This document shows, piece after piece, positions 1 through 64,000 of a stretch of 64,000 nt of DNA. Position 1 is the first letter of the stretch, and the number at the start of each line of letters is the position of its first letter. A model generated the notes under the pieces. The model ran no database searches. It was given only the letters and a program-made list of their open reading frames with translations, and was not told the origin of the DNA. Source of the DNA: Arthrobacter sp. zg-Y20 (GTDB lineage Bacteria; Actinomycetota; Actinomycetes; Actinomycetales; Micrococcaceae); NCBI RefSeq assembly GCF_030142075.1, contig NZ_CP126241.1:1612001-1676000 (forward strand). Direction: 5' to 3'. The position numbers were made by a program, and so were the translations under genes.

Positions 1-1
1 C

Positions 2-679
2 ACCGCCACGCAGTCGATGCCTGCAGCCGAATCGCGGTACCGCGACACGGCGGTGATGGACTTCGTGAACTCGGTCCAGGCGCAGGCCGTGGACCGGGCG
101 CTCGACGGCGGGCCGAACGCGGACCTGCCGGTGCTGTCCGTGGCGGCACCCTTCAGCCGCACGGCCGAGATTCCCGCAGGGCCGGTCACCATCCGTGACA
201 TCGCCGGGCTCTACGTCTTCCCGAACACCCTCTTTGCCGTCGAAATGACCGGCAGCCAGGTTAAGGACTACCTGGAGTACTCCGCCAAGTACTTTGTGCA
301 GACACCTACCGGCGCGGCGGTGGACCCCGCCACCCTGACCAATGCCAACGGGACCCCGGACTATAACTACGACGTCATGACCGGAGTCAATTACGACATC
401 GATATCTCCCGTCCGGTGGGGGAGCGGATCGTGAACCTGAGCTTCAACGGGTCCCCGGTGGACCCTGCGCAGCGGTTCGCCGTGGCGACCAACAACTACC
501 GCCAGTCCGGTGGAGGCAACTTCCCCTCCATCAGCACGGCTGCGGTGATGGTGAACCAGCAGACGGAAATCCGCCAGCTGCTCATTGACTATGTGGTGGC
601 CCAGGGTGCTGTGGATCCTGACGTCTTTGCGCAGGACAACTGGCGGCTGGTGCGGGGCGGCGAGCCTGTATTTGAGTAG
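2..679 (+). CDS. 5'-nucleotidase family protein, C-terminal part (partial)
   Basis: The reading frame is open from the first base of the window, so this is the 3' end of a longer gene whose metallophosphatase domain lies upstream. The visible part matches the 5'-nucleotidase C-terminal (substrate-binding) domain: a segment with IRDIAGLYVFPNTLFAVEMT, the TGSQVKDYLEYSAKYF helix, and ATNNYRQSGGGNFPSI, which is the family's nucleotide-stacking region. Members of this UshA/CpdB-like family are exported enzymes that release phosphate from nucleotides. The ATG at 17 is internal, not a start. It ends with TAG and overlaps the next gene by 8 bp if that gene starts at TTG 672. Confidence 0.85.
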   Translation, partial: TATQSMPAAESRYRDTAVMDFVNSVQAQAVDRALDGGPNADLPVLSVAAPFSRTAEIPAGPVTIRDIAGLYVFPNTLFAVEMTGSQVKDYLEYSAKYFVQTPTGAAVDPATLTNANGTPDYNYDVMTGVNYDIDISRPVGERIVNLSFNGSPVDPAQRFAVATNNYRQSGGGNFPSISTAAVMVNQQTEIRQLLIDYVVAQGAVDPDVFAQDNWRLVRGGEPVFE

Positions 680-1253
680 GGCTAAAGGGTCCGTTGCGGG
701 GGCCGGAAGCGCAGAGCCGCAGTACCGCATAGACCCGCTGACCCTCCGCGAGGTCCCGGCGGACCGGGCGGCGGCCGAGGCGTGGCTGGCCGGCCCGGAA
801 GCGGCGTCCGGGCCGGCGGCTGCCCGGATCGCATGGCTGCGAATCCTGGGCAGGCTTCCGGAGGCCGAGGCGGAGGCCCGCGCGTCATTTGCCGCAGCTG
901 CTGCGGGTGACACGCGTCGGGACCTGCCGCTGGCCGCCGTCCTGCCCGGGATCCGGCTGGCACAGGTGCTGCAGTGGCAGGGAGACCTAGTGCAGGCGCT
1001 CCGCCTGCTCGCCCGCGTCGGGGAAGCACTGTCCCGGTCAGCAGAGTCCGCTGCGGTCCTGTCCGCAGCCGCTTTCCTGCACCAGCACCGGGGAAAGGTG
1101 CTGCTGGACGCGGGCCACCCCGGGTGGGCCCTGCGGGAGTTCCGGCAGGCTGAGCGTCTCCGCGACAAACCGGAGCTGCCGGCGGATCAGCTGGAGTCCA
1201 CGCGGCAGGCGGTTTCTGCGGCCCTGCGCACGCTCGATAAACAGCAGGCTTAG
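672..1253 (+). CDS. hypothetical TPR-like protein
   Basis: About 193 residues, rich in Ala, Leu and Arg. Paired helices fit a short tetratricopeptide-like solenoid, with recurring patterns such as LAQVLQWQGDLVQALRLL and GKVLLDAGHPGWALREFRQA. No catalytic motif and no signal peptide. The frame is open upstream, but the bases there encode the 5'-nucleotidase in another frame, so I chose TTG 672, which gives an 8-bp coupled overlap. No ATG lies in a sensible place, so the start is uncertain. Probably a protein-binding adaptor; function unknown. Confidence 0.6.
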   Translation: MSRAKGSVAGAGSAEPQYRIDPLTLREVPADRAAAEAWLAGPEAASGPAAARIAWLRILGRLPEAEAEARASFAAAAAGDTRRDLPLAAVLPGIRLAQVLQWQGDLVQALRLLARVGEALSRSAESAAVLSAAAFLHQHRGKVLLDAGHPGWALREFRQAERLRDKPELPADQLESTRQAVSAALRTLDKQQA

Positions 1254-1285
1254 TAATTCCGGTGGGTCTGTGTCTAGCATTGATG

Positions 1286-1334
1286 AGGCAGAACAGGTGC
1301 GGAATATCCGCAGACCAGGGGGGAGGTTCTGCCT
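1286..1334. promoter_or_regulatory. nested inverted repeat in the leader of the GlsB-family gene
   Basis: Outer arms AGGCAGAAC (1286-1294) and GTTCTGCCT (1326-1334) are perfectly complementary and enclose a second hairpin, GCGGA-ATA-TCCGC (1299-1311). It lies 20 bp before the next start codon. It could be a terminator for the upstream gene or a 5' UTR structure; there is no U tract. Confidence 0.45.
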
Positions 1335-1355
1335 AATGCACTGCTAGGAAGGATC

Positions 1356-1634
1356 ATGGTCATGATCGGATTCATCATTGCAGGCCTCATTATCGGTGCC
1401 TTGGCTCGACTCATTAAGCCGGGCCGGCAGAACCTCGGAATCATCGCCACCCTGCTGCTTGGCCTCGTAGGTTCGGTGATCGGCGGCGTGATTGCCAATC
1501 TGCTTGGCACCGGAGACATTTTCGAGCTCAATATCCTGGGCTTCATCGTTGCCGTCATCGCGGCTGTACTGCTGATCGGCGTCGCCGAGGGCATCGCCGG
1601 CCGCAGCAAGGGCCAAGGGCAGGTCCGCCGCTAG
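1356..1634 (+). CDS. GlsB/YeaQ/YmgE family stress-response membrane protein
   Basis: A 92-residue hydrophobic protein with three predicted membrane segments. It has the typical family opening MIGFIIAGLIIGALARLIKP and the Gly-rich second segment LLGLVGSVIGGVIANLL. Members of this transglycosylase-associated family are small inner-membrane proteins often induced by envelope or general stress; their molecular role is not established. AGGAAGG sits upstream of ATG 1356, and ATG 1362 is an alternative. The gene is monocistronic, with a hairpin before it and a strong terminator after it. Confidence 0.85.
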   Translation: MVMIGFIIAGLIIGALARLIKPGRQNLGIIATLLLGLVGSVIGGVIANLLGTGDIFELNILGFIVAVIAAVLLIGVAEGIAGRSKGQGQVRR

Positions 1635-1663
1635 CACCGGCTGCTGCGGCAATACCGCACTAA

Positions 1664-1711
1664 AAACCGTCCCGTCTCCTGCGCCATTCGGCGCGGAAGA
1701 CGGGACGGTTT
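1664..1711. terminator. bidirectional terminator hairpin
   Basis: A perfect 14-bp stem, AAACCGTCCCGTCT (1664-1677) with AGACGGGACGGTTT (1698-1711). The loop itself folds as GCGCC-ATTC-GGCGC. It lies between two convergent genes, with A-rich and T-rich flanks on both sides. Confidence 0.85.
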
Positions 1712-1725
1712 CTGTATGCGGAGTA

Positions 1726-1965
1726 TTAAACGGCTGTCTGCAGGATTTTTTCTTCCTGGGAAGCGGGCGCCGGTGCGGCAGTGCGACCTACACTGCGGTC
1801 CTCAATCTCCACACTCAGGGAGAGGTAGAAGGCGAACAGTCCCTCTACGAGGGGGCCGTCTTCAAGCTGGCTGAATGCCTGATCCGCCAGGGATTCCAAG
1901 GCTGCGTCAGTCATCGTGGAGAATTCCGGGAAAAGGTCAACATGGGTGATGGGATTATGGGTCAC
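1726..1965 (-). CDS. hypothetical small acidic protein
   Basis: 79 residues, no recognised family. The N-terminal half is helical and acidic (TDAALESLADQAFSQLEDGP), followed by one weakly hydrophobic stretch (LVEGLFAFYLSLSVEI) and a polar Ala/Pro-rich tail. The ATG at 1965 is preceded by GGAAAC, a weak ribosome site. It is convergent with the GlsB-family gene across the shared terminator. Confidence 0.5.
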   Translation of the reverse strand: MTHNPITHVDLFPEFSTMTDAALESLADQAFSQLEDGPLVEGLFAFYLSLSVEIEDRSVGRTAAPAPASQEEKILQTAV

Positions 1966-2065
1966 AAAGTTTCCTAACTCAAAGGAACCATTGGCCCGCG
2001 TCTAAACCAAGGTTTCTAGCGTAACCCGTTTGACGCCCCCGTGTAAATGCGGCACGGACAACCGG

Positions 2066-2092
2066 GCTCCCCGCCGGATTCCGGCGGGGAGC
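2066..2092. terminator. 12-bp hairpin, orphan terminator-like
   Basis: GCTCCCCGCCGG (2066-2077) pairs perfectly with CCGGCGGGGAGC (2081-2092) around a 3-nt loop. No U tract follows. It lies just upstream of a DinB remnant with no intact gene ending at it, and may have belonged to a gene lost from this spot. Confidence 0.5.
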
Positions 2093-2206
2093 CTGCCGGG
2101 ACGGGGAAAACCGCGGGCTAGATTGGACGGATGCGAGCAGATCAGCGGGTGGAACCGCCCGAAACTGCCGGAGAATTCGAAACCCTGGCCGGCTTCCCCC
2201 ACCCGA

Positions 2207-2464
2207 TGGTCCGAGGAGGATCCCGACGGCGAGTTCCGGGTCAGTCCCCAGGACAGCCTGGCGGGGATTATCGCCGACTACGAAGCTGCCTGCGAGCAGT
2301 CGCGAGAGGTCATGCGCCGGCACGGGCTTGAGGATCGCTGCCGGGGCGGCGGCGGCAAGCAGAATGTGCGTTGGGTGCTGGTGCACATGATCGAGGAGAC
2401 CGGACGGCACTGTGGACACCTGGACATCCTGCGCGAGCTGCTTGACGGCTCCACCGGTGATTAG
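2207..2464 (+). pseudogene. DinB/DUF664 (mycothiol-dependent) family remnant
   Basis: The segment encodes only the C-terminal half of a DinB-superfamily DUF664 protein. It has WSEEDPDGEF, then a helix with ADYEAACEQSREVM, then the signature RWVLVHMIEETGRHCGHLDI, whose His residues form part of the metal site in intact members. The first helices, about 70-80 residues with the first metal ligand, are absent; upstream codons in this frame look non-coding (Pro/Arg/Gly-rich) and lack a convincing start. I read it as a 5'-truncated relic. It overlaps the convergent acetyltransferase gene by 4 bp. Confidence 0.65.
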
Positions 2465-2982
2465 CGGGTGCGCGTCCAGTAGCGCATGTCCACCATGGTG
2501 TCCCGCTGGCGCTGCCGTTCCCGCCGGACGGCCCGGAACCCGGCGCGCTGTGCCACCGCTTCGCTGACGGTATTTCCGGCGATGGTGCGCAGCGCTACCT
2601 TGGAGGACCCGTTGGCAAGTGCCCACTCACTCAATCCGCGGGTGGCTGCCGTTGCTGCGCCGCGCCCCCGGCCTGCAGGCAGCAGCGCGTACATCAGTTC
2701 AGGGGTGCCGTCCGCGGAACAGGAAATGCCTGCGGTGCCCAGGACATCACTGCCATCGTGCACCGAATAACGGGCAATCAGGCTTTCCCCACGGGCTTCG
2801 GCAACACGTGTCATGCGCATTCTGGCTCGGTCATCGCTGAGGTTCGGCGGGAACAGCGTCCAGCGGATCACATCGTCGTCCATGGACAGCTCCTGTTCCA
2901 GGCGCCAGTCCGAAGGGGTGAGTATCCGAAGGATGAACCTGCCCGCCTGCAGGGAATCCGGGGTGGGCGCTAGAAGAGGCAT
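2461..2982 (-). CDS. GNAT family N-acetyltransferase
   Basis: 173 residues with the GNAT layout. An N-terminal strand-helix (RFILRILTPSDWRLEQEL) is followed by the acetyl-CoA loop region LMYALLPAGRGRGAATAAT, whose GRGRGAA corresponds to the Q/RxxGxG/A motif, and then the C-terminal AVAQRAGFRAVRRERQR segment. It resembles the RimJ/RimL-like branch that acetylates protein or small-molecule amines; the substrate is unknown. ATG 2982 follows a weak GGCGGATG site. Likely monocistronic. Confidence 0.8.
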   Translation of the reverse strand: MPLLAPTPDSLQAGRFILRILTPSDWRLEQELSMDDDVIRWTLFPPNLSDDRARMRMTRVAEARGESLIARYSVHDGSDVLGTAGISCSADGTPELMYALLPAGRGRGAATAATRGLSEWALANGSSKVALRTIAGNTVSEAVAQRAGFRAVRRERQRQRDTMVDMRYWTRTR

Positions 2983-3038
2983 CCGCCATTATTGCGCGTG
3001 CCGGGGACGGCACCCAACCCCTCACGGGTGCGGACTGC

Positions 3039-3464
3039 TCAGGCTACCGGAAATGATTCAAGCATTGCCTTTAGGCCGGCGTAGATCCCCGGTGTGTCAT
3101 GGTCCACGGACACAGCGGAGGCACCGTAGAGCCCCGTGATCCGGACGGTCAGTTCACAGCCGGCCCCAGCCTGCTCGAGCGTGTATTCGAGTACTCCCGG
3201 CGCCTCGGCCGCCACTCGTTCGTTCCATTGCGGGTTGAAGGTCAGGGCCAGCCGCACCGGCGGTTCCGCCGTCAGGACGGTCCCGGAAAACAGGGCTTCG
3301 CCGTCGTGATTCATAACGTATGTGCTGCCTTCAGCCAGGGACCCGTTCAGGACCGAACCCCGCATCCAGTGCCGGGGGATACCGGTGGCCGTCAGCTCAT
3401 CCCAGACGCGGGCGGGGGAGCAGGCGATGCGGGTCCGGTAAATCGTGGCTGAGGTATCGGTCAT
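3039..3464 (-). CDS. SRPBCC/AHSA1-like domain protein
   Basis: 141 residues spanning one START/Bet v1-like SRPBCC fold. It opens with a strand (ATIYRTRIACSPARVWDELT), then a Gly-containing turn and strands (EGSTYVMNHDGEALFSGTVL, PPVRLALTFNP), and ends in the long C-terminal helix (IYAGLKAMLESF). AHSA1-related bacterial proteins bind hydrophobic ligands in the cavity; the ligand here is unknown. GGGCCC and ACC precede ATG 3464, with no strong ribosome site. Confidence 0.75.
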   Translation of the reverse strand: MTDTSATIYRTRIACSPARVWDELTATGIPRHWMRGSVLNGSLAEGSTYVMNHDGEALFSGTVLTAEPPVRLALTFNPQWNERVAAEAPGVLEYTLEQAGAGCELTVRITGLYGASAVSVDHDTPGIYAGLKAMLESFPVA

Positions 3465-3551
3465 GGTGGGCCCCCTTGCTTCGTGGCGCGGATCCGCAGC
3501 CGTGTCTGCGGCGACGATAAACCATCCGGCCCCGCACCGCTATCCCCTTGG

Positions 3552-4094
3552 CTACGCCTGTGGACGGGACGCGGGAGCGGCGGCGGTACCGCGCAGGACG
3601 GCGTCGGTGTGGTCCAGGTGCGCACCTGATGCCGCGACCTCCACTTCCAGGCCATCTGCGGCGTAGTCGCCCACCAGCACATAGGGGCCAAAACGGAGCG
3701 ATTCGATCAGTGTCGGGGGACGGCGGGAGACAGCCGTGGCATTGGACAGCTGCAGTAAACCACCTTCACCGGTGCCCTGACCGGCCGCCGCTGCCTGACC
3801 GGTAATACTCATACGGCCTGAATACGGGATAACGACGGCGCGTTTCCACCGGGACGAGTATCCGGGACGGCTGTCCGCAACTACCCGGAGCCAGCAGTTA
3901 AACTCTCCGCGCTCTAGGAAACGGCGCGTGCGGCGCCTTGAGCCAAGAATCCACGATACCCAGGTCGGTAAAAACACCAGTGCTGCAAGCCACCAGGGCA
4001 TTTCCCGGAGTACAAAGGCGGAAAGAGACCATATGAACGCAGCGTAAAGAACCGCGGCGAGGACCAGGGCGAGCGTTCCGTTTCGACTGGGCAC
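3552..4094 (-). CDS. hypothetical membrane protein, two N-terminal helices
   Basis: 180 residues. Two membrane segments come first (ALVLAAVLYAAFIWSLSAFV and WWLAALVFLPTWVSWILG), followed by an Arg-rich cytoplasmic turn and a soluble domain of about 120 residues (NCWLRVVADSRPGYSSRWKR, TLIESLRFGPYVLVGDYA). The topology recalls DUF2550-type actinobacterial proteins, but I cannot confirm membership. No enzyme motif. Confidence 0.6.
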   Translation of the reverse strand: MPSRNGTLALVLAAVLYAAFIWSLSAFVLREMPWWLAALVFLPTWVSWILGSRRRTRRFLERGEFNCWLRVVADSRPGYSSRWKRAVVIPYSGRMSITGQAAAAGQGTGEGGLLQLSNATAVSRRPPTLIESLRFGPYVLVGDYAADGLEVEVAASGAHLDHTDAVLRGTAAAPASRPQA

Positions 4095-4145
4095 CCGCCG
4101 AGTCCAGCGCAGGGACGCGGCCCTGTCAATGCGTGAATGCCGGTA

Positions 4146-5483
4146 CTACCGGCGCCGGGTCCGGGACGATCCCTGCTGCTCCTCCGCCGAGGCAGGTTCC
4201 TTCTCCTCAAGCGGGTCCGGATCCAGGAAGGCCACGGTGAGCACCGCGGCAGTTTCGCTGATCTGCCATTCCCGGGCGCCCAGTTCGCGCAGCGCGGCGC
4301 TGACGGTCTCCAGGTTGATTTCGGCCGGTGGCCGCCAGGCCAGCCGGCGCAGGTGGTCCGGAGTCAGAAGGTTCTCCAGTGGCAGGTTGAGCTTCTCCGC
4401 CAGTGCGGTCAGGCGTGGTTTGGCGGTCTGCAGCCGGGCGGCCGCCGCGGGATCGTTCTTGGCCCAGACGCGCGGGGGCGGCGGTGCATGCGTGGGGATG
4501 TGCAGTGGGGGCAGATCCTCGGTGGAACGCGCAGCGGAAATGCAGCGCAGCCAGCGCGGCGCTTCCTTCTGCGCGGCCCGGCCGTGGAAGCCGGGGGTCT
4601 TGAGCAGCTGCGGCACGGTGGTGGGCATGGCCCGGGCGGCGGCAACAATGGCGGAATCCGGGATCAGGCGGCCCGGTGCGGTATCCCGCAGCTCGGCCAG
4701 GTGCTCGCGTTCGGTCCACAGTTCGCGGACAGCCGCCAGCTGGCGTCGGTCGCGCAGCTGGTGCATGCCGGATGTGCGGCGCCACGGATCAACGCGCGGC
4801 GGTGCCGGCGGTGCCGTGCGGATGGCTTCGAACTCTTCCTCAGCCAGTTCGAGCTTCCCGGCTTCCTCCAGCACCCGGATGAGTTCGATGCGCAGTTCGG
4901 CGAGGACTTCGACGTCGAGCGCCGCGTAGCGCAGCCACGGTTCGGGCAGCGGACGCGTGGACCAGTCCGCTGCAGAGTGCTCCTTGGCCAGCGAGAAACC
5001 AAGCAGGTTTTCGATGACGGCGGCAAGGCCCACCCGCGGCAGGCCGGCCAGGCGCGCAGCGAGTTCGGTGTCGAAAAGCCGATCCGGCCACATGCCCAGG
5101 GCGGAGAGGCAGGGCAGGTCCTGGGTGGCCGCGTGCAGGATCCACTCGACGCCGCGCAGGGCGTCGTTGATGATGCGCAGGTCGCCGAAGGCTTCGGGAT
5201 CAATCAGCCAGGTGCCCGCACCTTCACGGCGGATCTGGACCAGCATGGCCCGCTGGCCGTAGCGGAAACCAGATGCTCGTTCGGCGTCGACGCCGGCAGG
5301 CCCGGTACCGGCGGCCAGTGCCGCGGCAGCCCGTTCCAGGCCGCGCTGGGAGTCGATGACCAGGGGCACCCCGTCCCTCGGTGTTTCCAGGACCGGAACC
5401 GGCTGCGGCTCCGGCGGTTCACCCGTTTCGACAGGTGCGGTGCTGGACGGGTTTTCGGTGCTGCCGGGTATGTGCGCGGTCAT
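4146..5483 (-). CDS. rnd: ribonuclease D (HRDC domain protein)
   Basis: 445 residues, a DEDDy 3'-5' exoribonuclease that in other bacteria trims stable RNA precursors. Exo I is VDAERASGFRYGQRA (D66, E68), Exo II HAATQDLPCL (D122), and Exo III RYAALDVEVL (Y186, D190), so all four acidic ligands and the tyrosine are present. The HRDC nucleic-acid-binding domain covers roughly residues 235-310 (LRDRRQLAAVRELWTERE), followed by a second helical domain and a charged tail. A Pro/Glu-rich leader of about 40 residues precedes the nuclease. It lies 58 bp downstream of DUF3000 on the same strand, the usual actinobacterial pairing. Confidence 0.93.
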   Translation of the reverse strand: MTAHIPGSTENPSSTAPVETGEPPEPQPVPVLETPRDGVPLVIDSQRGLERAAAALAAGTGPAGVDAERASGFRYGQRAMLVQIRREGAGTWLIDPEAFGDLRIINDALRGVEWILHAATQDLPCLSALGMWPDRLFDTELAARLAGLPRVGLAAVIENLLGFSLAKEHSAADWSTRPLPEPWLRYAALDVEVLAELRIELIRVLEEAGKLELAEEEFEAIRTAPPAPPRVDPWRRTSGMHQLRDRRQLAAVRELWTEREHLAELRDTAPGRLIPDSAIVAAARAMPTTVPQLLKTPGFHGRAAQKEAPRWLRCISAARSTEDLPPLHIPTHAPPPPRVWAKNDPAAAARLQTAKPRLTALAEKLNLPLENLLTPDHLRRLAWRPPAEINLETVSAALRELGAREWQISETAAVLTVAFLDPDPLEEKEPASAEEQQGSSRTRRR

Positions 5484-5541
5484 AAGGATTCCATTCTACC
5501 GAGGAAGGCGGCGGCCGCGGACAGCAGCGGCGGGCCAGCAG

Positions 5542-6174
5542 CTAGCTGCGGCGCCGGCCGGGGAGCGGAGTGACGCCGTCGGGCAGCGGCGGCAGTCCCG
5601 CGAAGGTGCACACCATGTCGGACCAGGCCTCCAGGTGCGACTGCACGTCGGCGTCGGCCGGGGTCCAGGAGGCCCGGAGTTCAATGTCGATCGAGTCGTC
5701 GCGGCCTTCCAGCGTCCCGTAGCTCTCCGACAGCACGCGGGTGGCTGTTCCGCCGGCCATGGAATAGCGGGCGCCGTGCTGCTCCAGCGCCTCGACCAGC
5801 CAGGTCCAGGCCACTGAGCCCAGGAGCTGGTCATTGCCCATGTCCGGTTCCAGCTCGGCCCGGATGTACGTGACGATACGGAAAGTGCCGTTCCAGACCG
5901 GTGAACCGGCCGGATCGTGCAGCAGGATGAACCGGCCCGTGGCCAGTTCCAGCTGCTCGGGTATCTGGAGGGCGGCGGGGCCGTGCAGGCTGGTGGGTCC
6001 GGCGGGGCCGGGGGCCAGCACTTCGGCGCCGAGGGAAACAGCGTACGGGGCCAGGCGGGTGGGTGCCGGGATCTCCTCGAGCTTCAGCTCCGCCCGGCAC
6101 GCGGCCCGGCGCATGGCGCCGAGGGCCGTCAGGAAATCCGGGGGCACCTGGGACAGGTCACCTATTGCACTCAC
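5542..6174 (-). CDS. DUF3000 domain-containing protein
   Basis: 210 residues matching the actinobacterial DUF3000 family over its whole length. Features are a helical start (PPDFLTALGAMRRAACRAEL), the LHDPAGSPVWNGTFRIVTYI strand region, and the end DIELRASWTPADADVQSHLE. The family has no assigned activity but is usually found next to rnd, as here. ATG 6174 opens the likely two-gene transcript. Confidence 0.85.
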   Translation of the reverse strand: MSAIGDLSQVPPDFLTALGAMRRAACRAELKLEEIPAPTRLAPYAVSLGAEVLAPGPAGPTSLHGPAALQIPEQLELATGRFILLHDPAGSPVWNGTFRIVTYIRAELEPDMGNDQLLGSVAWTWLVEALEQHGARYSMAGGTATRVLSESYGTLEGRDDSIDIELRASWTPADADVQSHLEAWSDMVCTFAGLPPLPDGVTPLPGRRRS

Positions 6175-6288
6175 CTCCGCAGACTATGGCCTGCGGAACA
6201 CTGCGGCCGGGGCAGGCTCGCCGGTGTGGCCGTTTCGTTACCTCCCGTCCAGCCGCGCGGGGCGGCCGGACGGCAGGTAACCGGGGGG

Positions 6289-7371
6289 TCAGTGCGCGGC
6301 CAGCGGCGCCGGGTCGGCGGCGACTTCGCGGGCGATTGCTTCGGCAAACGCATCGATATCGGCTTCGGATGTGTCGAAGGTGCACATCCAGCGCACCTCG
6401 CCGGTGGACTGGTCCCAGTCGTAGAAGCGGAAGTCACCGCGCAGGCGGTCGGCGACGCCGGCCGGCAGCTTTGCGAACACCGCGTTGGACTGCGTGGGCT
6501 GGGTGATTTCCACGCCGTCGATCTTCTCCACGGCGGCGCGCAGCCGCTGTGCCATCGCGTTGGCGTGCGAGGCGGAGCGGAGCCACAGGTCCGTGCCGTA
6601 CAGGGTCACGAACTGTGCGGAAATGAACCGCATCTTGGAGGCCAGCTGCATGTTCATTTTGCGCAGGTAGTCCAGCCCGGGGGAGGCCTCGGGGTCGAAG
6701 GTGATGATGCATTCGCCGTACATCATGCCGTTTTTGGTGCCGCCCAGGGACAGGATGTCCACTCCGGCGTCGGCGGTCATTTCCTTGAACGAGACACCCA
6801 GGCTGGCGGCGGCGTTGCCCAGCCGGGCGCCGTCCATGTGCAGCTTCATGCCGCGGGCGTGGATGTGGTCGGCGATGGCGGCGATTTCCTCCACTGTGTA
6901 CAGGGTGCCAAGCTCGGTGGACTGGGTGATGGACACGGCCAGCGGCTGGGCGCGGTGCTCATCGCCCCAGCCCCACGCTTCACGATCAATCAGGTCGGGG
7001 GTGAGCTTGCCGTCCCCGGTGGGGATACCCAGCAGCTTCATGCCGCCGATCCGCTCGGGGGCACCGTTTTCGTCCACGTTGATGTGCGCCGTCGTCGGGC
7101 AGATCACCGCGCCCCAGCGCGGCAGCAGGGACTGCAGGGCGGTGACGTTGGCGCCGGTGCCGTTGAAGACGGGGAAGGCGCGGATGCGGCTGCCGAACTG
7201 GTCCGTAAGGACCTCACGTAGCCGTGCGGTGTAAACGTCTTCACCGTAGGCCACCTGGTGGCCCTGGTTGGCGGCGGTCAGTGCGGCCAGGATTTCCGGA
7301 TGGACACCGGAGTAGTTGTCGGAGGCGAAGGCCCGGATGGTGGTGTCGTGCAGGGGGAGAATGTCAGTCAC
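6289..7371 (-). CDS. ltaE: low-specificity L-threonine aldolase family, PLP-dependent
   Basis: 360 residues, fold type I PLP enzyme of the beta-eliminating lyase/threonine aldolase family, which cleaves threonine or allo-threonine to glycine and acetaldehyde. Visible are the N-terminal FASDNYSGVHPEIL, the cofactor-ring region FNGTGANVTAL, the PLP-nitrogen aspartate in LHMDGARLGNAA (D180) and the Schiff-base lysine in LSLGGTKNGMMYGE (K213). It is the third gene of a DUF6421-SDR-ltaE run, 35 bp after the SDR gene. Confidence 0.88.
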   Translation of the reverse strand: MTDILPLHDTTIRAFASDNYSGVHPEILAALTAANQGHQVAYGEDVYTARLREVLTDQFGSRIRAFPVFNGTGANVTALQSLLPRWGAVICPTTAHINVDENGAPERIGGMKLLGIPTGDGKLTPDLIDREAWGWGDEHRAQPLAVSITQSTELGTLYTVEEIAAIADHIHARGMKLHMDGARLGNAAASLGVSFKEMTADAGVDILSLGGTKNGMMYGECIITFDPEASPGLDYLRKMNMQLASKMRFISAQFVTLYGTDLWLRSASHANAMAQRLRAAVEKIDGVEITQPTQSNAVFAKLPAGVADRLRGDFRFYDWDQSTGEVRWMCTFDTSEADIDAFAEAIAREVAADPAPLAAH

Positions 7372-7406
7372 GGTTCCTAGTATCTCTTACGTTGCAGTTG
7401 TGCAGG

Positions 7407-8189
7407 TCACTTTCCGGAAGGACCGTTGGCCAGCAGGATCCGCTGTCCGTTGATTTCGGCGGCGTCCTGCCGGAAGAGCCGGACGGCGGCGGCGGCAAGG
7501 TCCCGGACATCGGTGTATCCGGGGAATTTCCGTTCCGGTGCCGCCGCGCGCTGCTCATCATCCACCAGTGCCTTGACCACGAATACGACGGCGGCCGAGT
7601 GCTGGGGAGCCGGATGCTCCTTGTTTCCGGCCTGGGCCTGCGTGAAGCCCTGCGCAATGGCCCGCACCCAGGCTTCGGCAGCGGCCTTGGCGGCGGCATA
7701 GCCGGCCCCGGCAGCGGTGGGGGAGTCCACTGCGGTGGAGGACACAATGGCCAGCCGGCCGTCCGGGGAGGCTTCCAACTGGTCGTAGAAGCTCCGGCTG
7801 ACGTTGCGCAGGGTGCGCAGGATGTTGGTTTCCAGGAAGTCCCAGTCCTGCTCTGCCTGCGTGCCGATGCCGGTGCCGGCGCGCCAGCCGCCCACCAGGT
7901 GGATCAGTCCGTCGATCCCGCCGTAGGTTTCCTGCATGTCGCTGGCCAGGGCGGCGACCTCCTCGGCGTCGTCGAGGTTGCAGGTGCGCAGATCGGCGTC
8001 GTAGAGGCGGAAGAGGGTGTTTTCCAGCCGGGCGGCGTCTCGCCCCACGGCCACCACCTTGGCCCCGGCGGCGTCCAGGGCCTCGCATACCGCGGTGCCC
8101 GACGCGCTCCCGGCACCGGCCACCAGGACCGTCCGGCCTTTCAGGGCGTTGGAGTCTTCTGCTGGCGCGGTGCCGGGTTCAGTGTTCAT
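7407..8189 (-). CDS. SDR family NAD(P)-dependent oxidoreductase
   Basis: 260 residues, classical short-chain dehydrogenase size. The cofactor motif is slightly atypical (AGAGSASGTAVCEAL, Ala for the first Thr of TGxxxGxG). NLDD is the adenine-side aspartate region, and the active site is present as S151 with Y164-x3-K168 (GYAAAKAAAEAW). Its ATG overlaps the stop of the DUF6421 gene by 4 bp, so the two are translationally coupled. Substrate unknown. Confidence 0.88.
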   Translation of the reverse strand: MNTEPGTAPAEDSNALKGRTVLVAGAGSASGTAVCEALDAAGAKVVAVGRDAARLENTLFRLYDADLRTCNLDDAEEVAALASDMQETYGGIDGLIHLVGGWRAGTGIGTQAEQDWDFLETNILRTLRNVSRSFYDQLEASPDGRLAIVSSTAVDSPTAAGAGYAAAKAAAEAWVRAIAQGFTQAQAGNKEHPAPQHSAAVVFVVKALVDDEQRAAAPERKFPGYTDVRDLAAAAVRLFRQDAAEINGQRILLANGPSGK

Positions 8190-9592
8190 CCGGGGAGGTC
8201 TCCTGAGGTGCCGGTGATCCCGGCGGTGGATTCGATCACCGGGGCCATCTTCTTGGACAGGGCTTCATAGAACATGGACAGCGGGAACTCGTCGTCGAGC
8301 ACCTGGTCGGTCAGCCCGCGCGGCGGGCCGTCCAGCGGCAGCGCCTGCGGACCCTGCGCCCAGACCGACGCCGGGTTCGGCGTCAGCGTTCCTGCCACCA
8401 GATCGTACGCCGCGAGCCAGTGCGCCGTCTTGGGCCGGTCGATGGATCGCCAGTACAGTTCCTCGATTTGGGCACCGAGCCGGACGACGACGTCGGCGGT
8501 TTCCTCCCAGTCGATGCTCAGCTTGCCGTCGGTCCAGTGCAGCACGTGGTTCTGGTGCATCCAGGCGAAGAGCAGCTGGCCGCCCAATCCGTCATAGTTG
8601 CGCACCCTGCTGCCGGTGATGGCGAAGCGGAAGATGCGGTCAAAGATGACGGCGTACTGGACCAGCCGGGCATGCCGGCGGGTTTCCTCCGGGGCGTCCT
8701 CGTTGCGCTGGATTTTCACTGCTTCGCGGAAGGCGGTGAGGTCGCAGCGCAATTCCTCCAGGGAATAGAGGAAGTAGGGCATGCGCTGCTTGATCATGAA
8801 CGGATCAAAGGGCAGGTCCCCGCGCATATGGGTGCGGTCGTGGATGAGGTCCCACATGATGAAGGTTTCCTCGGTGAGCTTCTGGTCCTGCAGGAGTTCT
8901 GCGGCCTCGGCGGGCAGTTGCAGCGACGTGATGTCTGCTGCGGCGGCGAGCACCCTGCGGAAGCGGGCGGCCTCCCGGTCCGCGAAGATGGCGCCCCAGG
9001 TGAAGGCCGGGGTTTCCCGCACGGCCACGGTTTCCGGGAAGAGCACCGCGGAGTTGGTGTCATAGCCGGGGGTGAAGTCCAGGAAGCGGATCGGGACGAA
9101 CAGGCCGTTGGAGTATTCACCCGCCTCGAGTTCGGCGACGAACTCAGGCCAGATGACCTCGATCAGCACGGCCTCCACCAGGCGGTTGGAGCTGCCGTTC
9201 TGCGTGTACATGGGGAACACGACCAGGTGGGACAGGCCGTCTGTGCGGTGCTGCTGCGGGGCGAAGGCCATCAGCGAATCGAGGAAGTCGGGTTCCGTGT
9301 CCAGGCCGGCGGCAACCCAGCGCTCGAAGTCGGCCACCGCAAGGCGCAGGTACTCGGCGTCGTGCGCGAAGGCCGGGGCCAGCGCGTCGACGGCGGCGGT
9401 GATGGTGCCGATGAGTTCTGCCGCGGCGGCGTGGTGTTCCGGCTCGATGGAGCCGTTCTTGTTCTGCAGCGGCTGCAGGTCCGTGGCGGCCTGCTTCAGA
9501 GCATGCCAGGCATCCGTGTCGGCCGGGTTGGAGCCTGCCGGTACGGCGGCGATGTCCGGGCGGGACAGGGAAGAGAAAACGGGGGATGACAT
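8186..9592 (-). CDS. DUF6421 family protein
   Basis: 468 residues, soluble, matching the uncharacterised actinobacterial DUF6421 family. Conserved-looking blocks are HLVVFPMYTQNGSSNRLVEA, VLIEVIWPEFV, the His-containing MWDLIHDRTHMRGDLPFDPF, and FRFAITGSRVRNYDGLGGQL. The HDRTHMRGD stretch is reminiscent of a metal or cofactor site, but this is inference. It is the first gene of the run with the SDR and threonine aldolase genes. GGAAGG lies about 8 nt before ATG 9592. Confidence 0.8.
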   Translation of the reverse strand: MSSPVFSSLSRPDIAAVPAGSNPADTDAWHALKQAATDLQPLQNKNGSIEPEHHAAAAELIGTITAAVDALAPAFAHDAEYLRLAVADFERWVAAGLDTEPDFLDSLMAFAPQQHRTDGLSHLVVFPMYTQNGSSNRLVEAVLIEVIWPEFVAELEAGEYSNGLFVPIRFLDFTPGYDTNSAVLFPETVAVRETPAFTWGAIFADREAARFRRVLAAAADITSLQLPAEAAELLQDQKLTEETFIMWDLIHDRTHMRGDLPFDPFMIKQRMPYFLYSLEELRCDLTAFREAVKIQRNEDAPEETRRHARLVQYAVIFDRIFRFAITGSRVRNYDGLGGQLLFAWMHQNHVLHWTDGKLSIDWEETADVVVRLGAQIEELYWRSIDRPKTAHWLAAYDLVAGTLTPNPASVWAQGPQALPLDGPPRGLTDQVLDDEFPLSMFYEALSKKMAPVIESTAGITGTSGDLPG

Positions 9593-9787
9593 AGCTGGGA
9601 CCTTCCGGGAAGGAGCCGTCCCGTTGAGACCGGGTGGCAGCTGGACTAGATAGCGGCCAGCATACTCACAAATTCCTAACGCTTACCTGAACCGAGAGCA
9701 CTGATTAGCAACACTTATGCATGACCGGACGTGTCCGGGGTCACACCCGTAGTTTTGCTTCTGTTCAACTCCCCGGGAAGTTGGCCG

Positions 9788-10165
9788 CTATCTGTCCTCA
9801 GTAGGCATCGCGGAGATGGCGCTTTCCATTCGTTCGGGCGTCCAATATTCCAGCGCCGCCTCGCCGGGTTCTGCCGCATGGACTGTGGAGAGCCCGCAGG
9901 GGTCGGGGTCGGCGGGCGTGGCTGGTTCGGCCGTGTCATCGGCGGGTGCGGGTCCTGCGGGCGTAGCCGGTTCGGCCGGCACTGCGCCTGTGCTGCTCGG
10001 GCACCCGGCCTGCCGGGCAGATTGGACCGCCGAGGTGCCCGACGGTGCGGAATTGCCGGCGTCCTCCGGTAGTGCCGGCGCGGCGTGGGAAGAGCCCCCG
10101 CAACCCATCAGCACAAGCGGGGCGGCCAGAAGAACCGCGCCTGCTGCCCTCGCTTTTCGTGTCAT
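9788..10165 (-). CDS. putative secreted lipoprotein
   Basis: 125 residues. A lipoprotein signal peptide is followed by the lipobox LVLMGCGG (Cys about residue 22), so the mature protein should be lipid-anchored outside the membrane. The rest is low-complexity Ala/Pro/Asp with PATPAGPAPA-like repeats and a few Cys. The only ordered-looking part is the C-terminal ALEYWTPERMESAISAMP, a pattern seen at the start of secreted actinobacterial proteins. No enzyme domain; it may be the start of a truncated larger protein. The 195 bp between it and DUF6421 holds only leader sequence. Confidence 0.6.
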   Translation of the reverse strand: MTRKARAAGAVLLAAPLVLMGCGGSSHAAPALPEDAGNSAPSGTSAVQSARQAGCPSSTGAVPAEPATPAGPAPADDTAEPATPADPDPCGLSTVHAAEPGEAALEYWTPERMESAISAMPTEDR

Positions 10166-10209
10166 GTGGGCAGGCTAGCCTAGTTGGCTGCGACCGGGGC
10201 GCGTGCGTC

Positions 10210-10274
10210 GCAGCTTTCGTACAGTTGATGCTGCCTGCGCCTTGTCCGGCCAGCCTGTGCTGTACAGAAGGCAC
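10210..10274. repeat. degenerate inverted-repeat element, copy A
   Basis: The arms contain TTTCGTACAGTTGATGC (10215-10231) and, inverted, GTGCTGTACAGAAGGCAC (10257-10274). The core YTT..GTACAG matches the arms of the longer element at 37574-37668, so the two look like members of one dispersed family. It lies between the lipoprotein and prfC. No open reading frame. Confidence 0.5.
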
Positions 10275-10295
10275 GGGTGCGGAGGCGCGTGGCTC

Positions 10296-11927
10296 CTAGT
10301 AGCCGCGGCTGCTGTTCGGCGATTCGGTGCCGATGACGGTCAGCGAAACTTCGGGGTGGTTCTTCTCCACCCGGCGCAGCGCCCACACATCGTTGAACAC
10401 GGCGACGTACGCGCCGTCGGTACGCACAAGGACCTCGGCGCCGTGGACGTTGGAGAGGATCTCCGCGGCATCGGCCGTGGTGAGCCGGGCCAGCGAGTAG
10501 GAGAGCTGTTCGTAGCGCATGGGGGCGTTGAAGTCCTGCGTCATGCGGTCTTCGACCACCTCGAACTGCATGGGGCCGACGGCGGCCAGTACGGGAGCCT
10601 GGTCACCGCGGCGGTCCGAACGCAGCACCTGGATGATGCCCTCGTGTTCGAGCTGGTCGATGCCGCGGCGGAACTGCTTGTACCGGCTCGGGTCCTGGGA
10701 GCGGGCCACGCGGAAGTGCTCGGGGGAGAAGAACGGGATGGGCGGGTACTCCACCGGCTCTTCGACGTAGAGGCTGTCGCCCACCCGCAGCGCGGAGGCG
10801 TTGACCAGCCCGACGACGTCGCCCGGGTACGCCTGGTCGATCACTTCGCGTTCGCGGCCGAACAGGTGCTGGGCGTACTTGGTGGCGAAGGTCTTGCCGG
10901 TGTTGGAGTGCGTCACCACCATGCCGCGTTCAAAAACGCCGGAGCACACGCGGATGAAGGCCACGTGGTCGCGGTGGGCGCGGTTCATGCCGGCCTGGAC
11001 CTTGAAGACGAAGCCGGAGAAGGGCGCTTCGACGGGGCGCAGGCCGCCGTCCTTGTCTTCGCGGGCCGAGGCTGAGGGGGCCAGGTCCACCAGGGTGTCC
11101 AGGATCTGCTTGACGCCGAAGTTCAGCGCGGCGGAGGAGAAGAGGATGGGGGTGGCCTTGGCGTCCAGGAACGCGTCGCGGTCGAACTCGCGGCCGTCGA
11201 TGACCAGTTCGGCCTCGTCCAGGGAGTCGGTCCAGACATCGCCTTCGCGCTCCAGGGCCTGTGCCGGGGTGAAGTGCTCTTCCTTGGCCAAGGAGGCGCC
11301 GGAGTTCTGCCGTTCAAAGTGGACGTATTCGTCCTTCTGCAGGTCCCAGACGCCGCGGAAATCGCCGGCAATGCCCACCGCCCAGGTCAGCGGCATGGGA
11401 GCCAGGCCGGTGCGTTCGGTGATCTCGTCCATCAGTGCCAGCGGGTCCAGGCCGGGGCGGTCCCACTTGTTGATCACGGTGATGATGGGCAGGTTCCGGG
11501 CACGGCAGACCTCGAACAGTTTCATGGTCTGGGTTTCCAGGCCCTTGGCCGCATCCACGAGCATCACGGCGCAGTCCACGGCGGCGAGCACCCGGTAAGT
11601 GTCTTCGGAGAAGTCGGCGTGGCCGGGGGTGTCCAGCAGGTTGATCACGGTGTCCCGGTAGGCGAACTGCAGGGCCGTGGAGCTGATGGAGATGCCGCGG
11701 TCCTTTTCCATCTGCATCCAGTCGGAAACCGTCTCGCGGCGGTTTTCCTTACCGTTGGTGGCACCGGCCGTACCAATAACGCGGGCGTGCAGGGCCAGCG
11801 CTTCGGTGAGCGTGGACTTGCCGGCGTCGGGGTGGGAGATCACCGCAAAGGTGCGCCGTCGGGCGGACTCCTTGATGATCTCCTTGGTGGCGGTGGCGCT
11901 GACGGTGGTGGAAACCTGTTGTGACAC
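10296..11927 (-). CDS. prfC: peptide chain release factor 3
   Basis: 543 residues, translational GTPase that ejects RF1/RF2 after termination. G1 is SHPDAGKST (32-39), the switch I region has NRRETVSDWMQMEKDRGISI, G3 is DTPGHADFSEDT, and G4 is NKWDRPG. Domains II and III follow (FVFKVQAGMNRAHRDHVAFI; GVVNASALRVGDSL-like region), giving the full RF3 length. The apparent start is GTG 11927, overlapping its own weak ribosome site, so the first few residues are uncertain. Divergent from the thiolase gene across 360 bp of structured DNA. Confidence 0.94.
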   Translation of the reverse strand: MSQQVSTTVSATATKEIIKESARRRTFAVISHPDAGKSTLTEALALHARVIGTAGATNGKENRRETVSDWMQMEKDRGISISSTALQFAYRDTVINLLDTPGHADFSEDTYRVLAAVDCAVMLVDAAKGLETQTMKLFEVCRARNLPIITVINKWDRPGLDPLALMDEITERTGLAPMPLTWAVGIAGDFRGVWDLQKDEYVHFERQNSGASLAKEEHFTPAQALEREGDVWTDSLDEAELVIDGREFDRDAFLDAKATPILFSSAALNFGVKQILDTLVDLAPSASAREDKDGGLRPVEAPFSGFVFKVQAGMNRAHRDHVAFIRVCSGVFERGMVVTHSNTGKTFATKYAQHLFGREREVIDQAYPGDVVGLVNASALRVGDSLYVEEPVEYPPIPFFSPEHFRVARSQDPSRYKQFRRGIDQLEHEGIIQVLRSDRRGDQAPVLAAVGPMQFEVVEDRMTQDFNAPMRYEQLSYSLARLTTADAAEILSNVHGAEVLVRTDGAYVAVFNDVWALRRVEKNHPEVSLTVIGTESPNSSRGY

Positions 11928-12090
11928 TCCGCTGCTTTCAGACTCTGTGGATTGGAACTGCTGGGGGACTTGTGTCCGCGCCCGACAGTCAGCTGCTCAG
12001 AACACAGCTTTCTCATTCTACCCGTCCCGCACTGACCGGCCGGACGAAGGCACGGCCGGAGCCGCCGCCGTCGTGCGCCTGGAGGTGGGA

Positions 12091-12218
12091 CCCTGCGGTT
12101 TGTGGCAATCCCCGCGCCGCGCAGCGAAGGGATTGTCACAGCCTGCAGGGATCCGGACAAACCGCAGGGATTCGACGCCGCGGATTCGTACCGCTGGTAC
12201 GGGACGCGCGGCGTCGAA
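12091..12218. repeat. two adjacent large inverted repeats
   Basis: First structure: CCCTGCGGTTTGT (12091-12103) pairs with ACAAACCGCAGGG (12157-12169), with an inner near-perfect pairing of GTGGCAATCCC and GGGATTGTCAC. Second: TTCGACGCCGCG (12171-12182) pairs with CGCGGCGTCGAA (12207-12218) around CGTACC-GCT-GGTACG. Both lie in the 360-bp prfC/thiolase divergent spacer and encode no protein. They may act as a terminator, a 5' UTR structure, or a repeat element. Confidence 0.7.
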
Positions 12219-12238
12219 GTCCTCTAATGTGGTGCACG

Positions 12239-12250
12239 GCACGTACGTGC
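12239..12250. promoter_or_regulatory. 12-bp perfect palindrome, possible operator
   Basis: GCACGTACGTGC lies 38 bp before the thiolase start codon, in the position expected for a repressor site. No regulator gene is adjacent, so the binding protein is unknown. Confidence 0.4.
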
Positions 12251-12287
12251 TCTCACCCGCCTTACAACGACGAAAGGCCCTCCAATC

Positions 12288-13454
12288 ATGGCTGAAGCGT
12301 TCATCATCGATGCCGTCCGCACGCCCGTCGGCAAGCGCAACGGGGGACTGAGCAAGATCCACCCGGCCGATCTTGCCGCCCACGTGCTTGCCGAGACGGT
12401 CCGCCGCAGCGGCATCGATTCCGAGGAATATGACGAGGTCATCCTGGGCGCCATCGACCAGGTCGGTCCCCAGGCCATGGATATTGCCCGCACTTCCTGG
12501 CTGGCGGCCGGGCTGTCGGAGCGGGTTCCGGGCACCACCGTGGAGCGCCAGTGCGGCTCCGGCCAGCAGGCGGTGTCCTACGCGGCGCAGGCTGTGATGA
12601 GCGGCACCAGCGACCTGGTGATTGCCGGCGGCGTGCAGAGCATGTCCTCCGTGCCGCTGTCCTTCGCCAATACCGCCGCGAAGGAACTGGGTTTTCCGAA
12701 TCCGTTTGCCGGATCCGTGGGCTGGGAGAAGCGCTACGGCAACCAGCAGGTCTCCCAGTTCATCGGCGCAGAGATGATGGTGAAGCAGTGGGGGCTGAGC
12801 CGGGAGGAGATGGAGGACTTCGCCGTCGAATCCCATGTGCGTGCCATTGCGGCACAGGCCGAGGGCCGCTTTGACCGGGAGATCCTGCCGATGAACGGCG
12901 TTACCGCGGACGAAGGTCCCCGTGACCCGAACCGGGCCAAGATTGCCACCCTGGCACCGCTGGCCGAAGGCGGCTCCCTGACCGCAGCTACCTCGTCCCA
13001 GATTTCTGACGCCGCCGCCGTCCTGCTGCTGGCCTCCGAGGATGCGGTCCGCCGCTACGGGCTCAAGCCCCGCGCCCGCATCCACTCCATCTCCGCCCGC
13101 GGCGATGATCCCATCATGATGCTCAGCGCCCCCATCGAGGCCACCCGGCACGCGCTCAAGCGCACCGGGATGAGTATCGAGGACATCGATCTGTTCGAGA
13201 TTAACGAAGCGTTCGCTTCCGTGGTGCTCGCCTGGCAGCGGGAGCTCGGGGTGGACATGGCCAAGGTCAACGTCAACGGCGGCGGCATTGCCCTGGGCCA
13301 TCCGATCGGAGCCACCGGTGCCCGGATCATGACCACCCTGCTGCACGAGCTGGAGCGCACCGGCGGCCGCTACGGGCTGCAGACCATGTGCGAAGGCGGC
13401 GGGCAGGCGAACGTCACCATCATCGAGCGGCTGGACGAGGGCTTCCGGCTGTAG
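12288..13454 (+). CDS. acetyl-CoA acyltransferase (thiolase)
   Basis: 388 residues, full-length type II thiolase that condenses or cleaves acyl-CoA. The acyl-accepting cysteine is C89 in VERQCGSGQQAV, the base is H338 in GGIALGHPIGATGARI, and the second cysteine is C368 in QTMCEGGGQANVTIIE. NEAFAS is also present. The longer fatty-acid or steroid side-chain thiolases of actinobacteria look similar, so I do not choose between biosynthetic and degradative roles. ATG 12288 follows GAAAGG. It stands alone, not beside other beta-oxidation genes. Confidence 0.9.
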   Translation: MAEAFIIDAVRTPVGKRNGGLSKIHPADLAAHVLAETVRRSGIDSEEYDEVILGAIDQVGPQAMDIARTSWLAAGLSERVPGTTVERQCGSGQQAVSYAAQAVMSGTSDLVIAGGVQSMSSVPLSFANTAAKELGFPNPFAGSVGWEKRYGNQQVSQFIGAEMMVKQWGLSREEMEDFAVESHVRAIAAQAEGRFDREILPMNGVTADEGPRDPNRAKIATLAPLAEGGSLTAATSSQISDAAAVLLLASEDAVRRYGLKPRARIHSISARGDDPIMMLSAPIEATRHALKRTGMSIEDIDLFEINEAFASVVLAWQRELGVDMAKVNVNGGGIALGHPIGATGARIMTTLLHELERTGGRYGLQTMCEGGGQANVTIIERLDEGFRL

Positions 13455-13512
13455 GCGGGCTGCGCAGGCGCGGCCCGGTTGGCCGGTGCCGCCGGCTAGA
13501 CGGCCCCGCCGC

Positions 13513-13794
13513 TCAGGCGGGGCCGTCCACGGGGTACCCCGAGGCGTAGGCGACCCACTGTCCGGTCCCTGTCTCCGGGCACTGCTCGAGCATGGCTCGT
13601 TCAGTGACCTGGTAGTCCGCCGGTGCCTGCCGATACATCACCTTCACCAGGTCGATGTCCCGGTCCACGCGTCCGTCCTTCCACAGCACGTCATAGCGGA
13701 AGGCCCGGACCGGCCGGCGCCGCCACCGTGAAGGACGCATATACGCGGTGGCGCGGAAGGCTAAGGGAATGGGGTCGCGGTCATTGGCTGGCAC
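13513..13794 (-). CDS. hypothetical small basic protein
   Basis: About 93 residues from GTG 13794. The frame is open further upstream but then overlaps the DUF2809 gene. It is Arg-rich at the N terminus (YMRPSRWRRRPVRAFRYDVL), with a beta-like middle (WKDGRVDRDIDLVKVMYRQA) and an end WVAYASGYPVDGPA. No family recognised. It starts 11 bp after the stop of the DUF2809 gene, so the two probably share a transcript. Confidence 0.55.
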   Translation of the reverse strand: MPANDRDPIPLAFRATAYMRPSRWRRRPVRAFRYDVLWKDGRVDRDIDLVKVMYRQAPADYQVTERAMLEQCPETGTGQWVAYASGYPVDGPA

Positions 13795-13804
13795 GGCACC
13801 ATGC

Positions 13805-14188
13805 TTACACAGGTGGTCCGCCGGCCGGGCGCCGCCCGCCGGTCCGCCGTCCAAACCGCAGATCCAGCAGGAACACTGCCGCTGCTCCGGCAACATACGC
13901 CGGCAGGTCCCAGACGTTGAACGTAGTGCCCAGCACCAGGCGCAGCGGCGGCCACTGCGCACCCCACTGGGCAGGGTACGGGGTGAGCTGGAACAGCTCG
14001 ATCAGCATGCAGACCACGACGGCGGCGCCCGCCAGCCGCCAACGCCGCGCCCCGGGCAGGAGAAAGGCCAGCAGCAGGTACATCAGCGCTGCATACAGGA
14101 TGCCGCCGGACGCGTCGCCCAGCAGTCCCGGCAACCCGGTGCGGGCAAACAGGCCCAGCGCCAGGACAACGACGGCGGCGCAGGCCAC
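13805..14188 (-). CDS. DUF2809-like membrane protein
   Basis: 127 residues, four membrane helices. It shows the DUF2809 pattern: an N-terminal helix ending GLFARTG, then SGGILYAALMYLLLAFLLP, VVVCMLIELFQLTPYP (the conserved E-x-x-Q-L) and a last helix (DLPAYVAGAAAVFLLDLRFG). Role unknown. GTG 14188 is the first reasonable start; upstream codons in frame lack ATG or GTG. Confidence 0.7.
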   Translation of the reverse strand: MACAAVVVLALGLFARTGLPGLLGDASGGILYAALMYLLLAFLLPGARRWRLAGAAVVVCMLIELFQLTPYPAQWGAQWPPLRLVLGTTFNVWDLPAYVAGAAAVFLLDLRFGRRTGGRRPAGGPPV

Positions 14189-14362
14189 GGCGGCGCGGCG
14201 GCGGGAAGTCCGCGGCGGGATGTTCGGGTGCGGGGTGTTCGGGTCTATGGGAACGGCGCGGGAGGTTCGGGATACCCGGGGGCCGGTGGATGAAGTGTCG
14301 ATGCCGTCACAGTACCCAAAGATTTCCGTCCAAAGAGGAGCCCGTCCAGGAGCACGCCCTCA

Positions 14363-14449
14363 TCGAAAAGGCAAAAATTACCGATTACCCGGCGAAAAAC
14401 GGTAATTTTTGCTTTCTCGATCGAGGCAACGGCTATTTGTGCCTTTTCG
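14363..14449. terminator. AT-rich inverted repeat, probable terminator of the V-ATPase operon
   Basis: TCGAAAAGGCAAAAATTACC (from 14363) pairs with GGTAATTTTTGCTTTCTCGA (to 14420) with two mismatches. A third partial copy, ATTTGTGCCTTTTCG, lies at 14435-14449. It follows the stop of the last V-ATPase gene on the minus strand and contains a T run at the stem end. The low GC is striking against its surroundings. Confidence 0.6.
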
Positions 14450-14451
14450 GC

Positions 14452-15051
14452 TCACATGAGTCCGGCGGCCCAGCGCAGCCGCAGGCTTTCCTCCAGTTCC
14501 TGCTCCGCGATCCGCCGTTCAATGGCGGTCAGCTGTTCCTCCAGCCGCGGAATCCACCGGTTCTCCACGGCGCGCTGCCGGGTGCGCGTGGCGGCCAGTT
14601 CCTCCGAGACCAGCAGCAGCGCCCGCTGGCTCGCGGCCGCGGCTACGGCAGCTTCCAACGCAGTCCGGTGTGCCGCCGCAGCGTAGGCCAATGCGGAGCT
14701 GCCCCCGGCCGGCGGCGCCGCAGGAACCGTGCAGGACGCATCTTCGGGATAGGAAATACCCATCGCCCCGCCCCAGCGGACCGTGGCCAGCGCGGTGTCC
14801 GACGGCGCTGCCTCCGCCAGACGGTCAGCCCCGTCCAGCGCCGTGGTCCGCCGCAGCCACACGGCAGCTTCCCGGGCCAGTTCCTCCCAGGCCAGCCGCG
14901 CGGCGTCGGCCCTTTCTGCCAGCCCGTCGATGGAACGCTGCAAGATGCGCTGCTTGCGGTCCAGCAGTTCCGCACCGCGCCGGGCGGTGGCCAGCCGGCG
15001 CTGAACTTCGGCACGCTCTGCCCGGCTTCCCCCGGACCGGAACCCGCTCAC
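14452..15051 (-). CDS. atpD: V/A-type ATPase subunit D (central rotor shaft)
   Basis: 199 residues, almost all helical. The N- and C-terminal long helices (AEVQRRLATARRGAELLDRK; RQRAVENRWIPRLEEQLTAI) form the antiparallel coiled coil typical of subunit D. The short middle section, GGAMGISYPEDASC, corresponds to the region facing the membrane ring. It is the last gene of the operon, 30 bp after subunit B, matching the A-B-D order found generally. Length is in the family range of about 200-215. Confidence 0.85.
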   Translation of the reverse strand: MSGFRSGGSRAERAEVQRRLATARRGAELLDRKQRILQRSIDGLAERADAARLAWEELAREAAVWLRRTTALDGADRLAEAAPSDTALATVRWGGAMGISYPEDASCTVPAAPPAGGSSALAYAAAAHRTALEAAVAAAASQRALLLVSEELAATRTRQRAVENRWIPRLEEQLTAIERRIAEQELEESLRLRWAAGLM

Positions 15052-15081
15052 GGCTGCACTCCGCTCACGGCTGCGCCCCGC

Positions 15082-16494
15082 TCACAACCGGGCCCCGTCC
15101 ACGGCCCCGGGCAGGTACCGGTCCAGGAACTCGCCGGAAAGCATGGTCAGTTCCCGCCGGGGCAGCAGGGACAGTGCCTGCCAGGCCAGATCCAGGGTCT
15201 GCTCCAAGGTGCGCAACTCGTCGCGGCCCTGGTGGAGCAGTTCCTTTTCCACCACGGAGCGGAACTCTATGTAGGCCTTGTCGGTCTCACTCAGTGCGGC
15301 CGTTCCCACCAGTTCAGCGAGCTCGGACGCGGACCGGGCCCGGGCCATCGCGGACAGGACCTGCGCGGCCACGTCGAGGTGGTCCTCCCGGGTCCGGCCT
15401 TTACCCGCACCGCTGCGCATGAGCCGGGACAGTGAGGAGAGCACATCCACGGGCGGGTAGATCCCGCGGGCGTCGATGTCGCCGTCGAGCACTATCTGCC
15501 CCTCGGTGATGTAGCCGGTAAGGTCCGGCACCGGGTGGGTGATGTCTCCGGCGGGCATGGTCAGCACCGGAACAATGGTGACCGAGCCTTCCCGTCCCCG
15601 CACCCGGCCGCAGCGTTCGTACAGGGTGGCCAGGTCGCTGTAGAGGTAGCCCGGGTACCCGCGCCGGGCCGGGATTTCCCGCCGGGCAGCGGAGACCTCG
15701 CGGACCGCCTCCGCATAGCTGGTCATGTCCGACATCACCACCAGCACGTCGGCGCCGTCGTCGTAGGCCAGCGACTCGGCAAGGGTCAGTGCAATCCGGG
15801 GCGTGAGGATGCGTTCAATCACCGGATCGTCGGCGGCGTTGAGCAGCAGCACCAGTTCTCCGGCGGACGAACGTTCCTCCAGTCGGTCCCGAATGTAGGC
15901 GATGTCTGCGTGAGTCATGCCCATCGCGGCGAACACCACCCGGAAGGCACGGCCGGAGGAGGTGGTGGCCTGCGCGGCGATCTGCGTGGCCAGGGTCAGG
16001 TGCGGCAGCCCCGGGATGGAGAAGATAGGCAGCTTCTGCCCGCGGACCAGGGTGGTGAGGGCATCCACCACGGAGACCCCGGTGATCACCGGATCCTGCG
16101 GCGGTTCCCGGTAGACGGGGTTCAGCGGCCAGCCGCCGACAGGAGAGGAATGCTCAGCGGTCACTGGAGGGCCGCCGTCGAGCGGTTCCCCGCGGCCGTT
16201 GCAGACCCGGCCCAGCCAGTCCGTGCCCACCGGCACCGCGAGGGGCCGGCCCTGGAAGCGGACTTCCACCCCGCCCAGGGACATGCCCTCGGTGCCCTCC
16301 AAGACCTGCAGAGTGGTCTCGTCGCCGTCGATCTCCAGAACCAGGGCATGGCGCTCGGCCCCGCCGTCCACTGAAACGTTGGCGAACTCGTCCCAGCCCA
16401 CGCCCTGGGTGTCCCCAAGGACCAGCAAGGGGCCGCGTAGCTCGCGCACGTCGCTGTGGCCCAGCCGAGCCGCGTGGCTGCTCTCGTTAGCCAT
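15082..16494 (-). CDS. atpB: V/A-type ATPase subunit B (non-catalytic)
   Basis: 470 residues from ATG 16494, which overlaps the end of subunit A by 8 bp. A longer in-frame extension upstream is only the complement of the subunit A tail. It lacks a P-loop, as expected, with IFSIPGLPHLTLATQIAAQA at that position. Other family blocks are VFAAMGMTHADIAYIRDRLE, the MTSYAEAVREVSAARREIPA stretch carrying the conserved Arg-rich interface, and GYPGYLYSDLATLYERCGRV. It forms the A3B3 hexamer with subunit A. Confidence 0.92.
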   Translation of the reverse strand: MANESSHAARLGHSDVRELRGPLLVLGDTQGVGWDEFANVSVDGGAERHALVLEIDGDETTLQVLEGTEGMSLGGVEVRFQGRPLAVPVGTDWLGRVCNGRGEPLDGGPPVTAEHSSPVGGWPLNPVYREPPQDPVITGVSVVDALTTLVRGQKLPIFSIPGLPHLTLATQIAAQATTSSGRAFRVVFAAMGMTHADIAYIRDRLEERSSAGELVLLLNAADDPVIERILTPRIALTLAESLAYDDGADVLVVMSDMTSYAEAVREVSAARREIPARRGYPGYLYSDLATLYERCGRVRGREGSVTIVPVLTMPAGDITHPVPDLTGYITEGQIVLDGDIDARGIYPPVDVLSSLSRLMRSGAGKGRTREDHLDVAAQVLSAMARARSASELAELVGTAALSETDKAYIEFRSVVEKELLHQGRDELRTLEQTLDLAWQALSLLPRRELTMLSGEFLDRYLPGAVDGARL

Positions 16495-18454
16495 GGGCGT
16501 CTCCCGCCGTTGGTTGGGGTTCCGGGGCCGGTTCCGGCGCCGGGGACGGTGCGGAGGCGGGCACGGCGTCCGCGGGGGAGGCCGGGGCCTGCTCCAGGTC
16601 CGCCGCCAACTGCCGGACAAACGCCCGGCCCCGCTGCTGCACGCCTTCGGCGTCCGTGGGACCGGTGTCCTCCCGCAGCCGCAGCACCGGGGTGAAGTCA
16701 TAACGGTCGACGTCGGCCGGCGGCACTCCGCGTCCCACCAGCGTCTGGCAGGTGTCCACCACGTCCAGGACTGTTTGCAGCAGGGCGGCCCCCTTGGCTT
16801 CGGAGCTGTAGCCGTCATTGGGGCTCAGTGCGTTCTGCAGCAGCACTCCGTCGCGCAGCAGGCGCCCGCCCAGCAGCACCATCTGCTCGTGTCCGGGCAG
16901 GGAACCGGCCCCGATAATCTCGGCCAGCGCGGTCAGCCGGTCCGCTTCGGCCAGGAGCAGGGAAGCCTGCGCCCGCCGCTGCGCCCACTGCGGGTCCCCG
17001 TGGGCGGAGTACCAGCGGCCCAGCGACTCGGCGTCGCGGGAGAAGGAGCCGCGCCAGCTGACCGCGGGATAGTGCCGGGAGTAGGCCAGGTCCCGGTCCA
17101 GCAGCCACAGGGACCGGACAAAACGCTGGGTGCCGGTGGTGACCGGTTCGCTCATGTCCCCGCCGGGAGGGGAGACCGCGCCGATCACGGTGACCGACGC
17201 CGTCGCCCCGCCCAGGGTGCGTACCCGGGCGGCCCGCTCGTAGAAGGCGGCGAGCTCACTGGCCAGGGACGCGGGGTAGCCTTCCTCGGCGGGCAGGTCC
17301 CCGTTGCGGTTGGCGAACTCGCGCAGGGCTTCGGCCCAGCGGGAGGTGGAGTCGGCAATCACCACCGCGTCGTAGCCCATGTCGCGGAAGAACTCGGCCA
17401 CGGTCACGCCGGTGGCAATGGAAGCTTCCCGGGCCATCATGGGCATATTGGAGGTGTTGGCAATGATGACGGTCCGGTCAATGAGTTTGCCGCCGGTCCG
17501 CGGGTCATCGAGCCCGGAGAGCCCGTCCAGCACGTCGGCCATCTCGTTGCCGCGCTCGCCGCAGCCCACATAGACAATCACATCTGCGTCGGACCACTTG
17601 GCAATCTGCTGCAGGGTCAGGGTCTTGCCCGTGCCGAACCCGCCGGGCACCGCGGCTGCTGATCCGCGGGGCAGGGGGAAGAGCAGGTCAAGGACCCGTT
17701 GGCCGGTCTGCAGCGGCACCACGTCGGTGATGCGCTCGCCGAAGGGACGCGGGGTGTGCACCGGCCACCGCTGGGCCAGCGGCACCTCCACCGTGCCGAT
17801 CCGGGCCACGGCTTCCAGCGGGCGGACCTTCCCCTCGGCCAGCCAAGTCACTTCCCCGGACACGGCAGGGGGTGCCAGCACCCGGAATTCCACCGTTCCG
17901 GCCTCGGGCACGGTGCCCAGCACCTGCCCGCCGGTCACGGTCTCGCCCACGGCCACCGACGGCGCGAACTCCCACTGTGTGTCCAGCACCGCCGGATCCT
18001 CGGCCGAGCCCTGCCGCTGCTGGGTCAGCCAGAGCGGGGCCGAGGAAAGCGGGCGCAGCAGCCCGTCAAAGACCGTGCCCAGCAGGCCCGGTCCCAGCAG
18101 TCCCGCGAGCTGGTGGCCGGTGCGCACCGCGGGGTCGCCGGCTTTCAGCCCGCCGGTGTATTCGTAGGCCTGCAGGGTGGCTTCGTCACCGTTGATGGAT
18201 ACGGCCTGGGCGGCAATGCCGTCCGGACCGATGTTGACCACCTCGAGCATGGACAGGCCGGGGAGTCCGCTGATTTCCACCAGCGGTCCGCTGACCCGGG
18301 TGATCCGGCCGCTGTCCGCCGGACGGGAAGCGCCGGCGGCCGGCACCGGAGCGGCCGGCCCGGGTGTTGCGGGCCCGGGTGTTGCGGGCCCGGGTGTTGC
18401 CGCCTCCGTTGTTAACGCTTCCGATGCAGCCGGCTTCCTTACCCGTCGTCCCAT
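16487..18454 (-). CDS. atpA: V/A-type ATPase subunit A (catalytic)
   Basis: 655 residues. The P-loop is GGFGTGKT (271-278), followed by the catalytic-site block YVGCGERGNEMADVL (about 295-309) and DSTSRWAEALREF. The non-homologous insert that separates V/A from F-type subunits is present between about 120 and 235. Two unusual low-complexity tails occur: an N-terminal stretch of about 45 residues with three ATPGP repeats, and a Pro/Ala/Glu-rich C-terminal tail. Overlaps subunit E by 16 bp and subunit B by 8 bp. Confidence 0.93.
   Translation of the reverse strand: MGRRVRKPAASEALTTEAATPGPATPGPATPGPAAPVPAAGASRPADSGRITRVSGPLVEISGLPGLSMLEVVNIGPDGIAAQAVSINGDEATLQAYEYTGGLKAGDPAVRTGHQLAGLLGPGLLGTVFDGLLRPLSSAPLWLTQQRQGSAEDPAVLDTQWEFAPSVAVGETVTGGQVLGTVPEAGTVEFRVLAPPAVSGEVTWLAEGKVRPLEAVARIGTVEVPLAQRWPVHTPRPFGERITDVVPLQTGQRVLDLLFPLPRGSAAAVPGGFGTGKTLTLQQIAKWSDADVIVYVGCGERGNEMADVLDGLSGLDDPRTGGKLIDRTVIIANTSNMPMMAREASIATGVTVAEFFRDMGYDAVVIADSTSRWAEALREFANRNGDLPAEEGYPASLASELAAFYERAARVRTLGGATASVTVIGAVSPPGGDMSEPVTTGTQRFVRSLWLLDRDLAYSRHYPAVSWRGSFSRDAESLGRWYSAHGDPQWAQRRAQASLLLAEADRLTALAEIIGAGSLPGHEQMVLLGGRLLRDGVLLQNALSPNDGYSSEAKGAALLQTVLDVVDTCQTLVGRGVPPADVDRYDFTPVLRLREDTGPTDAEGVQQRGRAFVRQLAADLEQAPASPADAVPASAPSPAPEPAPEPQPTAGDAHG
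18357..18400. repeat. three-copy 15-bp tandem repeat inside the subunit A gene
   Basis: The unit GGGCCCGGGTGTTGC occurs three times head to tail and encodes the Ala-Thr-Pro-Gly-Pro repeats near the N terminus of subunit A. In-frame copy changes would alter tail length without breaking the gene. Confidence 0.85.
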
Positions 18455-18962
18455 AACCTGCGCACCTCCCCGGCGTGGTCATCCATGGCCTGCAGGGCCA
18501 GAGTGGGCAGCGACAGGTCCAGGCGCCTGGAACCGGCACTGCCGGTCACGCCGCCCTTGTAGCTCTCCGTCACAGAGGCCATGGGTCCCAGCAGCCGGTC
18601 CGCCTCGGCGGTGAGCCTGCGGAGGATTTGCGGATAGCGCGGGTCCCGGCGGAGTTCACGGGCCTGCTCCAGCACCTGTGCCTGCAGGAGGGAGCGCAGG
18701 TGTTCCTGCTCGGCCAGCACGGTCCGGCGTGCCTGCCGCCGGGCCCGGGCGGAGGACGCTGCCGCCTCGGCGCGTGCGGCCTCGGCCCCGTCCCGCCGTG
18801 CCGCGGCCAGGATGCCGTCAGCTTCCGCCTGTGCCCGGGACATGGTGTCCGTTGCCTGCTGCCGCGCCGCCGCGATTGTCCGGGCTGCGGCAGTATCCGC
18901 GTCCTGCGCCAGCGCCTGCCGCACTGGTGCCAGGGCGGCGTCTGCCCCCTGCGGCAGCCGGC

Positions 18963-18966
<4 letters not shown>
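18439..18966 (-). CDS. atpE: V/A-type ATPase subunit E (peripheral stalk)
   Basis: 175 residues. The N-terminal 110 form a long Ala/Arg/Glu coiled coil (TIAAARQQATDTMSRAQAEA, RAEAAASSARARRQARR), and a short C-terminal globular part follows (YPQILRRLTAEADRLLG, ALQAMDDHAGEVRRL). This matches subunit E, which links the stator to the hexamer. It overlaps both neighbours (F by 4 bp, A by 16 bp). On sequence alone it could be confused with other stalk proteins, but position supports E. Confidence 0.78.
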
Positions 18967-20920
<1,954 letters not shown>

Positions 20921-20934
<14 letters not shown>

Positions 20935-21862
20935 CAAGCACCTCGCTTCCGCCGGTTCCGGCAGCCGCGGCGGCCAGGGCGGCCCGGACGCGCCAGGCAT
21001 CGGCTGCCAGTACGGCCATGGCGCCCAGCACCACGTCGGGTCCGGGCAGGCCGGCCCGGAGCAGGCCGAATCCGTCGGTTTCCACCTGCGCGGCCAGCTG
21101 CGCTTCGGCCCGCCAGAGGCCCTGCGGGTCCTGTGTGGCGCTTAGGGCCCGTCCGGCGGCCGGGCTCAGGGACACCGCGAGTTCGGGCAGCGAGGCGGCA
21201 TCAGTCCATCCGGTGCCCAGCAAGGGCCGCAGCAGGGAGACCAGCCGGTCCGGGGGGCGGGTCCGGTCCACCAGGAGCAGCCGGGCGGCCAGCAGGACAG
21301 CGGCGGACACTGCCCACGGCCGGGCACCTGCGGCGGCGCCGGCCAGCCGGCGCAGCCACACGGCGGTGAGGATGTCCGGGAGCTGGGCTGCCGTCCCGGG
21401 GTCGCCCCAGGGGCTGGCGGCCAGCATGGCGTGCAGTGTTTCGGGCGATTCGGCGGTGCGCAGCCGGGGCCAGGCCGTAGCCAGACCGCCCAGATCGTAG
21501 AGCGGAGCAGGCGCCATGTCGGTTCCCGCGGGCAAAGTGCCGGTGTGCAGGGCAGCAGCCAGGGCGATGATGTTGTCCGCTTCGAAGCGGGCGGCGGCGG
21601 CCCGGATCAGCGGGGTTCCGCCGGCGGGAAGCCAGCCGGCCAGGACGCGCAGCTGCCACAGGACGGTGCGTCGAGTGGCGTGCTGGGCATCGCCCAGGGA
21701 GCGGGCTGCGGTGAGGCCGGGGCCGTACACAGAGTCGGCCAGGGCCTCGGCGGCGGTGGGAAGACTGGCCATCGCGGCAACTTCCCGGCAGGTACCGGCA
21801 CCGACCCGGCGCTGGGCCATGGACCGTGCCCGGACGGAGGCCGCCACCCAGTCCGCGCGCAT
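20921..21862 (-). CDS. atpC: V/A-type ATPase subunit C (d-like, rotor socket)
   Basis: 313 residues, all helical, with repeats of Ala/Leu-rich helices like the AC39/d-subunit family that caps the K ring. Examples are the opening ADWVAASVRARSMAQRRVG, then RFEADNIIALAAALHTGTLP (family R.E.DN...L), and WRVRAALAAAA at the end. The DNIIALAAAL motif is the best evidence; the rest is assigned from position between the stalk gene and subunit I. Overlaps the stalk gene by 1 bp. Confidence 0.8.
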
Positions 21863-22305
21863 TAGCTGCTGTCCGTTCCGCGCCCGAGCAAATCCGAGAC
21901 GAGGTCGGCCACAATCGCGCCGGCCAGTTCGGGTATCCGGGATTCGCCCCGGCGGCGCAGCTCGGCTGCCTGTTCGCGGGCCCGGCCGAGCATGTCTTCA
22001 TCTGCCCGGGCAGCGTCGGCGGATACCCGGGCGGCGGCGTCGGCCCGCACCGCTGCACTGTCCATGTGCGCCTGCTCCACCAGGGTCGCGGCCTGGAGGC
22101 GGGCGGCAGCCACGGTGGATCCGGCGTCGGCTTCGGCCCTGGCCGTCAACTGCTGCCCGGCCGCGATCGCGGAGTCCAGGGCCTCGAAGACGGGAATCAG
22201 TTCGGCGGCCGGTCCCTGGTCATCCACGGCCGGAACCCCGGCGGGCCCGGCCGGACCGGGTGCACCTACGGGGCGGAAACGGTCCAGCAGGCTGTTGCGT
22301 GCCAT
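21862..22305 (-). CDS. V/A-type ATPase peripheral stalk subunit (G/H-like)
   Basis: 147 residues. A Pro/Ala-rich start is followed by a single long coiled coil from about 35 to 125 (ALDSAIAAGQQLTARAEADA; RVSADAARADEDMLGRAREQ) and a short end (IVADLVSDLLG). This fits the NtpF/AhaH-type stalk helix that pairs with subunit E. A strong AGGGAGGTG lies before ATG 22305. CCTCC upstream of it (22323-22327 on the plus strand) could pair with GGAGG and mask the site. Confidence 0.7.
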   Translation of the reverse strand: MARNSLLDRFRPVGAPGPAGPAGVPAVDDQGPAAELIPVFEALDSAIAAGQQLTARAEADAGSTVAAARLQAATLVEQAHMDSAAVRADAAARVSADAARADEDMLGRAREQAAELRRRGESRIPELAGAIVADLVSDLLGRGTDSS

Positions 22306-22349
22306 GCGGCACCTCCCTGAGCGGAGGATGGGTGGACTGCTCGGGCGGG

Positions 22350-22670
22350 CTAGTCTCCGGTGGCCTCGGCCTCGGAGTCCTCTCCGTGCCGGACTATGTC
22401 GCCCTCGGTGAAGAGGATCCCTTGGGCTATTTCACGCCACAGGGGAGTGCGGCGGAGCAGGAACTCCAGTTCCATGCTGAAGTGCTTGAACTCTTCGCCG
22501 AGGGAATCAAGCATGATGGCCCGGGACTGGGCGTCGGGTTCAACGGCCATCCGCTGCACGTACCAGCCAATGGCTTCGGCTTCTTCACTGAGGCTGGCGC
22601 ACATGCGGGTAAAGGTGCGGGTTTCCGCGGGAAGTTCAGACGGCGGCTCATGGTACTGATCTGTGCCCAT
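22350..22670 (-). CDS. encapsulated-ferritin (EncFtn)-like protein
   Basis: 106 residues from ATG 22670. That start has AGGAG six bases upstream, whereas the ATG at 22676 touches the ribosome site. The sequence follows the EncFtn pattern closely: YHEPPSELPAETR, SLSEEAEAIGWYVQR, then GEEFKHFSMELEFLLRRTP and LF. Residues E30, E60 and H63 occupy the ferroxidase positions I recall as E32/E62/H65 in the Rhodospirillum rubrum protein, and E29, E32, W36 and Y37 match its metal-entry residues, all offset by two. EncFtn forms decamers oxidising Fe(II). The acidic tail lacks an encapsulin-targeting peptide. It is 44 bp upstream of the V-ATPase genes on the same strand. Confidence 0.8.
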   Translation of the reverse strand: MGTDQYHEPPSELPAETRTFTRMCASLSEEAEAIGWYVQRMAVEPDAQSRAIMLDSLGEEFKHFSMELEFLLRRTPLWREIAQGILFTEGDIVRHGEDSEAEATGD

Positions 22671-22781
22671 TTGCATCTCCTCAGGACCGGTGGTTCCGCA
22701 CCCTCTGAGCGGTGAGCGGAACGTTTCCCCCGTCCATCGAGGTTACGTTTGGGTCCGGCCGGAAACAATGGTCGGGCGGGT

Positions 22782-23330
22782 TCAGCGGCCCAACCGGGCG
22801 TAGGCGCCTGCAAAGTGGACGAGCGGGTCCGCCTCGTCGTCGGCGGACGCGCGCCGGCCCATGGATACCACTTCGCCCACGATGAGCAGGTGGGTGGCCG
22901 CCGTCGTCACCTGCGTGGTGCGTACCTCGAACCAGGCAACGGAGCCCTCAATCACGGCGGCGCCGGTTTCCGGTCCGCGGCCGTAGTCAACCTGGTTGAG
23001 CAGCCCCTCCAGGGGCGAGCCGGGGCTGGCGAGCCAGTTGGCGGTGCCGCGCAGACGTGCCGGCAGCAGGCTCAGGGCCCAGCTGCCGGCGTCGACCACT
23101 GCCTCTGCGATGCGGGCCTCGGCGTAGAGACTCACCAGCAGGGTGGGCGGGTCGTAGGAGACGGAGAGGAAACCGCTGACGGTGGCGGCATAGTCACGCC
23201 CGCGCAGCCGGGTGGAGACCACGCCGACGCCGGAGGCAATGTCCGCGCTCAGCTCCCGGTACCGGTTCGTTGCCTCGTCCGGGATGTCCGGCCCCTTTAC
23301 GGGGTCGGCCGGGAAAACTCCGTACTCCAA
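22782..23330 (-). CDS. flavin reductase family protein
   Basis: 182 residues, the flavin reductase-like split-barrel domain. Typical blocks are ELSADIASGVGVVSTRLRGR, AATVSGFLSVSYDPPTLLVS (family T..S..S.s.dPPl.lv), and HLLIVGEVVSMG near the end. Such proteins supply reduced FMN/FAD to monooxygenases or reduce other acceptors; the partner is unknown. It is the last of three same-strand genes with msrB (10-bp gap) and the gene at 23805. Confidence 0.85.
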   Translation of the reverse strand: MEYGVFPADPVKGPDIPDEATNRYRELSADIASGVGVVSTRLRGRDYAATVSGFLSVSYDPPTLLVSLYAEARIAEAVVDAGSWALSLLPARLRGTANWLASPGSPLEGLLNQVDYGRGPETGAAVIEGSVAWFEVRTTQVTTAATHLLIVGEVVSMGRRASADDEADPLVHFAGAYARLGR

Positions 23331-23340
23331 CGCCGGTCCT

Positions 23341-23790
23341 TTACGGTTCGGTGGTGCTGCCGGCGCCGTCGCCCGGTACCAGCTTCACCGAAATGGAGTT
23401 GATGCAGAACCGCTGGTCGGTGGGCGTATCAAAGCCTTCGCCCTCGAACAGGTGGCCCATGTGCGAGTCGCAGTTGGCGCAGCGGACCTCAATGCGGTCC
23501 ATGCCCATGCTGCGGTCGTGCAGGTAGCGGACCTTGCCCTCGGCCAGCGGGGCGAAGAAGGACGGCCACCCGCAGTGCGAATCGAACTTCTCGTTGCTGG
23601 TGAACAGGTCGCTGCCGCAGGCCCGGCACTGGTACACGCCGGCGGTCTTGGTGTCCCAGTATTCGCCGGTGTAGGGCCGTTCGGTGCCGGCCTTGCGCAG
23701 GACGGCGAATTCCTCGGGGGACAGTTCCTCGCGCCACTGCTCGTCGGACTTTTGCACCGGGATGGTTCCGGCGTTCTCTTCGGTAGTCAT
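23341..23790 (-). CDS. msrB: peptide-methionine (R)-S-oxide reductase
   Basis: 149 residues, reduces the R epimer of methionine sulfoxide in proteins. Zinc is held by two CxxC pairs (C55/C58 in YQCRACGSDLF and C104/C107 in RCANCDSHMGHLF). The catalytic cysteine is C129 in QRFCINSISVKL. GGWPSF and HLF, which line the active site, are present. Full length. It sits with the flavin reductase gene, consistent with an oxidative-damage role. Confidence 0.95.
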   Translation of the reverse strand: MTTEENAGTIPVQKSDEQWREELSPEEFAVLRKAGTERPYTGEYWDTKTAGVYQCRACGSDLFTSNEKFDSHCGWPSFFAPLAEGKVRYLHDRSMGMDRIEVRCANCDSHMGHLFEGEGFDTPTDQRFCINSISVKLVPGDGAGSTTEP

Positions 23791-23804
23791 ATCCGCGTCA
23801 ACGC

Positions 23805-24296
23805 TTAAGAGTCGCCAATAAATCCCGAGCCGCTGTACAGGTGCAGTACCGGCACGCCCAGCCGGTCTTGGGCCTCGTTGGCCCAGTCGGTGCGGAAGGT
23901 GTCTTCGATGGCGTGCGGGGTGGTGATAACCACCACCTGATCCGCCTGCGTACGCTTGGCGGTTTCGACGACGGCGGTCACCGGCTCCTCGCCGGTGACC
24001 GTGCCGGTGGCTTCCAGGCCGGAGGCCTGCATCAGTTCCAGCGATTCGGCCAGTTCGGTGACGGCGGCTTTCACCTCGTCGGCCTTGGAGGGCCGGTCAC
24101 CGGTGAGGTTCTTGAACGCGGCGGAGAATTCCAGCAGGCTCAGGTTGTCCAGCACGTCCACCAGCAGGTTCCGGCCCGGATCGGCCGGGACCAGCACCTC
24201 AAAGCGGGTGGGGGTATCACCGGCCAGGGCACGCAGGTTTTCAATGTCGCCGGGAACCAGCGATTCTTCGGTCAGCACCACAATTGTCGAGGTCAT
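23805..24296 (-). CDS. conserved hypothetical protein, universal-stress-like fold
   Basis: About 163 residues from ATG 24296 (GTG 24302 is an alternative). It begins with a beta strand (STIVVLTEESL) and alternates strand and helix, with DQVVVITTPHAIEDTFRTDW and GVPVLHLYSGSGF near the end. This resembles a USP/Rossmann-like fold but lacks the GxxGxxxxGS nucleotide motif. Upstream of msrB on the same strand, 14 bp away. Confidence 0.55.
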   Translation of the reverse strand: MTSTIVVLTEESLVPGDIENLRALAGDTPTRFEVLVPADPGRNLLVDVLDNLSLLEFSAAFKNLTGDRPSKADEVKAAVTELAESLELMQASGLEATGTVTGEEPVTAVVETAKRTQADQVVVITTPHAIEDTFRTDWANEAQDRLGVPVLHLYSGSGFIGDS

Positions 24297-24390
24297 GGCC
24301 ACCAGCCTAATATGCCCGCCGCTCCGGCACGGCTCGGCGCGGCGCGGCCTCGATGCGCGGCAGGGCGTCAGCGTCGGTAAGAATAGTCTT

Positions 24391-25653
24391 ATGGCTATCT
24401 CCGTTCCTACTGAAGTTCCTGCCGGTTCTGCTGCGGTACGCTCCGTGGTTCCCTGGGTCCGCTGGACCGCTTTCGGGGCCGGAATAGGTGCGGTGGCATC
24501 AACTGCGGTGGTGGCGGCGGCGTCGGGCCTGGGCGTTTACTTCGCCCGCCAGGTGGTGACCCCGGCACGCACCCGCGACTCGAACCTGGAGATCCTGGCC
24601 GTGACCGAGAGCGAGCACGGACGCCAGGTCATCCTCCCGGCCAACGCGGATACCACCGTGGACGGGACATACAGCCTGTACTTCGACAACGGCGAAGGGC
24701 ACGCCCGGATCGGTGCCATCCGCTCCTACGTGCCGCGTGAGGGCACCGTGCAGCGCGACGTCGAAGAGGTCTACAGTGGTGACCTCACCAAGGCCCGGCG
24801 CGGCTGGTGGAGCGGTTCCATTTATCCCTCGCCGGCCGCCGTCGGGATGCCCGAAGAAGAAGTGCAGATCCCGCTGGAGAACGGGACCGCTCCGGCCTGG
24901 TTGGTGCGCACCCCCGGGGCGGAGACCTGGGCTGTCATGGTCCACGGCCGGGGCGCGCGGCGCACCGAGTGCCTGCGAGCTGTGCGCACCGCGCGTGAAG
25001 CCGGGCTGAGCAGCCTGCTGATCTCCTACCGCAACGACGGCGAGGCCCCTTACGCAGCGGATGGCCGCTACGGTCTGGGGCACACCGAATGGCACGACGT
25101 CGAGGCCGCCATCCGGTACGCGCTGGAGAACGGTGCCAAGGATGTCGTCCTGTTCGGCTGGTCCATGGGAGGGGCGATCAGCCTGCAGGCTGCAGACCGA
25201 TCACCGCTGAGCCGCTACATCCGTGCCATGGTGCTGGACGGGCCGGTGATCAACTGGGTGGATGTGCTGGCGCACCACGCCAGGGTGAACCGGATTCCGG
25301 CGCAGGCCGGGCGGCTGGGACAGTGGCTGATCTCCAACGCCGCCGGCCGGGCGCTGACCGGACTGGCCGCTCCGCTGGACCTCAAGAGCATGGACTGGGT
25401 CACCCGCGCAGAGGAAATCCGGATCCCGACCCTGATCCTGCACAGCAAGGATGACGACTTCGTGCCCTACGGTCCGTCAGCCGAACTGGCGGAGAAGAAC
25501 CCGGAAGTCATCACTTTCGAGCCCTTCACCCAGGCCGGACACACCAAGGAATACAACGTGGATCCCGAACGCTGGGAGCGTGTGGTGCTGGGCTGGCTGA
25601 ACAGCGCCCTGGGCCGCACCCGGCACCCCGCGGAGCACCGTACGGGGGAATAG
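24391..25653 (+). CDS. alpha/beta hydrolase with N-terminal membrane anchor
   Basis: 420 residues from ATG 24391. One membrane helix lies near residues 25-50 (WTAFGAGIGAVASTAVVAAA), then an N-terminal beta domain, then the hydrolase fold. The nucleophile is S258 in LFGWSMGGAIS, the acid is in LHSKDDDFVPYG, and the histidine in FTQAGHTKEYN. It resembles the prolyl-oligopeptidase-like peptidase or esterase group; substrate unknown. TAAGAAT lies just before ATG with no ribosome site, so the mRNA may be leaderless. Confidence 0.85.
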   Translation: MAISVPTEVPAGSAAVRSVVPWVRWTAFGAGIGAVASTAVVAAASGLGVYFARQVVTPARTRDSNLEILAVTESEHGRQVILPANADTTVDGTYSLYFDNGEGHARIGAIRSYVPREGTVQRDVEEVYSGDLTKARRGWWSGSIYPSPAAVGMPEEEVQIPLENGTAPAWLVRTPGAETWAVMVHGRGARRTECLRAVRTAREAGLSSLLISYRNDGEAPYAADGRYGLGHTEWHDVEAAIRYALENGAKDVVLFGWSMGGAISLQAADRSPLSRYIRAMVLDGPVINWVDVLAHHARVNRIPAQAGRLGQWLISNAAGRALTGLAAPLDLKSMDWVTRAEEIRIPTLILHSKDDDFVPYGPSAELAEKNPEVITFEPFTQAGHTKEYNVDPERWERVVLGWLNSALGRTRHPAEHRTGE

Positions 25654-25722
25654 CCGGGGAAGTAGCGGGGGATCGGGGACCGGGCTCCGAGCCCCGGCGG
25701 CCCGGGCCCCGGGGCAGCCGGC

Positions 25723-26268
25723 TTAGTGCGTTGTTCCCGCCAGCGGTGCGCGGTAGCGCACCTCAGCTAGCGGTGATCCGTTGAGGACTTCGGTTCTGAC
25801 GGAGCCGTCCGGGACCAGCCCCATCCGTTCATAGAAGCGCCGGCCGCGGACGTTTGTCTCCAGCACCCACACGCTGACCTCGGTGTGTCCGCTGCCGCGC
25901 AGCTGATCCAGTGCTGATTCCCAGAGACGGCGCCCTAATCCGGTGCCCACGTGGTGTTCGCGCAGATACAGGGAGGTGACCTCTCCGGTTTGCGGGCCGG
26001 CGTCGTGGTCGCGGCTGGTGCCTGCGTGGGAAAACCCGACCATTTCCAGACTGATCACGGCCACGTGCGGCTGCGGGACGGTTCCTTCCCGGACCAGCCG
26101 TGTCCAGCCTTCGGCCCTGCGGTCGGCATCCATCGCGTCCAGCACGGTGTCCGGCATCAAACCGCGGTACGCCCACTGCCATGCAGCGACATGCACTGCA
26201 CCGAGGGCCGGCATGTCGGTTTCTGTGGCGCGGCGTATCTCAGCGGTAGGCATCCGTGTATTCAACAA
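25723..26268 (-). CDS. GNAT family N-acetyltransferase
   Basis: About 181 residues (ATG 26268; ATG 26253 also possible). Features are IRRATETDMPALGAVHVAAW, the WAYRGLMPDTVLDAM helix typical of this subgroup, the acetyl-CoA loop EHHVGTGLGRRLWESAL and the NVRGRRFYERMGLVPDGS end. Full GNAT length; substrate unknown. The spacer before it (25654-25722) is GC-rich with hairpin potential between convergent genes. Confidence 0.85.
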   Translation of the reverse strand: MLNTRMPTAEIRRATETDMPALGAVHVAAWQWAYRGLMPDTVLDAMDADRRAEGWTRLVREGTVPQPHVAVISLEMVGFSHAGTSRDHDAGPQTGEVTSLYLREHHVGTGLGRRLWESALDQLRGSGHTEVSVWVLETNVRGRRFYERMGLVPDGSVRTEVLNGSPLAEVRYRAPLAGTTH

Positions 26269-26364
26269 TGGAAAAGACCATTAGCGCCAGTGCGGTCCGT
26301 CAGACGGCGTCCGGCGCGGCCTCGCGCGGAGGAAAGCGCGACGACGGCGTACCGGTCACCACGG

Positions 26365-26919
26365 TTACTCTTCTACGGCGGGAGCCCTGTTCTCGGGATG
26401 CACGGCCAGGAAGATGGAATACCTGGTGCTGTCCGCTTCCTCTTCGGCTTCGGCTTCCTCCGCCTTGAGCTCCTCCAGGATGCCCATTACCCGGTCCACG
26501 AACCGGTCATGCCCCGCCTTGGTGAGGCGGACCCCCAGCCGGGAAATCATGACCTCCGCCGACGCCGGGACCTGCTCCATTTCATCGACGAAGGCACCGA
26601 CTACTGCGCCGCGAACATCGAGATCATGCCCGTCCAACTCCAGTTTCCAGGACTTTTCCGTGGCCAGATAGGGAACTTCATAGGCTCCGCTGGGCCCGGA
26701 CCGGCCCTCTTGCGCCTCGAGGAAACCCGCGGAGACGAGCTTGCGGACGTGGTAGAGCACCGTGGCGGGATTGGCCCCCAGCCGGGTGGCGATTTCCTTG
26801 TTGGTCAGCTGCTCCTTGAGGCACAGCCGGAGGATCCGGAACCGTATTGCGGAGGCGAGGGCCTTGGCTTCTTCCTCGCTGGCCGGCCGCCGCGGGGCCT
26901 GGCGGCTCTCTTTCGTCAT
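26365..26919 (-). CDS. ArsR-like winged-helix transcriptional regulator
   Basis: 184 residues. The N-terminal winged helix covers roughly residues 15-90: RFRILRLCLKEQLTNKEIAT, GANPATVLYHVRKLVSAGFL (recognition helix) and the wing with GAYEVPYLATEKSW. A helical C-terminal domain with an acidic EEAEAEEEAD stretch follows. Divergent from an MFS exporter with a 59-bp shared spacer containing nested palindromes, so it probably represses itself and the transporter. The effector is unknown. Confidence 0.85.
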   Translation of the reverse strand: MTKESRQAPRRPASEEEAKALASAIRFRILRLCLKEQLTNKEIATRLGANPATVLYHVRKLVSAGFLEAQEGRSGPSGAYEVPYLATEKSWKLELDGHDLDVRGAVVGAFVDEMEQVPASAEVMISRLGVRLTKAGHDRFVDRVMGILEELKAEEAEAEEEADSTRYSIFLAVHPENRAPAVEE

Positions 26920-26941
26920 GCGGGCAGAATATCAGAGGGCT

Positions 26942-26975
26942 ATTGACAAAACTCAATCGATTGCACAAAGTCAAT
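26942..26975. promoter_or_regulatory. promoter with nested palindromic operator for the MFS gene
   Basis: ATTGAC (26942-26947) and GTCAAT (26970-26975) form an inverted repeat around the perfect palindrome CAATCGATTG (26954-26963). TTGACA (26943-26948) is a consensus -35 box. A -10 at the expected distance would place transcription at about the ATG at 26979, suggesting a leaderless transcript. The divergent ArsR-like regulator is the obvious candidate binder. Confidence 0.6.
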
Positions 26976-26978
26976 CGC

Positions 26979-28301
26979 ATGACGACGGAGAAGAGTGCAG
27001 GGACGGACAAGAGTGCGGTGACGGAGAAGAGCGCAGCAGAGGTCACGGAGAGTAGCCCCGCAGGCAAGGGCGGCCGGGGGATCCTGCGGGAGCACGACTT
27101 TCGCAACCTCTTCTACTCCACGGCGCTGAGCAGATTCGGGCAGGAGATCTCCGGCCTGGCACTTCCGCTGGTAGCCGTCCTGTCATTGGACGCCAGCGAA
27201 CTGGAGGCAGGCGTGCTTGCTGCCGTGAGCACCGTGGCTTTCCTGCTGGTCGGACTGCCCGCCGGGGTTTGGGTGGACCGGCTGCGCTACCGGCACGTAC
27301 TGGTCTCTTCCGACGTCATCCGTTCTGTGGTCCTGCTGACCATTCCGCTGGCTTGGTGGCTGGGGGTGCTGTCCATCTGGCAGCTCTACGCCGTGGCCCT
27401 GGTGACCGGAATCTTCAGCGTGTTCTTCGACGTGGCGTACCAAAGCTACCTTCCGCAGCTGATTGGCCGCAGCAGGCTGGTGGAAGGCAATGCCAGCTTG
27501 GAGACCGTGCGATCCGTCGCCCAGCTGGGCGGCCCCGCTGCGGCCGGGCAGCTCATCGCATGGCTTACCGCCCCCTTCGCCGTGGCCTTGGATGCCCTGG
27601 CCATGGGGCTGTCAGCGCTCTTCGTTTTCCGGATCCGGAAGCCGCAGGCCCGGCCGGTGCGGGATCCCGGTTCAAGGCTCGGTGCCGACATCGCGGAGGG
27701 CCTTCGTTTTGTCCTGGGCAACCCGCTGCTGCGAGCCGTCGCCGGATCCAGCGGCCTGTTCAACTTGGCTTTCTCCGCCTACATGGCGATGCTGATCTTT
27801 TTCCTGCCCCGCGATTTGGGACTGGGCTCGGGGCAAATGGGAATCGTGTTCTCGCTGCTGGGCGTGGGCGGCCTGCTGGGTGCGCTGGCCGCGAAGCGGG
27901 TGACCGCATGGCTCGGCGAAGGCCGCTCCATCTGGATGTCGGTAGCGGCAACGGCGCCTTTCGCGCTGCTGTGGCCCGCAGCCAGCCAAGGCTGGACGGT
28001 CTGGCTCGGAGCAGCGGGCCTTGGGGTCGCAAGCTGCGGCACCGTTGTCTACAACATTGCACAGGTCAGTTTCCGCCAGCGGCTGACTCCCGACCGGCTG
28101 CTCGGCCGGATGAATGCCACCATGCGGTTCCTGGTGTGGGGAACCCAGCCTGTAGGAGCGGTTCTGGGCGGGGTTTTGGGCCAGGTCTACGGAGCGCGGC
28201 CGGCCCTTTGGATTGCCGGGGTCCTCGCGTGCCTCGCGTTCCTGCCGCTGGTCCTGTCACCGCTGCGCGCAATGCGGGACCTGCCGGACGGTCATCCATA
28301 G
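26979..28301 (+). CDS. MFS transporter (MFS_3/EntS-like)
   Basis: 440 residues with about 12 membrane helices after a polar Lys/Glu/Ser-rich leader of some 30 residues. Family marks are FRNLFYSTALSRFGQEISGL, LVGLPAGVWVDRLRYRHVLV (the loop 2-3 motif) and DVAYQSYLPQLIGRSRLVEG, all typical of the MFS_3 group of drug and siderophore exporters. The substrate is unknown. It starts directly at the regulated promoter. Confidence 0.87.
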   Translation: MTTEKSAGTDKSAVTEKSAAEVTESSPAGKGGRGILREHDFRNLFYSTALSRFGQEISGLALPLVAVLSLDASELEAGVLAAVSTVAFLLVGLPAGVWVDRLRYRHVLVSSDVIRSVVLLTIPLAWWLGVLSIWQLYAVALVTGIFSVFFDVAYQSYLPQLIGRSRLVEGNASLETVRSVAQLGGPAAAGQLIAWLTAPFAVALDALAMGLSALFVFRIRKPQARPVRDPGSRLGADIAEGLRFVLGNPLLRAVAGSSGLFNLAFSAYMAMLIFFLPRDLGLGSGQMGIVFSLLGVGGLLGALAAKRVTAWLGEGRSIWMSVAATAPFALLWPAASQGWTVWLGAAGLGVASCGTVVYNIAQVSFRQRLTPDRLLGRMNATMRFLVWGTQPVGAVLGGVLGQVYGARPALWIAGVLACLAFLPLVLSPLRAMRDLPDGHP

Positions 28302-28378
28302 CCGGGCACCCGGCGTCAGGCCTGTATCTTCGGTGGAAAAGCAGCACCAATGGGGGAGCCAATGCCGAAGAGTAACCA

Positions 28379-29107
28379 ATGCTGAATCATGACCGGGCCG
28401 GAATGCCTGCCGACTTTTTCCGGGCTTGGAACCAGGGCCTGCATCCGGACCTGTACGAAATCGAGAACCGTGCCCTGGACCGGGAGGAGTATGTATGGGC
28501 GGCCCTGTCCCGTCTCGCGCCTTGGGCGGGCCGCATCATCCTTGACCTGGGCTGCGGCACCGGGTTCTGGCTGCCCCGGTATGCGGAACAGGCGGCCTCG
28601 GTGATCGGCGTCGAACCCGATCCGGAGCTTCTGGCAGCGGCACGGGCACAGGCCGGCGGCGCCTCAGTGCTGCATGGTTCGGCGGAGCACATCCCGCTTC
28701 CGGACAGTTCGGTGGACGTAGTCCATGCCCGGTTTGCGTACTTTTTTCCGTCGCCTCAGAATGACTGCTCGGCTGGGCTGGCGGAGGTCCTGCGGGTGCT
28801 GCGGCCCGGCGGGTCCCTGGTGGTCATCGACAATGACCAGGACGACGGCGAGTTCGCGGACCTGCTCGAGGCGGCCAACGCGGCAGCCGGCCAGGGCGAG
28901 GGCGACTACATCGCGTCCTGGTGGGCGGAACACGGTGCATCAACCACGCGGGTGATGAGCAGCTGGACCTTCGACCGCCCGGAAGAGCTGGCCGACGTCG
29001 TGCGGATGGAGTTCCCGAACGGGACCGCCGACGCATGGCTGGAAGCCGATCCGCAGCGGTCCCGGCTCAGTTACGGCTACGCCCTGCACCATCTGCGGAA
29101 GGGCTAG
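28379..29107 (+). CDS. class I SAM-dependent methyltransferase
   Basis: 242 residues. Motif I is IILDLGCGTGFWLPRYAEQ, followed by IGVEPDPELLAAA (acidic ribose ligand), LHGSAEHIPLPDSSVDVVHA (motif II region) and VLRVLRPGGSLVVIDND (motif III). It belongs to the Methyltransf_11 type; the acceptor is unknown. It is 77 bp after the MFS gene and may be co-transcribed with it. Confidence 0.88.
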   Translation: MLNHDRAGMPADFFRAWNQGLHPDLYEIENRALDREEYVWAALSRLAPWAGRIILDLGCGTGFWLPRYAEQAASVIGVEPDPELLAAARAQAGGASVLHGSAEHIPLPDSSVDVVHARFAYFFPSPQNDCSAGLAEVLRVLRPGGSLVVIDNDQDDGEFADLLEAANAAAGQGEGDYIASWWAEHGASTTRVMSSWTFDRPEELADVVRMEFPNGTADAWLEADPQRSRLSYGYALHHLRKG

Positions 29108-29136
29108 GCACCGGCCGCAGCCCGAGACAGGCGGCC

Positions 29137-29646
29137 TCAGGCCGGGGCGGCCGCGATGGGGGCAGAGACGGCGTGCGTGAGCCGGATCAGGTCAAACGGG
29201 GAGAGGCCGATCTGCAGGCCGCGCCGGCCGCCGGACACATACACGGTGTCCAGCAGCTCGACGCGCGAGTCGATGCCGGCGGGGGAGGCGTGCTTCTGGC
29301 CCAGCGGGGATATCCCGCCCACCACGTAGCCGGTGCGCTTCTCCGCCTCGTGGCGGTCCGCCATCACGGCTTTGCGGGCACCCATCAGCGCGGCGAATTT
29401 CTTCAGGTCCAGGTTCAGCGCCACCGGCACCATGGCCACGGCCAGGTGTCCGCCCAGATCCACCATCAGGGTTTTGTACACGGATTCCGGCGGCAGCTGC
29501 AGCTTCTCCGCCGCTTCCAGTCCATAGGAGGGCGCACCGGCGTCGTGCTCGTAATGACGCACGGTGTACGGAACCTTGCCGTGGTCCAGCAGACGCGTGG
29601 CCGGCGTCGCGCTCCGGCCCGCGTTCTTGTCCCGGTTGCCCGCCAT
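29137..29646 (-). CDS. ybaK: Cys-tRNA deacylase YbaK/EbsC family
   Basis: 169 residues, full-length YbaK domain: TPATRLLDHGKVPYTVRHYE, LQLPPESVYKTLMVD (the conserved lysine) and YVVGGISPLGQKHASPAGID, the family signature. YbaK clears Cys-tRNA(Pro) formed by mistake. It lies 30 bp after sufE in the same direction. Confidence 0.93.
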   Translation of the reverse strand: MAGNRDKNAGRSATPATRLLDHGKVPYTVRHYEHDAGAPSYGLEAAEKLQLPPESVYKTLMVDLGGHLAVAMVPVALNLDLKKFAALMGARKAVMADRHEAEKRTGYVVGGISPLGQKHASPAGIDSRVELLDTVYVSGGRRGLQIGLSPFDLIRLTHAVSAPIAAAPA

Positions 29647-29676
29647 GGTGCTGCCCTCCTGCTGTGCCGGTGAAAC

Positions 29677-30141
29677 CTACGCCTGGTTCAGCTTTTCGTG
29701 TTCAGCGAGCCGGCGCTTGATACGTCCCAGCATGGCGGACATCCCGCGCATGCGCAGCGGGGTGATGGCCCGGGTGAGCCCCAGCCGGTCCGGAACATCG
29801 GCCGGCACGGCCAGGATCTGCGCTGCCGGCAGTCCGTTCAGGCCTTCGTACAGGACACTGGCGAACCCGCGGGTAGTGGGTGCTTCCGGCGGCGCCTTGA
29901 AGAACAGGGACACCAGGTGTTCGGGGGAGTCGTCCACATCCAGGCTGAGGAACACCGGCGACTGGCATTCCACTACCTGCTCCATCAGTTCGGGCCGGTC
30001 GGCGATTTCCGCGGGCAGCTCGGGCAGGCTGCGGGAGAATTCCAGCAGCAGTTCCAGCCGCTCGGCTTCCTCCATTGCCTGGAAGTCGTCGACGATTTCG
30101 GCCAAGGAGTCCGGGATGGCGGTTTCGGGTGTTGCGGTCAT
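29677..30141 (-). CDS. sufE: SufE family sulfur acceptor
   Basis: 154 residues from ATG 30141. It has the SufE fold, with LAEIVDDFQAMEEAERLELL, the persulfide-accepting cysteine C59 in QVVECQSPVFLSLDV, and the end LRMRGMSAMLGRIKRRLAE. It sits 28 bp after a sulfurtransferase rather than beside SufS, so the donor here is probably the rhodanese-type enzyme. Confidence 0.92.
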   Translation of the reverse strand: MTATPETAIPDSLAEIVDDFQAMEEAERLELLLEFSRSLPELPAEIADRPELMEQVVECQSPVFLSLDVDDSPEHLVSLFFKAPPEAPTTRGFASVLYEGLNGLPAAQILAVPADVPDRLGLTRAITPLRMRGMSAMLGRIKRRLAEHEKLNQA

Positions 30142-30169
30142 GGGGAAATCTCTCTTTATGCGGTGGAAA

Positions 30170-31072
30170 TCAGCGGGGTGCGTTGCCGGGTTCTTCACCG
30201 CGGGCAATCGGCACGCGCACGGCGTTGCCCCACTCGGTCCAGGATCCGTCATAGTTGCGTACGGACTCGAAACCGAGCAGGTGCTTCAGGACAAACCAGG
30301 TGTGGCTGGAACGTTCGCCTATGCGGCAGTAGGCCACGACGTCGTCGCCCTCCTGCAGGCCCGCCCCGTCCTTGTAGAGGGCCTCGAGCTCGTCGCGGCT
30401 GCGGAACGTGCCGTCTTCGGCGGCGGCCTTGCCCCACGGTACGGACTTCGCGGTGGGAATGTGCCCGCCCTTCATGGCGCCCTCATCCATGTAGTCGGGC
30501 ATGTGCGTGCGTTCGCCGGTGTATTCGGCGGGGGAGCGCACGTCGATCAGCGGTCCCTTGCCCAGGTGGCGGACGACGTCGGGCAGGAACGCGCGGATCT
30601 CTTCGTCGCGGCGCTCCACCACGGGGTAATCGGTGGGCTGCACGGAAACCTTGTCCGTGGTCATGGGGCGGCCTTCGGCAACCCACTTGTCCCGGCCGCC
30701 GTCGAGCAGCCGGACATCCTCGTGGCCGAACAGGGTAAAGACCCACAGGGCGTAGGCGGCCCACCAGTTGCTCTTGTCGCCGTAGAGGACCACGGTGGAG
30801 TCGCGGGTGATGCCCTTGCGGGACATGAGCTGCGCGAAGGCCTCGCCGTCCACGAAGTCGCGGGTGTCGGCGTCGTTGAGGTCGGTGTGCCAGTCGATCT
30901 TGCGGGCGCCGGGGATGTGGCCCGTTTCGTAGAGGAGGATGTCCTCGTTGGATTCCAGAACCACCAGGTTATCCGGCTTGTCCAGGTGTTCCGCCAACCA
31001 GTCCGTCGACACCAACCGCTCCGGGTGGGCGTAGGCGGCGAACTTGGGGTTGCTGTCAGCGGCGATCGACAT
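30170..31072 (-). CDS. thiosulfate/3-mercaptopyruvate sulfurtransferase (rhodanese)
   Basis: 300 residues from ATG 31072 (a TTG two codons upstream is less likely). Two rhodanese domains: the N-terminal inactive copy ([16 protein letters not shown]) and a C-terminal copy with the active loop [16 protein letters not shown] (C249, loop CRIGER). CRxGxR loops are typical of thiosulfate-type enzymes. First gene of the sulfurtransferase-SufE-YbaK run. Confidence 0.92.
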
Positions 31073-31156
31073 ACGCAAAACTTCTTTCCTAGGCTTTTGA
31101 ATATTGGCTCCTTCTAAGCCTAACGACGCCGGGAGGCGAAAACTTCCAATGCCCGC

Positions 31157-31621
31157 CTAACCCGGGGACGTCCCGGTCGGGAGGCGCAGTGCCGGACGGC
31201 CGGTGGGGACGCGCAGCGCCAGCACTGCAACTGCAGCGCCGACGACGGCGAACACGGCCTCCAGCGGCTGGAACTCGACGTAGGCGGTTTCCCAGGCTTC
31301 CAATCCGATCAGGCTGAGGCCGGCCGCCACTCCCAGCGGCCGGGCTGACCGGTGGCGGCGCAGCTGGAGGATTGCGGTGGCCAGGTATCCGCCGCCGCAC
31401 CCGGCGGCCAGGAGCAGGCCGGGCAGCCGCCAGTCCGTAAACGGGGTCCGCCGCAGCACATGCGGATCCGCGTGGAGGAACGCGCCGTCGGGCCGGACGG
31501 CCAGCAGGATTCCGCCGCCGAAGGCAGCAGCGGCTGTGCCGAACTCCAGGCCTATCAGGGTCCGTTCAGCGCGGATGCGCGGGCTGTCCGCATTTGGGCT
31601 CGCGGTGCGCCGAGGGGTCAT
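31157..31621 (-). CDS. hypothetical membrane protein
   Basis: 154 residues from ATG 31621. About four hydrophobic helices (LEFGTAAAAFGGGILLAV; LLLAAGCGGGYLATAILQL; LGVAAGLSLIGLEAWETAYV; AVFAVVGAAVAVLALRV) with short Arg-rich turns. No recognised family. The frame is open upstream of this ATG, but that part has no membrane or coding character. Confidence 0.6.
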   Translation of the reverse strand: MTPRRTASPNADSPRIRAERTLIGLEFGTAAAAFGGGILLAVRPDGAFLHADPHVLRRTPFTDWRLPGLLLAAGCGGGYLATAILQLRRHRSARPLGVAAGLSLIGLEAWETAYVEFQPLEAVFAVVGAAVAVLALRVPTGRPALRLPTGTSPG

Positions 31622-31671
31622 GTGTCGAGTATTGGCTGCGTTTCGGCCGGCGTCCAGACATGACGGAGGGC

Positions 31672-31724
31672 AACGTTCCGGCCCTGTCTGGCCGGCCCAA
31701 CGTTCCGATTCTGCCTGGCCGGCC
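31672..31724. repeat. imperfect 27-bp direct repeat
   Basis: Two copies begin AACGTTCCG and end CTGGCCGGCC, at 31672-31697 and 31699-31724, with four mismatches between. They lie upstream of a small open reading frame. Confidence 0.7.
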
Positions 31725-31772
31725 GCAGGTGTGCCTCGAGAGTCGCTCCGGCCCGAAAAAAGGGGGACGGTA

Positions 31773-31958
31773 ATGCTTGCATCCCACCTCACCGCCGGGG
31801 CACGGTCAGTGTGGGTGCTCGCGGTGCTTGCCTTCCCGTTCGCCGGCCCGAGCCTATGGTTCCCGATCGGTCGTCGCGCCAATACGCTAGGCCGTGAGCC
31901 GAGCCCCAACCGGCCAAGCAGTAGCACTGTGCGCAGCTCCAGGCACGGAGGCAGCTAG
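31773..31958 (+). CDS. possible small PLDc_N-like membrane protein (short or remnant)
   Basis: 61 residues from ATG 31773 with AGGGGGA eight bases upstream. The core VWVLAVLAFPFAGPSLWFPI followed by GRR matches the second half of the PLDc N-terminal (phospholipase D-nuclease N-terminal) membrane domain. The usual first helix is missing, and the tail is Ser/Arg/Pro-rich. It could be a genuine short protein or a 5'-truncated relic. Confidence 0.45.
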   Translation: MLASHLTAGARSVWVLAVLAFPFAGPSLWFPIGRRANTLGREPSPNRPSSSTVRSSRHGGS

Positions 31959-32016
31959 AAGCAGGCGGTGAGTAGTATGCACTGCAAGGTGAACTACTGC
32001 GACCGCGGAGGCTGCG

Positions 32017-32658
32017 ATGACACATGGTTCGGTCCGTACCGGCAGGAAGCCGGGCGAAGCGCCGTTACGGATCCTGTGCGGCAGCCTGACGCTGGGGCTG
32101 AGCCTGATATGCGTGTATGCAAGCTTCAGCCGGGCGATCCAGGGGACCGGCGGCGAAGCCGTCACTTCCTGGATCTTCTTTGCGTGGGGCTGCGCCACGG
32201 CCATCGGTGGGGCATGGGTCATAAGAGGCCGGTCGAAAGGTCAACCGATCGTTTTCGCGCGGGACCGCAAGCGACTCATACTTGTTGCTTCACTGGCCAT
32301 TTCGGTTGCAGGAATGCTGATAGTACTCGCCGTCCAATTCTCGACGACTGGTGATGAAGAATGGCCTTTCCTGCTGCAGACGATGTTCGCAGTCCTCTTT
32401 GCTTCCGTGTTGTTTCTGCTCTTTGAGCGAGAGGACTCCAAGGAGCAGACTGCGCCGAAGCCGTTGACGGCGGCGGGACGGCGGAAAGCCAGACGTTTGC
32501 TGATCGTGATGGTTCTGGTCGGAGTATTGACGTTGACTGTCGGCCTCGCCGCAGGCGTCCAGACCGATAGCTGGTGGGAAGAAGGGCTCAGTCGGTTAGG
32601 TACTGCACTTTTGGCAGCAGCTGCAGTGCTCGGGTACCGGCTAAAGACGAACCGTTGA
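32017..32658 (+). CDS. hypothetical membrane protein
   Basis: 213 residues, about six helices in pairs (LRILCGSLTLGLSLICVYA; WIFFAWGCATAIGGAWVI; LILVASLAISVAGMLIVLAV; FLLQTMFAVLFASVLFLLF; LLIVMVLVGVLTLTVGLAAG; LGTALLAAAAVLGYRL). No family recognised. GCGGAGG lies six bases before ATG. Convergent with the EamA gene, only 7 bp apart. Confidence 0.65.
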   Translation: MTHGSVRTGRKPGEAPLRILCGSLTLGLSLICVYASFSRAIQGTGGEAVTSWIFFAWGCATAIGGAWVIRGRSKGQPIVFARDRKRLILVASLAISVAGMLIVLAVQFSTTGDEEWPFLLQTMFAVLFASVLFLLFEREDSKEQTAPKPLTAAGRRKARRLLIVMVLVGVLTLTVGLAAGVQTDSWWEEGLSRLGTALLAAAAVLGYRLKTNR

Positions 32659-32665
32659 AGTGCGA

Positions 32666-33667
32666 TCACGGCGTCCCGACGGCGTCGAGTTTCGCTGGAG
32701 ACGTCGCTGCGCGGTGGCGTGTCTCGGACCTCAGCCCCAGGTACGTGCCGGTGATGATGAGTGCGGCACCGGCGATGCCCGGCAGCGGAAGGGCTTCCCG
32801 GCCTATGGTAATTCCGATGAGGACGGCCCAGATAGGTTCGGTGCCCATCAGGAGGCTGGCCCGCGACGCCGAGGTCTGCTGGATGGCCCAGGTCTGGACG
32901 AGGAATGCGAACACGCTGCATGCCAGCCCCAGGTAGAGCACACCCATCCATTCACCGGCGTCGAAGCTGCGCACTGCCTCGAGCACACCTTGGTGGTCGG
33001 CTGCGCTATATACGACGGCGCAGACCGCACTTTGCATCAGGGTCAGATTCAGTGCGCTGTGACCGCGTCCCTGGGTGAGGCCGGAGACGGCGGTGACGTG
33101 GATTGACCGCACGACGGCGGCGGCCAGCACAAGCAGGTCTCCCAGCGTCGGAGCAGCGAATCCGTCACCGGAGACAAGGAGGCATACACCTACCACTGCC
33201 ACCACCCCCGCCACGAAGACCATGCGGGGCAGCGGCACGCGGAAGGCGAGGCTCTCCGTGACGGGGGTAAACACAATCACGAGACTGATGATCAGCCCGG
33301 CATTCGTGGCACTGGTACCGGAGATTCCCTGGGTTTCCAGGAGAAGTACCGCGGCCTGTGTCAGGCCCAGGACCACGCCGACGAGCGTCTCGCGGCGACC
33401 GGGCCGACGGCGGTTCCCGACCAGCCAGATGAGTGCCAGGGCCAGCGTGGTGATCAGGAAGCGCAGGGAAAGGATGACGGTGACGCCGACTGTCTCGGTG
33501 AGGGTTTTGGCTGCAAGATAACTGCTGCCCCACACGACAGCGACCATCAGGAGTAGGAGATCCACCCTGCGCGCAGAAAGTAGCGAAAACAACAGGCGTC
33601 GCGGTTCAGTCCGGATTCGCCGGGCGGGCTGGATTCGCCGGGCGGGACGCGGGGAGGGGAAGGTCAC
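32666..33667 (-). CDS. EamA/DMT family transporter
   Basis: About 333 residues from GTG 33667. Ten helices in two EamA repeats: the first opens VDLLLLMVAVVWGSSYLAAK, the second GDLLVLAAAVVRSIHVTAV and ends with SRASLLMGTEPIWAVLIGIT, the classic P-containing EamA helix. A longer reading frame upstream would cross the divergent LysR start and is unlikely. Probably a metabolite or drug exporter controlled by the LysR gene. Confidence 0.85.
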   Translation of the reverse strand: MTFPSPRPARRIQPARRIRTEPRRLLFSLLSARRVDLLLLMVAVVWGSSYLAAKTLTETVGVTVILSLRFLITTLALALIWLVGNRRRPGRRETLVGVVLGLTQAAVLLLETQGISGTSATNAGLIISLVIVFTPVTESLAFRVPLPRMVFVAGVVAVVGVCLLVSGDGFAAPTLGDLLVLAAAVVRSIHVTAVSGLTQGRGHSALNLTLMQSAVCAVVYSAADHQGVLEAVRSFDAGEWMGVLYLGLACSVFAFLVQTWAIQQTSASRASLLMGTEPIWAVLIGITIGREALPLPGIAGAALIITGTYLGLRSETRHRAATSPAKLDAVGTP

Positions 33668-33674
33668 CTGACCA

Positions 33675-33700
33675 GTCTTATGGCAATGGAAAGATAAGAC
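33675..33700. promoter_or_regulatory. LysR-type operator between divergent genes
   Basis: GTCTTAT (33675-33681) and ATAAGAC (33694-33700) form a perfect 7-bp inverted repeat with a 12-bp spacer, in the 72-bp gap between the EamA and LysR genes. This is the usual place for LysR binding. Confidence 0.55.
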
Positions 33701-33739
33701 GAGAGGGCATTTGATGAACTGATGGTTTAGGTTTGCCTT

Positions 33740-34636
33740 ATGGATCTGCATCAGTTACAGCTGCTTCGGGAATTGGGTGAGCGAGGCAGCCTTGCCGCAG
33801 TTGCCCGCGCGCTCCATGTCTCCGCATCCGCCGTGTCGCAGCAATTGGCGGCGCTGCAGCGCCGGGCAGAGGTTCCCCTGACGGAGCGGCGGGGACGGAA
33901 CCTTGTCCTGACCGGCGCCGGCCAGGCCCTGGCCCGGGCCGCCGTTGATGTCAGCGTCGCCATGCGTTCTGCCGAGCAGGCCGTCAGCCATTACCTCCAG
34001 GACCCCCGCGCGACGGTGAACCTGTGCGGCTTCAACAGCGCCGGCCTGACCTACTTCGGGCCCCTGCTTCAAGCGCTGTCCGGTGAGGATAGCCCGCGGC
34101 TAATCTGCCATGACCGGGATGTGGGCCAGGAAGACTTTCCCGCCCTGGCCGCCGATTACGACGTGGTCATTGCCCACCGCCTTGAGCACAGCCCGCCATG
34201 GCCCGAATCCATCACCGTCCTGCCGCTGGTTCGGGAGCCCCTCGACGTCGCAATGTCAGAGACACACCCTCTCGCCATTGAGCCAAGCGTCAGCGTCGCC
34301 GACCTCATCACTGAAGAATGGGTGTCAGTCCAGGACGGCTTTCCGCTGACGTCTGCCCTGCAGGCACTTGCTGTTCACGCCGGGCAACCCCTTGATGTCA
34401 CGCACCGGATCAACGAGTTTTTCATTGCGGCAGCGATTGTCTCCGCCGGTTCTGCCGTCTCGCTGATGCCGCGCCACACCGCAGCCCCGCCGCCAGGCAG
34501 CGGGATTGTCCTCAAACCGATCCACGACCTGCCGCTGGCACGGCGCGTGGATATCCTCTGCCGGCCTGAAGCACTCCAGCGGGTGGCAGTCCTGCAGGTC
34601 GTTGACGCCCTTCGACGGATTCCGTTCTCTAACTAG
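33740..34636 (+). CDS. LysR family transcriptional regulator
   Basis: 298 residues. The N-terminal winged helix (residues 1-60) has LHQLQLLRELGERGSLAAVA, LHVSASAVSQQLAALQRRAE (recognition helix) and LTERRGRNLVLTGAGQALAR. The C-terminal substrate-binding fold follows, starting VNLCGFNSAGLTYFGPLLQA. Divergent from the EamA transporter, its likely target. The inducer is unknown. Confidence 0.9.
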   Translation: MDLHQLQLLRELGERGSLAAVARALHVSASAVSQQLAALQRRAEVPLTERRGRNLVLTGAGQALARAAVDVSVAMRSAEQAVSHYLQDPRATVNLCGFNSAGLTYFGPLLQALSGEDSPRLICHDRDVGQEDFPALAADYDVVIAHRLEHSPPWPESITVLPLVREPLDVAMSETHPLAIEPSVSVADLITEEWVSVQDGFPLTSALQALAVHAGQPLDVTHRINEFFIAAAIVSAGSAVSLMPRHTAAPPPGSGIVLKPIHDLPLARRVDILCRPEALQRVAVLQVVDALRRIPFSN

Positions 34637-35765
34637 CTGCGTCGTACCAGCGCAGAACCCGCAAGGCTCTCAGGGTGTTCCACCGGCTCGGCGTGCCGTC
34701 GGGTCCTTCGAAGCGAAAGTGGACCGCGCCGGGGTGGGTGTTCTCCAGCAGCCACCGTCCATCCGGCTGGCGTTTCGCACGGATATGGTCGATCGCTTCA
34801 GCCAGCCGCGGATCGGCCGGTCCGCCGCGCAGGGCGAAGTAGCTCGCCGCCTTGAGCAGGTCATAGTGCCCGCGAGGAGGATAGGAGAACTGAAGCCATC
34901 GCGGGTCCACCACCTCGCCGGTGCGCAAGGACCGGAACAGGGAGCGTTGAAGCAGGTACTCCTCGCCGTCATGGCGTGCCCGGTGGACCTCGTCGGATCC
35001 ACCGGTGTGCCGCGCCCACCGCAGTAAAGCGTCCACCACATCAAGGGTGCTGGAAAAGGATCCTGGTGCCGGACGTGTCTCGGCCCAGCAGTTCCAGCCG
35101 CCGTCGGGCATCTGGTCCGCAAGGAGCCGCTGCACCACCGGCTCGACGTCGACGCCCAAGTAGATGCCGATCAGGATAGTACCGGCATTGATGCAGCAGT
35201 CGACTTCCCCGGCGAAGAACGGCAATCCGTCGTATTCCCACCTGCAGTTGTCGGCGACCAGCTGCGCTGTCTCCTGCATCACCGCGCTGTCCGGTGGTAC
35301 GCCCAGATGGCACAGGTCCAGCAGCACCGGGTAGGTAGCGGTCCACGGTTGCTCCGGTTGCACGCCCGGTTGTGCGCCCGGCGTCGGTTCTGCAAAGGCG
35401 GCAGGGAACGGCGGCGGTGGTTCCCCGCCGGCCAGGGCCCGCGCCGTACTCTCGGCGAACGCTGCGGTATCCGGGAAGCAGGCCCCGTCCGCCCACCGTC
35501 CGTCAGGGGCACGCCTTGCGAGCAGCCCGGCGCCCCACCCTGCGTGCTCCACCCGCGCCCGTTCAGCGTCCACCTCATCCTGGGAGGCGTCGAGAAGGTC
35601 GCGTAACACCTGCCACCGGATGGCCGGATCGCCTTGCAATAACCACTCCACGACCGGATCATCCGTTCGCGGCGTCCGTGAGAGATCGGCTTCGTACTTC
35701 TTTGGCGAAGATTCCACGGCGGAATCGTATTCGAAGGCGATCACGCAATAAAGAGCCCAAGGCAT
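34629..35765 (-). CDS. terpene-cyclase-fold (squalene/prenyltransferase-like) protein
   Basis: 378 residues. Several repeats resemble the QW/alpha-toroid pattern: DPAIRWQVLRDLLDA, DGRWADGACFPD, DQMPDGGWNCW and KRQPDGRWLLENTHPG. The Asp-rich catalytic DXDD motif of cyclases is not visible, so activity as a cyclase is doubtful; such proteins are found alone in many actinobacteria without a known role. Start uncertain (ATG 35765 or GTG 35717). Its end overlaps the convergent LysR gene by 8 bp. Confidence 0.65.
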   Translation of the reverse strand: MPWALYCVIAFEYDSAVESSPKKYEADLSRTPRTDDPVVEWLLQGDPAIRWQVLRDLLDASQDEVDAERARVEHAGWGAGLLARRAPDGRWADGACFPDTAAFAESTARALAGGEPPPPFPAAFAEPTPGAQPGVQPEQPWTATYPVLLDLCHLGVPPDSAVMQETAQLVADNCRWEYDGLPFFAGEVDCCINAGTILIGIYLGVDVEPVVQRLLADQMPDGGWNCWAETRPAPGSFSSTLDVVDALLRWARHTGGSDEVHRARHDGEEYLLQRSLFRSLRTGEVVDPRWLQFSYPPRGHYDLLKAASYFALRGGPADPRLAEAIDHIRAKRQPDGRWLLENTHPGAVHFRFEGPDGTPSRWNTLRALRVLRWYDAAS

Positions 35766-35934
35766 CGGACTTCGCGGATACCCCTGAATGTCCTCACCAC
35801 TGACGCTCGTGCCGGTGCGCGGCGTTTACGCGACCGTGAGAAGAAGGGCGTCGGGCTGCCCTCGTGGATAGGGATCGGGGTGCACCAGGGCTTGCAAATC
35901 TCATTCACGGGCGCGTTGGCGTATCGTTTGCAGG

Positions 35935-35986
35935 GCGGCGAAATGCCGCCACCCAAAGAGCATCAGAACCGGCAGACCCCTGCCGG
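35935..35986 (+). other. two small hairpins in the zapE leader
   Basis: GGCGGC-GAAAT-GCCGCC (35935-35951) and CCGGCAG-ACCC-CTGCCGG (35969-35986, the second arm starting at 35980) lie in the 250-bp gap before zapE. The rest of that gap shows no gene. They may be leader structures; function unknown. Confidence 0.35.
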
Positions 35987-36015
35987 CAGGGCACGAAACG
36001 GACGGACAGCACGCA

Positions 36016-37053
36016 GTGGCACAACTGGAGCACCTGACAGAACGGACTCCCCAGGTATCCGTAAACGAACTGCTGCAGGGATTCTTCCCCTCGCCGCGCT
36101 TCGGCAGCGTGTCCTTTGATTCCTACCGGCCCGATCCGGCGCAGCCCTCGCAGGCGAAAGCCGTGGACGCCATGCGCTCCTTTGCAGCCGACGTCGACAC
36201 CCCCGAGCCCAGCGGATTCCGGAAGTTCTTCGGCGGCAAAAAGCCCGAGACCAAGGCCGGGTTCTACCTCGACGGCGGATTCGGCGTCGGCAAGACCCAC
36301 CTCCTCGCCTCGCTTTGGCATGCGGTGGAGGGCCCGAAGGCCTTCGGCACGTTCGTGGAATACACCAACCTGGTAGGCGCACTGTCCTTCCGCAAAACCG
36401 TGGACGCCCTGAGCACCTACAAGCTGGTCTGCATTGACGAGTTCGAGCTCGATGATCCGGGAGACACCGTGCTCATGTCCCGGCTGATGCGGGAACTGGC
36501 CGACGCCGGCGTCAAGCTCGCAGCCACGTCCAACACCCTGCCGGGCTCGCTGGGGGAGGGACGCTTTGCCGCCGTCGACTTCCAACGCGAAATCCAGGTC
36601 CTGGCCGACCAGTTCGATGTAGTCCGCATCGACGGCGAGGACTACCGCCACCGCGGCCTGCCCGAGTCCCCGGCGCCGCTGGACGACGCCGAGCTGGAGC
36701 AGCGGATGGAGTCCGAGTTCAGCGGCAAGACCGTGGCAGCCGATGACTTCTCCGAGCTGATCGCGCACCTGTCCAGCGTCCACCCCAGCCGCTACCGGCA
36801 GCTGATCGACGGTATCGACGCCGTCGTCTGGCGGAACGTACAGACCATCACCGAGCAGTCGGTGGCGCTGCGCTTCGTGGTCCTCGCGGACCGGTTGTAT
36901 GACAAGGACGTGCCGATCCTGGCCAGCGGCGTGCCGTTTGACCAGCTGTTCACGACGGAAATGATGGCCGGCGGGTACATGAAGAAGTATTTCCGTGCAG
37001 TCTCCCGCCTGACCGCACTGGCCCGGGAAGGTCAGACCGGCGAGGATTCCTAG
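36016..37053 (+). CDS. zapE: cell division protein ZapE (AFG1-like ATPase)
   Basis: 345 residues. Walker A is GFGVGKT (88-94) in FYLDGGFGVGKTHLLASL. Walker B is in YKLVCIDEFELDDPGDTVL, and sensor residues are in LAATSNTLPGSLGEGRF. The family ending RQLIDGIDAVVWRNVQTI and FDQLFTTEMMAGGYMKKYFR is present. In E. coli ZapE acts at the Z ring under stress; the actinobacterial role is less clear. Ends at a strong hairpin. Confidence 0.92.
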   Translation: MAQLEHLTERTPQVSVNELLQGFFPSPRFGSVSFDSYRPDPAQPSQAKAVDAMRSFAADVDTPEPSGFRKFFGGKKPETKAGFYLDGGFGVGKTHLLASLWHAVEGPKAFGTFVEYTNLVGALSFRKTVDALSTYKLVCIDEFELDDPGDTVLMSRLMRELADAGVKLAATSNTLPGSLGEGRFAAVDFQREIQVLADQFDVVRIDGEDYRHRGLPESPAPLDDAELEQRMESEFSGKTVAADDFSELIAHLSSVHPSRYRQLIDGIDAVVWRNVQTITEQSVALRFVVLADRLYDKDVPILASGVPFDQLFTTEMMAGGYMKKYFRAVSRLTALAREGQTGEDS

Positions 37054-37077
37054 CAAGATTCCCAGCAATTAAACGCG

Positions 37078-37115
37078 GAAGCGCCGGTGCCGCCTCGCGG
37101 CGGGACCGGCGCTTC
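37078..37115. terminator. bidirectional terminator between zapE and the antitoxin-like gene
   Basis: GAAGCGCCGGT (37078-37088) pairs perfectly with ACCGGCGCTTC (37105-37115), with an inner GCCGCC-TCG-CGGCGG. It is placed between convergent genes; TTGT follows. Confidence 0.8.
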
Positions 37116-37133
37116 TTGTCGTGCTCGTAAGAC

Positions 37134-37391
37134 TTACTGGACCGGAGGGGTTTGTCCGGGACCGTTGCCGGTTCCCGGCTCCTTGCCGCGGTTGGTCTTA
37201 TCAACCGCTTCGGAAACCTTGCTCTGGAGGCCATCAATCTTGCTGGAGTACTTGTGGCCCGTCTTCTGGTCCACGAAGTTGCCGGCCTGATCGATTCCGC
37301 CCTTGATCTTGTCGGCGTTCTCGCCCACAAATCCGGCGGCCTTGCCCTTCAGCTCTCCGGCCCTGCCCTTGAGCTCGTCAAATACAGACAC
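37134..37391 (-). CDS. MT0933-like antitoxin family protein
   Basis: 85 residues, highly charged and helical: DELKGRAGELKGKAAGFVGE, NADKIKGGIDQAGNFVDQKT and SKIDGLQSKVSEAVDK. This matches the small actinobacterial MT0933/Rv0909-type family annotated as antitoxins, though similar sequences also resemble CsbD-like stress proteins. No toxin gene is adjacent. AAGGAGG before ATG 37391 is a very strong ribosome site, implying high expression. Confidence 0.75.
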   Translation of the reverse strand: MSVFDELKGRAGELKGKAAGFVGENADKIKGGIDQAGNFVDQKTGHKYSSKIDGLQSKVSEAVDKTNRGKEPGTGNGPGQTPPVQ

Positions 37392-37511
37392 GGATCACCT
37401 CCTTTCACAGGGGAAACCCGCTCGTTTCCCGTTCCCCTCCATGGTAGGCCGTGGCGCTGGAGCGGCCAAGGGTTTATTTTGTGGGCGCAATTTTTCATCC
37501 CCGGCGCCTAG

Positions 37512-37523
37512 GCGGGGGGGGGG
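37512..37523. repeat. 12-G homopolymer
   Basis: An uninterrupted run of twelve G in an intergenic stretch. Length is prone to error in sequencing and to slippage in vivo. It lies over 100 bp upstream of the antitoxin-like gene. Confidence 0.9.
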
Positions 37524-37573
37524 GGAACTCGCGGCGGGGGGTCGGCAGGGTCGACAGGCCGGCTCAGGCGGTA

Positions 37574-37668
37574 TGCCTTGTGTACAGCTGATGCGGGCAA
37601 ATGCTGCTTCAGGGGGCGTCTGCTGTACGGGAGATGAGGCCGGCACCGCATCTGCTGTACACAAGGCA
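37574..37668. repeat. inverted-repeat element, copy B
   Basis: TGCCTTGTGTACAGC and TGATGCGG-like bases at 37574-37596 pair with 37646-37668 over 23 bp with one mismatch. A third related core, TCTGCTGTACGG, lies inside at 37619-37630. The arms share the CTT..GTACAG..GATGC core with the element at 10210-10274. No protein is encoded in the surrounding 37392-37720 stretch. Confidence 0.7.
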
Positions 37669-37720
37669 CAGCAGTGCGGACACAGCGCAGGGATTGGCAC
37701 CCCTCGGAAGCGCTTAAACG

Positions 37721-37755
37721 AAAGAAGGAACAGGCGAAAACCTGTTCCTTCTTTT
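37721..37755 (-). terminator. terminator of the leftward tRNA cluster
   Basis: AAAGAAGGAACAGG (37721-37734) pairs perfectly with CCTGTTCCTTCTTT (37741-37754) around a 6-nt loop. On the minus strand a short T-rich stretch follows. It lies just past the last tRNA-Gly. Confidence 0.8.
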
Positions 37756-37776
37756 CCGGCCTGAAAACCGGGGGAG

Positions 37777-37850
37777 AGCGGACGACGGGATTCGAACCCG
37801 CGACATCCACCTTGGCAAGGTGGTGCTCTAGCCAGCTGAGCTACGTCCGC
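37777..37850 (-). tRNA. tRNA-Gly (GCC)
   Basis: Full cloverleaf: acceptor GCGGACG/CGTCCGC, anticodon stem CCACC/GGTGG with loop TTGCCAA (anticodon GCC), and T arm with GGGTTCGAATCCC. No encoded CCA. Identical to the two other copies at 38002 and 38348. Confidence 0.97.
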
Positions 37851-37875
37851 AAATGTAGACAGTCGAAACTGTCCG

Positions 37876-37947
37876 TGCGCGATACTGGGATCGAACCAGT
37901 GACCTCTTCCGTGTCAGGGAAGCGCGCTACCGCTGCGCCAATCGCGC
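37876..37947 (-). tRNA. tRNA-Val (GAC)
   Basis: Acceptor GCGCGAT/ATCGCGC, anticodon stem CTTCC/GGAAG with loop CTGACAC (GAC), and T arm TGGTTCGATCCCA. No encoded CCA. Identical to the copy at 38103. Confidence 0.97.
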
Positions 37948-38001
37948 CCGGCTGCCCGGCCCGTTCAGGATTACTCCTGGAAAACCAAAGGCAGCAGGGA
38001 G

Positions 38002-38075
38002 AGCGGACGACGGGATTCGAACCCGCGACATCCACCTTGGCAAGGTGGTGCTCTAGCCAGCTGAGCTACGTCCGC
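38002..38075 (-). tRNA. tRNA-Gly (GCC), second copy
   Basis: Same 74-nt sequence as the copy at 37777, with anticodon GCC. Together with the following tRNA-Val it forms a second Gly-Val pair. Confidence 0.97.
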
Positions 38076-38102
38076 AAGAAAGCACTGAAAACAGTACTGT
38101 CG

Positions 38103-38174
38103 TGCGCGATACTGGGATCGAACCAGTGACCTCTTCCGTGTCAGGGAAGCGCGCTACCGCTGCGCCAATCGCGC
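38103..38174 (-). tRNA. tRNA-Val (GAC), second copy
   Basis: Same 72-nt sequence as the copy at 37876. The spacer to the neighbouring Gly gene differs from the first pair but also contains an ACTGT/ACAGT inverted repeat. Confidence 0.97.
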
Positions 38175-38203
38175 CCATAAATGGGTTTTGCTGCAATCCA
38201 CTG

Positions 38204-38277
38204 TGGAGGTGGGGACGGGATTCGAACCCGCGTATACGGCTTTGCAGGCCGCTGCCTCGCCTCTCGGCCACCCCACC
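38204..38277 (-). tRNA. tRNA-Cys (GCA)
   Basis: Acceptor GGTGGGG/CCCCACC, loop CTGCAAA (anticodon GCA), T arm GGGTTCGAATCCC, discriminator U. The 3' CCA is encoded in the DNA, unlike the Gly and Val copies around it. Confidence 0.96.
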
Positions 38278-38347
38278 GTAACCGCCGCGTGAAGCTTTGG
38301 CTGTCCGCCTCCGGGAGAACCAGGAGCGGCTTGTACAGTGACTTGCG

Positions 38348-38421
38348 AGCGGACGACGGGATTCGAACCCGCGACATCCACCTTGGCAAGGTGGTGCTCT
38401 AGCCAGCTGAGCTACGTCCGC
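38348..38421 (-). tRNA. tRNA-Gly (GCC), third copy
   Basis: Same sequence as the other Gly copies and the first gene of the leftward cluster, about 80 bp after its promoter. Confidence 0.97.
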
Positions 38422-38500
38422 ATTGAAGAAGTTAGGGGTTATTTGCCTCGGAACGCTTGCGCTTTCCGCGGCGAACCCCCGCTTTCCAACGAAGAAAAAC

Positions 38501-38528
38501 TCTATAGGACGTTTGCGGGTTCGTCCAA
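38501..38528 (-). promoter_or_regulatory. promoter of the leftward tRNA cluster
   Basis: On the minus strand, TTGGAC (38528-38523) and TATAGA (38506-38501) are spaced 16 bp, a good sigma-70-type pair. Transcription would begin about 70 nt before tRNA-Gly. Confidence 0.6.
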
Positions 38529-38562
38529 TCGGCACTGGTTGCGGTGCGGATCCTGAGACGGT

Positions 38563-38591
38563 TTGGACTCCCGCCGGATCTGGGCTAGGCT
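38563..38591 (+). promoter_or_regulatory. promoter of tRNA-Val (CAC)
   Basis: TTGGAC (38563-38568) and TAGGCT (38586-38591) with a 17-bp spacer. It is divergent from the leftward tRNA promoter and leaves an A-rich leader of about 80 nt before the tRNA. Confidence 0.6.
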
Positions 38592-38676
38592 CTTTACTCG
38601 TTGGAGTGCTTACGGGCACACCGGCAGGCAACAGAACAAGAAATAGACAAGAAGTAGAAAAAAAACAGCAAAAGCT

Positions 38677-38751
38677 GGGCGATTGGCGCAGTGGTAGCGC
38701 GCTTCGTTCACACCGAAGAGGTCACTGGTTCGAACCCAGTATCGCCCACCA
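38677..38751 (+). tRNA. tRNA-Val (CAC)
   Basis: Acceptor GGGCGAT/ATCGCCC, anticodon stem CTTCG/CGAAG with loop TTCACAC (CAC), T arm TGGTTCGAACCCA, discriminator A, and an encoded CCA at 38749-38751. It decodes GUG, complementing the GAC isoacceptor. Confidence 0.97.
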
Positions 38752-38756
38752 GCACA

Positions 38757-38795
38757 GGCCGTCACTTTCCTTACGGGAAGGTGGCGGCCTTTTTT
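38757..38795 (+). terminator. Rho-independent terminator after tRNA-Val (CAC)
   Basis: GGCCGTCAC pairs with GTGGCGGCC (one G-U), with inner TCC/GGA pairing, followed by six T residues at 38790-38795. The clearest U-tract terminator in the window. Confidence 0.9.
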
Positions 38796-38891
38796 GTGTC
38801 TGGGCGCTTCCATATCCCGTCCGGCAGGCGCATGCTGTGCAGTCGGAACAGAAACCTGGACCACTGGACACCACCGGGACGAAGGGGCGCG

Positions 38892-39569
38892 ATGCCGCAG
38901 CCGATGCCGCAGCCGGAGACCAGCCAGCTGGAAAATCTCCTGAAGGGGCTGCTGGCCACGCCAACTGCCCGCCTGCCCTATCAGGACAATGTGCTGCTGC
39001 GTTCCTATCTGCTCCAACGGCCCGCGGGCAACGTGATCATCTACAACTCGCCCGGGATCGGCAGCGCGCATCAAGCCATTGAGGAGCTGGGCGGTGCAGT
39101 CCGGCTGCTGATCAATCACGCCCATGAAGCCATGTACGGCGCTCCGGGGCTGGATGTGCCGGTATATGTGCACTCCCGAGACCGGGCCGAGGTGGCTTCC
39201 GCCATGGAGGTAGCCGGCGTGTTCGAGGACCGGCAAATGATCGACGGCGACCTGGAAGTGATTCCGACACCGGGCCACACAGCCGGCACCGCCAGCTATT
39301 TATGGGACAGCGGCAACGGTCGGTTCCTGTTCACCGGAGATTTCCTCTGGATTGAGCACGGCGAATGGAAGGCCGTGGTCCTGGACCCCTCGCTGCGGCA
39401 GGCCTACCTCGACAGCCTGGCACTGGTCCGTGAGCTCGATTTCGATGTCCTTGTACCGTGGGGGACCACCGACGACGGCCCTCCGTTCGCACTGGCCGGC
39501 ACCAGGGCGGAGATCCGCAGCCGGGTGGACGCAGTGATCAACCGCGTTCGGGCCGGGGGCACACGGTAG
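38892..39569 (+). CDS. MBL-fold metallo-hydrolase-like protein, degenerate metal site
   Basis: 225 residues from ATG 38892, with GAAGGGG before it. The metallo-beta-lactamase fold is recognisable: VRLLINHAHEAMYG (normally HxHxDH), EVIPTPGHTAGTASYLW (third-His motif intact) and LFTGDFLWIEHGEW (bridging Asp). The HxHxDH motif is reduced to HAHEAM, lacking the usual Asp and third His, so one metal may be lost. Activity uncertain. Confidence 0.75.
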   Translation: MPQPMPQPETSQLENLLKGLLATPTARLPYQDNVLLRSYLLQRPAGNVIIYNSPGIGSAHQAIEELGGAVRLLINHAHEAMYGAPGLDVPVYVHSRDRAEVASAMEVAGVFEDRQMIDGDLEVIPTPGHTAGTASYLWDSGNGRFLFTGDFLWIEHGEWKAVVLDPSLRQAYLDSLALVRELDFDVLVPWGTTDDGPPFALAGTRAEIRSRVDAVINRVRAGGTR

Positions 39570-39658
39570 AGGCCAGCTGCATGAGGCGGTCCGGACACAA
39601 GGTCCGTCCCGGCAGCCCCTGAACCCGGAGTGTCACCGCCGGGTGGCAGACTGGAAAC

Positions 39659-40573
39659 ATGACTGAACCAGCATTGGCACACGCTACCGAATACGGACGG
39701 ATGTACTCGCGGTCGCTCTCGGAGCCGCCCACGGTGCCCTCTATTACTACGGTGATCGCCCAGGGCTCCACCTCCCTGGACGGCTGGCACAGTTACATGG
39801 CGGCCTCCGCCGTCGTCAAGGATCCCAAGCTCAGTGCCGCCCTGGGGAACCCTTCCGCGCTGCGCGGCGTGGTCAAGGATGCTTCCTCCGCCTCTGAACG
39901 CTACCGCGACGCCGCGGCCGAGCGGGGCACGCGCGTGCACTTCTACGCCGAGCAGGTTGCCCTTCGGGCCCTGGACCGCCCGCATGAGTTGGAACGTGCC
40001 AGGGAAGACCTGGCCTCGCGCGGCGAGCACCAGTTCGCGGACCGGTTCGATGAGTGGTGGAAACTCTACGAGGTCCAGCCCATCGCTCCCGAGATCACCG
40101 TCTGGAACGCCGAGGTTGGTTACGCCGGGACCCTGGACCTGGTGGCGCGGATCGGCGGACGGCTGTGCCTGATCGACTACAAAACCAAAAAGACGGACCG
40201 GGACGGCCAGGTGAAGCCGCTGGATGACAAGGTGGTGATGCAGCTGGTGGCCGGCATGAAGGCGCAGGAATCCCTGGTCGACGCCGGCGCCGGCACCTGG
40301 GAGCCCTGGGCTTACGGACAGGAACCGCTGCTGCTCGGTGTCGCCGTGGGGCAGACCGAGGTGCGGCCCATGCGCGCCAACCCCGCGGTACTGCCGCAGC
40401 ACTGGTTCAAGTTCTGCGCCCTGCGGCGGGTCTGGCAGACCAGCATGGATGCCATCGGGGCGGGCCGGGCACTGCTTCCCGTGCCGCCGCCGCCGGTTGG
40501 TGCGCACGCTGCTCCGGCACCGGAGGCCCCCATCCAGCCCTCGGCCGTCCCGGCGGGCGGCGGAGCCAACTAG
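39659..40573 (+). CDS. PD-(D/E)XK nuclease-superfamily protein
   Basis: 304 residues. The core VGYAGTLDLVARIGG followed by RLCLIDYKTKK is the RecB-like D...D-x-K active site (Asp in GTLDL; Asp and Lys in IDYKT). RGTRVHFYAEQVAL upstream supplies the usual RG..vH helix. The Pro/Ala-rich tail (about the last 40 residues) looks disordered. Not fused to a helicase; the DNA or RNA target is unknown. 45 bp upstream of def. Confidence 0.75.
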   Translation: MTEPALAHATEYGRMYSRSLSEPPTVPSITTVIAQGSTSLDGWHSYMAASAVVKDPKLSAALGNPSALRGVVKDASSASERYRDAAAERGTRVHFYAEQVALRALDRPHELERAREDLASRGEHQFADRFDEWWKLYEVQPIAPEITVWNAEVGYAGTLDLVARIGGRLCLIDYKTKKTDRDGQVKPLDDKVVMQLVAGMKAQESLVDAGAGTWEPWAYGQEPLLLGVAVGQTEVRPMRANPAVLPQHWFKFCALRRVWQTSMDAIGAGRALLPVPPPPVGAHAAPAPEAPIQPSAVPAGGGAN

Positions 40574-40617
40574 ACTGGATTCGATCCCAAGCAGCAACAG
40601 TAAGGAACGAACACCCG

Positions 40618-41232
40618 ATGGCCATCCTCACTATCCGCACCCTCGGCGACCCGGTCCTTCGGACCCGGGCCGAAGACGTCACCGATTTTGGCCCGGAACT
40701 GGCCAAGCTGGTAGCGGACATGGAGGAAACCATGGAGGACGTCGACGGCGCCGGCCTGGCCGCGCCGCAGGTGGGCGTCAGCCTGCGGGTCTTCACCTAC
40801 CGTGTGGGCGGCCAGTCGGGCCACGTGGTCAATCCCGTCCTGGAACTGAGCGAAGACCGGCAGGAAGAGCAGCTGGAGGGCTGCCTGTCCATTCCCGGCC
40901 TCGGCTACCGGGCACCGCGCTTCCGCTGGGCTCGCGTCACCGGAGTAGACCTGCACGGCAACCCGATCAGCATCGAGGGCGAAGGGTTGCTTGCCCGCTG
41001 CTTCCAGCACGAAACCGACCATCTGAACGGCTCCCTGTACATTGACCGGCTCGAGGGCGAGGACCGCAAGGAAGCACTGCGTGCCATCCGCCAGCGTGAA
41101 TACGACGCCGTGGCCGCACGCACCGTCAGCGAGCGTGCGCAGAGCGTCGGGTCCTCCTTCGGCGGGGGTTCGGTTGGTGCTGGCTCCTTTGGCGGCGGGT
41201 CCTTCGGGTCCGGCGCCAAGGCAGGGGCCTAG
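40618..41232 (+). CDS. def: peptide deformylase with Gly/Ser-rich tail
   Basis: 204 residues. Removes the formyl group from new proteins. The three metal-site motifs are intact: GAGLAAPQ (44-51), EGCLS (C89) and HETDH (131-135). After the catalytic domain comes an unusual tail of about 30 residues rich in Gly, Ser and Phe (SSFGGGSVGAGSFGGG), not part of the enzyme fold. Followed by fmt 5 bp later. Confidence 0.95.
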   Translation: MAILTIRTLGDPVLRTRAEDVTDFGPELAKLVADMEETMEDVDGAGLAAPQVGVSLRVFTYRVGGQSGHVVNPVLELSEDRQEEQLEGCLSIPGLGYRAPRFRWARVTGVDLHGNPISIEGEGLLARCFQHETDHLNGSLYIDRLEGEDRKEALRAIRQREYDAVAARTVSERAQSVGSSFGGGSVGAGSFGGGSFGSGAKAGA

Positions 41233-41237
41233 TCCGC

Positions 41238-42173
41238 GTGGCGCTTCGAGTTCTTTTCGCCGGCACCCCGTCGGTGGCCGTGCCGTCCCTGGATGCCCTC
41301 GTGGAGGCCGGGTTCGACGTTGTTGGCGTCCTGACCCGGCCCGACGCACCGCTGGGCCGCAAGAAGGTCCTGACCCCGTCGCCGGTGGCCGCCCGTGCCC
41401 AGGAGCTGGGCCTGCCGGTGATCCGCGCATCCAAGGTGGACGATGAAGCCATTGCCGCCATCGCCGCCCTGGAGCCCGACGTCGCAGCCATTGTTGCTTA
41501 CGGCGCCCTGGTTCCGGCCCGGGCCCTGACCGTGCCGCGGCACGGCTGGATCAACCTGCACTTTTCCCTGCTGCCGGCCTGGCGCGGAGCCGCTCCCGTG
41601 CAGCACGCCGTGATTGCCGGAGACGATGTCACCGGTGCCTCCACCTTCCTGCTGGAAACCGGTCTGGACACCGGCCCGGTGTACGGCACCATGACCGAAA
41701 CCGTCCGGCCGGAGGACACCAGCGGAGACCTGCTGGAACGGCTCTCGCACTCCGGTGCGGTGCTCCTGGCCCAGACCCTCAGCGCCGTGGACGCCGGTGC
41801 CGCCGTCGCCGTCCCGCAGCAGGGTGACATCACCCTGGCTCCCAAGCTGACCATCGACGATGCCCGCGTGGACTGGCAGCAGCCCGCCCTGGCTATCCGC
41901 CGAAGGATCAACGGCGTCACCCCCGAACCCGGCGCCTGGACCGGCTGGGACGGCGCCCGGTTCAAGATCGGCGCCGCAGCCCTGCGCCCCGACGTCACAG
42001 ACCTGCTCCCCGGCCAGGTCCGATTCAGCGGCGGCGGCAGCGCTGCCGCCCTGGTGGGCACCGGATCGCACGCCCTGGAACTGCTGCGGGTACAGCCTGC
42101 GGGCAAGAAAATGATGCCGGGGGCCGACTGGGCCCGCGGCCTCGCCAACCGTGAGGACGTGGTCTTCGAATGA
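41238..42173 (+). CDS. fmt: methionyl-tRNA formyltransferase
   Basis: 311 residues from GTG 41238. Formylates initiator Met-tRNA. Markers are VLFAGTPSVAVPSLDAL, the 10-formyl-THF-binding HFSLLPAWRGAAPVQHAVI (N, H and D region), and the C-terminal OB fold. In the def-fmt-rsmB order common to bacteria. Its stop overlaps rsmB (ATGA). Confidence 0.96.
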   Translation: MALRVLFAGTPSVAVPSLDALVEAGFDVVGVLTRPDAPLGRKKVLTPSPVAARAQELGLPVIRASKVDDEAIAAIAALEPDVAAIVAYGALVPARALTVPRHGWINLHFSLLPAWRGAAPVQHAVIAGDDVTGASTFLLETGLDTGPVYGTMTETVRPEDTSGDLLERLSHSGAVLLAQTLSAVDAGAAVAVPQQGDITLAPKLTIDDARVDWQQPALAIRRRINGVTPEPGAWTGWDGARFKIGAAALRPDVTDLLPGQVRFSGGGSAAALVGTGSHALELLRVQPAGKKMMPGADWARGLANREDVVFE

Positions 42174-43657
42174 CCTCCCAGAATTCCCGTAACGAAAAGG
42201 GCCACGAACGCCGCCGCGCCGCTGTGAAGACCCGCACCGCCGCAGCACCCGGCCAGCGCACCCGTGCTGCCGATCCCGCCCGGCTGGTGGCCTTCGAGGT
42301 GCTCCGCGCGGTTTCCGGTGAGGACGCCTACGCCAACCTGGTGCTGCCCAAGAGCATCCGCAAGCACCGCCTGGACAAGCGCGACGCCGGGTTCGCCACT
42401 GAGCTGGCCTACGGCGCGCTGCGCGGCCAGGGCACCTACGACGCCATCCTGGCCAAGTGCGTGGACCGGCCGCTGGAACGCCTGGATCCCGCAGTGCTTG
42501 ATGCCCTGCGGATCGGCGTCCACCAGCTGCTCGCGATGCGGGTGCCGGCCCATGCTGCCCTGGACCAGACCGTGGGCCTGGCCCGCGCCGTCATCGGCGC
42601 CGGACCTTCCGCCCTGATCAATGCCGTGCTGCGCAAGGTTTCGGCCCGCAGCATGGAGGACTGGGTCCAGCTGCTCACCGAAGGTGAACCGGACGCCGTG
42701 AAGCGCTCCGCCATTGAACACAGCCACCCGGAATGGATTGTCCGCGCCCTGCGCCAGTCCCTGGTGGCGCACGGGCGCAGCGTGGACGAAATCACTGACC
42801 TGCTGCGTGCCGACAACGACGCGCCCGTAGTGAACCTGGTGGCCCTGCCCGGCCTCGGAGATCTGGACGAAGCCCGGAAAGCCGGCGCCGTGGACGGGGA
42901 ACTCGTAAAGGATTCCGCGCTCTTCTCCGCCGGCGACGTCGGGCGCCTGGACTCTGTGCGCGCCGGCACCACGCGGGTGCAGGACGCCGGCTCCCAGCTG
43001 GTGGCCCGGGCCCTGGCCGAACTGAAACTCGACGGTTCCTCCATCGATGAGGACGGCGTGGAGAAGTGGCTGGACATGTGTGCCGGCCCCGGCGGCAAAG
43101 CCGCGCTGCTCGCGGCCCTGGCCCACGAACAGGGCGCCGTCCTGCTGGCCAACGAACCGGCCCCGCACCGTGCCCAGCTGGTTCGGCAAGCCCTGGAAGC
43201 CGTACCGGGGGAGACCTGGAACGTACGCACCGGGGACGGCCGCACCATTGCCGAGGACTACCCCGAAACCTTTGACCGGATCCTGGTAGACGCTCCCTGC
43301 ACCGGACTGGGCGCCCTGCGCCGCCGGCCCGAGTCGCGCTGGCGCCGCCAGCCCGGCGACGTCGGCGAACTGGGCATCCTGCAGCGCGAACTGCTGACCA
43401 CCGCCGTCGACGCCGTGAAGCCCGGCGGTGTGGTGGCCTACGTGACCTGCTCCCCGCACCCGGCCGAAACCACCGCCGTCGTCTCCGACGTGATGCGCAA
43501 GCGCAACGACCTCGAACTGCTCGACGCCGGTGCCGCCCTGGATGCGGTCAGCCTGCCCGGTGCGCTGGAGGCCGGACATGAGTCCACCGCCCAGCTGTGG
43601 CCGCACATCCATGCGACCGACGCCATGTTCCTGGCGCTCATCCGCCGCAAGATCTAG
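42170..43657 (+). CDS. rsmB: 16S rRNA m5C967 methyltransferase
   Basis: 495 residues. An N-terminal NusB-like RNA-binding domain ([20 protein letters not shown]) precedes the Rossmann methyltransferase: [20 protein letters not shown] (SAM), [20 protein letters not shown] and [13 protein letters not shown] (catalytic Cys). Overlaps fmt by 4 bp. The last part of the gene and the spacer before rpe contain two GCCGCAAGATC repeats. Confidence 0.95.
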
Positions 43658-43701
43658 CCAGCCGCCGCAAGATCCAACCAGTCCTAGCCAGGGAGACACA
43701 C

Positions 43702-44370
43702 GTGAGCAAGTGCTGCATCAACCCGAGCATCCTCTCGGCCGATTTCGTCAATCTTGAAGCCGAGCTGGAGCGGATCAGCGCTGCCGACGCCGTCCACGTG
43801 GACGTGATGGACAACCACTTCGTACCGAACCTGACCATCGGTCTGCCCGTGGTGGAGCGGATCCAGCAGGTGTCCAAGCTGCCGCTGGATGCTCACCTGA
43901 TGATTTCCGACGTCGACCGCTGGGCACCGCTGTATGCGGAGGCGGGTCTGGCCTCGGTCACGTTCCATGTGGAGGCCTCGACGGCGCCCATCAAGCTGGC
44001 ACGCGACCTGCGGGACCGCGGTGCCAAGGCCGGGATGGCGCTGCGCCCGGCCACCCCGGTGGAACCGTACCTGGACATGCTGCCCGAACTGGACATGTTG
44101 CTGATCATGACGGTGGAGCCGGGCTTCGGCGGGCAGAAGTTCTTGGACGTCACCCTGCCCAAGATCCGCCGTGCCGCTGACGCGGTGCGCGGGTCCGGCC
44201 TGCCGCTGGCCATCCAGGTGGACGGGGGAATCTCTGCGGAAACCATCGAGCGGGCCGCCGAGGCCGGTGCGAATGTCTTTGTGGCCGGGTCCGCCGTCTA
44301 CGGATCAGGTGATCCTAATGACGCTATCCGTAAACTGCGCGCTTCGGCCGAAGCAGCTGTGCAAGAATAG
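43702..44370 (+). CDS. rpe: ribulose-phosphate 3-epimerase
   Basis: 222 residues from GTG 43702, with GGGAGA upstream. Interconverts Ru5P and Xu5P. Features: [40 protein letters not shown] (metal His and Asp), [12 protein letters not shown] and [12 protein letters not shown]. Ru5P is also a riboflavin precursor, and the rib genes follow directly after the riboswitch. Confidence 0.95.
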
Positions 44371-44382
44371 TTCCTAACAAAA

Positions 44383-44524
44383 CGTGCTCCGGGGTCGGTG
44401 TAATTCCGAACCGGCGGTTATAGTCCGCGACCCGCACTGCTGAACCGAGTTTCTCGGGGAAGCGGTTCGGTTGAATCGGTGAAATTCCGATACCGACAGT
44501 TAAAGTCTGGATGGGAGAAGCACG
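44383..44524 (+). ncRNA. FMN riboswitch (RFN element)
   Basis: The closing stem pairs CGTGCTCC with the GAGAAGCACG end. The conserved arms are GGTCGGTGTAATTCCGAACC, GGCGGTTATAGTCCGCGACC, and GATGGGAGAAGCACG. This is a near-complete RFN consensus. It lies 200 nt upstream of ribM and should repress the rib operon when FMN is plentiful. A possible expression-platform hairpin is GGGGACCCG-TTT-CGGGATCCCC (44564-44585); no U tract follows, so control may be at another step. Confidence 0.95.
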
Positions 44525-44724
44525 TGCAGTTTGTTGTTCCGCCGGCTTTGCCGACCCTGAAAAGGGGACCCGTTTCGGGATCCCCGCGCAAGGGTCCGTT
44601 CCGGGCCCCACTGAGCGGGTCCGGCGCGGATTTTGGCCACATTCGGGTTGTCCTGCCGGCGACGCACCCACTGCCGTACGCCTGTCGTACCCTCCGGAGC
44701 AGCAGCTTAGGGATAAAGGACGAC

Positions 44725-45408
44725 ATGGATTTTCTGCGGTGGCTCTTTGACGCACAGATACCGGTGGGCTCAAGCTCGCTGCTGGTGCGCGAACTTCTCG
44801 GCAACATTTTCGGACTGCTCAGCGCCCTCGGCGGCATGCGGCGCAAGGTCTGGGCCTGGCCGGTGGGCATCGTAGGCAACCTGCTCCTGCTGACAGTGTT
44901 CCTGGGCTCCATCTTCGGCGACGCCGACACCGCCACGCTGCTGGGCCAGGCCGGCCGGCAGATCATGTTCGTTGCTGTCTCGATCTATGGCTGGCGGCGC
45001 TGGCAGCAGAGCAAAACCAACGGCGACGCCGCCGTGACCCCGCAGTGGGCCTCCGGCCGGGAGCGGATCGGGCTGGTGGTCATCATGTTGCTCGGCACCG
45101 TGGCCCTCACTCCGGTCTTCGCCCGCCTGGGCTCCTACGAACCGGTCTGGGCCGATGCCTGGACCTTCGTCGGCTCACTGCTGGCCACTTACGGCATGGC
45201 GAAGGGCTGGGTGGAGTTCTGGCTGATCTGGGTGGCTGTGGACATTGTGGGTGTGCCGTTGCTCTTCAGCGCCGGTTACTACGCCACCGCCTTTATGTAC
45301 CTCTTCTACGGCGGCTTTACCCTGGCCGGCTTCTTTGTATGGTGGAAGGCTAAAAAGAACGAAAAGCCCCAGGTGGAAGTCCTCATGCCTGATCCCCGGA
45401 CACGCTGA
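44725..45408 (+). CDS. ribM: PnuC-like riboflavin transporter (RibM type)
   Basis: 227 residues from ATG 44725 (AAAGGA upstream). Seven or so helices with the PnuC signatures LLGNIFGLLSALGGMRRKVW, WAWPVGIVGNLLLLTVFLGS, and FVGSLLATYGMAKGWVEFW ending WLIWVAVDIVGVPLLF. Directly under an FMN riboswitch and before ribD, so riboflavin rather than nicotinamide riboside is the likely substrate, as in Corynebacterium RibM. The longer upstream frame is riboswitch leader. Confidence 0.87.
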   Translation: MDFLRWLFDAQIPVGSSSLLVRELLGNIFGLLSALGGMRRKVWAWPVGIVGNLLLLTVFLGSIFGDADTATLLGQAGRQIMFVAVSIYGWRRWQQSKTNGDAAVTPQWASGRERIGLVVIMLLGTVALTPVFARLGSYEPVWADAWTFVGSLLATYGMAKGWVEFWLIWVAVDIVGVPLLFSAGYYATAFMYLFYGGFTLAGFFVWWKAKKNEKPQVEVLMPDPRTR

Positions 45409-45410
45409 CC

Positions 45411-46520
45411 ATGCGCCCCGAAGACTTCACTGCGGGCGAAGTTGCCGCCATGGATGAAGCTTTGGACCTGGCGGCGCGCGGCGTCCGCGGCGCCAATCCA
45501 CTGGTGGGGGCCGTGATTCTCGACGCCGACGGTGCCACCCTGGCGACCGGTTACCACCGCGGGGCCGGAACTCCGCACGCCGAAGCCGATGCCCTGGCCA
45601 ACGCCCGCGCAGCACGCGCAGACGTCACCGGCGCCACCATGGTGGTGACCCTGGAACCCTGCAACCACACCGGCCGCACGGGGCCCTGCTCGCAGGCAAT
45701 CATCGACGCCGGCCCGCGCCGGGTGGTGTTCGCCGCACCGGATACCAGTGATGCCGCGGCTGGGGGAGCGGAGGCCCTGCGCGCGGCCGGTATCGAGGTG
45801 GCCTCCGGACTGGGTGCCGGTGCTGCCACGGAGTTGAACGAGCGCTGGATTGCGGCTGTGGCGGAGCGCCGGCCGTTCGTCACGGTCAAGATCGCCCAAA
45901 GCCTGGACGGACGGATTGCCGCAGCGGACGGCACCAGCCAGTGGATCACCGGCCCGGAGGCCCGGCGAGACGGTCACGCACTGCGCTCCCGGGTGGACGC
46001 CGTCCTGGCCGGCACAGGCACGGTCCTGGCCGATAACCCCCGGCTGACTGCCCGCATCCCGGACGGCACCCCGAACGGCACCGCAAACGGCACCGCAAAC
46101 GACACAGACGCGCAGCGGCAGCCGCTGCGCGTCGTCGTCGGCCGCCGTCCGATCCCCGAAAACGCGGCGGTCCGCGGGACCGACGGGCGGTTCCTCCAGC
46201 TGGCCCTCCACGATCCCGCGGAGGTAGCCGCGGACCTGTACGGGCGCGGGGTGCGGCACCTGCTGGTGGAAGGCGGCGCCATCCTGGCCAGCGCGTTCCT
46301 GCGTGCCGGCCTGGTGGATGAACTGGTGGTCTACACCGCACCGCTGCTGCTGGGCGCGGGCACGGATTCGCTGCAGGGTATCGGTGTGCAGACGCTCGGC
46401 CAGGCGCCGCGCTGGCGCTGGGACTCCGCTGCCGGCGGTGCCGTAGCGCACCTTGGCAGGGACCTCCGGCTCCGGCTGCAGCCTGCTACGGCCATTTCCG
46501 AAGAATCGGAGGACGCATAA
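45411..46520 (+). CDS. ribD: bifunctional riboflavin deaminase/reductase
   Basis: 369 residues. The deaminase half has HAE (H56, E58) and PCNHTGRTGPC (C84, C93) as zinc ligands and catalytic Glu. The reductase half starts about residue 160 (VTVKIAQSLDGRIAAADGTS) and ends with LVEGGAILASAFL. Between them is a short degenerate repeat (NGTANGTAND). Starts 2 bp after ribM. Confidence 0.94.
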   Translation: MRPEDFTAGEVAAMDEALDLAARGVRGANPLVGAVILDADGATLATGYHRGAGTPHAEADALANARAARADVTGATMVVTLEPCNHTGRTGPCSQAIIDAGPRRVVFAAPDTSDAAAGGAEALRAAGIEVASGLGAGAATELNERWIAAVAERRPFVTVKIAQSLDGRIAAADGTSQWITGPEARRDGHALRSRVDAVLAGTGTVLADNPRLTARIPDGTPNGTANGTANDTDAQRQPLRVVVGRRPIPENAAVRGTDGRFLQLALHDPAEVAADLYGRGVRHLLVEGGAILASAFLRAGLVDELVVYTAPLLLGAGTDSLQGIGVQTLGQAPRWRWDSAAGGAVAHLGRDLRLRLQPATAISEESEDA

Positions 46521-47240
46521 ATGTTTACCGGCATAGTTGCTGAACAGGGCAGCGTGGTTTCCCTGGCACAGAATCCCGACGGCGACGGCGCGGTCCTGGT
46601 GATCACCGCGCCCAAGACGGGTGCCGGGCTGGGATTGGGCGGCTCGATTGCCGTCGACGGCGTCTGCCTCACGGCCACCGAAATCCGCGGCGGCGCGATC
46701 AGCGTGGACGTGATGGGCGAAACCCTGAAGCGCACCACCGTTGGTGATCTGGAACCCGGCGCGAAGGTGAACCTGGAACGCTGCGTTCCCGCCGGCGGCC
46801 GGCTGGACGGGCACGTGGTGCAGGGGCACGTGGACGGTGTGGGCCGGCTGCTCGAGCGGGAACATTTGGGCAGCTGGGACCGGCTGCGCTTCGCGGTGCC
46901 GGCCGGGCTCGCGAAGTACATCGCGGAGAAAGGTTCCATTGCCGTGGATGGGGTGTCCCTCACCGTTACTGCCGTCAGCGGCGCCGACGCGGAACAGCAC
47001 TGGTTCGAGGTAGGGCTGATTCCGACCACGCTGGCCGAAACCGGATTGGGTGCCCTGTCCGTGGGCAGCAGGGTGAACCTGGAAGTGGACGTGCTGGCCA
47101 AATACGCCGAGCGGCTGCTGGCCTTCGCCAATCCCCGGCCTCCAGCGCATTCTGCCGCCGAGCCGGCATCGGGGGACGCTGCGTCCGGCGATGCTGTGTC
47201 CGGTGATGCTGTGTCCGGTGATGCTGCGAAGGAGGGCTAA
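46521..47240 (+). CDS. ribE: riboflavin synthase alpha chain with repeat tail
   Basis: 239 residues. Two homologous barrels: MFTGIVAEQGSVVSL and IAVDGVCLTATEIRGGAISV in the first, HVVQGHVDGVGRLLER and IAVDGVSLTVTAVSGADAEQ in the second. After the usual end comes a tail of SGDAV/A repeats encoded by a 15-bp tandem repeat. Abuts ribD and ribB. Confidence 0.95.
   Translation: MFTGIVAEQGSVVSLAQNPDGDGAVLVITAPKTGAGLGLGGSIAVDGVCLTATEIRGGAISVDVMGETLKRTTVGDLEPGAKVNLERCVPAGGRLDGHVVQGHVDGVGRLLEREHLGSWDRLRFAVPAGLAKYIAEKGSIAVDGVSLTVTAVSGADAEQHWFEVGLIPTTLAETGLGALSVGSRVNLEVDVLAKYAERLLAFANPRPPAHSAAEPASGDAASGDAVSGDAVSGDAAKEG
47172..47229. repeat. 15-bp tandem repeat in the ribE tail
   Basis: About four copies of a unit like TCCGGTGATGCTGTG at the 3' end of ribE, coding Ser-Gly-Asp-Ala-Val. 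Units stay in frame. Copy number could vary between strains. Confidence 0.85.
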
Positions 47241-47885
47241 GTGGGCGCCGCTGACACTGACATTGTCCTGAACCCTGTGACGGAGGCGGTGGAGGCGATC
47301 GCTGCCGGGCGCGCCGTCGTCGTGGTGGACGACGCCGACCGTGAGAACGAGGGCGATATTGTTTTTGCCGCCCAGCACGCCACCCCCGAACTGACGGGGT
47401 GGACCGTCCGGTACAGTTCCGGCGTGCTCTGTGTGCCGCTGCCCGGCAGTTATGCGGACCGGCTCGAGCTGCCGCCCATGACGGACGTCAACCAAGACGC
47501 CAAAGGCACCGCGTATACCGTCTCCTGCGATGCGGCCGAGGGCACCAGTACCGGGATCAGCGCGTCGGACCGGGCGCTGACCGCCCGCGTACTGGCCAAC
47601 CCGGTTTCGGTTCCCGGCGAACTGCACCGTCCCGGACACATGTTTCCACTGCGTGCGGCCGACGGCGGGGTGCGGGAGCGGCGCGGCCACACCGAAGCCG
47701 CTGTGGAACTCGCCCGCCTGGCTGGCTGCACTCCGGTGGGCGTGATTGCCGAACTGGTGCACGACGACGGCGGAATGATGCGCCTGCCTGCGCTGCGGGA
47801 CTTTGCGGATGCCCACGGTATTCCGCTGATCTCCATCGAGGACCTGGTGCAGTACCTGCACGCACGGATGGGGGAGGAATCATGA
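47241..47885 (+). CDS. ribB: 3,4-dihydroxy-2-butanone 4-phosphate synthase
   Basis: 214 residues from GTG 47241. Metal and substrate motif [15 protein letters not shown], then [20 protein letters not shown], and [20 protein letters not shown] near the end. Makes the four-carbon unit from Ru5P. Unlike the fused ribBA of many actinobacteria, it ends alone and overlaps ribA by ATGA. Confidence 0.94.
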
Positions 47886-48535
47886 GCGAAGCAGCAGCCG
47901 AACAGCCGGTGGTACCCGGACCCGGGGTGCATCTGCCCACCGCGTTTGGGGACTTCACCGCCACCGCCTGGACCGACACACGCACCGGCGTCGAACATAT
48001 GACCCTGACTGCGCCCGGGACGGAAAATTCCGGTCCGCTGGCCGAAGGTGCTCCGCTGGTGCGGCTGCACTCGGAATGCCTCACCGGCGATGTGTTCGGC
48101 TCCTACCGCTGCGACTGCGGGGAACAGTTGGAGCAGGCCATGGAGCTTATTGCCCTGCACGGGGGAACCATTGTGTACCTCCGCGGTCAGGAAGGCCGGG
48201 GGATCGGCCTGGCGAACAAGCTGCGGGCGTACGCGCTCCAGGAAGCCGGTGCTGACACAGTGGAAGCCAACGAGCAGCTCGGCCTGCCCGTGGACGCCCG
48301 CGACTACCAGGCCGCTGCCGACATCCTGCACCAGTTGGGCCTGCACCGGATCCGGCTGCTGACCAACAATCCCGCCAAGCAGGACTGGATGCGCCGTTTC
48401 GGCGTGGATGTTGAGGCCATGGTTCCGTCCGAGGTACCCATCCGTGCGGAGAACGAGCGCTATCTGCAGACCAAGCGGGACCGGATGGACCACCACCTGA
48501 CTTTGCTGCGCACCAAACCCGTGCAGCAGAGCTGA
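47882..48535 (+). CDS. ribA: GTP cyclohydrolase II
   Basis: 217 residues from ATG 47882. Zinc cysteines C66, C77 and C79 in [20 protein letters not shown], catalytic block [20 protein letters not shown], and the end [12 protein letters not shown]. Starts the riboflavin pathway from GTP. Separate from ribB, with a 4-bp overlap instead of a fusion. Confidence 0.94.
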
Positions 48536-48567
48536 ATCTCTTTCCCCGACCCAAGGAGCACCTCATC

Positions 48568-49050
48568 ATGAGTGGACACGGCGCACCCGCCACCGACCTC
48601 AGTGGCATCCGCCTGGCCGGAGTACCCGTTCGGCTGGCCATCGTTGCTGCCAGCTGGCACACCGAAATTATGGACGGCCTGATTGCCGGAGCGCTGCGCG
48701 CTGCGGAGGATGCCGGCCTGGGGCCGACGCTGATCCGGGTGCCGGGCAGTTTCGAACTTCCCGTCGCAGCCGCACGGCTGGCTCCGCACTTTGACGCGGT
48801 GGTGGCCCTCGGCGTCGTTATCCGAGGCGGCACTCCGCACTTTGACTACGTGTGTTCTGCGGCTACCACCGGGCTTACTGACGTCAGCGTCACCACCGGC
48901 ACTCCGGTGGGGTTCGGCGTGCTGACCTGCGATACCGAGCAGCAGGGGCTGGACCGGGCCGGGCTGCCCGGTTCTTCCGAGGACAAGGGCTACGAAGCAA
49001 CCGCGGCTGCGGTGCTGACCGTCGCGGAGCTGCGCGGGGCCGGGGTCTAG
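48568..49050 (+). CDS. ribH: 6,7-dimethyl-8-ribityllumazine synthase
   Basis: 160 residues. Typical blocks: [56 protein letters not shown] (the catalytic His region) and [16 protein letters not shown]. Forms the icosahedral or pentameric enzyme before riboflavin synthase. Last gene of the rib operon. Confidence 0.95.
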
Positions 49051-49111
49051 GGGCCGGGGTCTAGGGTCCGTCGCGCCTGGAACGTGTTACCGACGCGACG
49101 GGCGTTAACCA

Positions 49112-49150
49112 ACTATGGCGTGCCACCCGGTAAAGGTGGCACGCCATAGT
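49112..49150. terminator. bidirectional terminator after ribH
   Basis: ACTATGGCGTGCCACC (49112-49127) pairs perfectly over 16 bp with GGTGGCACGCCATAGT (49135-49150). It separates the rib operon from a convergent small gene. A short GGGGCCGGGGTCTA duplication lies just before it. Confidence 0.85.
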
Positions 49151-49182
49151 GGTGCAGCTCCTAGCAGGAGCCGAAACGTTGG

Positions 49183-49461
49183 TTAGACGTGGTCGTTGTT
49201 GCGGCGGTTGCCGGACTTGGCCAGGCCGCGGGCCACCATGAAGCCGACGGTGAGCCAGGTGATGTACTGCATGGCCTGGCTGGCGTTGAATGCGTCGACG
49301 CCGTTTTCGCTGGCGTTGTCACCCACAACTGCTGCGGTGATGATCGTGGCGATGACGGCCAGGACGTAGAGGACGAATTCGAGGGTCCGGACCGAAACCT
49401 TGATGTCGTTCTCGTTGGTGTGGTGGACGGTGTTCGTGTTGTTACGGGTTTCCGTAGCCAT
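49183..49461 (-). CDS. small hypothetical membrane protein
   Basis: 92 residues from ATG 49461, with AGGAGA before it. A polar Asn/Thr/His-rich start (MATETRNNTNTVHHTNEND) is followed by two helices: FVLYVLAVIATIITAAVVG and YITWLTVGFMVARGLAK, and an Asn/Arg tail. No family named. Confidence 0.65.
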   Translation of the reverse strand: MATETRNNTNTVHHTNENDIKVSVRTLEFVLYVLAVIATIITAAVVGDNASENGVDAFNASQAMQYITWLTVGFMVARGLAKSGNRRNNDHV

Positions 49462-49545
49462 GTGTGTCTCCTGAAGTATTGGTGAGAGCGGCCGTGGTGG
49501 CCATGTGAACTGTGATTCCTCTTCTGGAACCATGTCGACAACTTC

Positions 49546-49603
49546 TCTACGCTGTAGACACTAGTTGTAGACTCACAAATAAGCAAGCTTGCTGATTATC
49601 AGC
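49546..49603. promoter_or_regulatory. cluster of palindromes upstream of a TetR gene
   Basis: TCTAC-GCT-GTAGA (49546-49558), a TGTAGAC direct repeat (49553 and 49566), AGCAAGCTTGCT (49582-49593), and GCTGAT-T-ATCAGC (49591-49603). They lie 30-90 bp before the TetR start and between it and a divergent membrane gene, a plausible autoregulatory operator set. Confidence 0.55.
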
Positions 49604-49632
49604 AGCCTGACCATGAGGAGGGCGGATGCTGT

Positions 49633-50328
49633 ATGGAGACTCCACGGAAACCGCACACAGGCTCGCATAAAGCGCGCCTGAACCGTGATCTGGTGCTGAA
49701 CGCGGCGTTGGAATTGGTGGATGCCGAAGGGCTCGCGGCCCTCACCATGCGGAGTCTCGCCCAAAAGCTAGGCTGTGATCCCATGAGCATTTACCGGTAC
49801 GCAAAGAACCGCGCGGCGTTGCTGGACGGGGTCGCCGAAACAGTCATGAACGAGCTCGACATCTTCCCTGACGATCCCGACTGGCAGGCGCAGCTGCGGC
49901 GCAACGCGCATAATGTCCGGTTTCTGGCCCTGAAACATCCCCATACCGTGCCGCTGCTGGTCACCCGGCCACTGTCCATCCCGTTGGGACTGCGTCCGCT
50001 GGGGACGCTTCGCCCATTGGAAGAGATTCTGGCGCTGCTGACCAGGGCCGGTTTCACGCCTGCCGACGCGCTGCACGTCTACCGGGCGTACTACGGATTT
50101 GTTTACGGACATATCCTCAATGAGCTGCAGGAGCTCGTAGTGGACCCGGAGGAAAAAGAAGCAGTCCTGCGCCTCGGCTTGTACCGGCTGCCTGCCAAGG
50201 ACTTTCCGAACCTTAGGACGCTGGCGCCGGATCTGGCCGATTACGACGGCGAGGCGGAGTTGGACCAGGGGCTGGACATCCTGCTGACCGGGCTCGCCGC
50301 CCAATTGCTGGGCGACGCCGGGGATTAG
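49633..50328 (+). CDS. TetR/AcrR family transcriptional regulator
   Basis: 231 residues. The HTH covers about residues 18-70 (LNRDLVLNAALELVDAEGLA, LTMRSLAQKLGCDPMSIYRY). The C-terminal ligand domain is of the TetR_C_1 type, with PHTVPLLVTRPLSIPLGLRP. GAGGGCGG upstream is weak. Likely controls itself and the divergent membrane gene; ligand unknown. Confidence 0.88.
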   Translation: METPRKPHTGSHKARLNRDLVLNAALELVDAEGLAALTMRSLAQKLGCDPMSIYRYAKNRAALLDGVAETVMNELDIFPDDPDWQAQLRRNAHNVRFLALKHPHTVPLLVTRPLSIPLGLRPLGTLRPLEEILALLTRAGFTPADALHVYRAYYGFVYGHILNELQELVVDPEEKEAVLRLGLYRLPAKDFPNLRTLAPDLADYDGEAELDQGLDILLTGLAAQLLGDAGD

Positions 50329-50367
50329 GGTTGAGGGCAGGGCAAGGAAGGACACAGGGGAACGCAT

Positions 50368-51462
50368 TTGGGATCAATGGATGACATGCTCGGGCCGGGC
50401 GAGGTTCGGGAGCTGCACGACGTACTGGCGTCGGCTGTTCCGTCAGTTCAGTGGGAGGCCGTGCTCGCGGCGGGCGAGCGGCTGGAGCCGTTGTCGTTGC
50501 GGGGACGCACCGACGTCGTCGCGGATGTACTGGTGGATGCATTGGGTTCCTATCCGGCTGCCGCTTCAGCGTTCCGCATGGGTCTGGCTAATCCGGCGTT
50601 CACGGGGTGGATGCTCTGGCCCGTAACCGAAGCCGCGGTAACTTTGGCCCTGCGCTCCGGTGAGGATGAGGACTTCGACGACGCGCTGGCCCTGCTCGCA
50701 GAGCTGACGCCGCGGCTGACCAGCGAATTCGCCATCCGGCGGCTGCTGCGGGAGCGGCCGGAGCGGGCACTGGGGATCATCCGGACGTGGACCGCCCATC
50801 CGGACCAGCACGTTCGCAGGCTGGCCAGCGAAGGCACTCGTACGTATTTGCCTTGGGCCGTTCGCGTTCCGCAGTTGACGGCGCGGCCTGAGCTGACGCT
50901 GCCGATCCTGGATGCGATGCACAATGACCCCGAGATCTATGTCCGCCGGTCGGTGGCCAACCACACCAATGATTTGGCCCGGCATGCCCCGGACCTGGTG
51001 CTGGAGACGGCAGCGCGGTGGCAGCAGACCGGCACGCCCGGCAGCACCTGGGTGGTGCGGCACGCGTTGCGCACCCTGATCAAAAAGGGCAATCCCGGGG
51101 CGCTGGAGCTGATGGGCTTCGCTCCGGCGCAGGTGAGCATCGGCGATCTGCACGCCGAGTCAGAGAAGCTGGCGCTGCCTGGGGAGCTGGCCTTCGGGTT
51201 CCTGCTCACCAATACCGGGGACGTGCCCGCGAAACTGGCTGTGGACTACGCCGTGCACTATGTGAAAGCCAGCGGCTCGACCGCTGAGAAGGTTTTCAAA
51301 CTGGCGACCGTTGAGCTTGCGGCGGGGGAGTCGCGGAAGCTGACCGGCCGGCATGCCTTCCGGCAGATGACGACGCGGCGGCACTATGCCGGTGTTCACG
51401 CTCTGGAACTTCAGGTCAACGGTGTGCGGCACGGGCGGCTGGAGTTTGAAGTGACCATCTGA
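50368..51462 (+). CDS. HEAT-repeat DNA alkylation repair-like protein
   Basis: 364 residues from TTG 50368 (AGGGGAA six bases before; ATG 50377 is an alternative). Helical repeats throughout, such as FAIRRLLRERPERALGIIRT, HVRRLASEGTRTYLPWAVRV and IYVRRSVANHTNDLARHAPD, matching the AlkC/AlkD-like family that excises alkylated bases. The C-terminal 100 residues form a separate beta-rich domain (LAFGFLLTNTGDVPAKLAVD), as in related AlkC forms. Confidence 0.8.
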   Translation: MGSMDDMLGPGEVRELHDVLASAVPSVQWEAVLAAGERLEPLSLRGRTDVVADVLVDALGSYPAAASAFRMGLANPAFTGWMLWPVTEAAVTLALRSGEDEDFDDALALLAELTPRLTSEFAIRRLLRERPERALGIIRTWTAHPDQHVRRLASEGTRTYLPWAVRVPQLTARPELTLPILDAMHNDPEIYVRRSVANHTNDLARHAPDLVLETAARWQQTGTPGSTWVVRHALRTLIKKGNPGALELMGFAPAQVSIGDLHAESEKLALPGELAFGFLLTNTGDVPAKLAVDYAVHYVKASGSTAEKVFKLATVELAAGESRKLTGRHAFRQMTTRRHYAGVHALELQVNGVRHGRLEFEVTI

Positions 51463-51552
51463 AAGTCGTGTCGGAGCACAGCCCGGCCGCAGGCGACGGC
51501 GTCGTTTGCCGGGAACCCCGATTGCTATGCGCAAACCAGCCCTGCGGGCATA

Positions 51553-52074
51553 ATGGCTGGTGATACGGCCCCGGCGACTGACAGGACCAGCAGAATGCCC
51601 GCTCAGGCAGCGACCACAATGGTGAAATTCGTCGAGCGTTCGCCCGGCTGGCTGCGCTGGGGCGGCGGTGCGCTGCTGCTGAGCGTCGGCGTCGTGCTCT
51701 CCATCGGGGCGGTGAGCGATGGGTACTGGATTGTTCTCGTACCCGCGGCGGGGATGGGACTCGCCGCGATTTGGTGGTGCGTGTCCGCCAAGATCACCGC
51801 CGCTGTTGAGGGGCAGACGGTCCTGCTCTCCGGTCCGTTCTGGAAACGCAGCCTGCAGTTGCGTGATCTGCACAATGTCGAGGTCAGCGGTGACAGCGGC
51901 TTGAATCCGGGGCCTGTGAACTGGCCGGTTGTTTCTTTGGAACGCGGAACCCTGGTTCGGCTGAACATGGGCGGCAGCGCGGTGGTTTCGTTTGTCAGCG
52001 ACGGGCGCCGCTACCAATTTGTCCTGTCCAGCCACCACTCCGCGCAGCGGTTGGCTGCCGCTTTGGTCGGGTAG
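51553..52074 (+). CDS. hypothetical membrane protein with PH-like tail
   Basis: 173 residues. Two helices (WLRWGGGALLLSVGVVLSIG; YWIVLVPAAGMGLAAIWWCV) followed by a beta-rich domain (VLLSGPFWKRSLQLRDLHNV and RRYQFVLSSHHSAQRLA), like bacterial PH/DUF304-type membrane proteins. The start could be further in. Next gene begins 2 bp later. Confidence 0.6.
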   Translation: MAGDTAPATDRTSRMPAQAATTMVKFVERSPGWLRWGGGALLLSVGVVLSIGAVSDGYWIVLVPAAGMGLAAIWWCVSAKITAAVEGQTVLLSGPFWKRSLQLRDLHNVEVSGDSGLNPGPVNWPVVSLERGTLVRLNMGGSAVVSFVSDGRRYQFVLSSHHSAQRLAAALVG

Positions 52075-52076
52075 TT

Positions 52077-52445
52077 GTGGCCTTTTGGGGCCTGCCCTGT
52101 GTAGCGGCAGCTGTATGGGCGTTTCATGCCGGGTTGCTCATAGCCCATCGCCGGGAAGCATGGATCACCTTCTGTGTGCTTCTGGTCGGCCTGCCGGTGA
52201 CGGCCGTCCTGTGTTTCGCCTGGTCACAGGCCGACCATGCTGCGTATGTGGAGGCTTACGGAGAGAACGGAATCGGCGGTGGGTTCTTCCCCATGCTGCT
52301 CGCTTTTGAGGCTGTGGGAACGTGGTTTGTGCTGGCCTTCGCGGAGATCATTCTCCGCATGGTTTTGCCGCCGACCGGGCGGGCAGGTGCGGCTCCAGCT
52401 AAGGAATCACGTAAGCCTGTGGCGTTGCCTGAACCCGAGTTATAG
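52077..52445 (+). CDS. hypothetical membrane protein
   Basis: 122 residues from GTG 52077. Three or four helices (LPCVAAAVWAFHAGLLI; TFCVLLVGLPVTAVLCFAW; FFPMLLAFEAVGTWFVLAFA) and a polar tail. No family. Same operon as the gene before it. Confidence 0.6.
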   Translation: MAFWGLPCVAAAVWAFHAGLLIAHRREAWITFCVLLVGLPVTAVLCFAWSQADHAAYVEAYGENGIGGGFFPMLLAFEAVGTWFVLAFAEIILRMVLPPTGRAGAAPAKESRKPVALPEPEL

Positions 52446-52454
52446 AGTGCGGCG

Positions 52455-52982
52455 ATGACTTCCCAGACAGAACCTTCCGCTGCCTTGGATCCACCCCCTG
52501 ACGTGGTGGCAGCCCTTATAGAGAAAGTTGCGTCGACTCCGTGGCCGGAAGATCCGGAGCAGTGCGGCCTGTACCTGGCGCGTCTGGACTGTACCGCGGA
52601 TGCCGCACTGCCGTTCCGGGAGGAGGACCTGCCGGGAGAAGAAAGGGGCTGGTTGCATTTTCCCGGCGGCGAAAGGGGTGTGTGGTCTGCCGTGGACGGG
52701 AAGCTGGAAAGCCTCGGCTTTTTCTTTTATCCGGGTCGGCTGGGCTCCCGTGCCCTGTGCGAGTTCGGGTTTGAAGCCCTGCATTCGCGGCTTAAAGCAG
52801 CCTATGGTCCCCCTATCGATGAAGGCGCGTATCCGAACGGCCACCGGTCCGGAGTGTGGCATGCGGGGGAGACCTCGATCGAGCTATACGCCCACGTTGA
52901 ACTGGCCCCCGTGCTGCAACTGGGTCTGGGAAACCGGGAACGCATCCGTGTTCACGAAGAAGCCCGCAGGCACCGCGCCTGA
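52455..52982 (+). CDS. hypothetical soluble protein
   Basis: 175 residues, no known domain. A beta-rich middle (GERGVWSAVDGKLESLGFFF) is followed by a helix and GHRSGVWHAGETSIELYAHV. The pattern suggests an immunity or SMI1-like small fold, but I cannot support that. 9 bp after the membrane gene. Confidence 0.55.
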   Translation: MTSQTEPSAALDPPPDVVAALIEKVASTPWPEDPEQCGLYLARLDCTADAALPFREEDLPGEERGWLHFPGGERGVWSAVDGKLESLGFFFYPGRLGSRALCEFGFEALHSRLKAAYGPPIDEGAYPNGHRSGVWHAGETSIELYAHVELAPVLQLGLGNRERIRVHEEARRHRA

Positions 52983-53078
52983 CAGGATTGCGCCGGATCG
53001 AACCGCGGCTAAGGCAGACGCGGCAGAGGCAGCCGCGCCCCCCATAGTGGATGCGCAGATATCCCCGGGAATGGCTCT

Positions 53079-53172
53079 CGACGTTGTGCCGCCCGGACGT
53101 TGTGCCGTCCGGACGTTGTGCCGTCCGGACGTTGTGCCGTCCGGACGTTGTGCCGTCCGGACGTTTTGCCTA
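53079..53172. repeat. 16-bp minisatellite array
   Basis: Five to six head-to-tail copies of GGACGTTGTGCCGTCC, the four central ones identical (53095-53158), with diverged units at both edges. Each unit has GGAC/GTCC arms and can form a small hairpin. It ends at the stop of the broken HNH gene and encodes nothing. Confidence 0.92.
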
Positions 53173-54761
53173 GAACGGCGGCACGGCGTCTGACAAGTCT
53201 TTGGCCTGTCGGTCTGCCTTTGAGGGTGAATGGGCCAACTCGAGAAATGGTTCAGTCCGATAGATCCGTCCGCTCGGCGAGGTCCACTCCATCACGCCCG
53301 GTTCGGGCTGGGACGCTTTCCAGAATCCCAGTGTTTTGAACCGGTGGTGCCGCCGGCACAGGTGGGCGAGGTTGCCATGATCCGTGGGGCCTCCGTCCAC
53401 CCAGTCCGTAGTGTGGTCAATTTCCGAGACCGCAGTGCTGACCCGGCATCCCGGGAACCGGCAGGTCCCATCCCGGGCACGCAACCAACGGGCCAGCCCG
53501 GCCGGGACTTTCCGCCGCCTGCCCACGCCCAGAACTTCCCCGGTGTCCGGGTCCTGGACGAGGCCGGTCCAGCGGGTGGCGTTGCGGGCGAGCCGGCGGG
53601 CTGCTTCGGCGCTAATTGGCCCGTAGCCGTGCAGCTCAGCAGGGTCTTCGTTGGCTCCGAAGAGTGTTTCCGCGTTGATCAGGACCATGATTTCCGCCCT
53701 GGGCAGGATGCCTGATTTGTCGACACGGGATTTATCGGCGTCCTCGTCAGCGTGGGCATTCTCCGGCCCGCTGCCTGCTGCACGGCCAGCACCACCACCG
53801 TCAGGTCCCGTGCCCGATCCGCGGCGTGCACTCCCGTCATCGAACCGGGCAGAACCAAGACCGCCCATAAGCAACTGGGCCAGAATGTCCGAGCGCAGCT
53901 GGTCCGTGGTCCGGGAATCCCCATCAGACTGTTCACCACGGGCCGCAGTGCTCAGGGCAGTGTAGATCTGCTGCGCTTCCGCCGCACGAAGATACGCCGA
54001 CAGGCAGGACATCCCGTCTTCTTCCCGGTCCAGGGAGACTCGGCGCTTCTCGAACGCAGTGAGGTGCCGGACTGGAATGGTTTGCGGGTACTTCTTCTCC
54101 CGCAGCCGGCGGGCCTTGGCGGAGAACTGGGACCGGGTCTGACCTTGTGCCGCCTTCAGCAGAGCAGCTTCAAACTCCGGCAGCTCGGCGGCAGGAACGC
54201 TTTCGCACTGGTCCAGCACCACCTGGGCATGCCCGTAGCTGAGGCTCCCGTCCTGCAGTGCCTCCAGTGTGGCCGTATGGGCGCCAGATAGGAGGCCGGC
54301 TTCGAACATCAACCGCTGAGCGGTGCCGTGCGGTACCTGCAGGAGGGCGGCACACTCGGCTGCCGCCAGTGTGAAAGCCATCCCGGGTTCCACCGTCCGG
54401 TCGTACTGGCGCAATCCTCCCGGAAAATGGTTTCCATCCGGTTCAGCATCCGGGCCCGCTGCGCCTCCGCCCACGCGATCAGGTGTGCGACCCGGACCAG
54501 GACTTCACCGGTTGCCTGGTCGTCGAAGGATTCGAGGTTCTGCAGAGCCAGCATCCCGCTGAAACCGTCGGGAAAGTCAGTGGCGGTTCCGCTGGTACGA
54601 CCGCCGTCGTCGTCGGCAGTATGCGAACCGGGATCGGCCCGAAATACAGCTAGTGTGCAGGCCGTGCCGGACCCACTCTTGGTACCGGTTTGAGTTGAGG
54701 CCGTCTGGTGTTCAGCCCCTGATTCTTCGGTTATCCGTTCGGTGTTTCCGAGCTGATCCAT
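53170..54761 (-). pseudogene. DUF222/HNH endonuclease protein, frameshifted
   Basis: The N-terminal part runs from ATG 54761 in one frame (VRVAHLIAWAEAQRARMLNR, METIFRED), and the rest continues in another frame from LRQYDRTVEPGMAFTLAAAE to the end. The switch lies at about 54410-54416: one extra base there (GAGGATTTGCGCC instead of GAGGATTGCGCC) would restore EDLRQYDRTVEPG. Downstream are the DUF222 domain and a complete HNH site (CRFPGC, DHTTDWVDGG, LCRRHHRFKT). Either a real disruption or a sequencing error. Such multicopy genes are common in actinobacteria. Confidence 0.8.
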
Positions 54762-54925
54762 GCCCCAAGGATTTCACCCGGCACTGACATTTCCGGACCC
54801 AAAACTGGCCTAACCGGTCCGTCCAAGCACCCTCGAAATACGCGTCTTTTCTTTTCGATTACTCGGTTTCCGGACAGATCCTCATAGGCGCGCTGGCCCC
54901 GCTAGTCCTGCGCTGACGCCGTTAA

Positions 54926-55486
54926 CTAGGCGTGCCCGAGAACCCCACCGGTCCCTGTGCGCTGCCGGTCCGCGTGGGCACGGGCCTTCATCCGGTTGCC
55001 GCAGACGGCCATGGAACACCACTTGGCGGTGCCGGGCCGGCTCCGGTCGATCAGATACAGGTTGCATTCCTCGTTCGCGCAGTGACGCAGGCGGCCCGGT
55101 GCCGTTTCCTGGACCCGGGACCACGCAAGCGCGGCCCGGAACGCCAGCCGCTCGTCCTCCGGTGACCGCATCTCCCAATCCAGTCCCTGGGCGGTGGCCC
55201 GCGGAACCAGGACGCCTCCTTCCAGCGCCGCTGAGAGGCGTTCGACGGCGCCGTCCGTTCCCCGCACGATGTCTTGGAGGCATTCCCGCATCTGCCGCAG
55301 ATGCTCCACTTCGGCGGCAGATCCGCGGCCCCCGAACCGCACGGAAAATTCTCCGCCGGCGGCCCCCGCAAGCTCATCCGCAGGACGCCCGGATACAACC
55401 GGGGTGCTGTTCAGCAGTGCCAACAGCAGTTCCTCGTCCTCGACCATCGGATTCCTTTCAAGCGGGTTGTGTTGCACGTCATCCAT
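54926..55486 (-). CDS. CGNR zinc-finger (ABATE-type) regulator
   Basis: 186 residues. The ABATE stress-sensing half has LLALLNSTPVVSGRPADELA and GGVLVPRATAQGLDWEMRSP; the C-terminal CGNR zinc finger follows as HCANEECNLYLIDRSRPGTA and KWCSMAVCGNRMKA. Divergent from an alpha/beta hydrolase with a 45-bp spacer, so it probably regulates that gene. The 164 bp on its other side show nothing recognisable. Confidence 0.88.
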   Translation of the reverse strand: MDDVQHNPLERNPMVEDEELLLALLNSTPVVSGRPADELAGAAGGEFSVRFGGRGSAAEVEHLRQMRECLQDIVRGTDGAVERLSAALEGGVLVPRATAQGLDWEMRSPEDERLAFRAALAWSRVQETAPGRLRHCANEECNLYLIDRSRPGTAKWCSMAVCGNRMKARAHADRQRTGTGGVLGHA

Positions 55487-55498
55487 GCTAGCGTCTGC

Positions 55499-55528
55499 CT
55501 AACCAGTAAAACAATTGAGAGGGGTTAG
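55499..55528. promoter_or_regulatory. inverted repeat in the CGNR/hydrolase spacer
   Basis: CTAACC (55499-55504) and GGTTAG (55523-55528) with an 18-bp spacer, in the short divergent region. Probable binding site of the CGNR regulator or core promoter overlap. Confidence 0.45.
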
Positions 55529-55531
55529 CTC

Positions 55532-56392
55532 ATGGTTACCGTCCACCACCGCAGTGTTTCCGTCAACGGCCACAACGTGTTCTACCGTGAGGCGGGGCCG
55601 CAGGACGCTCCGGTCCTCCTGCTCCTGCACGGGTACCCGAGCAGCTCGCACATGTTCCGCCACCTCATTCCCAGGCTTGCTGAGCAGTACCGCGTCATTG
55701 CTCCGGACCACATCGGCTTCGGCCTGTCCTCCGCGCCGTCCGTTGGGGAGTTCGCGTACACCTTTGAGGCACTTGCCAAGGTGACGCAGGGCTTCCTCGA
55801 GGAACTGGGGGTGGAGGCATACACGGTCTACACCCAGGACTATGGTGCACCGATCGCCTGGCGGCTGGCTTTGGCCAACCCGTCAGCGGTGCAGGGCGTG
55901 ATCTCGCAGAACGGCAATGCTTACGAGGAAGGCTTTGTCCCGGACTTCTGGGCCCCGATCTGGAACTACGGTGCCGACCCTTCCCCCGAGAATGAGGAAG
56001 CACTGCGTCCGGCCCTTGGGCGCAAGGCCGTGGAATGGCAGTACACACACGGGGTTCCCGACCCCACCACCGTTGATCCGGACGCATGGGAGCATGACCT
56101 CGCCCTCTTGGCCCGTCCGGGCGTCGATGAAGCGCAGCTGGCCCTGTTCGGGGACTATTCCACCAACCGGGCGCTGTATCCGGAGGTCCACGAATGGCTG
56201 CGCTCCAGCCAGGTTCCGGTCCTCGCCGTCTGGGGCAGGAACGATGAAATTTTCGGCCCGGCGGGCGCGACGGCGTTCCTTGACGACGTCCCGCACGCGC
56301 GCGTGGAACTGCTCGACGGCGGCCACTTCCTGCTGGAGTCGCACCTGGACGACGTCGCGCGCATCATTTTGGATTGGCGTTCCGGGTTCTAG
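55532..56392 (+). CDS. alpha/beta hydrolase (epoxide hydrolase/dehalogenase-like)
   Basis: 286 residues. HGYPSSSHMF is the oxyanion loop, the nucleophile is Asp (D103 in YTQDYGAPIAWR) and the histidine is H265 in LLDGGHFLLESHL. An Asp nucleophile points to epoxide hydrolase or haloalkane dehalogenase rather than esterase. AGAGGGG lies about ten bases before ATG. Paired with the CGNR regulator. Confidence 0.87.
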   Translation: MVTVHHRSVSVNGHNVFYREAGPQDAPVLLLLHGYPSSSHMFRHLIPRLAEQYRVIAPDHIGFGLSSAPSVGEFAYTFEALAKVTQGFLEELGVEAYTVYTQDYGAPIAWRLALANPSAVQGVISQNGNAYEEGFVPDFWAPIWNYGADPSPENEEALRPALGRKAVEWQYTHGVPDPTTVDPDAWEHDLALLARPGVDEAQLALFGDYSTNRALYPEVHEWLRSSQVPVLAVWGRNDEIFGPAGATAFLDDVPHARVELLDGGHFLLESHLDDVARIILDWRSGF

Positions 56393-56479
56393 CGGTCCAC
56401 GGTGGAGGCAAACCGAGCAGTACCGATGCGATAGAGGCCGCCAGCCGCCAGCCGGCAGCCAGAGCCCGCAGACCTGCCC

Positions 56480-57091
56480 CTATCCAGCAGCCGGACCGGA
56501 GCGGCGTTCCGGTACGTTAAGCAGCGGCAGCGTCCGGTTGACCATGGGCCCGATCAGGATGGCGAAAGCCACCGTACCGATGCCCACCGTGCCGCCCAGG
56601 AACCAGCCGACCACCAGGACAATGACCTCTATGCCGGTGCGGACCACCCAGACCGGCCATCCCAGGCGGCGGTGCAGGCCGGTCATGAGTCCGTCGCGGG
56701 GGCCTGGTCCCATCCGGGCGCCGATGTAAAGGCCGGTGGCTACCGCCAGCAGCACCAGGCCGCCGGTGAACAGGAGTATCTCGCCGGGCAGTTCAGTCTG
56801 CGGGTCCAGCAGCAGCAGCCCGACCTCCGCGCTTGGCCCTACCGCCAGCGTGTTCACCACGGTGCCGACCCCGGGCCGCTGGCGCAACGGGATCCACAGC
56901 AGCAGGACGCCGATGCCGATCAGGTTGGCAACCAGGCCGAAAGGCAGCCCGGACTGCAGCGACGTGCCCTGCCCCAGGACATCCCACGGAGAAACGCCCA
57001 GCCCGGCGCGGATCATCATGCTGATCGAAAAGCCGTAACAGAACACGCCTATCAGCAGCTGCAGCACGCGGCGCACAAAGTTCCAGGACAT
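56480..57091 (-). CDS. YczE/YitT-like membrane protein
   Basis: 203 residues, about five helices. It shows the YczE pattern: LLIGVFCYGFSISMMIRAGL then GVSPWDVLGQG, FGLVANLIGIGVLLLWIPLR, and GARMGPGPRDGLMTGL followed by RTGIEVIVLVVGWFLGGTVG. Function unknown. Located just upstream, but in the opposite order, of the DHA2 exporter terminator hairpin (GCGGGAC/GTCCCGC, 57118-57153). Confidence 0.82.
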   Translation of the reverse strand: MSWNFVRRVLQLLIGVFCYGFSISMMIRAGLGVSPWDVLGQGTSLQSGLPFGLVANLIGIGVLLLWIPLRQRPGVGTVVNTLAVGPSAEVGLLLLDPQTELPGEILLFTGGLVLLAVATGLYIGARMGPGPRDGLMTGLHRRLGWPVWVVRTGIEVIVLVVGWFLGGTVGIGTVAFAILIGPMVNRTLPLLNVPERRSGPAAG

Positions 57092-57153
57092 AGAGGAAAG
57101 CGAACCCTAAAAAGGGCGCGGGACCAAACCGATCCCACTGTGTGTCGTCCCGC

Positions 57154-58560
57154 TCAGCTCTGCGGGCTGCTGCCGGGGGGTTCCTGGCCGCTCGGACCCA
57201 CCGAAGCGCTCTTCGGATTCCGGATTCCCAGCAACGCGATCACGGCGGCAGCAAAGAACAGCCCCGCCGTCGCCAGCGCCGTCTGCCGGAACCCGGCATA
57301 TCCCAGCGCACCGCCCGAAATGGTGCCCACCAAAGCCACGGCCACCAGCCCGGCCACCCGGGACACGGCGTTGTTCACGGCCGAACCGATTCCGGCCTCC
57401 TCACCGCGCAGCGCGCCGAGCACTGCCGCGGTCAGCGGAGCGACCATCACGCTGAGCCCGACGCCGAAGAGCAGCAACCCGGGCAGCAGCTCGGTGAGCA
57501 GGTTCACGGGCGGCTGTACGGTAAGCAGCAGCAGGAATCCGGCACCGCAGATTGCCGGTCCGGCCGTCATAAAAAGCCGCGGTCCGTACCGGCCGGAGAG
57601 CTTCCCGAAGTAGGTGGAGAACAGCAGCATGGCCACCGGCAGGGGAAGTGAAATGAACCCGGCTTCAATGGCACTGAACCCGGCGGCCTCCTGCACAAAG
57701 ACCGTCACCGCAAAGGAGCCGAGCGAGATGGCCCCGTACGCGAAGGCGGTCACCAGGTTCCCGTAGCGGAAGTTCCGGGCCCGGAACAGGGACAACGGCA
57801 TCATGGGCGCCGGGGCGCGTGCCTCGCGCAGGAAAAAGAGCACCAGTGCCGCGGTGCCTGCGACCAGGGGTACGACGACGGCGGGATCGGCCCAGCCGAG
57901 GCGTTCCTGTTCGATGAGGGCATAGACGGGACCGGCGAGGCCGGCCACGGCCAGCAGCGCCCCGGGAAGATCCAGCGAAGTGCGGCGCAGCCGGCCGGTG
58001 TCCTGCAGTTTGGAAGTGAGCAGGAGCGTTGCCGTCACCGGCAGAACGTTCACCGCGAAAATCCAGCGCCAGCTGGCCCAGTCCACCAGTACTCCGCCCA
58101 GCAGCGGGCCGATGATGGCGGCGGTACCGGTCCACGCCGTCCACTGGCCGATGGCACGGGCGCGCGCCTCGTCCCGGTACGCCGTCGTAATCAGTGCCAG
58201 GGACCCGGGGACCAGGAGGGCGCCGGCCATGCCCTGGACTGCACGGGCGATGATCAGTACTGCGGGGCTCCACGCCAGCGCGCACGCCAGGGATGCGGCG
58301 CCGAATCCGAGCAGCCCGAGCCGCAGGATCCGCAGCCGGCCGAAGGTGTCCGAAAGGGAGCCTGCCAGCAGGATCAGCGCACCGAGGGTCAGCAGATATG
58401 CGTTGACGGTCCACTGCTGCGTGACCAGCCCGCCGCCGAGCTCTGTGCCGATGGCGGGCAAAGCCACGGTGACGATGGAACCGTCGAGGAAGGCAACGAA
58501 AGAGGAGAGGATCGCCACGGCCAGGAGGCGGGTGTTCCTGTTGGCTTTCGTACCGGGCAT
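57154..58560 (-). CDS. MFS drug exporter, DHA2 (EmrB/QacA) type
   Basis: 468 residues from ATG 58560, with CGGAGG upstream. About 14 helices with DHA2 motifs: SFVAFLDGSIVTVALPAIGT, GSLSDTFGRLRILRLGLLGF (motif A) and GPLLGGVLVDWASWRWIFAV (motif C, exporter). Proton-driven efflux of drugs or cations; substrate unknown. Divergent from the tandem small-protein array. Confidence 0.9.
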   Translation of the reverse strand: MPGTKANRNTRLLAVAILSSFVAFLDGSIVTVALPAIGTELGGGLVTQQWTVNAYLLTLGALILLAGSLSDTFGRLRILRLGLLGFGAASLACALAWSPAVLIIARAVQGMAGALLVPGSLALITTAYRDEARARAIGQWTAWTGTAAIIGPLLGGVLVDWASWRWIFAVNVLPVTATLLLTSKLQDTGRLRRTSLDLPGALLAVAGLAGPVYALIEQERLGWADPAVVVPLVAGTAALVLFFLREARAPAPMMPLSLFRARNFRYGNLVTAFAYGAISLGSFAVTVFVQEAAGFSAIEAGFISLPLPVAMLLFSTYFGKLSGRYGPRLFMTAGPAICGAGFLLLLTVQPPVNLLTELLPGLLLFGVGLSVMVAPLTAAVLGALRGEEAGIGSAVNNAVSRVAGLVAVALVGTISGGALGYAGFRQTALATAGLFFAAAVIALLGIRNPKSASVGPSGQEPPGSSPQS

Positions 58561-58721
58561 ACGGCCTCCGTTCGACGTTGCAGCGCCGCGCACTTCCCGG
58601 GACAGCCTAGCCCGGGATGCTGCGGAACGGCACCGGATAACTTCAGTGGAAATGCTGTTAGGGTTGTGTCCGCTCCCGGGAAACCCACGTGCCCCGGGCA
58701 AATGGGGGAAGGTATATAAGC

Positions 58722-59216
58722 GTGTCTGAAAATGGAAAGATTACCGCAGCGCAGCCGAGCGAAAAGCTAATTCCAAAGGTGGGAAACACCAACTGGTTGG
58801 CGGCGCTCATCGTGGCACCGCTAGCGGTCATGGTGGGAGCCGGCATTGGTGGAGATAGTTCCTCAGGTGATGCAGCCGATGCCTGGGCCGTGGTTGCCAT
58901 GTCCATGGTTCCCGTATTCCTGGTGACCATGGTCATTTTCATTGTTAAGATATCCGCCCTGCGCGGCAAGGTTTCCGCTGCGGCTTACCGGATAGGTGAA
59001 TCCCTGAGCCGGGATTACGGCATCACTGTCACCAAACCTTAAACGCTTATTCTCCAGCACAATGCGAAACCCCACTTGAATCCGTACATCATTCCCGCGG
59101 TGGACGCGTATGGCCGGCCGGTCACGATCACCATCAGTACCGATCCCACCGGCTCCCGGGTAATCCCCACTGTCGTTGACGCGGCCGGGTTGCCCGTCCA
59201 AACGCACAACCCGTAA
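58722..59216 (+). pseudogene. two-helix membrane protein, first paralog, broken by a stop codon
   Basis: From GTG 58722 the protein runs to YGITVTKP and meets TAA at 59040-59042. The same frame then continues without interruption as TLILQHNAKPHLNPYIIPAV to STDPTGSRVIPTV and a second stop at 59214-59216. The intact third paralog has Lys at the stop position (YGITVTKPKQLIL), so this is a nonsense mutation. A truncated 106-residue product is still possible. Confidence 0.8.
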
Positions 59217-59231
59217 GCGAAAGGTCTCGGC

Positions 59232-60269
59232 ATGCCATTAATCCGCCGGAAGTCGGCCGTTGTCCCCAGTGAACGCCTGGTTCCGCAGATCGCGAATGTG
59301 TGGGGCGCGCTGGCCTGGGCGTTCCTGCCCGCACCAGTGGTGCTGTTAATCGGCTGGTCAATCAGCGGCGCGCTGGGCAGCGGTGAGGAGCTGGTGGACG
59401 CCCTCGGTGTGGCAGCCATGTTCCTGGGGTTTGCCAACTTCCTCCGCATAGTGATGTCCAACCGGCGCAAAGTCGCCGCTGCCGCTTACGGAATTGCCGT
59501 AAACCTGCACCGGGACTACGGCATCGCAGTGCACCGCCGGGTCGCCCTGGTTGTTATGAACACGGCGAGCTGCAGGCTGCAGCCGGATGCCTTTTATGCC
59601 GTCGACGATGACGGGCGGGAACTCTTCATGAAACTGAGCTTGGATACGACCGGTACAAATGTTGTCCCCACCATCCTTCTTATCGACGGAAAGTCGACCG
59701 GCAAGCAGGGGTATACCCCGGAAAAGGCCCGGCCGGCGGTTGTGCCGGATCTCCCAACCCCTTTAGCTGAAAGGTTTTACAACATGACTGAAAAGACCGT
59801 TTCCGCCGAACCCGGCGAAAACCTCATCCCCAAAGTACCCAACCTGAACTGGCTGCTGTTCGCCATGGTTGCCGTGATTGCAGGCGCTGTAGTGACCGGC
59901 ATGGCCATGGATGGAAGCACGGGAGGCATGGTGGATTTCCTGATGATCCTGATGCTGGCGATGCTCCTCGCATTTGTTGTCCTGTTCATTATTCTGATGG
60001 TCAAGTCCGTACAGGTTCGGGGCAAGGTGGCCGCGGCCAGTTACCGGCTCGGGGAATCATTGGTACGGGACTACGGCATTACCGTCACCAAACCCAAGCA
60101 GCTCATCCTGCATGACAAGGCCAAGCCCCGGATCACTCCGTACACCCTGGCCGCCACGGACACCTACGGGCGGCAGCTGACCCTCACCGTGAGTACCGAC
60201 CCCACGGGAACCCGCATTGTCCCGACCGTTGATTCCGTGGATGGCCAGCCGGTACAAACCGCGCTTTAA
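59232..60269 (+). CDS. fusion of two tandem two-helix membrane proteins (paralogs 2 and 3)
   Basis: 345 residues formed by two related units. Unit 2 (about 1-165) has SERLVPQIANVWGALAWAFL, a second helix, and LHRDYGIAV. Unit 3 (about 185-345) has GENLIPKVPNLNWLLFAMVA, two helices, GKVAAASYRLGESLVRDYGI and the beta-like tail STDPTGTRIVPTVDS. The linker between them contains a Met (ATG 59784) with GAAAGG before it, so unit 3 may once have been, or still be, started separately. Each unit: two membrane helices plus a small soluble domain. No known family. Confidence 0.7.
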   Translation: MPLIRRKSAVVPSERLVPQIANVWGALAWAFLPAPVVLLIGWSISGALGSGEELVDALGVAAMFLGFANFLRIVMSNRRKVAAAAYGIAVNLHRDYGIAVHRRVALVVMNTASCRLQPDAFYAVDDDGRELFMKLSLDTTGTNVVPTILLIDGKSTGKQGYTPEKARPAVVPDLPTPLAERFYNMTEKTVSAEPGENLIPKVPNLNWLLFAMVAVIAGAVVTGMAMDGSTGGMVDFLMILMLAMLLAFVVLFIILMVKSVQVRGKVAAASYRLGESLVRDYGITVTKPKQLILHDKAKPRITPYTLAATDTYGRQLTLTVSTDPTGTRIVPTVDSVDGQPVQTAL

Positions 60270-60290
60270 CTCTTGGAGCGGGAGCGGCCG

Positions 60291-61190
60291 TCAGCAGGGC
60301 TGTCTGGGCGCCCCGAGGTCCAGGGGCTTGAGCATTGAAGAGAATCCCCGCTGCCGGGACCCGGGGCAGAAGGACAACGTGCCTTCGTATTCCACGTGCA
60401 GCACCGCCTTACCGGCATCAGTGAAGGGCTGGTACGCCCCGCACTCCGCATACCGGACGCATTCCTCGTTGACTGAGAAATCGAAATGGTCCACGAGCGC
60501 GGGAATCTGGTCCAGGTCATTCTTCAGGGCCACGGACAGTCCGCGGTCGTGGGCCAGGCCGGCAACGGCACGGTTGTACGCCAGCTGGTCCTCGGCAGTC
60601 AGCGGGAAGCCGGTGTCGTTGCGGTAGCCGTCCACGTTGTCGGGTTCGACGGCGTCGAACCCCTTGGCTGCGCAGGTATCCATGCGGGCCGCCATGATCG
60701 GCAGCAGCACGTCCGTTTGCCGGATGTCCAGCCACTGTTCGTCCGGCCAGCCGTCCATTGTTTTTCCGCGGACCGTGTCCGGAAAGTTGCCGGCATCGGG
60801 ACGGAAATCCTCCCGGGAGCCGACGGACAAATAGCAGACCAGGTGGCGGCCCTTCGCCTTCAGCGCCGCGGTTTGCTCAACCGTGGTGGTTTCGTAGTCC
60901 ACGTCGAAAATGTCTGCGTCAACATCCAGGTCCAGGCTGCCGCTGAGCTGCCACTGCCAGCTGGCTCCCGGCGACGGGGCCCAGTACGACGACGGGACAG
61001 ATGACGACGCCGCCGACGCCGCCCCGGCCGGCGCTGGCGCGGTGGGCGCGGAACCGGAGGACGCGCCGTCGTCGGAAGTGCAGCCGGCGAGGCTGCCGGA
61101 GAGAAGTACCGCACCGGCGATTACGACGGCGCAGGCTGCCCTGGTCCGGGCCGGCCCGGCCCGGCGGGTGGTCCAGGCCTCAGCCGGCAC
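60291..61190 (-). CDS. GH114-like endo-alpha-1,4-polygalactosaminidase lipoprotein
   Basis: 299 residues. Lipobox SGSLAGCTSD near residue 37 anchors the protein outside the membrane, followed by an Ala/Ser/Pro linker. The GH114/TM1410 barrel includes WQWQLSGSLDLDVDADIFDV, HLVCYLSVGSREDFRPDAGN, DAVEPDNVDGYRNDTGFPLT (acidic pair) and SVALKNDL. Such enzymes cut galactosamine-rich exopolysaccharide. Its start overlaps the TetR gene by 11 bp on the same strand. Confidence 0.85.
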   Translation of the reverse strand: MPAEAWTTRRAGPARTRAACAVVIAGAVLLSGSLAGCTSDDGASSGSAPTAPAPAGAASAASSSVPSSYWAPSPGASWQWQLSGSLDLDVDADIFDVDYETTTVEQTAALKAKGRHLVCYLSVGSREDFRPDAGNFPDTVRGKTMDGWPDEQWLDIRQTDVLLPIMAARMDTCAAKGFDAVEPDNVDGYRNDTGFPLTAEDQLAYNRAVAGLAHDRGLSVALKNDLDQIPALVDHFDFSVNEECVRYAECGAYQPFTDAGKAVLHVEYEGTLSFCPGSRQRGFSSMLKPLDLGAPRQPC

Positions 61191-61749
61191 TGATAACCGC
61201 GCGGCAGCTGCGTAGGAACGATGCGGCCAGCGCTTCGCCGTCGTCGAGGTACCCGGCGACCATCGCCCCGTCGCGCAGCAGCATCAGATCTTCGGCAACG
61301 GCCTTGGGATCGGCGGGGGAGAGAGGGCGGACAATTTCCGCAAAGGCGTCCTTGCACCAGGTGCGGTGCTCACTGACGGTTTTCCGGACGGCGCTGGCGG
61401 GGTCCGGATATTCAGCAGCAGCATTGATGAACGGGCACCCCCGGAAACCCGCTTCGCAGGACATCTTGCCCAGCTGGTCGGCGATGAGCTGGAGTGTCCT
61501 GTCGGCGTCGCCGTCCGCGTGTTCCATGGCCGCGCCGATTCCCTCCCGCTCAATCCGGGCCCTCAGTTCCAGATGGGCGACCACCAAGTCATCTTTGCTC
61601 TTGAAATGCCGGTAGAAAGTCACCTTTGTGGTGCCGGTCCGGGCAATGACCTTTTCAACGCTGACGGAACGCAAGCCATCGGCATAGAACAGCTCGGTGG
61701 CGGCCTCGATGAGGCGATCCCTCATCGATACCTTCACAGTCTCCGCCAT
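61180..61749 (-). CDS. TetR/AcrR family regulator
   Basis: 189 residues. HTH: MRDRLIEAATELFYADGLRS, KVIARTGTTKVTFYRHF. A ligand domain with CEAGFRGCPFINAAAEYPD follows, which contains the Cys pair seen in some redox- or drug-responsive members. Divergent from a DUF308 gene across a spacer with a clear operator, and followed by the GH114 gene. Confidence 0.9.
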   Translation of the reverse strand: MAETVKVSMRDRLIEAATELFYADGLRSVSVEKVIARTGTTKVTFYRHFKSKDDLVVAHLELRARIEREGIGAAMEHADGDADRTLQLIADQLGKMSCEAGFRGCPFINAAAEYPDPASAVRKTVSEHRTWCKDAFAEIVRPLSPADPKAVAEDLMLLRDGAMVAGYLDDGEALAASFLRSCRAVISAG

Positions 61750-61806
61750 GAGTTTTCCTTCCGTTGCCCTTGTGCCGCTCCGTGATCAAGACTACAGTCC
61801 TTCGAA

Positions 61807-61828
61807 GTAGAGTGACTAGTCATTCTAC
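61807..61828. promoter_or_regulatory. 22-bp TetR operator
   Basis: A near-perfect palindrome centred on TGACTAGTCA, with arms GTAGAG and ATTCTAC-type flanks; 20 of 22 bases are symmetric. It sits 58 bp from the TetR start and about 140 bp from the DUF308 start. Confidence 0.8.
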
Positions 61829-61965
61829 CAACGGTTCCATCAGTCGTACCGGCGGACCTTCCTGCGGGAAGCACCCGTCGGACCGGCGCGGCCGCTACCG
61901 AGGTCGAGGTGTCCCCTGATCCATCAAGAGACACCCCTTCGAACCCCACAACAGAACGGAACACC

Positions 61966-62541
61966 ATGACCACCGCCAACGCACACGCCGCCACCGCACA
62001 CCCCGCCGGCACCATCGGACCGGCCCTTCGGAAGCTGTACTTCGTCCGCTTCGGATTCGCCGTCCTTTGGGCAGTCCTCATTGCGCTGACGGCCTCCACC
62101 ATCGGCCCGCTCAGCATCGCACTGCTCATCCTTTACCCGCTGTTCGACGTCGGGGCAGCCGTCGTCGACCACCGCGCCTCCCGAGCCACCCGGCCGGGAC
62201 CGCTGCTCGTCGTCAACATGGCGCTCAGCCTCCTGACCGCTGTTGCACTCGGTTTCGCCGTCACCTCCGGACCGGCCGCAGTCCTGGTTGTCTGGGGCGC
62301 CTGGGCCATCACCGCGGGTGCGGTCCAACTCGCCGTAGCCATTAGCCGTCTGCGGTTGGGCGGGCAGTGGCCCATGATCCTCAGCGGCGGCATCTCCACT
62401 CTTGCGGGCACCGGGTTCATCCTGATGTCGGGCGGACCCTCGTCATCCCTCACCGGCGTCGCCGGGTACGCAACTCTCGGCGGCATCTTCTTCCTGCTCT
62501 CCGCGATCCGACTGGGACGCACCGCCAAGGCGGGCGCATGA
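61966..62541 (+). CDS. DUF308 (HdeD-like) membrane protein
   Basis: 191 residues from ATG 61966. Six helices in pairs with the repeat pattern of DUF308 (LYFVRFGFAVLWAVLIALTA; LLILYPLFDVGAAVVDHRAS; VWGAWAITAGAVQLAVAISR). Role unknown; related HdeD proteins link to acid stress. Its stop overlaps the reductase ATG, so both should be under the TetR operator. Confidence 0.82.
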   Translation: MTTANAHAATAHPAGTIGPALRKLYFVRFGFAVLWAVLIALTASTIGPLSIALLILYPLFDVGAAVVDHRASRATRPGPLLVVNMALSLLTAVALGFAVTSGPAAVLVVWGAWAITAGAVQLAVAISRLRLGGQWPMILSGGISTLAGTGFILMSGGPSSSLTGVAGYATLGGIFFLLSAIRLGRTAKAGA

Positions 62542-63980
62542 TGGCCGGGACTACTACGGACGTCATCATCATTGGCGCCGGACCGGTCGGGGAAAATGTA
62601 GCCGACCGCATCGTCTCCGGCGGGCTGAGCGCCGTAATCGTGGAAGCCGAGCTGGTCGGCGGAGAATGCTCCTACTGGGCGTGCATGCCTACCAAAGCGC
62701 TGCTCCGGGACGCGGCCGCGCTCCGTGCCGTCCGGCAGCTGCCCGGTGCCGCCGCGGCGGTGACTGGGGGACTCGACGTCGACGCCGTGCTGGAGCGTCG
62801 AGACCGGTTTGCCTCGGACTGGAACGATGATGGCCAGGTTGCCTGGCTCCGCCAGGCCGGCATTGGGCTTGTCCGGGGCCGCGGGCGTATCAGCGCCCCG
62901 CGGACCGTCGAAGTCACCGGCCGGGACGGTACCGTCAGTACTATTACGGCCCGGCACGCCGTCGTCGTCGCCACGGGCACCAGCGCGGCCGTTCCGCCGA
63001 TTCCGGGACTGGCGGACGCTGCTCCCTGGACCAGCAGAGAGGCCGTGTCGGTGAAGAAAATTCCGGAACGGCTTGCGATCATCGGAGGCGGTGTTGTTGG
63101 CACGGAAATGGCAACCGCCTTCAGCGCATTGGGCGCGTTCGTGACGCTGATTGCGCGCGACGGCGTACTCCCCAGGGTGGAGCCGTATGCCGCCGAGCAC
63201 GTCGTTGCGTCCCTTCAGAGCAGCGGCGTACAGGTAATGGCGGGAACAAGCCCCACCGGGGTCACACGGGATCCCAGTGGAACCGTGCAGATCACCCTGG
63301 CGGGCGGCGAGGTCATCAGTGCGGACGAGGTCCTTGTTGCCACGGGGCGCCGGCCCAACACCGGCAATCTCGGACTTGAACAATTCGGACTCCCGGACTC
63401 CGGCTGGCTGGAGGTCGATGAGACCCTGCGGGTGACCGCTCCCGGGGGCCACGTGCCCGACGGCGGGTGGCTATACGCCGCGGGAGACGTCAACGGCCGG
63501 GCGCTGCTCACCCACCAGGGCAAGTACCAGGCCCGTGCGGCGGGGGACGTGATCGTGGCACGGGCAACCGGTGCCCCGGTTGAGGACTTCGCATGGGGGC
63601 GCCATGCAGCCACCGCCGATCTCCTGGCCGTTCCGCAGGTCATCTTCACTGACCCGGAGATCGCCTCCGCCGGACTCACCCTGGCCGCGGCCGCCGATGC
63701 CGGACTGCGGGTCCGTTCTGTGGAGTACGACCTGGGTTCCGTTGCCGGCGCATCCCTGCATGCCGACGGTTATGCCGGCCGCGCAGGCATTGTCATCAAC
63801 GAGGACACCAACACCATTGTCGGGTTCACCGCCGTCGGATCCGACGTGGCAGAGCTGGTGCACGCCGCGACCATCGCCATCGCCGGAGAAGTACCTCTAG
63901 ACCGGCTCTGGCATGCGGTGCCGGCCTATCCGACGATGAGCGAGCTCTGGCTTCGGCTGCTGGAAACCGCAGGACGGTAG
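62538..63980 (+). CDS. FAD-dependent pyridine nucleotide-disulfide oxidoreductase
   Basis: 480 residues from ATG 62538. FAD motif VIIIGAGPVGENVADRI, redox disulfide GGECSYWACMPTKAL (C44, C49), NAD(P) motif AIIGGGVVGTEMATAFSALG, and FAD motif WLYAAGDVNGRALLTHQ. The C-terminal dimer motif reads AVPAYPTMSE where lipoamide dehydrogenase has the His-Glu pair (HPTLSE); the His is a Tyr here. So a disulfide-reductase scaffold with a changed acid-base site; not a standard lipoamide dehydrogenase or mercuric reductase (no C-terminal Cys pair). Confidence 0.85.
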   Translation: MMAGTTTDVIIIGAGPVGENVADRIVSGGLSAVIVEAELVGGECSYWACMPTKALLRDAAALRAVRQLPGAAAAVTGGLDVDAVLERRDRFASDWNDDGQVAWLRQAGIGLVRGRGRISAPRTVEVTGRDGTVSTITARHAVVVATGTSAAVPPIPGLADAAPWTSREAVSVKKIPERLAIIGGGVVGTEMATAFSALGAFVTLIARDGVLPRVEPYAAEHVVASLQSSGVQVMAGTSPTGVTRDPSGTVQITLAGGEVISADEVLVATGRRPNTGNLGLEQFGLPDSGWLEVDETLRVTAPGGHVPDGGWLYAAGDVNGRALLTHQGKYQARAAGDVIVARATGAPVEDFAWGRHAATADLLAVPQVIFTDPEIASAGLTLAAAADAGLRVRSVEYDLGSVAGASLHADGYAGRAGIVINEDTNTIVGFTAVGSDVAELVHAATIAIAGEVPLDRLWHAVPAYPTMSELWLRLLETAGR

Positions 63981-64000
63981 ACAACCGCCCGGCCCGCCCG

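Follow-up and report, generated by a model that had tools for sequence, protein, structure and literature searches.

An EncFtn-family gene ahead of nine V/A-ATPase genes

The window, by which we mean the whole 64-kb stretch of the Arthrobacter sp. zg-Y20 genome that was analysed, carries a small gene of the EncFtn family followed on the same strand by a V/A-ATPase set of nine genes, which run G-C-I-K-F-E-A-B-D (Table 1). The first-pass annotation had described nine overlapping ATPase genes lying 44 bp from the small gene; the number, the strand and the 44-bp gap to subunit G stand, and the genes are better called mostly overlapping, given the 30 bp that separate B from D. Subunits I, K, A, B and D score over the curated Pfam cut-offs, and C and E give weak matches. 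Subunit G matches an F-type B subunit weakly and the 77-aa subunit F matches no family, so these two are named by position and size. With homologous A, B, D, K and I subunits in a compact set of nine, the operon resembles those of the V/A-type ATPases of archaea, Thermus and Enterococcus, but it differs from them in its divergent small subunits (F, G, C and E), in a subunit I of only 451 aa, and in being preceded by a ferritin-like gene. Elsewhere in the genome, two ATP-synt_ab matches lie 2.7 kb apart near 2.42 Mb and are taken for an F-type synthase, which would make the V/A enzyme probably a second rotary ATPase.

Table 1. Features of the locus in transcriptional order, with window coordinates and the basis of each assignment
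Feature	Position	Strand	Basis
MsrB (SelR), upstream	23341..23790	-	PF01641 E=1.4e-48; 29/29 genus loci
Flavin reductase-like gene, upstream, same strand	22782..23330	-	PF01613 E=2.2e-25; 20/29 genus loci
Conserved promoter-like element CCATTGTTT-15-CGTAACCTCGA (TTGTTT, 17 bp, TAACCT)	22737..22771	-	29/29 genus loci
EncFtn-family ferritin-like protein, 106 aa, tail-less; alternative upstream ATG 22676	22350..22670	-	PF22277, PDB 5da5, metal site
V/A-ATPase peripheral-stalk subunit G/H	21862..22305	-	Position, size; weak NCBIfam F-type B subunit match E=5e-4
V/A-ATPase subunit C	20921..21862	-	PF01992 E=2e-4, below cut-off; order
V/A-ATPase subunit I, short, 451 aa as longest ORF	19645..21000	-	PF01496 E=3.9e-19; NF004430 E=2e-38, below cut-off
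V/A-ATPase proteolipid K	19193..19648	-	PF00137 E=2.8e-16; V-type c/K structures, residues 83-150
Putative V/A-ATPase subunit F, 77 aa	18963..19196	-	Position; no family match; conserved in genus
V/A-ATPase subunit E	18439..18966	-	NF002424 E=4e-4, below cut-off; order
V/A-ATPase catalytic subunit A	16487..18454	-	NF003220 634.6 bits, cut-off 470; PDB 3m4y E=1.2e-160
V/A-ATPase subunit B, start at MANESSHAARLGH inside longer ORF	15082..16494	-	NF003235 596.6 bits, cut-off 349
V/A-ATPase subunit D	14452..15051	-	PF01813 E=8e-27

The open reading frame at 22350-22676 (minus strand) was confirmed as real, and the ATG at 22670 is favoured as its start by Shine-Dalgarno spacing and by a conserved second ATG in relatives. 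The first-pass annotation had assigned the protein to the EncFtn family and named an HMM search as the check. That search returned a significant match to the Pfam EncFtn-like family PF22277 (68.1 bits, E=5.8e-19, above the cut-off of 27), and a PDB search aligned the protein without gaps, over residues 4-98, with the R. rubrum EncFtn structure Rru_A0973 (5da5; E=2.3e-13), so that the assignment is borne out. The NCBIfam cargo model TIGR04535 scores 74 bits, under its cut-off of 125, but the cut-off does not discriminate here because a tail-bearing, encapsulin-linked relative also fails it, at 84.6 bits.

The ferroxidase and entry-site residues E31, E32, E34, Y39, E62 and H65 are all present, and W38, which also has a role in EncFtn, is retained as well. 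All of these are invariant in the 26/26 EncFtn copies of the genus, in keeping with the earlier claim that the metal site is kept. If numbering starts at the first ATG (22676), the metal-site residues agree with the numbering published for R. rubrum; the shift of two in the first-pass annotation came from counting from the ATG at 22670. The roles of E31, E32, E34, Y39, E62 and H65 in the R. rubrum protein are described in PMC5012862. Among the 26 genus copies, EncFtn has a median pairwise dN/dS of 0.054 (264 pairs, dS 0.15-1.5), the lowest among nine locus genes compared (MsrB 0.095, subunit B 0.094, subunit G 0.222), these ratios being rough because synonymous divergence at the locus is high. 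Tail-less EncFtn in Arthrobacter is under strong purifying selection, and this is the firmer result of the analysis. One of the 26 copies (G208) has its start codon in a different frame, from a frameshift or an assembly error.

No targeting tail and no shell found

EncFtn alone is described as a ferroxidase that cannot mineralise iron (PMC5012862; PMC8346489), and as needing an encapsulin shell for iron storage (PMC5012862). Encapsulin-linked relatives end in ...SLGIGSLK..., and the window protein ends in ...EGDIVRHGEDSEAEATGD, a C-terminus from which a targeting peptide of this kind is absent. The first-pass annotation had likewise seen no targeting peptide, and no encapsulin in the window, and had suggested that the whole genome be searched for the shell gene. 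The genome is complete (one contig, 3.53 Mb, 99.99% complete), and the family-1 encapsulin model PF04454 found no match in it with positive controls that worked, which extends the earlier observation from the window to the genome. The family-2 model PF19307 also gave no match in the genome, and neither did its control. Encapsulin was found in 33/197 genomes of the family sample and in 0/12 of those belonging to the genus, a count that covers 12 of the 29 genus genomes.

Among the best 80 of 405 relatives, presence of the tail and of a neighbouring encapsulin agree in 78/80 named loci, with 47 having both and 31 having neither; the exceptions are L145, which has a tail and no encapsulin found, and L141, which is cut by a contig end. 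The 36 loci of the family, a set that overlaps the 80 in genomes so that the counts are not additive, comprise 20 with both, 15 with neither and one (L074) with an encapsulin and no recognised tail. The L074 reading frame crosses masked or unknown bases. Restricting the family sample to other genera leaves 26 EncFtn loci, 21 with an encapsulin match nearby and five without, and those five are tail-less. Named tail-less carriers among the best 80 of 405 relatives are Micrococcaceae, Microbacteriaceae and MAGs, one of the MAGs being filed under Chloroflexota. A single origin of the tail-less form was considered, but an 86-row EncFtn tree does not show one: it needs six changes of state, of which well-supported branches force two, the alignment having too few columns to resolve more than these.

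These observations bear on whether the protein continues to be enclosed, by way of an atypical C-terminus, in a family-2 shell or in one that went unrecognised. The silence of the family-2 control along with its model leaves some room for such a shell, and a 2024 review leaves the encapsulation of short FLPs undecided (PMC11202242). Against it are the controlled absence of family-1 encapsulin from the genome itself and from the 12/12 genus genomes of the family sample, and three Micrococcaceae genomes (G028, G098, G115) that hold a tail-bearing copy beside encapsulin and a separate tail-less copy elsewhere. We therefore hold continued encapsulation to be highly improbable.

The tail-less form has been placed by the same review in a class of its own, s-FLP, initially classed as non-encapsulated (PMC11202242), and with its 106 aa, its short C-terminus ...HGEDSEAEATGD and no targeting peptide, the window protein falls in that class. 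The s-FLP NE0167 of Nitrosomonas europaea (PDB 3k6c) likewise has an EncFtn domain and no C-terminal targeting peptide (PMC11202242), and was matched by the window protein with E=5.1e-11 in the PDB search. However, the actinobacterial set has other C-termini (where the Nitrosomonas group has LFTD(E/N)KPIAHE in Table 2 of PMC11202242, the window protein reads LFTEGDIVRHGE by eye), and in Arthrobacter the gene heads a V/A-ATPase unit. The FLP-TP proteins 5da5 (Rhodospirillum rubrum) and 5n5f (Haliangium ochraceum) are encapsulin cargo; the window EncFtn resembles them in its metal ligands and in sequence across residues 4-98, but it lacks the tail, and an encapsulin gene was found neither beside it nor elsewhere in its genome. 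Since s-FLP proteins are already in print (PMC11202242), the kind of protein is known; what seems to be new is its V/A-ATPase setting, along with the extent of the shell-free form in actinobacteria, and no paper placing EncFtn beside a V-type ATPase was found among open-licence PMC papers.

A probable shared transcript in Arthrobacter

The locus has relatives in A. zhaoxinii, A. gandavensis, A. koreensis, A. luteolus, A. citreus and others. EncFtn is present in 26/29 genus genomes and the D subunit in 27/29, and in all 24 genomes that have both, EncFtn is the gene immediately ahead of subunit G, in the same orientation, with 4-146 bp between its stop and the start of G (median 45.5 bp in 24 loci). 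Ahead of the unit, the form CCRTTGTNN-15/16-CGTANNNTCGA occurs in 29/29 genus loci; first-order shuffles predict a looser form of the element in 0.36 of 29 loci, although the 29/29 measures conservation and not significance, because these are related loci from which the motif itself was taken. The exact element matches once in the 64-kb window and in none of 100 shuffles, and a generic sigma-70 scan did not list it. We infer that the element functions as a promoter. It is retained ahead of subunit G in 3/3 genomes without intact EncFtn and ahead of EncFtn in both genomes without the ATPase. This makes EncFtn the probable leading gene of the V/A-ATPase transcript. None of the 24/24 EncFtn-to-G gaps has an element of the conserved form or, by a simple scan, a terminator; judged by the upstream element and by these gaps, EncFtn and the V/A-ATPase are probably co-transcribed, and the earlier description of EncFtn as the leading gene of the operon is thus a probable one.

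EncFtn and the ATPase could instead be neighbours only, with EncFtn transcribed alone, the ATPase promoter in the gap, and synteny within one genus holding the two together. Adjacency is indeed restricted to the genus, each of the two persists without the other, and the gap reaches 146 bp in one genome. The short median gap, the lack of a conserved-form element or scanned terminator in every gap, and the retention of the upstream element in the genomes without intact EncFtn make this reading an unlikely one, if still a contender.

Conservation of the block may have a further reason in one subgroup of the genus, in which the -10-like box lies within the left arm of a strong terminator-like hairpin followed by T residues. 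The hairpin was folded for G032 only (-37 kcal/mol, z=-4.8), and it offers a rival reason for conservation in that subgroup: some of the block may have been retained to terminate msrB. A transcript starting at the promoter would not include the left arm, in which case the hairpin would stop only msrB-derived transcripts. The flavin reductase-like gene and MsrB are thought to lie outside the EncFtn-ATPase unit. No structured leader RNA was found in the presumed 5' UTR of the window (z=0.02), and the same promoter-like form was absent ahead of V-ATPase operons in 4/4 loci of other genera. One of those four operons has a different TTG-17-TA match.

The two parts of the unit have come apart repeatedly. 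Two genomes (G100, G183) have EncFtn without the ATPase, and 3/27 ATPase-bearing genomes (G058, G197, G211) lack intact EncFtn, with a stub matching residues 1-33 in G211 and a short remnant in G197 seen by eye. On a locus tree, which was built on three neighbouring proteins and is not a species tree, loss of EncFtn needs three changes, all forced by well-supported branches, and loss of the ATPase needs two, of which one is forced; the two have therefore separated at least four times on that tree (at least three EncFtn changes and at least one ATPase change). Such independent losses make it unlikely that the two work together directly.

In samples from beyond the genus, the two were not found linked. 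The 185 family genomes from other genera include 23 with EncFtn, five with V-ATPase D (one a weak match) and one with both, unlinked; none of the 26 EncFtn loci in this sample is beside a V-ATPase, and none of the five V-ATPase loci is beside EncFtn, so this sample gives no sign of an association. The comparison of neighbourhoods across Micrococcaceae proposed in the first-pass annotation thus divides: the pair is adjacent in 24/24 genomes within the genus and is not linked in the family sample outside it. Across 396 phylum genomes, there is an EncFtn-like match in 72, a D match in 93 and both in 40, many of the EncFtn matches being weak (10 genomes besides the window's own have one over 60 bits together with a D match); of these 40, only the window's own genome has both on one contig, in a survey where linkage could be missed because most assemblies are fragmented. 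We also looked beyond the genus for a gene that regularly accompanies tail-less EncFtn, and no gene cluster recurred within 6 kb in at least four of 22 loci, with EncFtn itself, reading frames overlapping it and genus-internal flanks set aside and with rough gene calls.

The same distribution weighs on two ways in which EncFtn might work with the pump. It might bind to the V/A-ATPase, or to its assembly, in a structural capacity or as a sensor of iron or oxygen, its ring of ten facing the proteolipid ring, and its first-gene position and 24/24 synteny would suit such a role. We consider this very unlikely, given that the ATPase is kept without intact EncFtn in three genomes and that 19/31 tail-less named loci, among the best 80 of 405 relatives, have no V-ATPase alongside; it is just as doubtful that the shell-free ring, produced first off the shared transcript, was recruited in Arthrobacter as a physical or regulatory partner of the V/A-ATPase through which iron or oxygen status sets pump assembly or activity.

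The other is the proposal of the first-pass annotation that iron oxidation by EncFtn makes protons that the co-made V/A-ATPase exports. A cell holds about 1e6 Fe, each Fe gives 2 H+, and the cytoplasm buffers near 6e7 H+ per pH unit per fL. By an order-of-magnitude estimate from these values, all of the cell's iron would amount to about 0.03 pH unit, for which no dedicated pump would be needed. The shared unit and the intact ferroxidase residues agree with the proposal, but the separate losses, the failure of the family and phylum samples to show the pair linked beyond the genus, and the small estimated yield rule it out as the leading reading, and the direction and ion of the ATPase are themselves presumed; we regard proton coupling as extremely improbable.

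A proposed shell-free ferroxidase expressed with a rotary ATPase

On balance, we think it probable that the window encodes a shell-independent, cytoplasmic EncFtn ferroxidase as the first gene of a shared V/A-ATPase transcript, the two being linked by expression and locus history. Dps, ferritin and bacterioferritin cages oxidise Fe2+ at a di-iron site, as does EncFtn. Unlike these cages, EncFtn has two main helices and forms an open ring (PMC5012862, PMC11202242). By homology, the window protein would assemble as an open ring of ten two-helix subunits, bind Fe2+ at its intact ferroxidase centre and oxidise it in the cytoplasm. Its physiological role would be that of an iron or oxidant detoxifier and not a store, with the free protein lowering labile iron or consuming oxidant. 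The single PF00210 (ferritin-domain) protein of the genome, encoded elsewhere, is Dps-like, although its NCBIfam Dps match is below the cut-off; more speculatively, it could take up the oxidised iron. Transcription would start at the conserved promoter at about 22745-22768 (minus strand) and continue into the nine V/A-ATPase genes, and with a shared transcript, EncFtn and the V/A-ATPase would be made under the same conditions. The link between them would then consist of expression and a shared locus history in one genus, with neither a working complex nor proton coupling.

Arthrobacter keeps EncFtn and its ferroxidase residues under strong purifying selection with both shell and tail missing, and the function of shell-free EncFtn thereby becomes testable in culturable bacteria. 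Natural knock-outs are at hand: intact EncFtn is missing from three genomes and the ATPase from two. If co-transcription holds true, the handling of iron or oxidant in these bacteria would be tied to the expression of a second rotary ATPase.

Decay of EncFtn beside a retained ATPase

Three Arthrobacter loci capture three stages in which EncFtn, the tail-less ferritin-like gene ahead of the V/A-ATPase genes, decays while the ATPase is retained. The decay falls in each case in the interval from MsrB or the flavin reductase-like gene to subunit G, the first ATPase gene: EncFtn is reduced to a short stub ORF in L080 (genome G211), only remnants of it are left in L079 (G197), and its coding sequence is absent from L047 (G058). 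A different irregularity is seen at about 6010 in L091 (G208), where the EncFtn match has residue 14 as its first residue and the start codon lies in a different frame; this difference is either a frameshift or an assembly error.

Flanks of EncFtn

The end of msrB and the start of EncFtn seem to overlap in L042 (G032). This locus carries a strong terminator-like hairpin 5' of EncFtn, whose left arm includes the -10-like box belonging to the putative promoter that follows, and by eye a similar sequence recurs in further loci of the same subgroup. In two Cryobacterium loci (L113 and L139), the next gene 3' of the tail-less EncFtn resembles by eye a CaCA-type cation exchanger.

RNA features and the ATPase of the window

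RNA features elsewhere in the window
Feature	Position	Strand	Evidence
FMN riboswitch	44381-44526	+	Rfam RF00050, 100.3 bits
Seven tRNA genes	37776-38751	Gly, Val, Gly, Val, Cys, Gly (-); Val (+)	

The V/A-ATPase at 14452-22305 is divergent. Its subunit D scores 94.5 bits, whereas most other actinobacterial matches in the phylum sample of 396 genomes reach about 140-200 bits, and its subunit I is short (451 aa).
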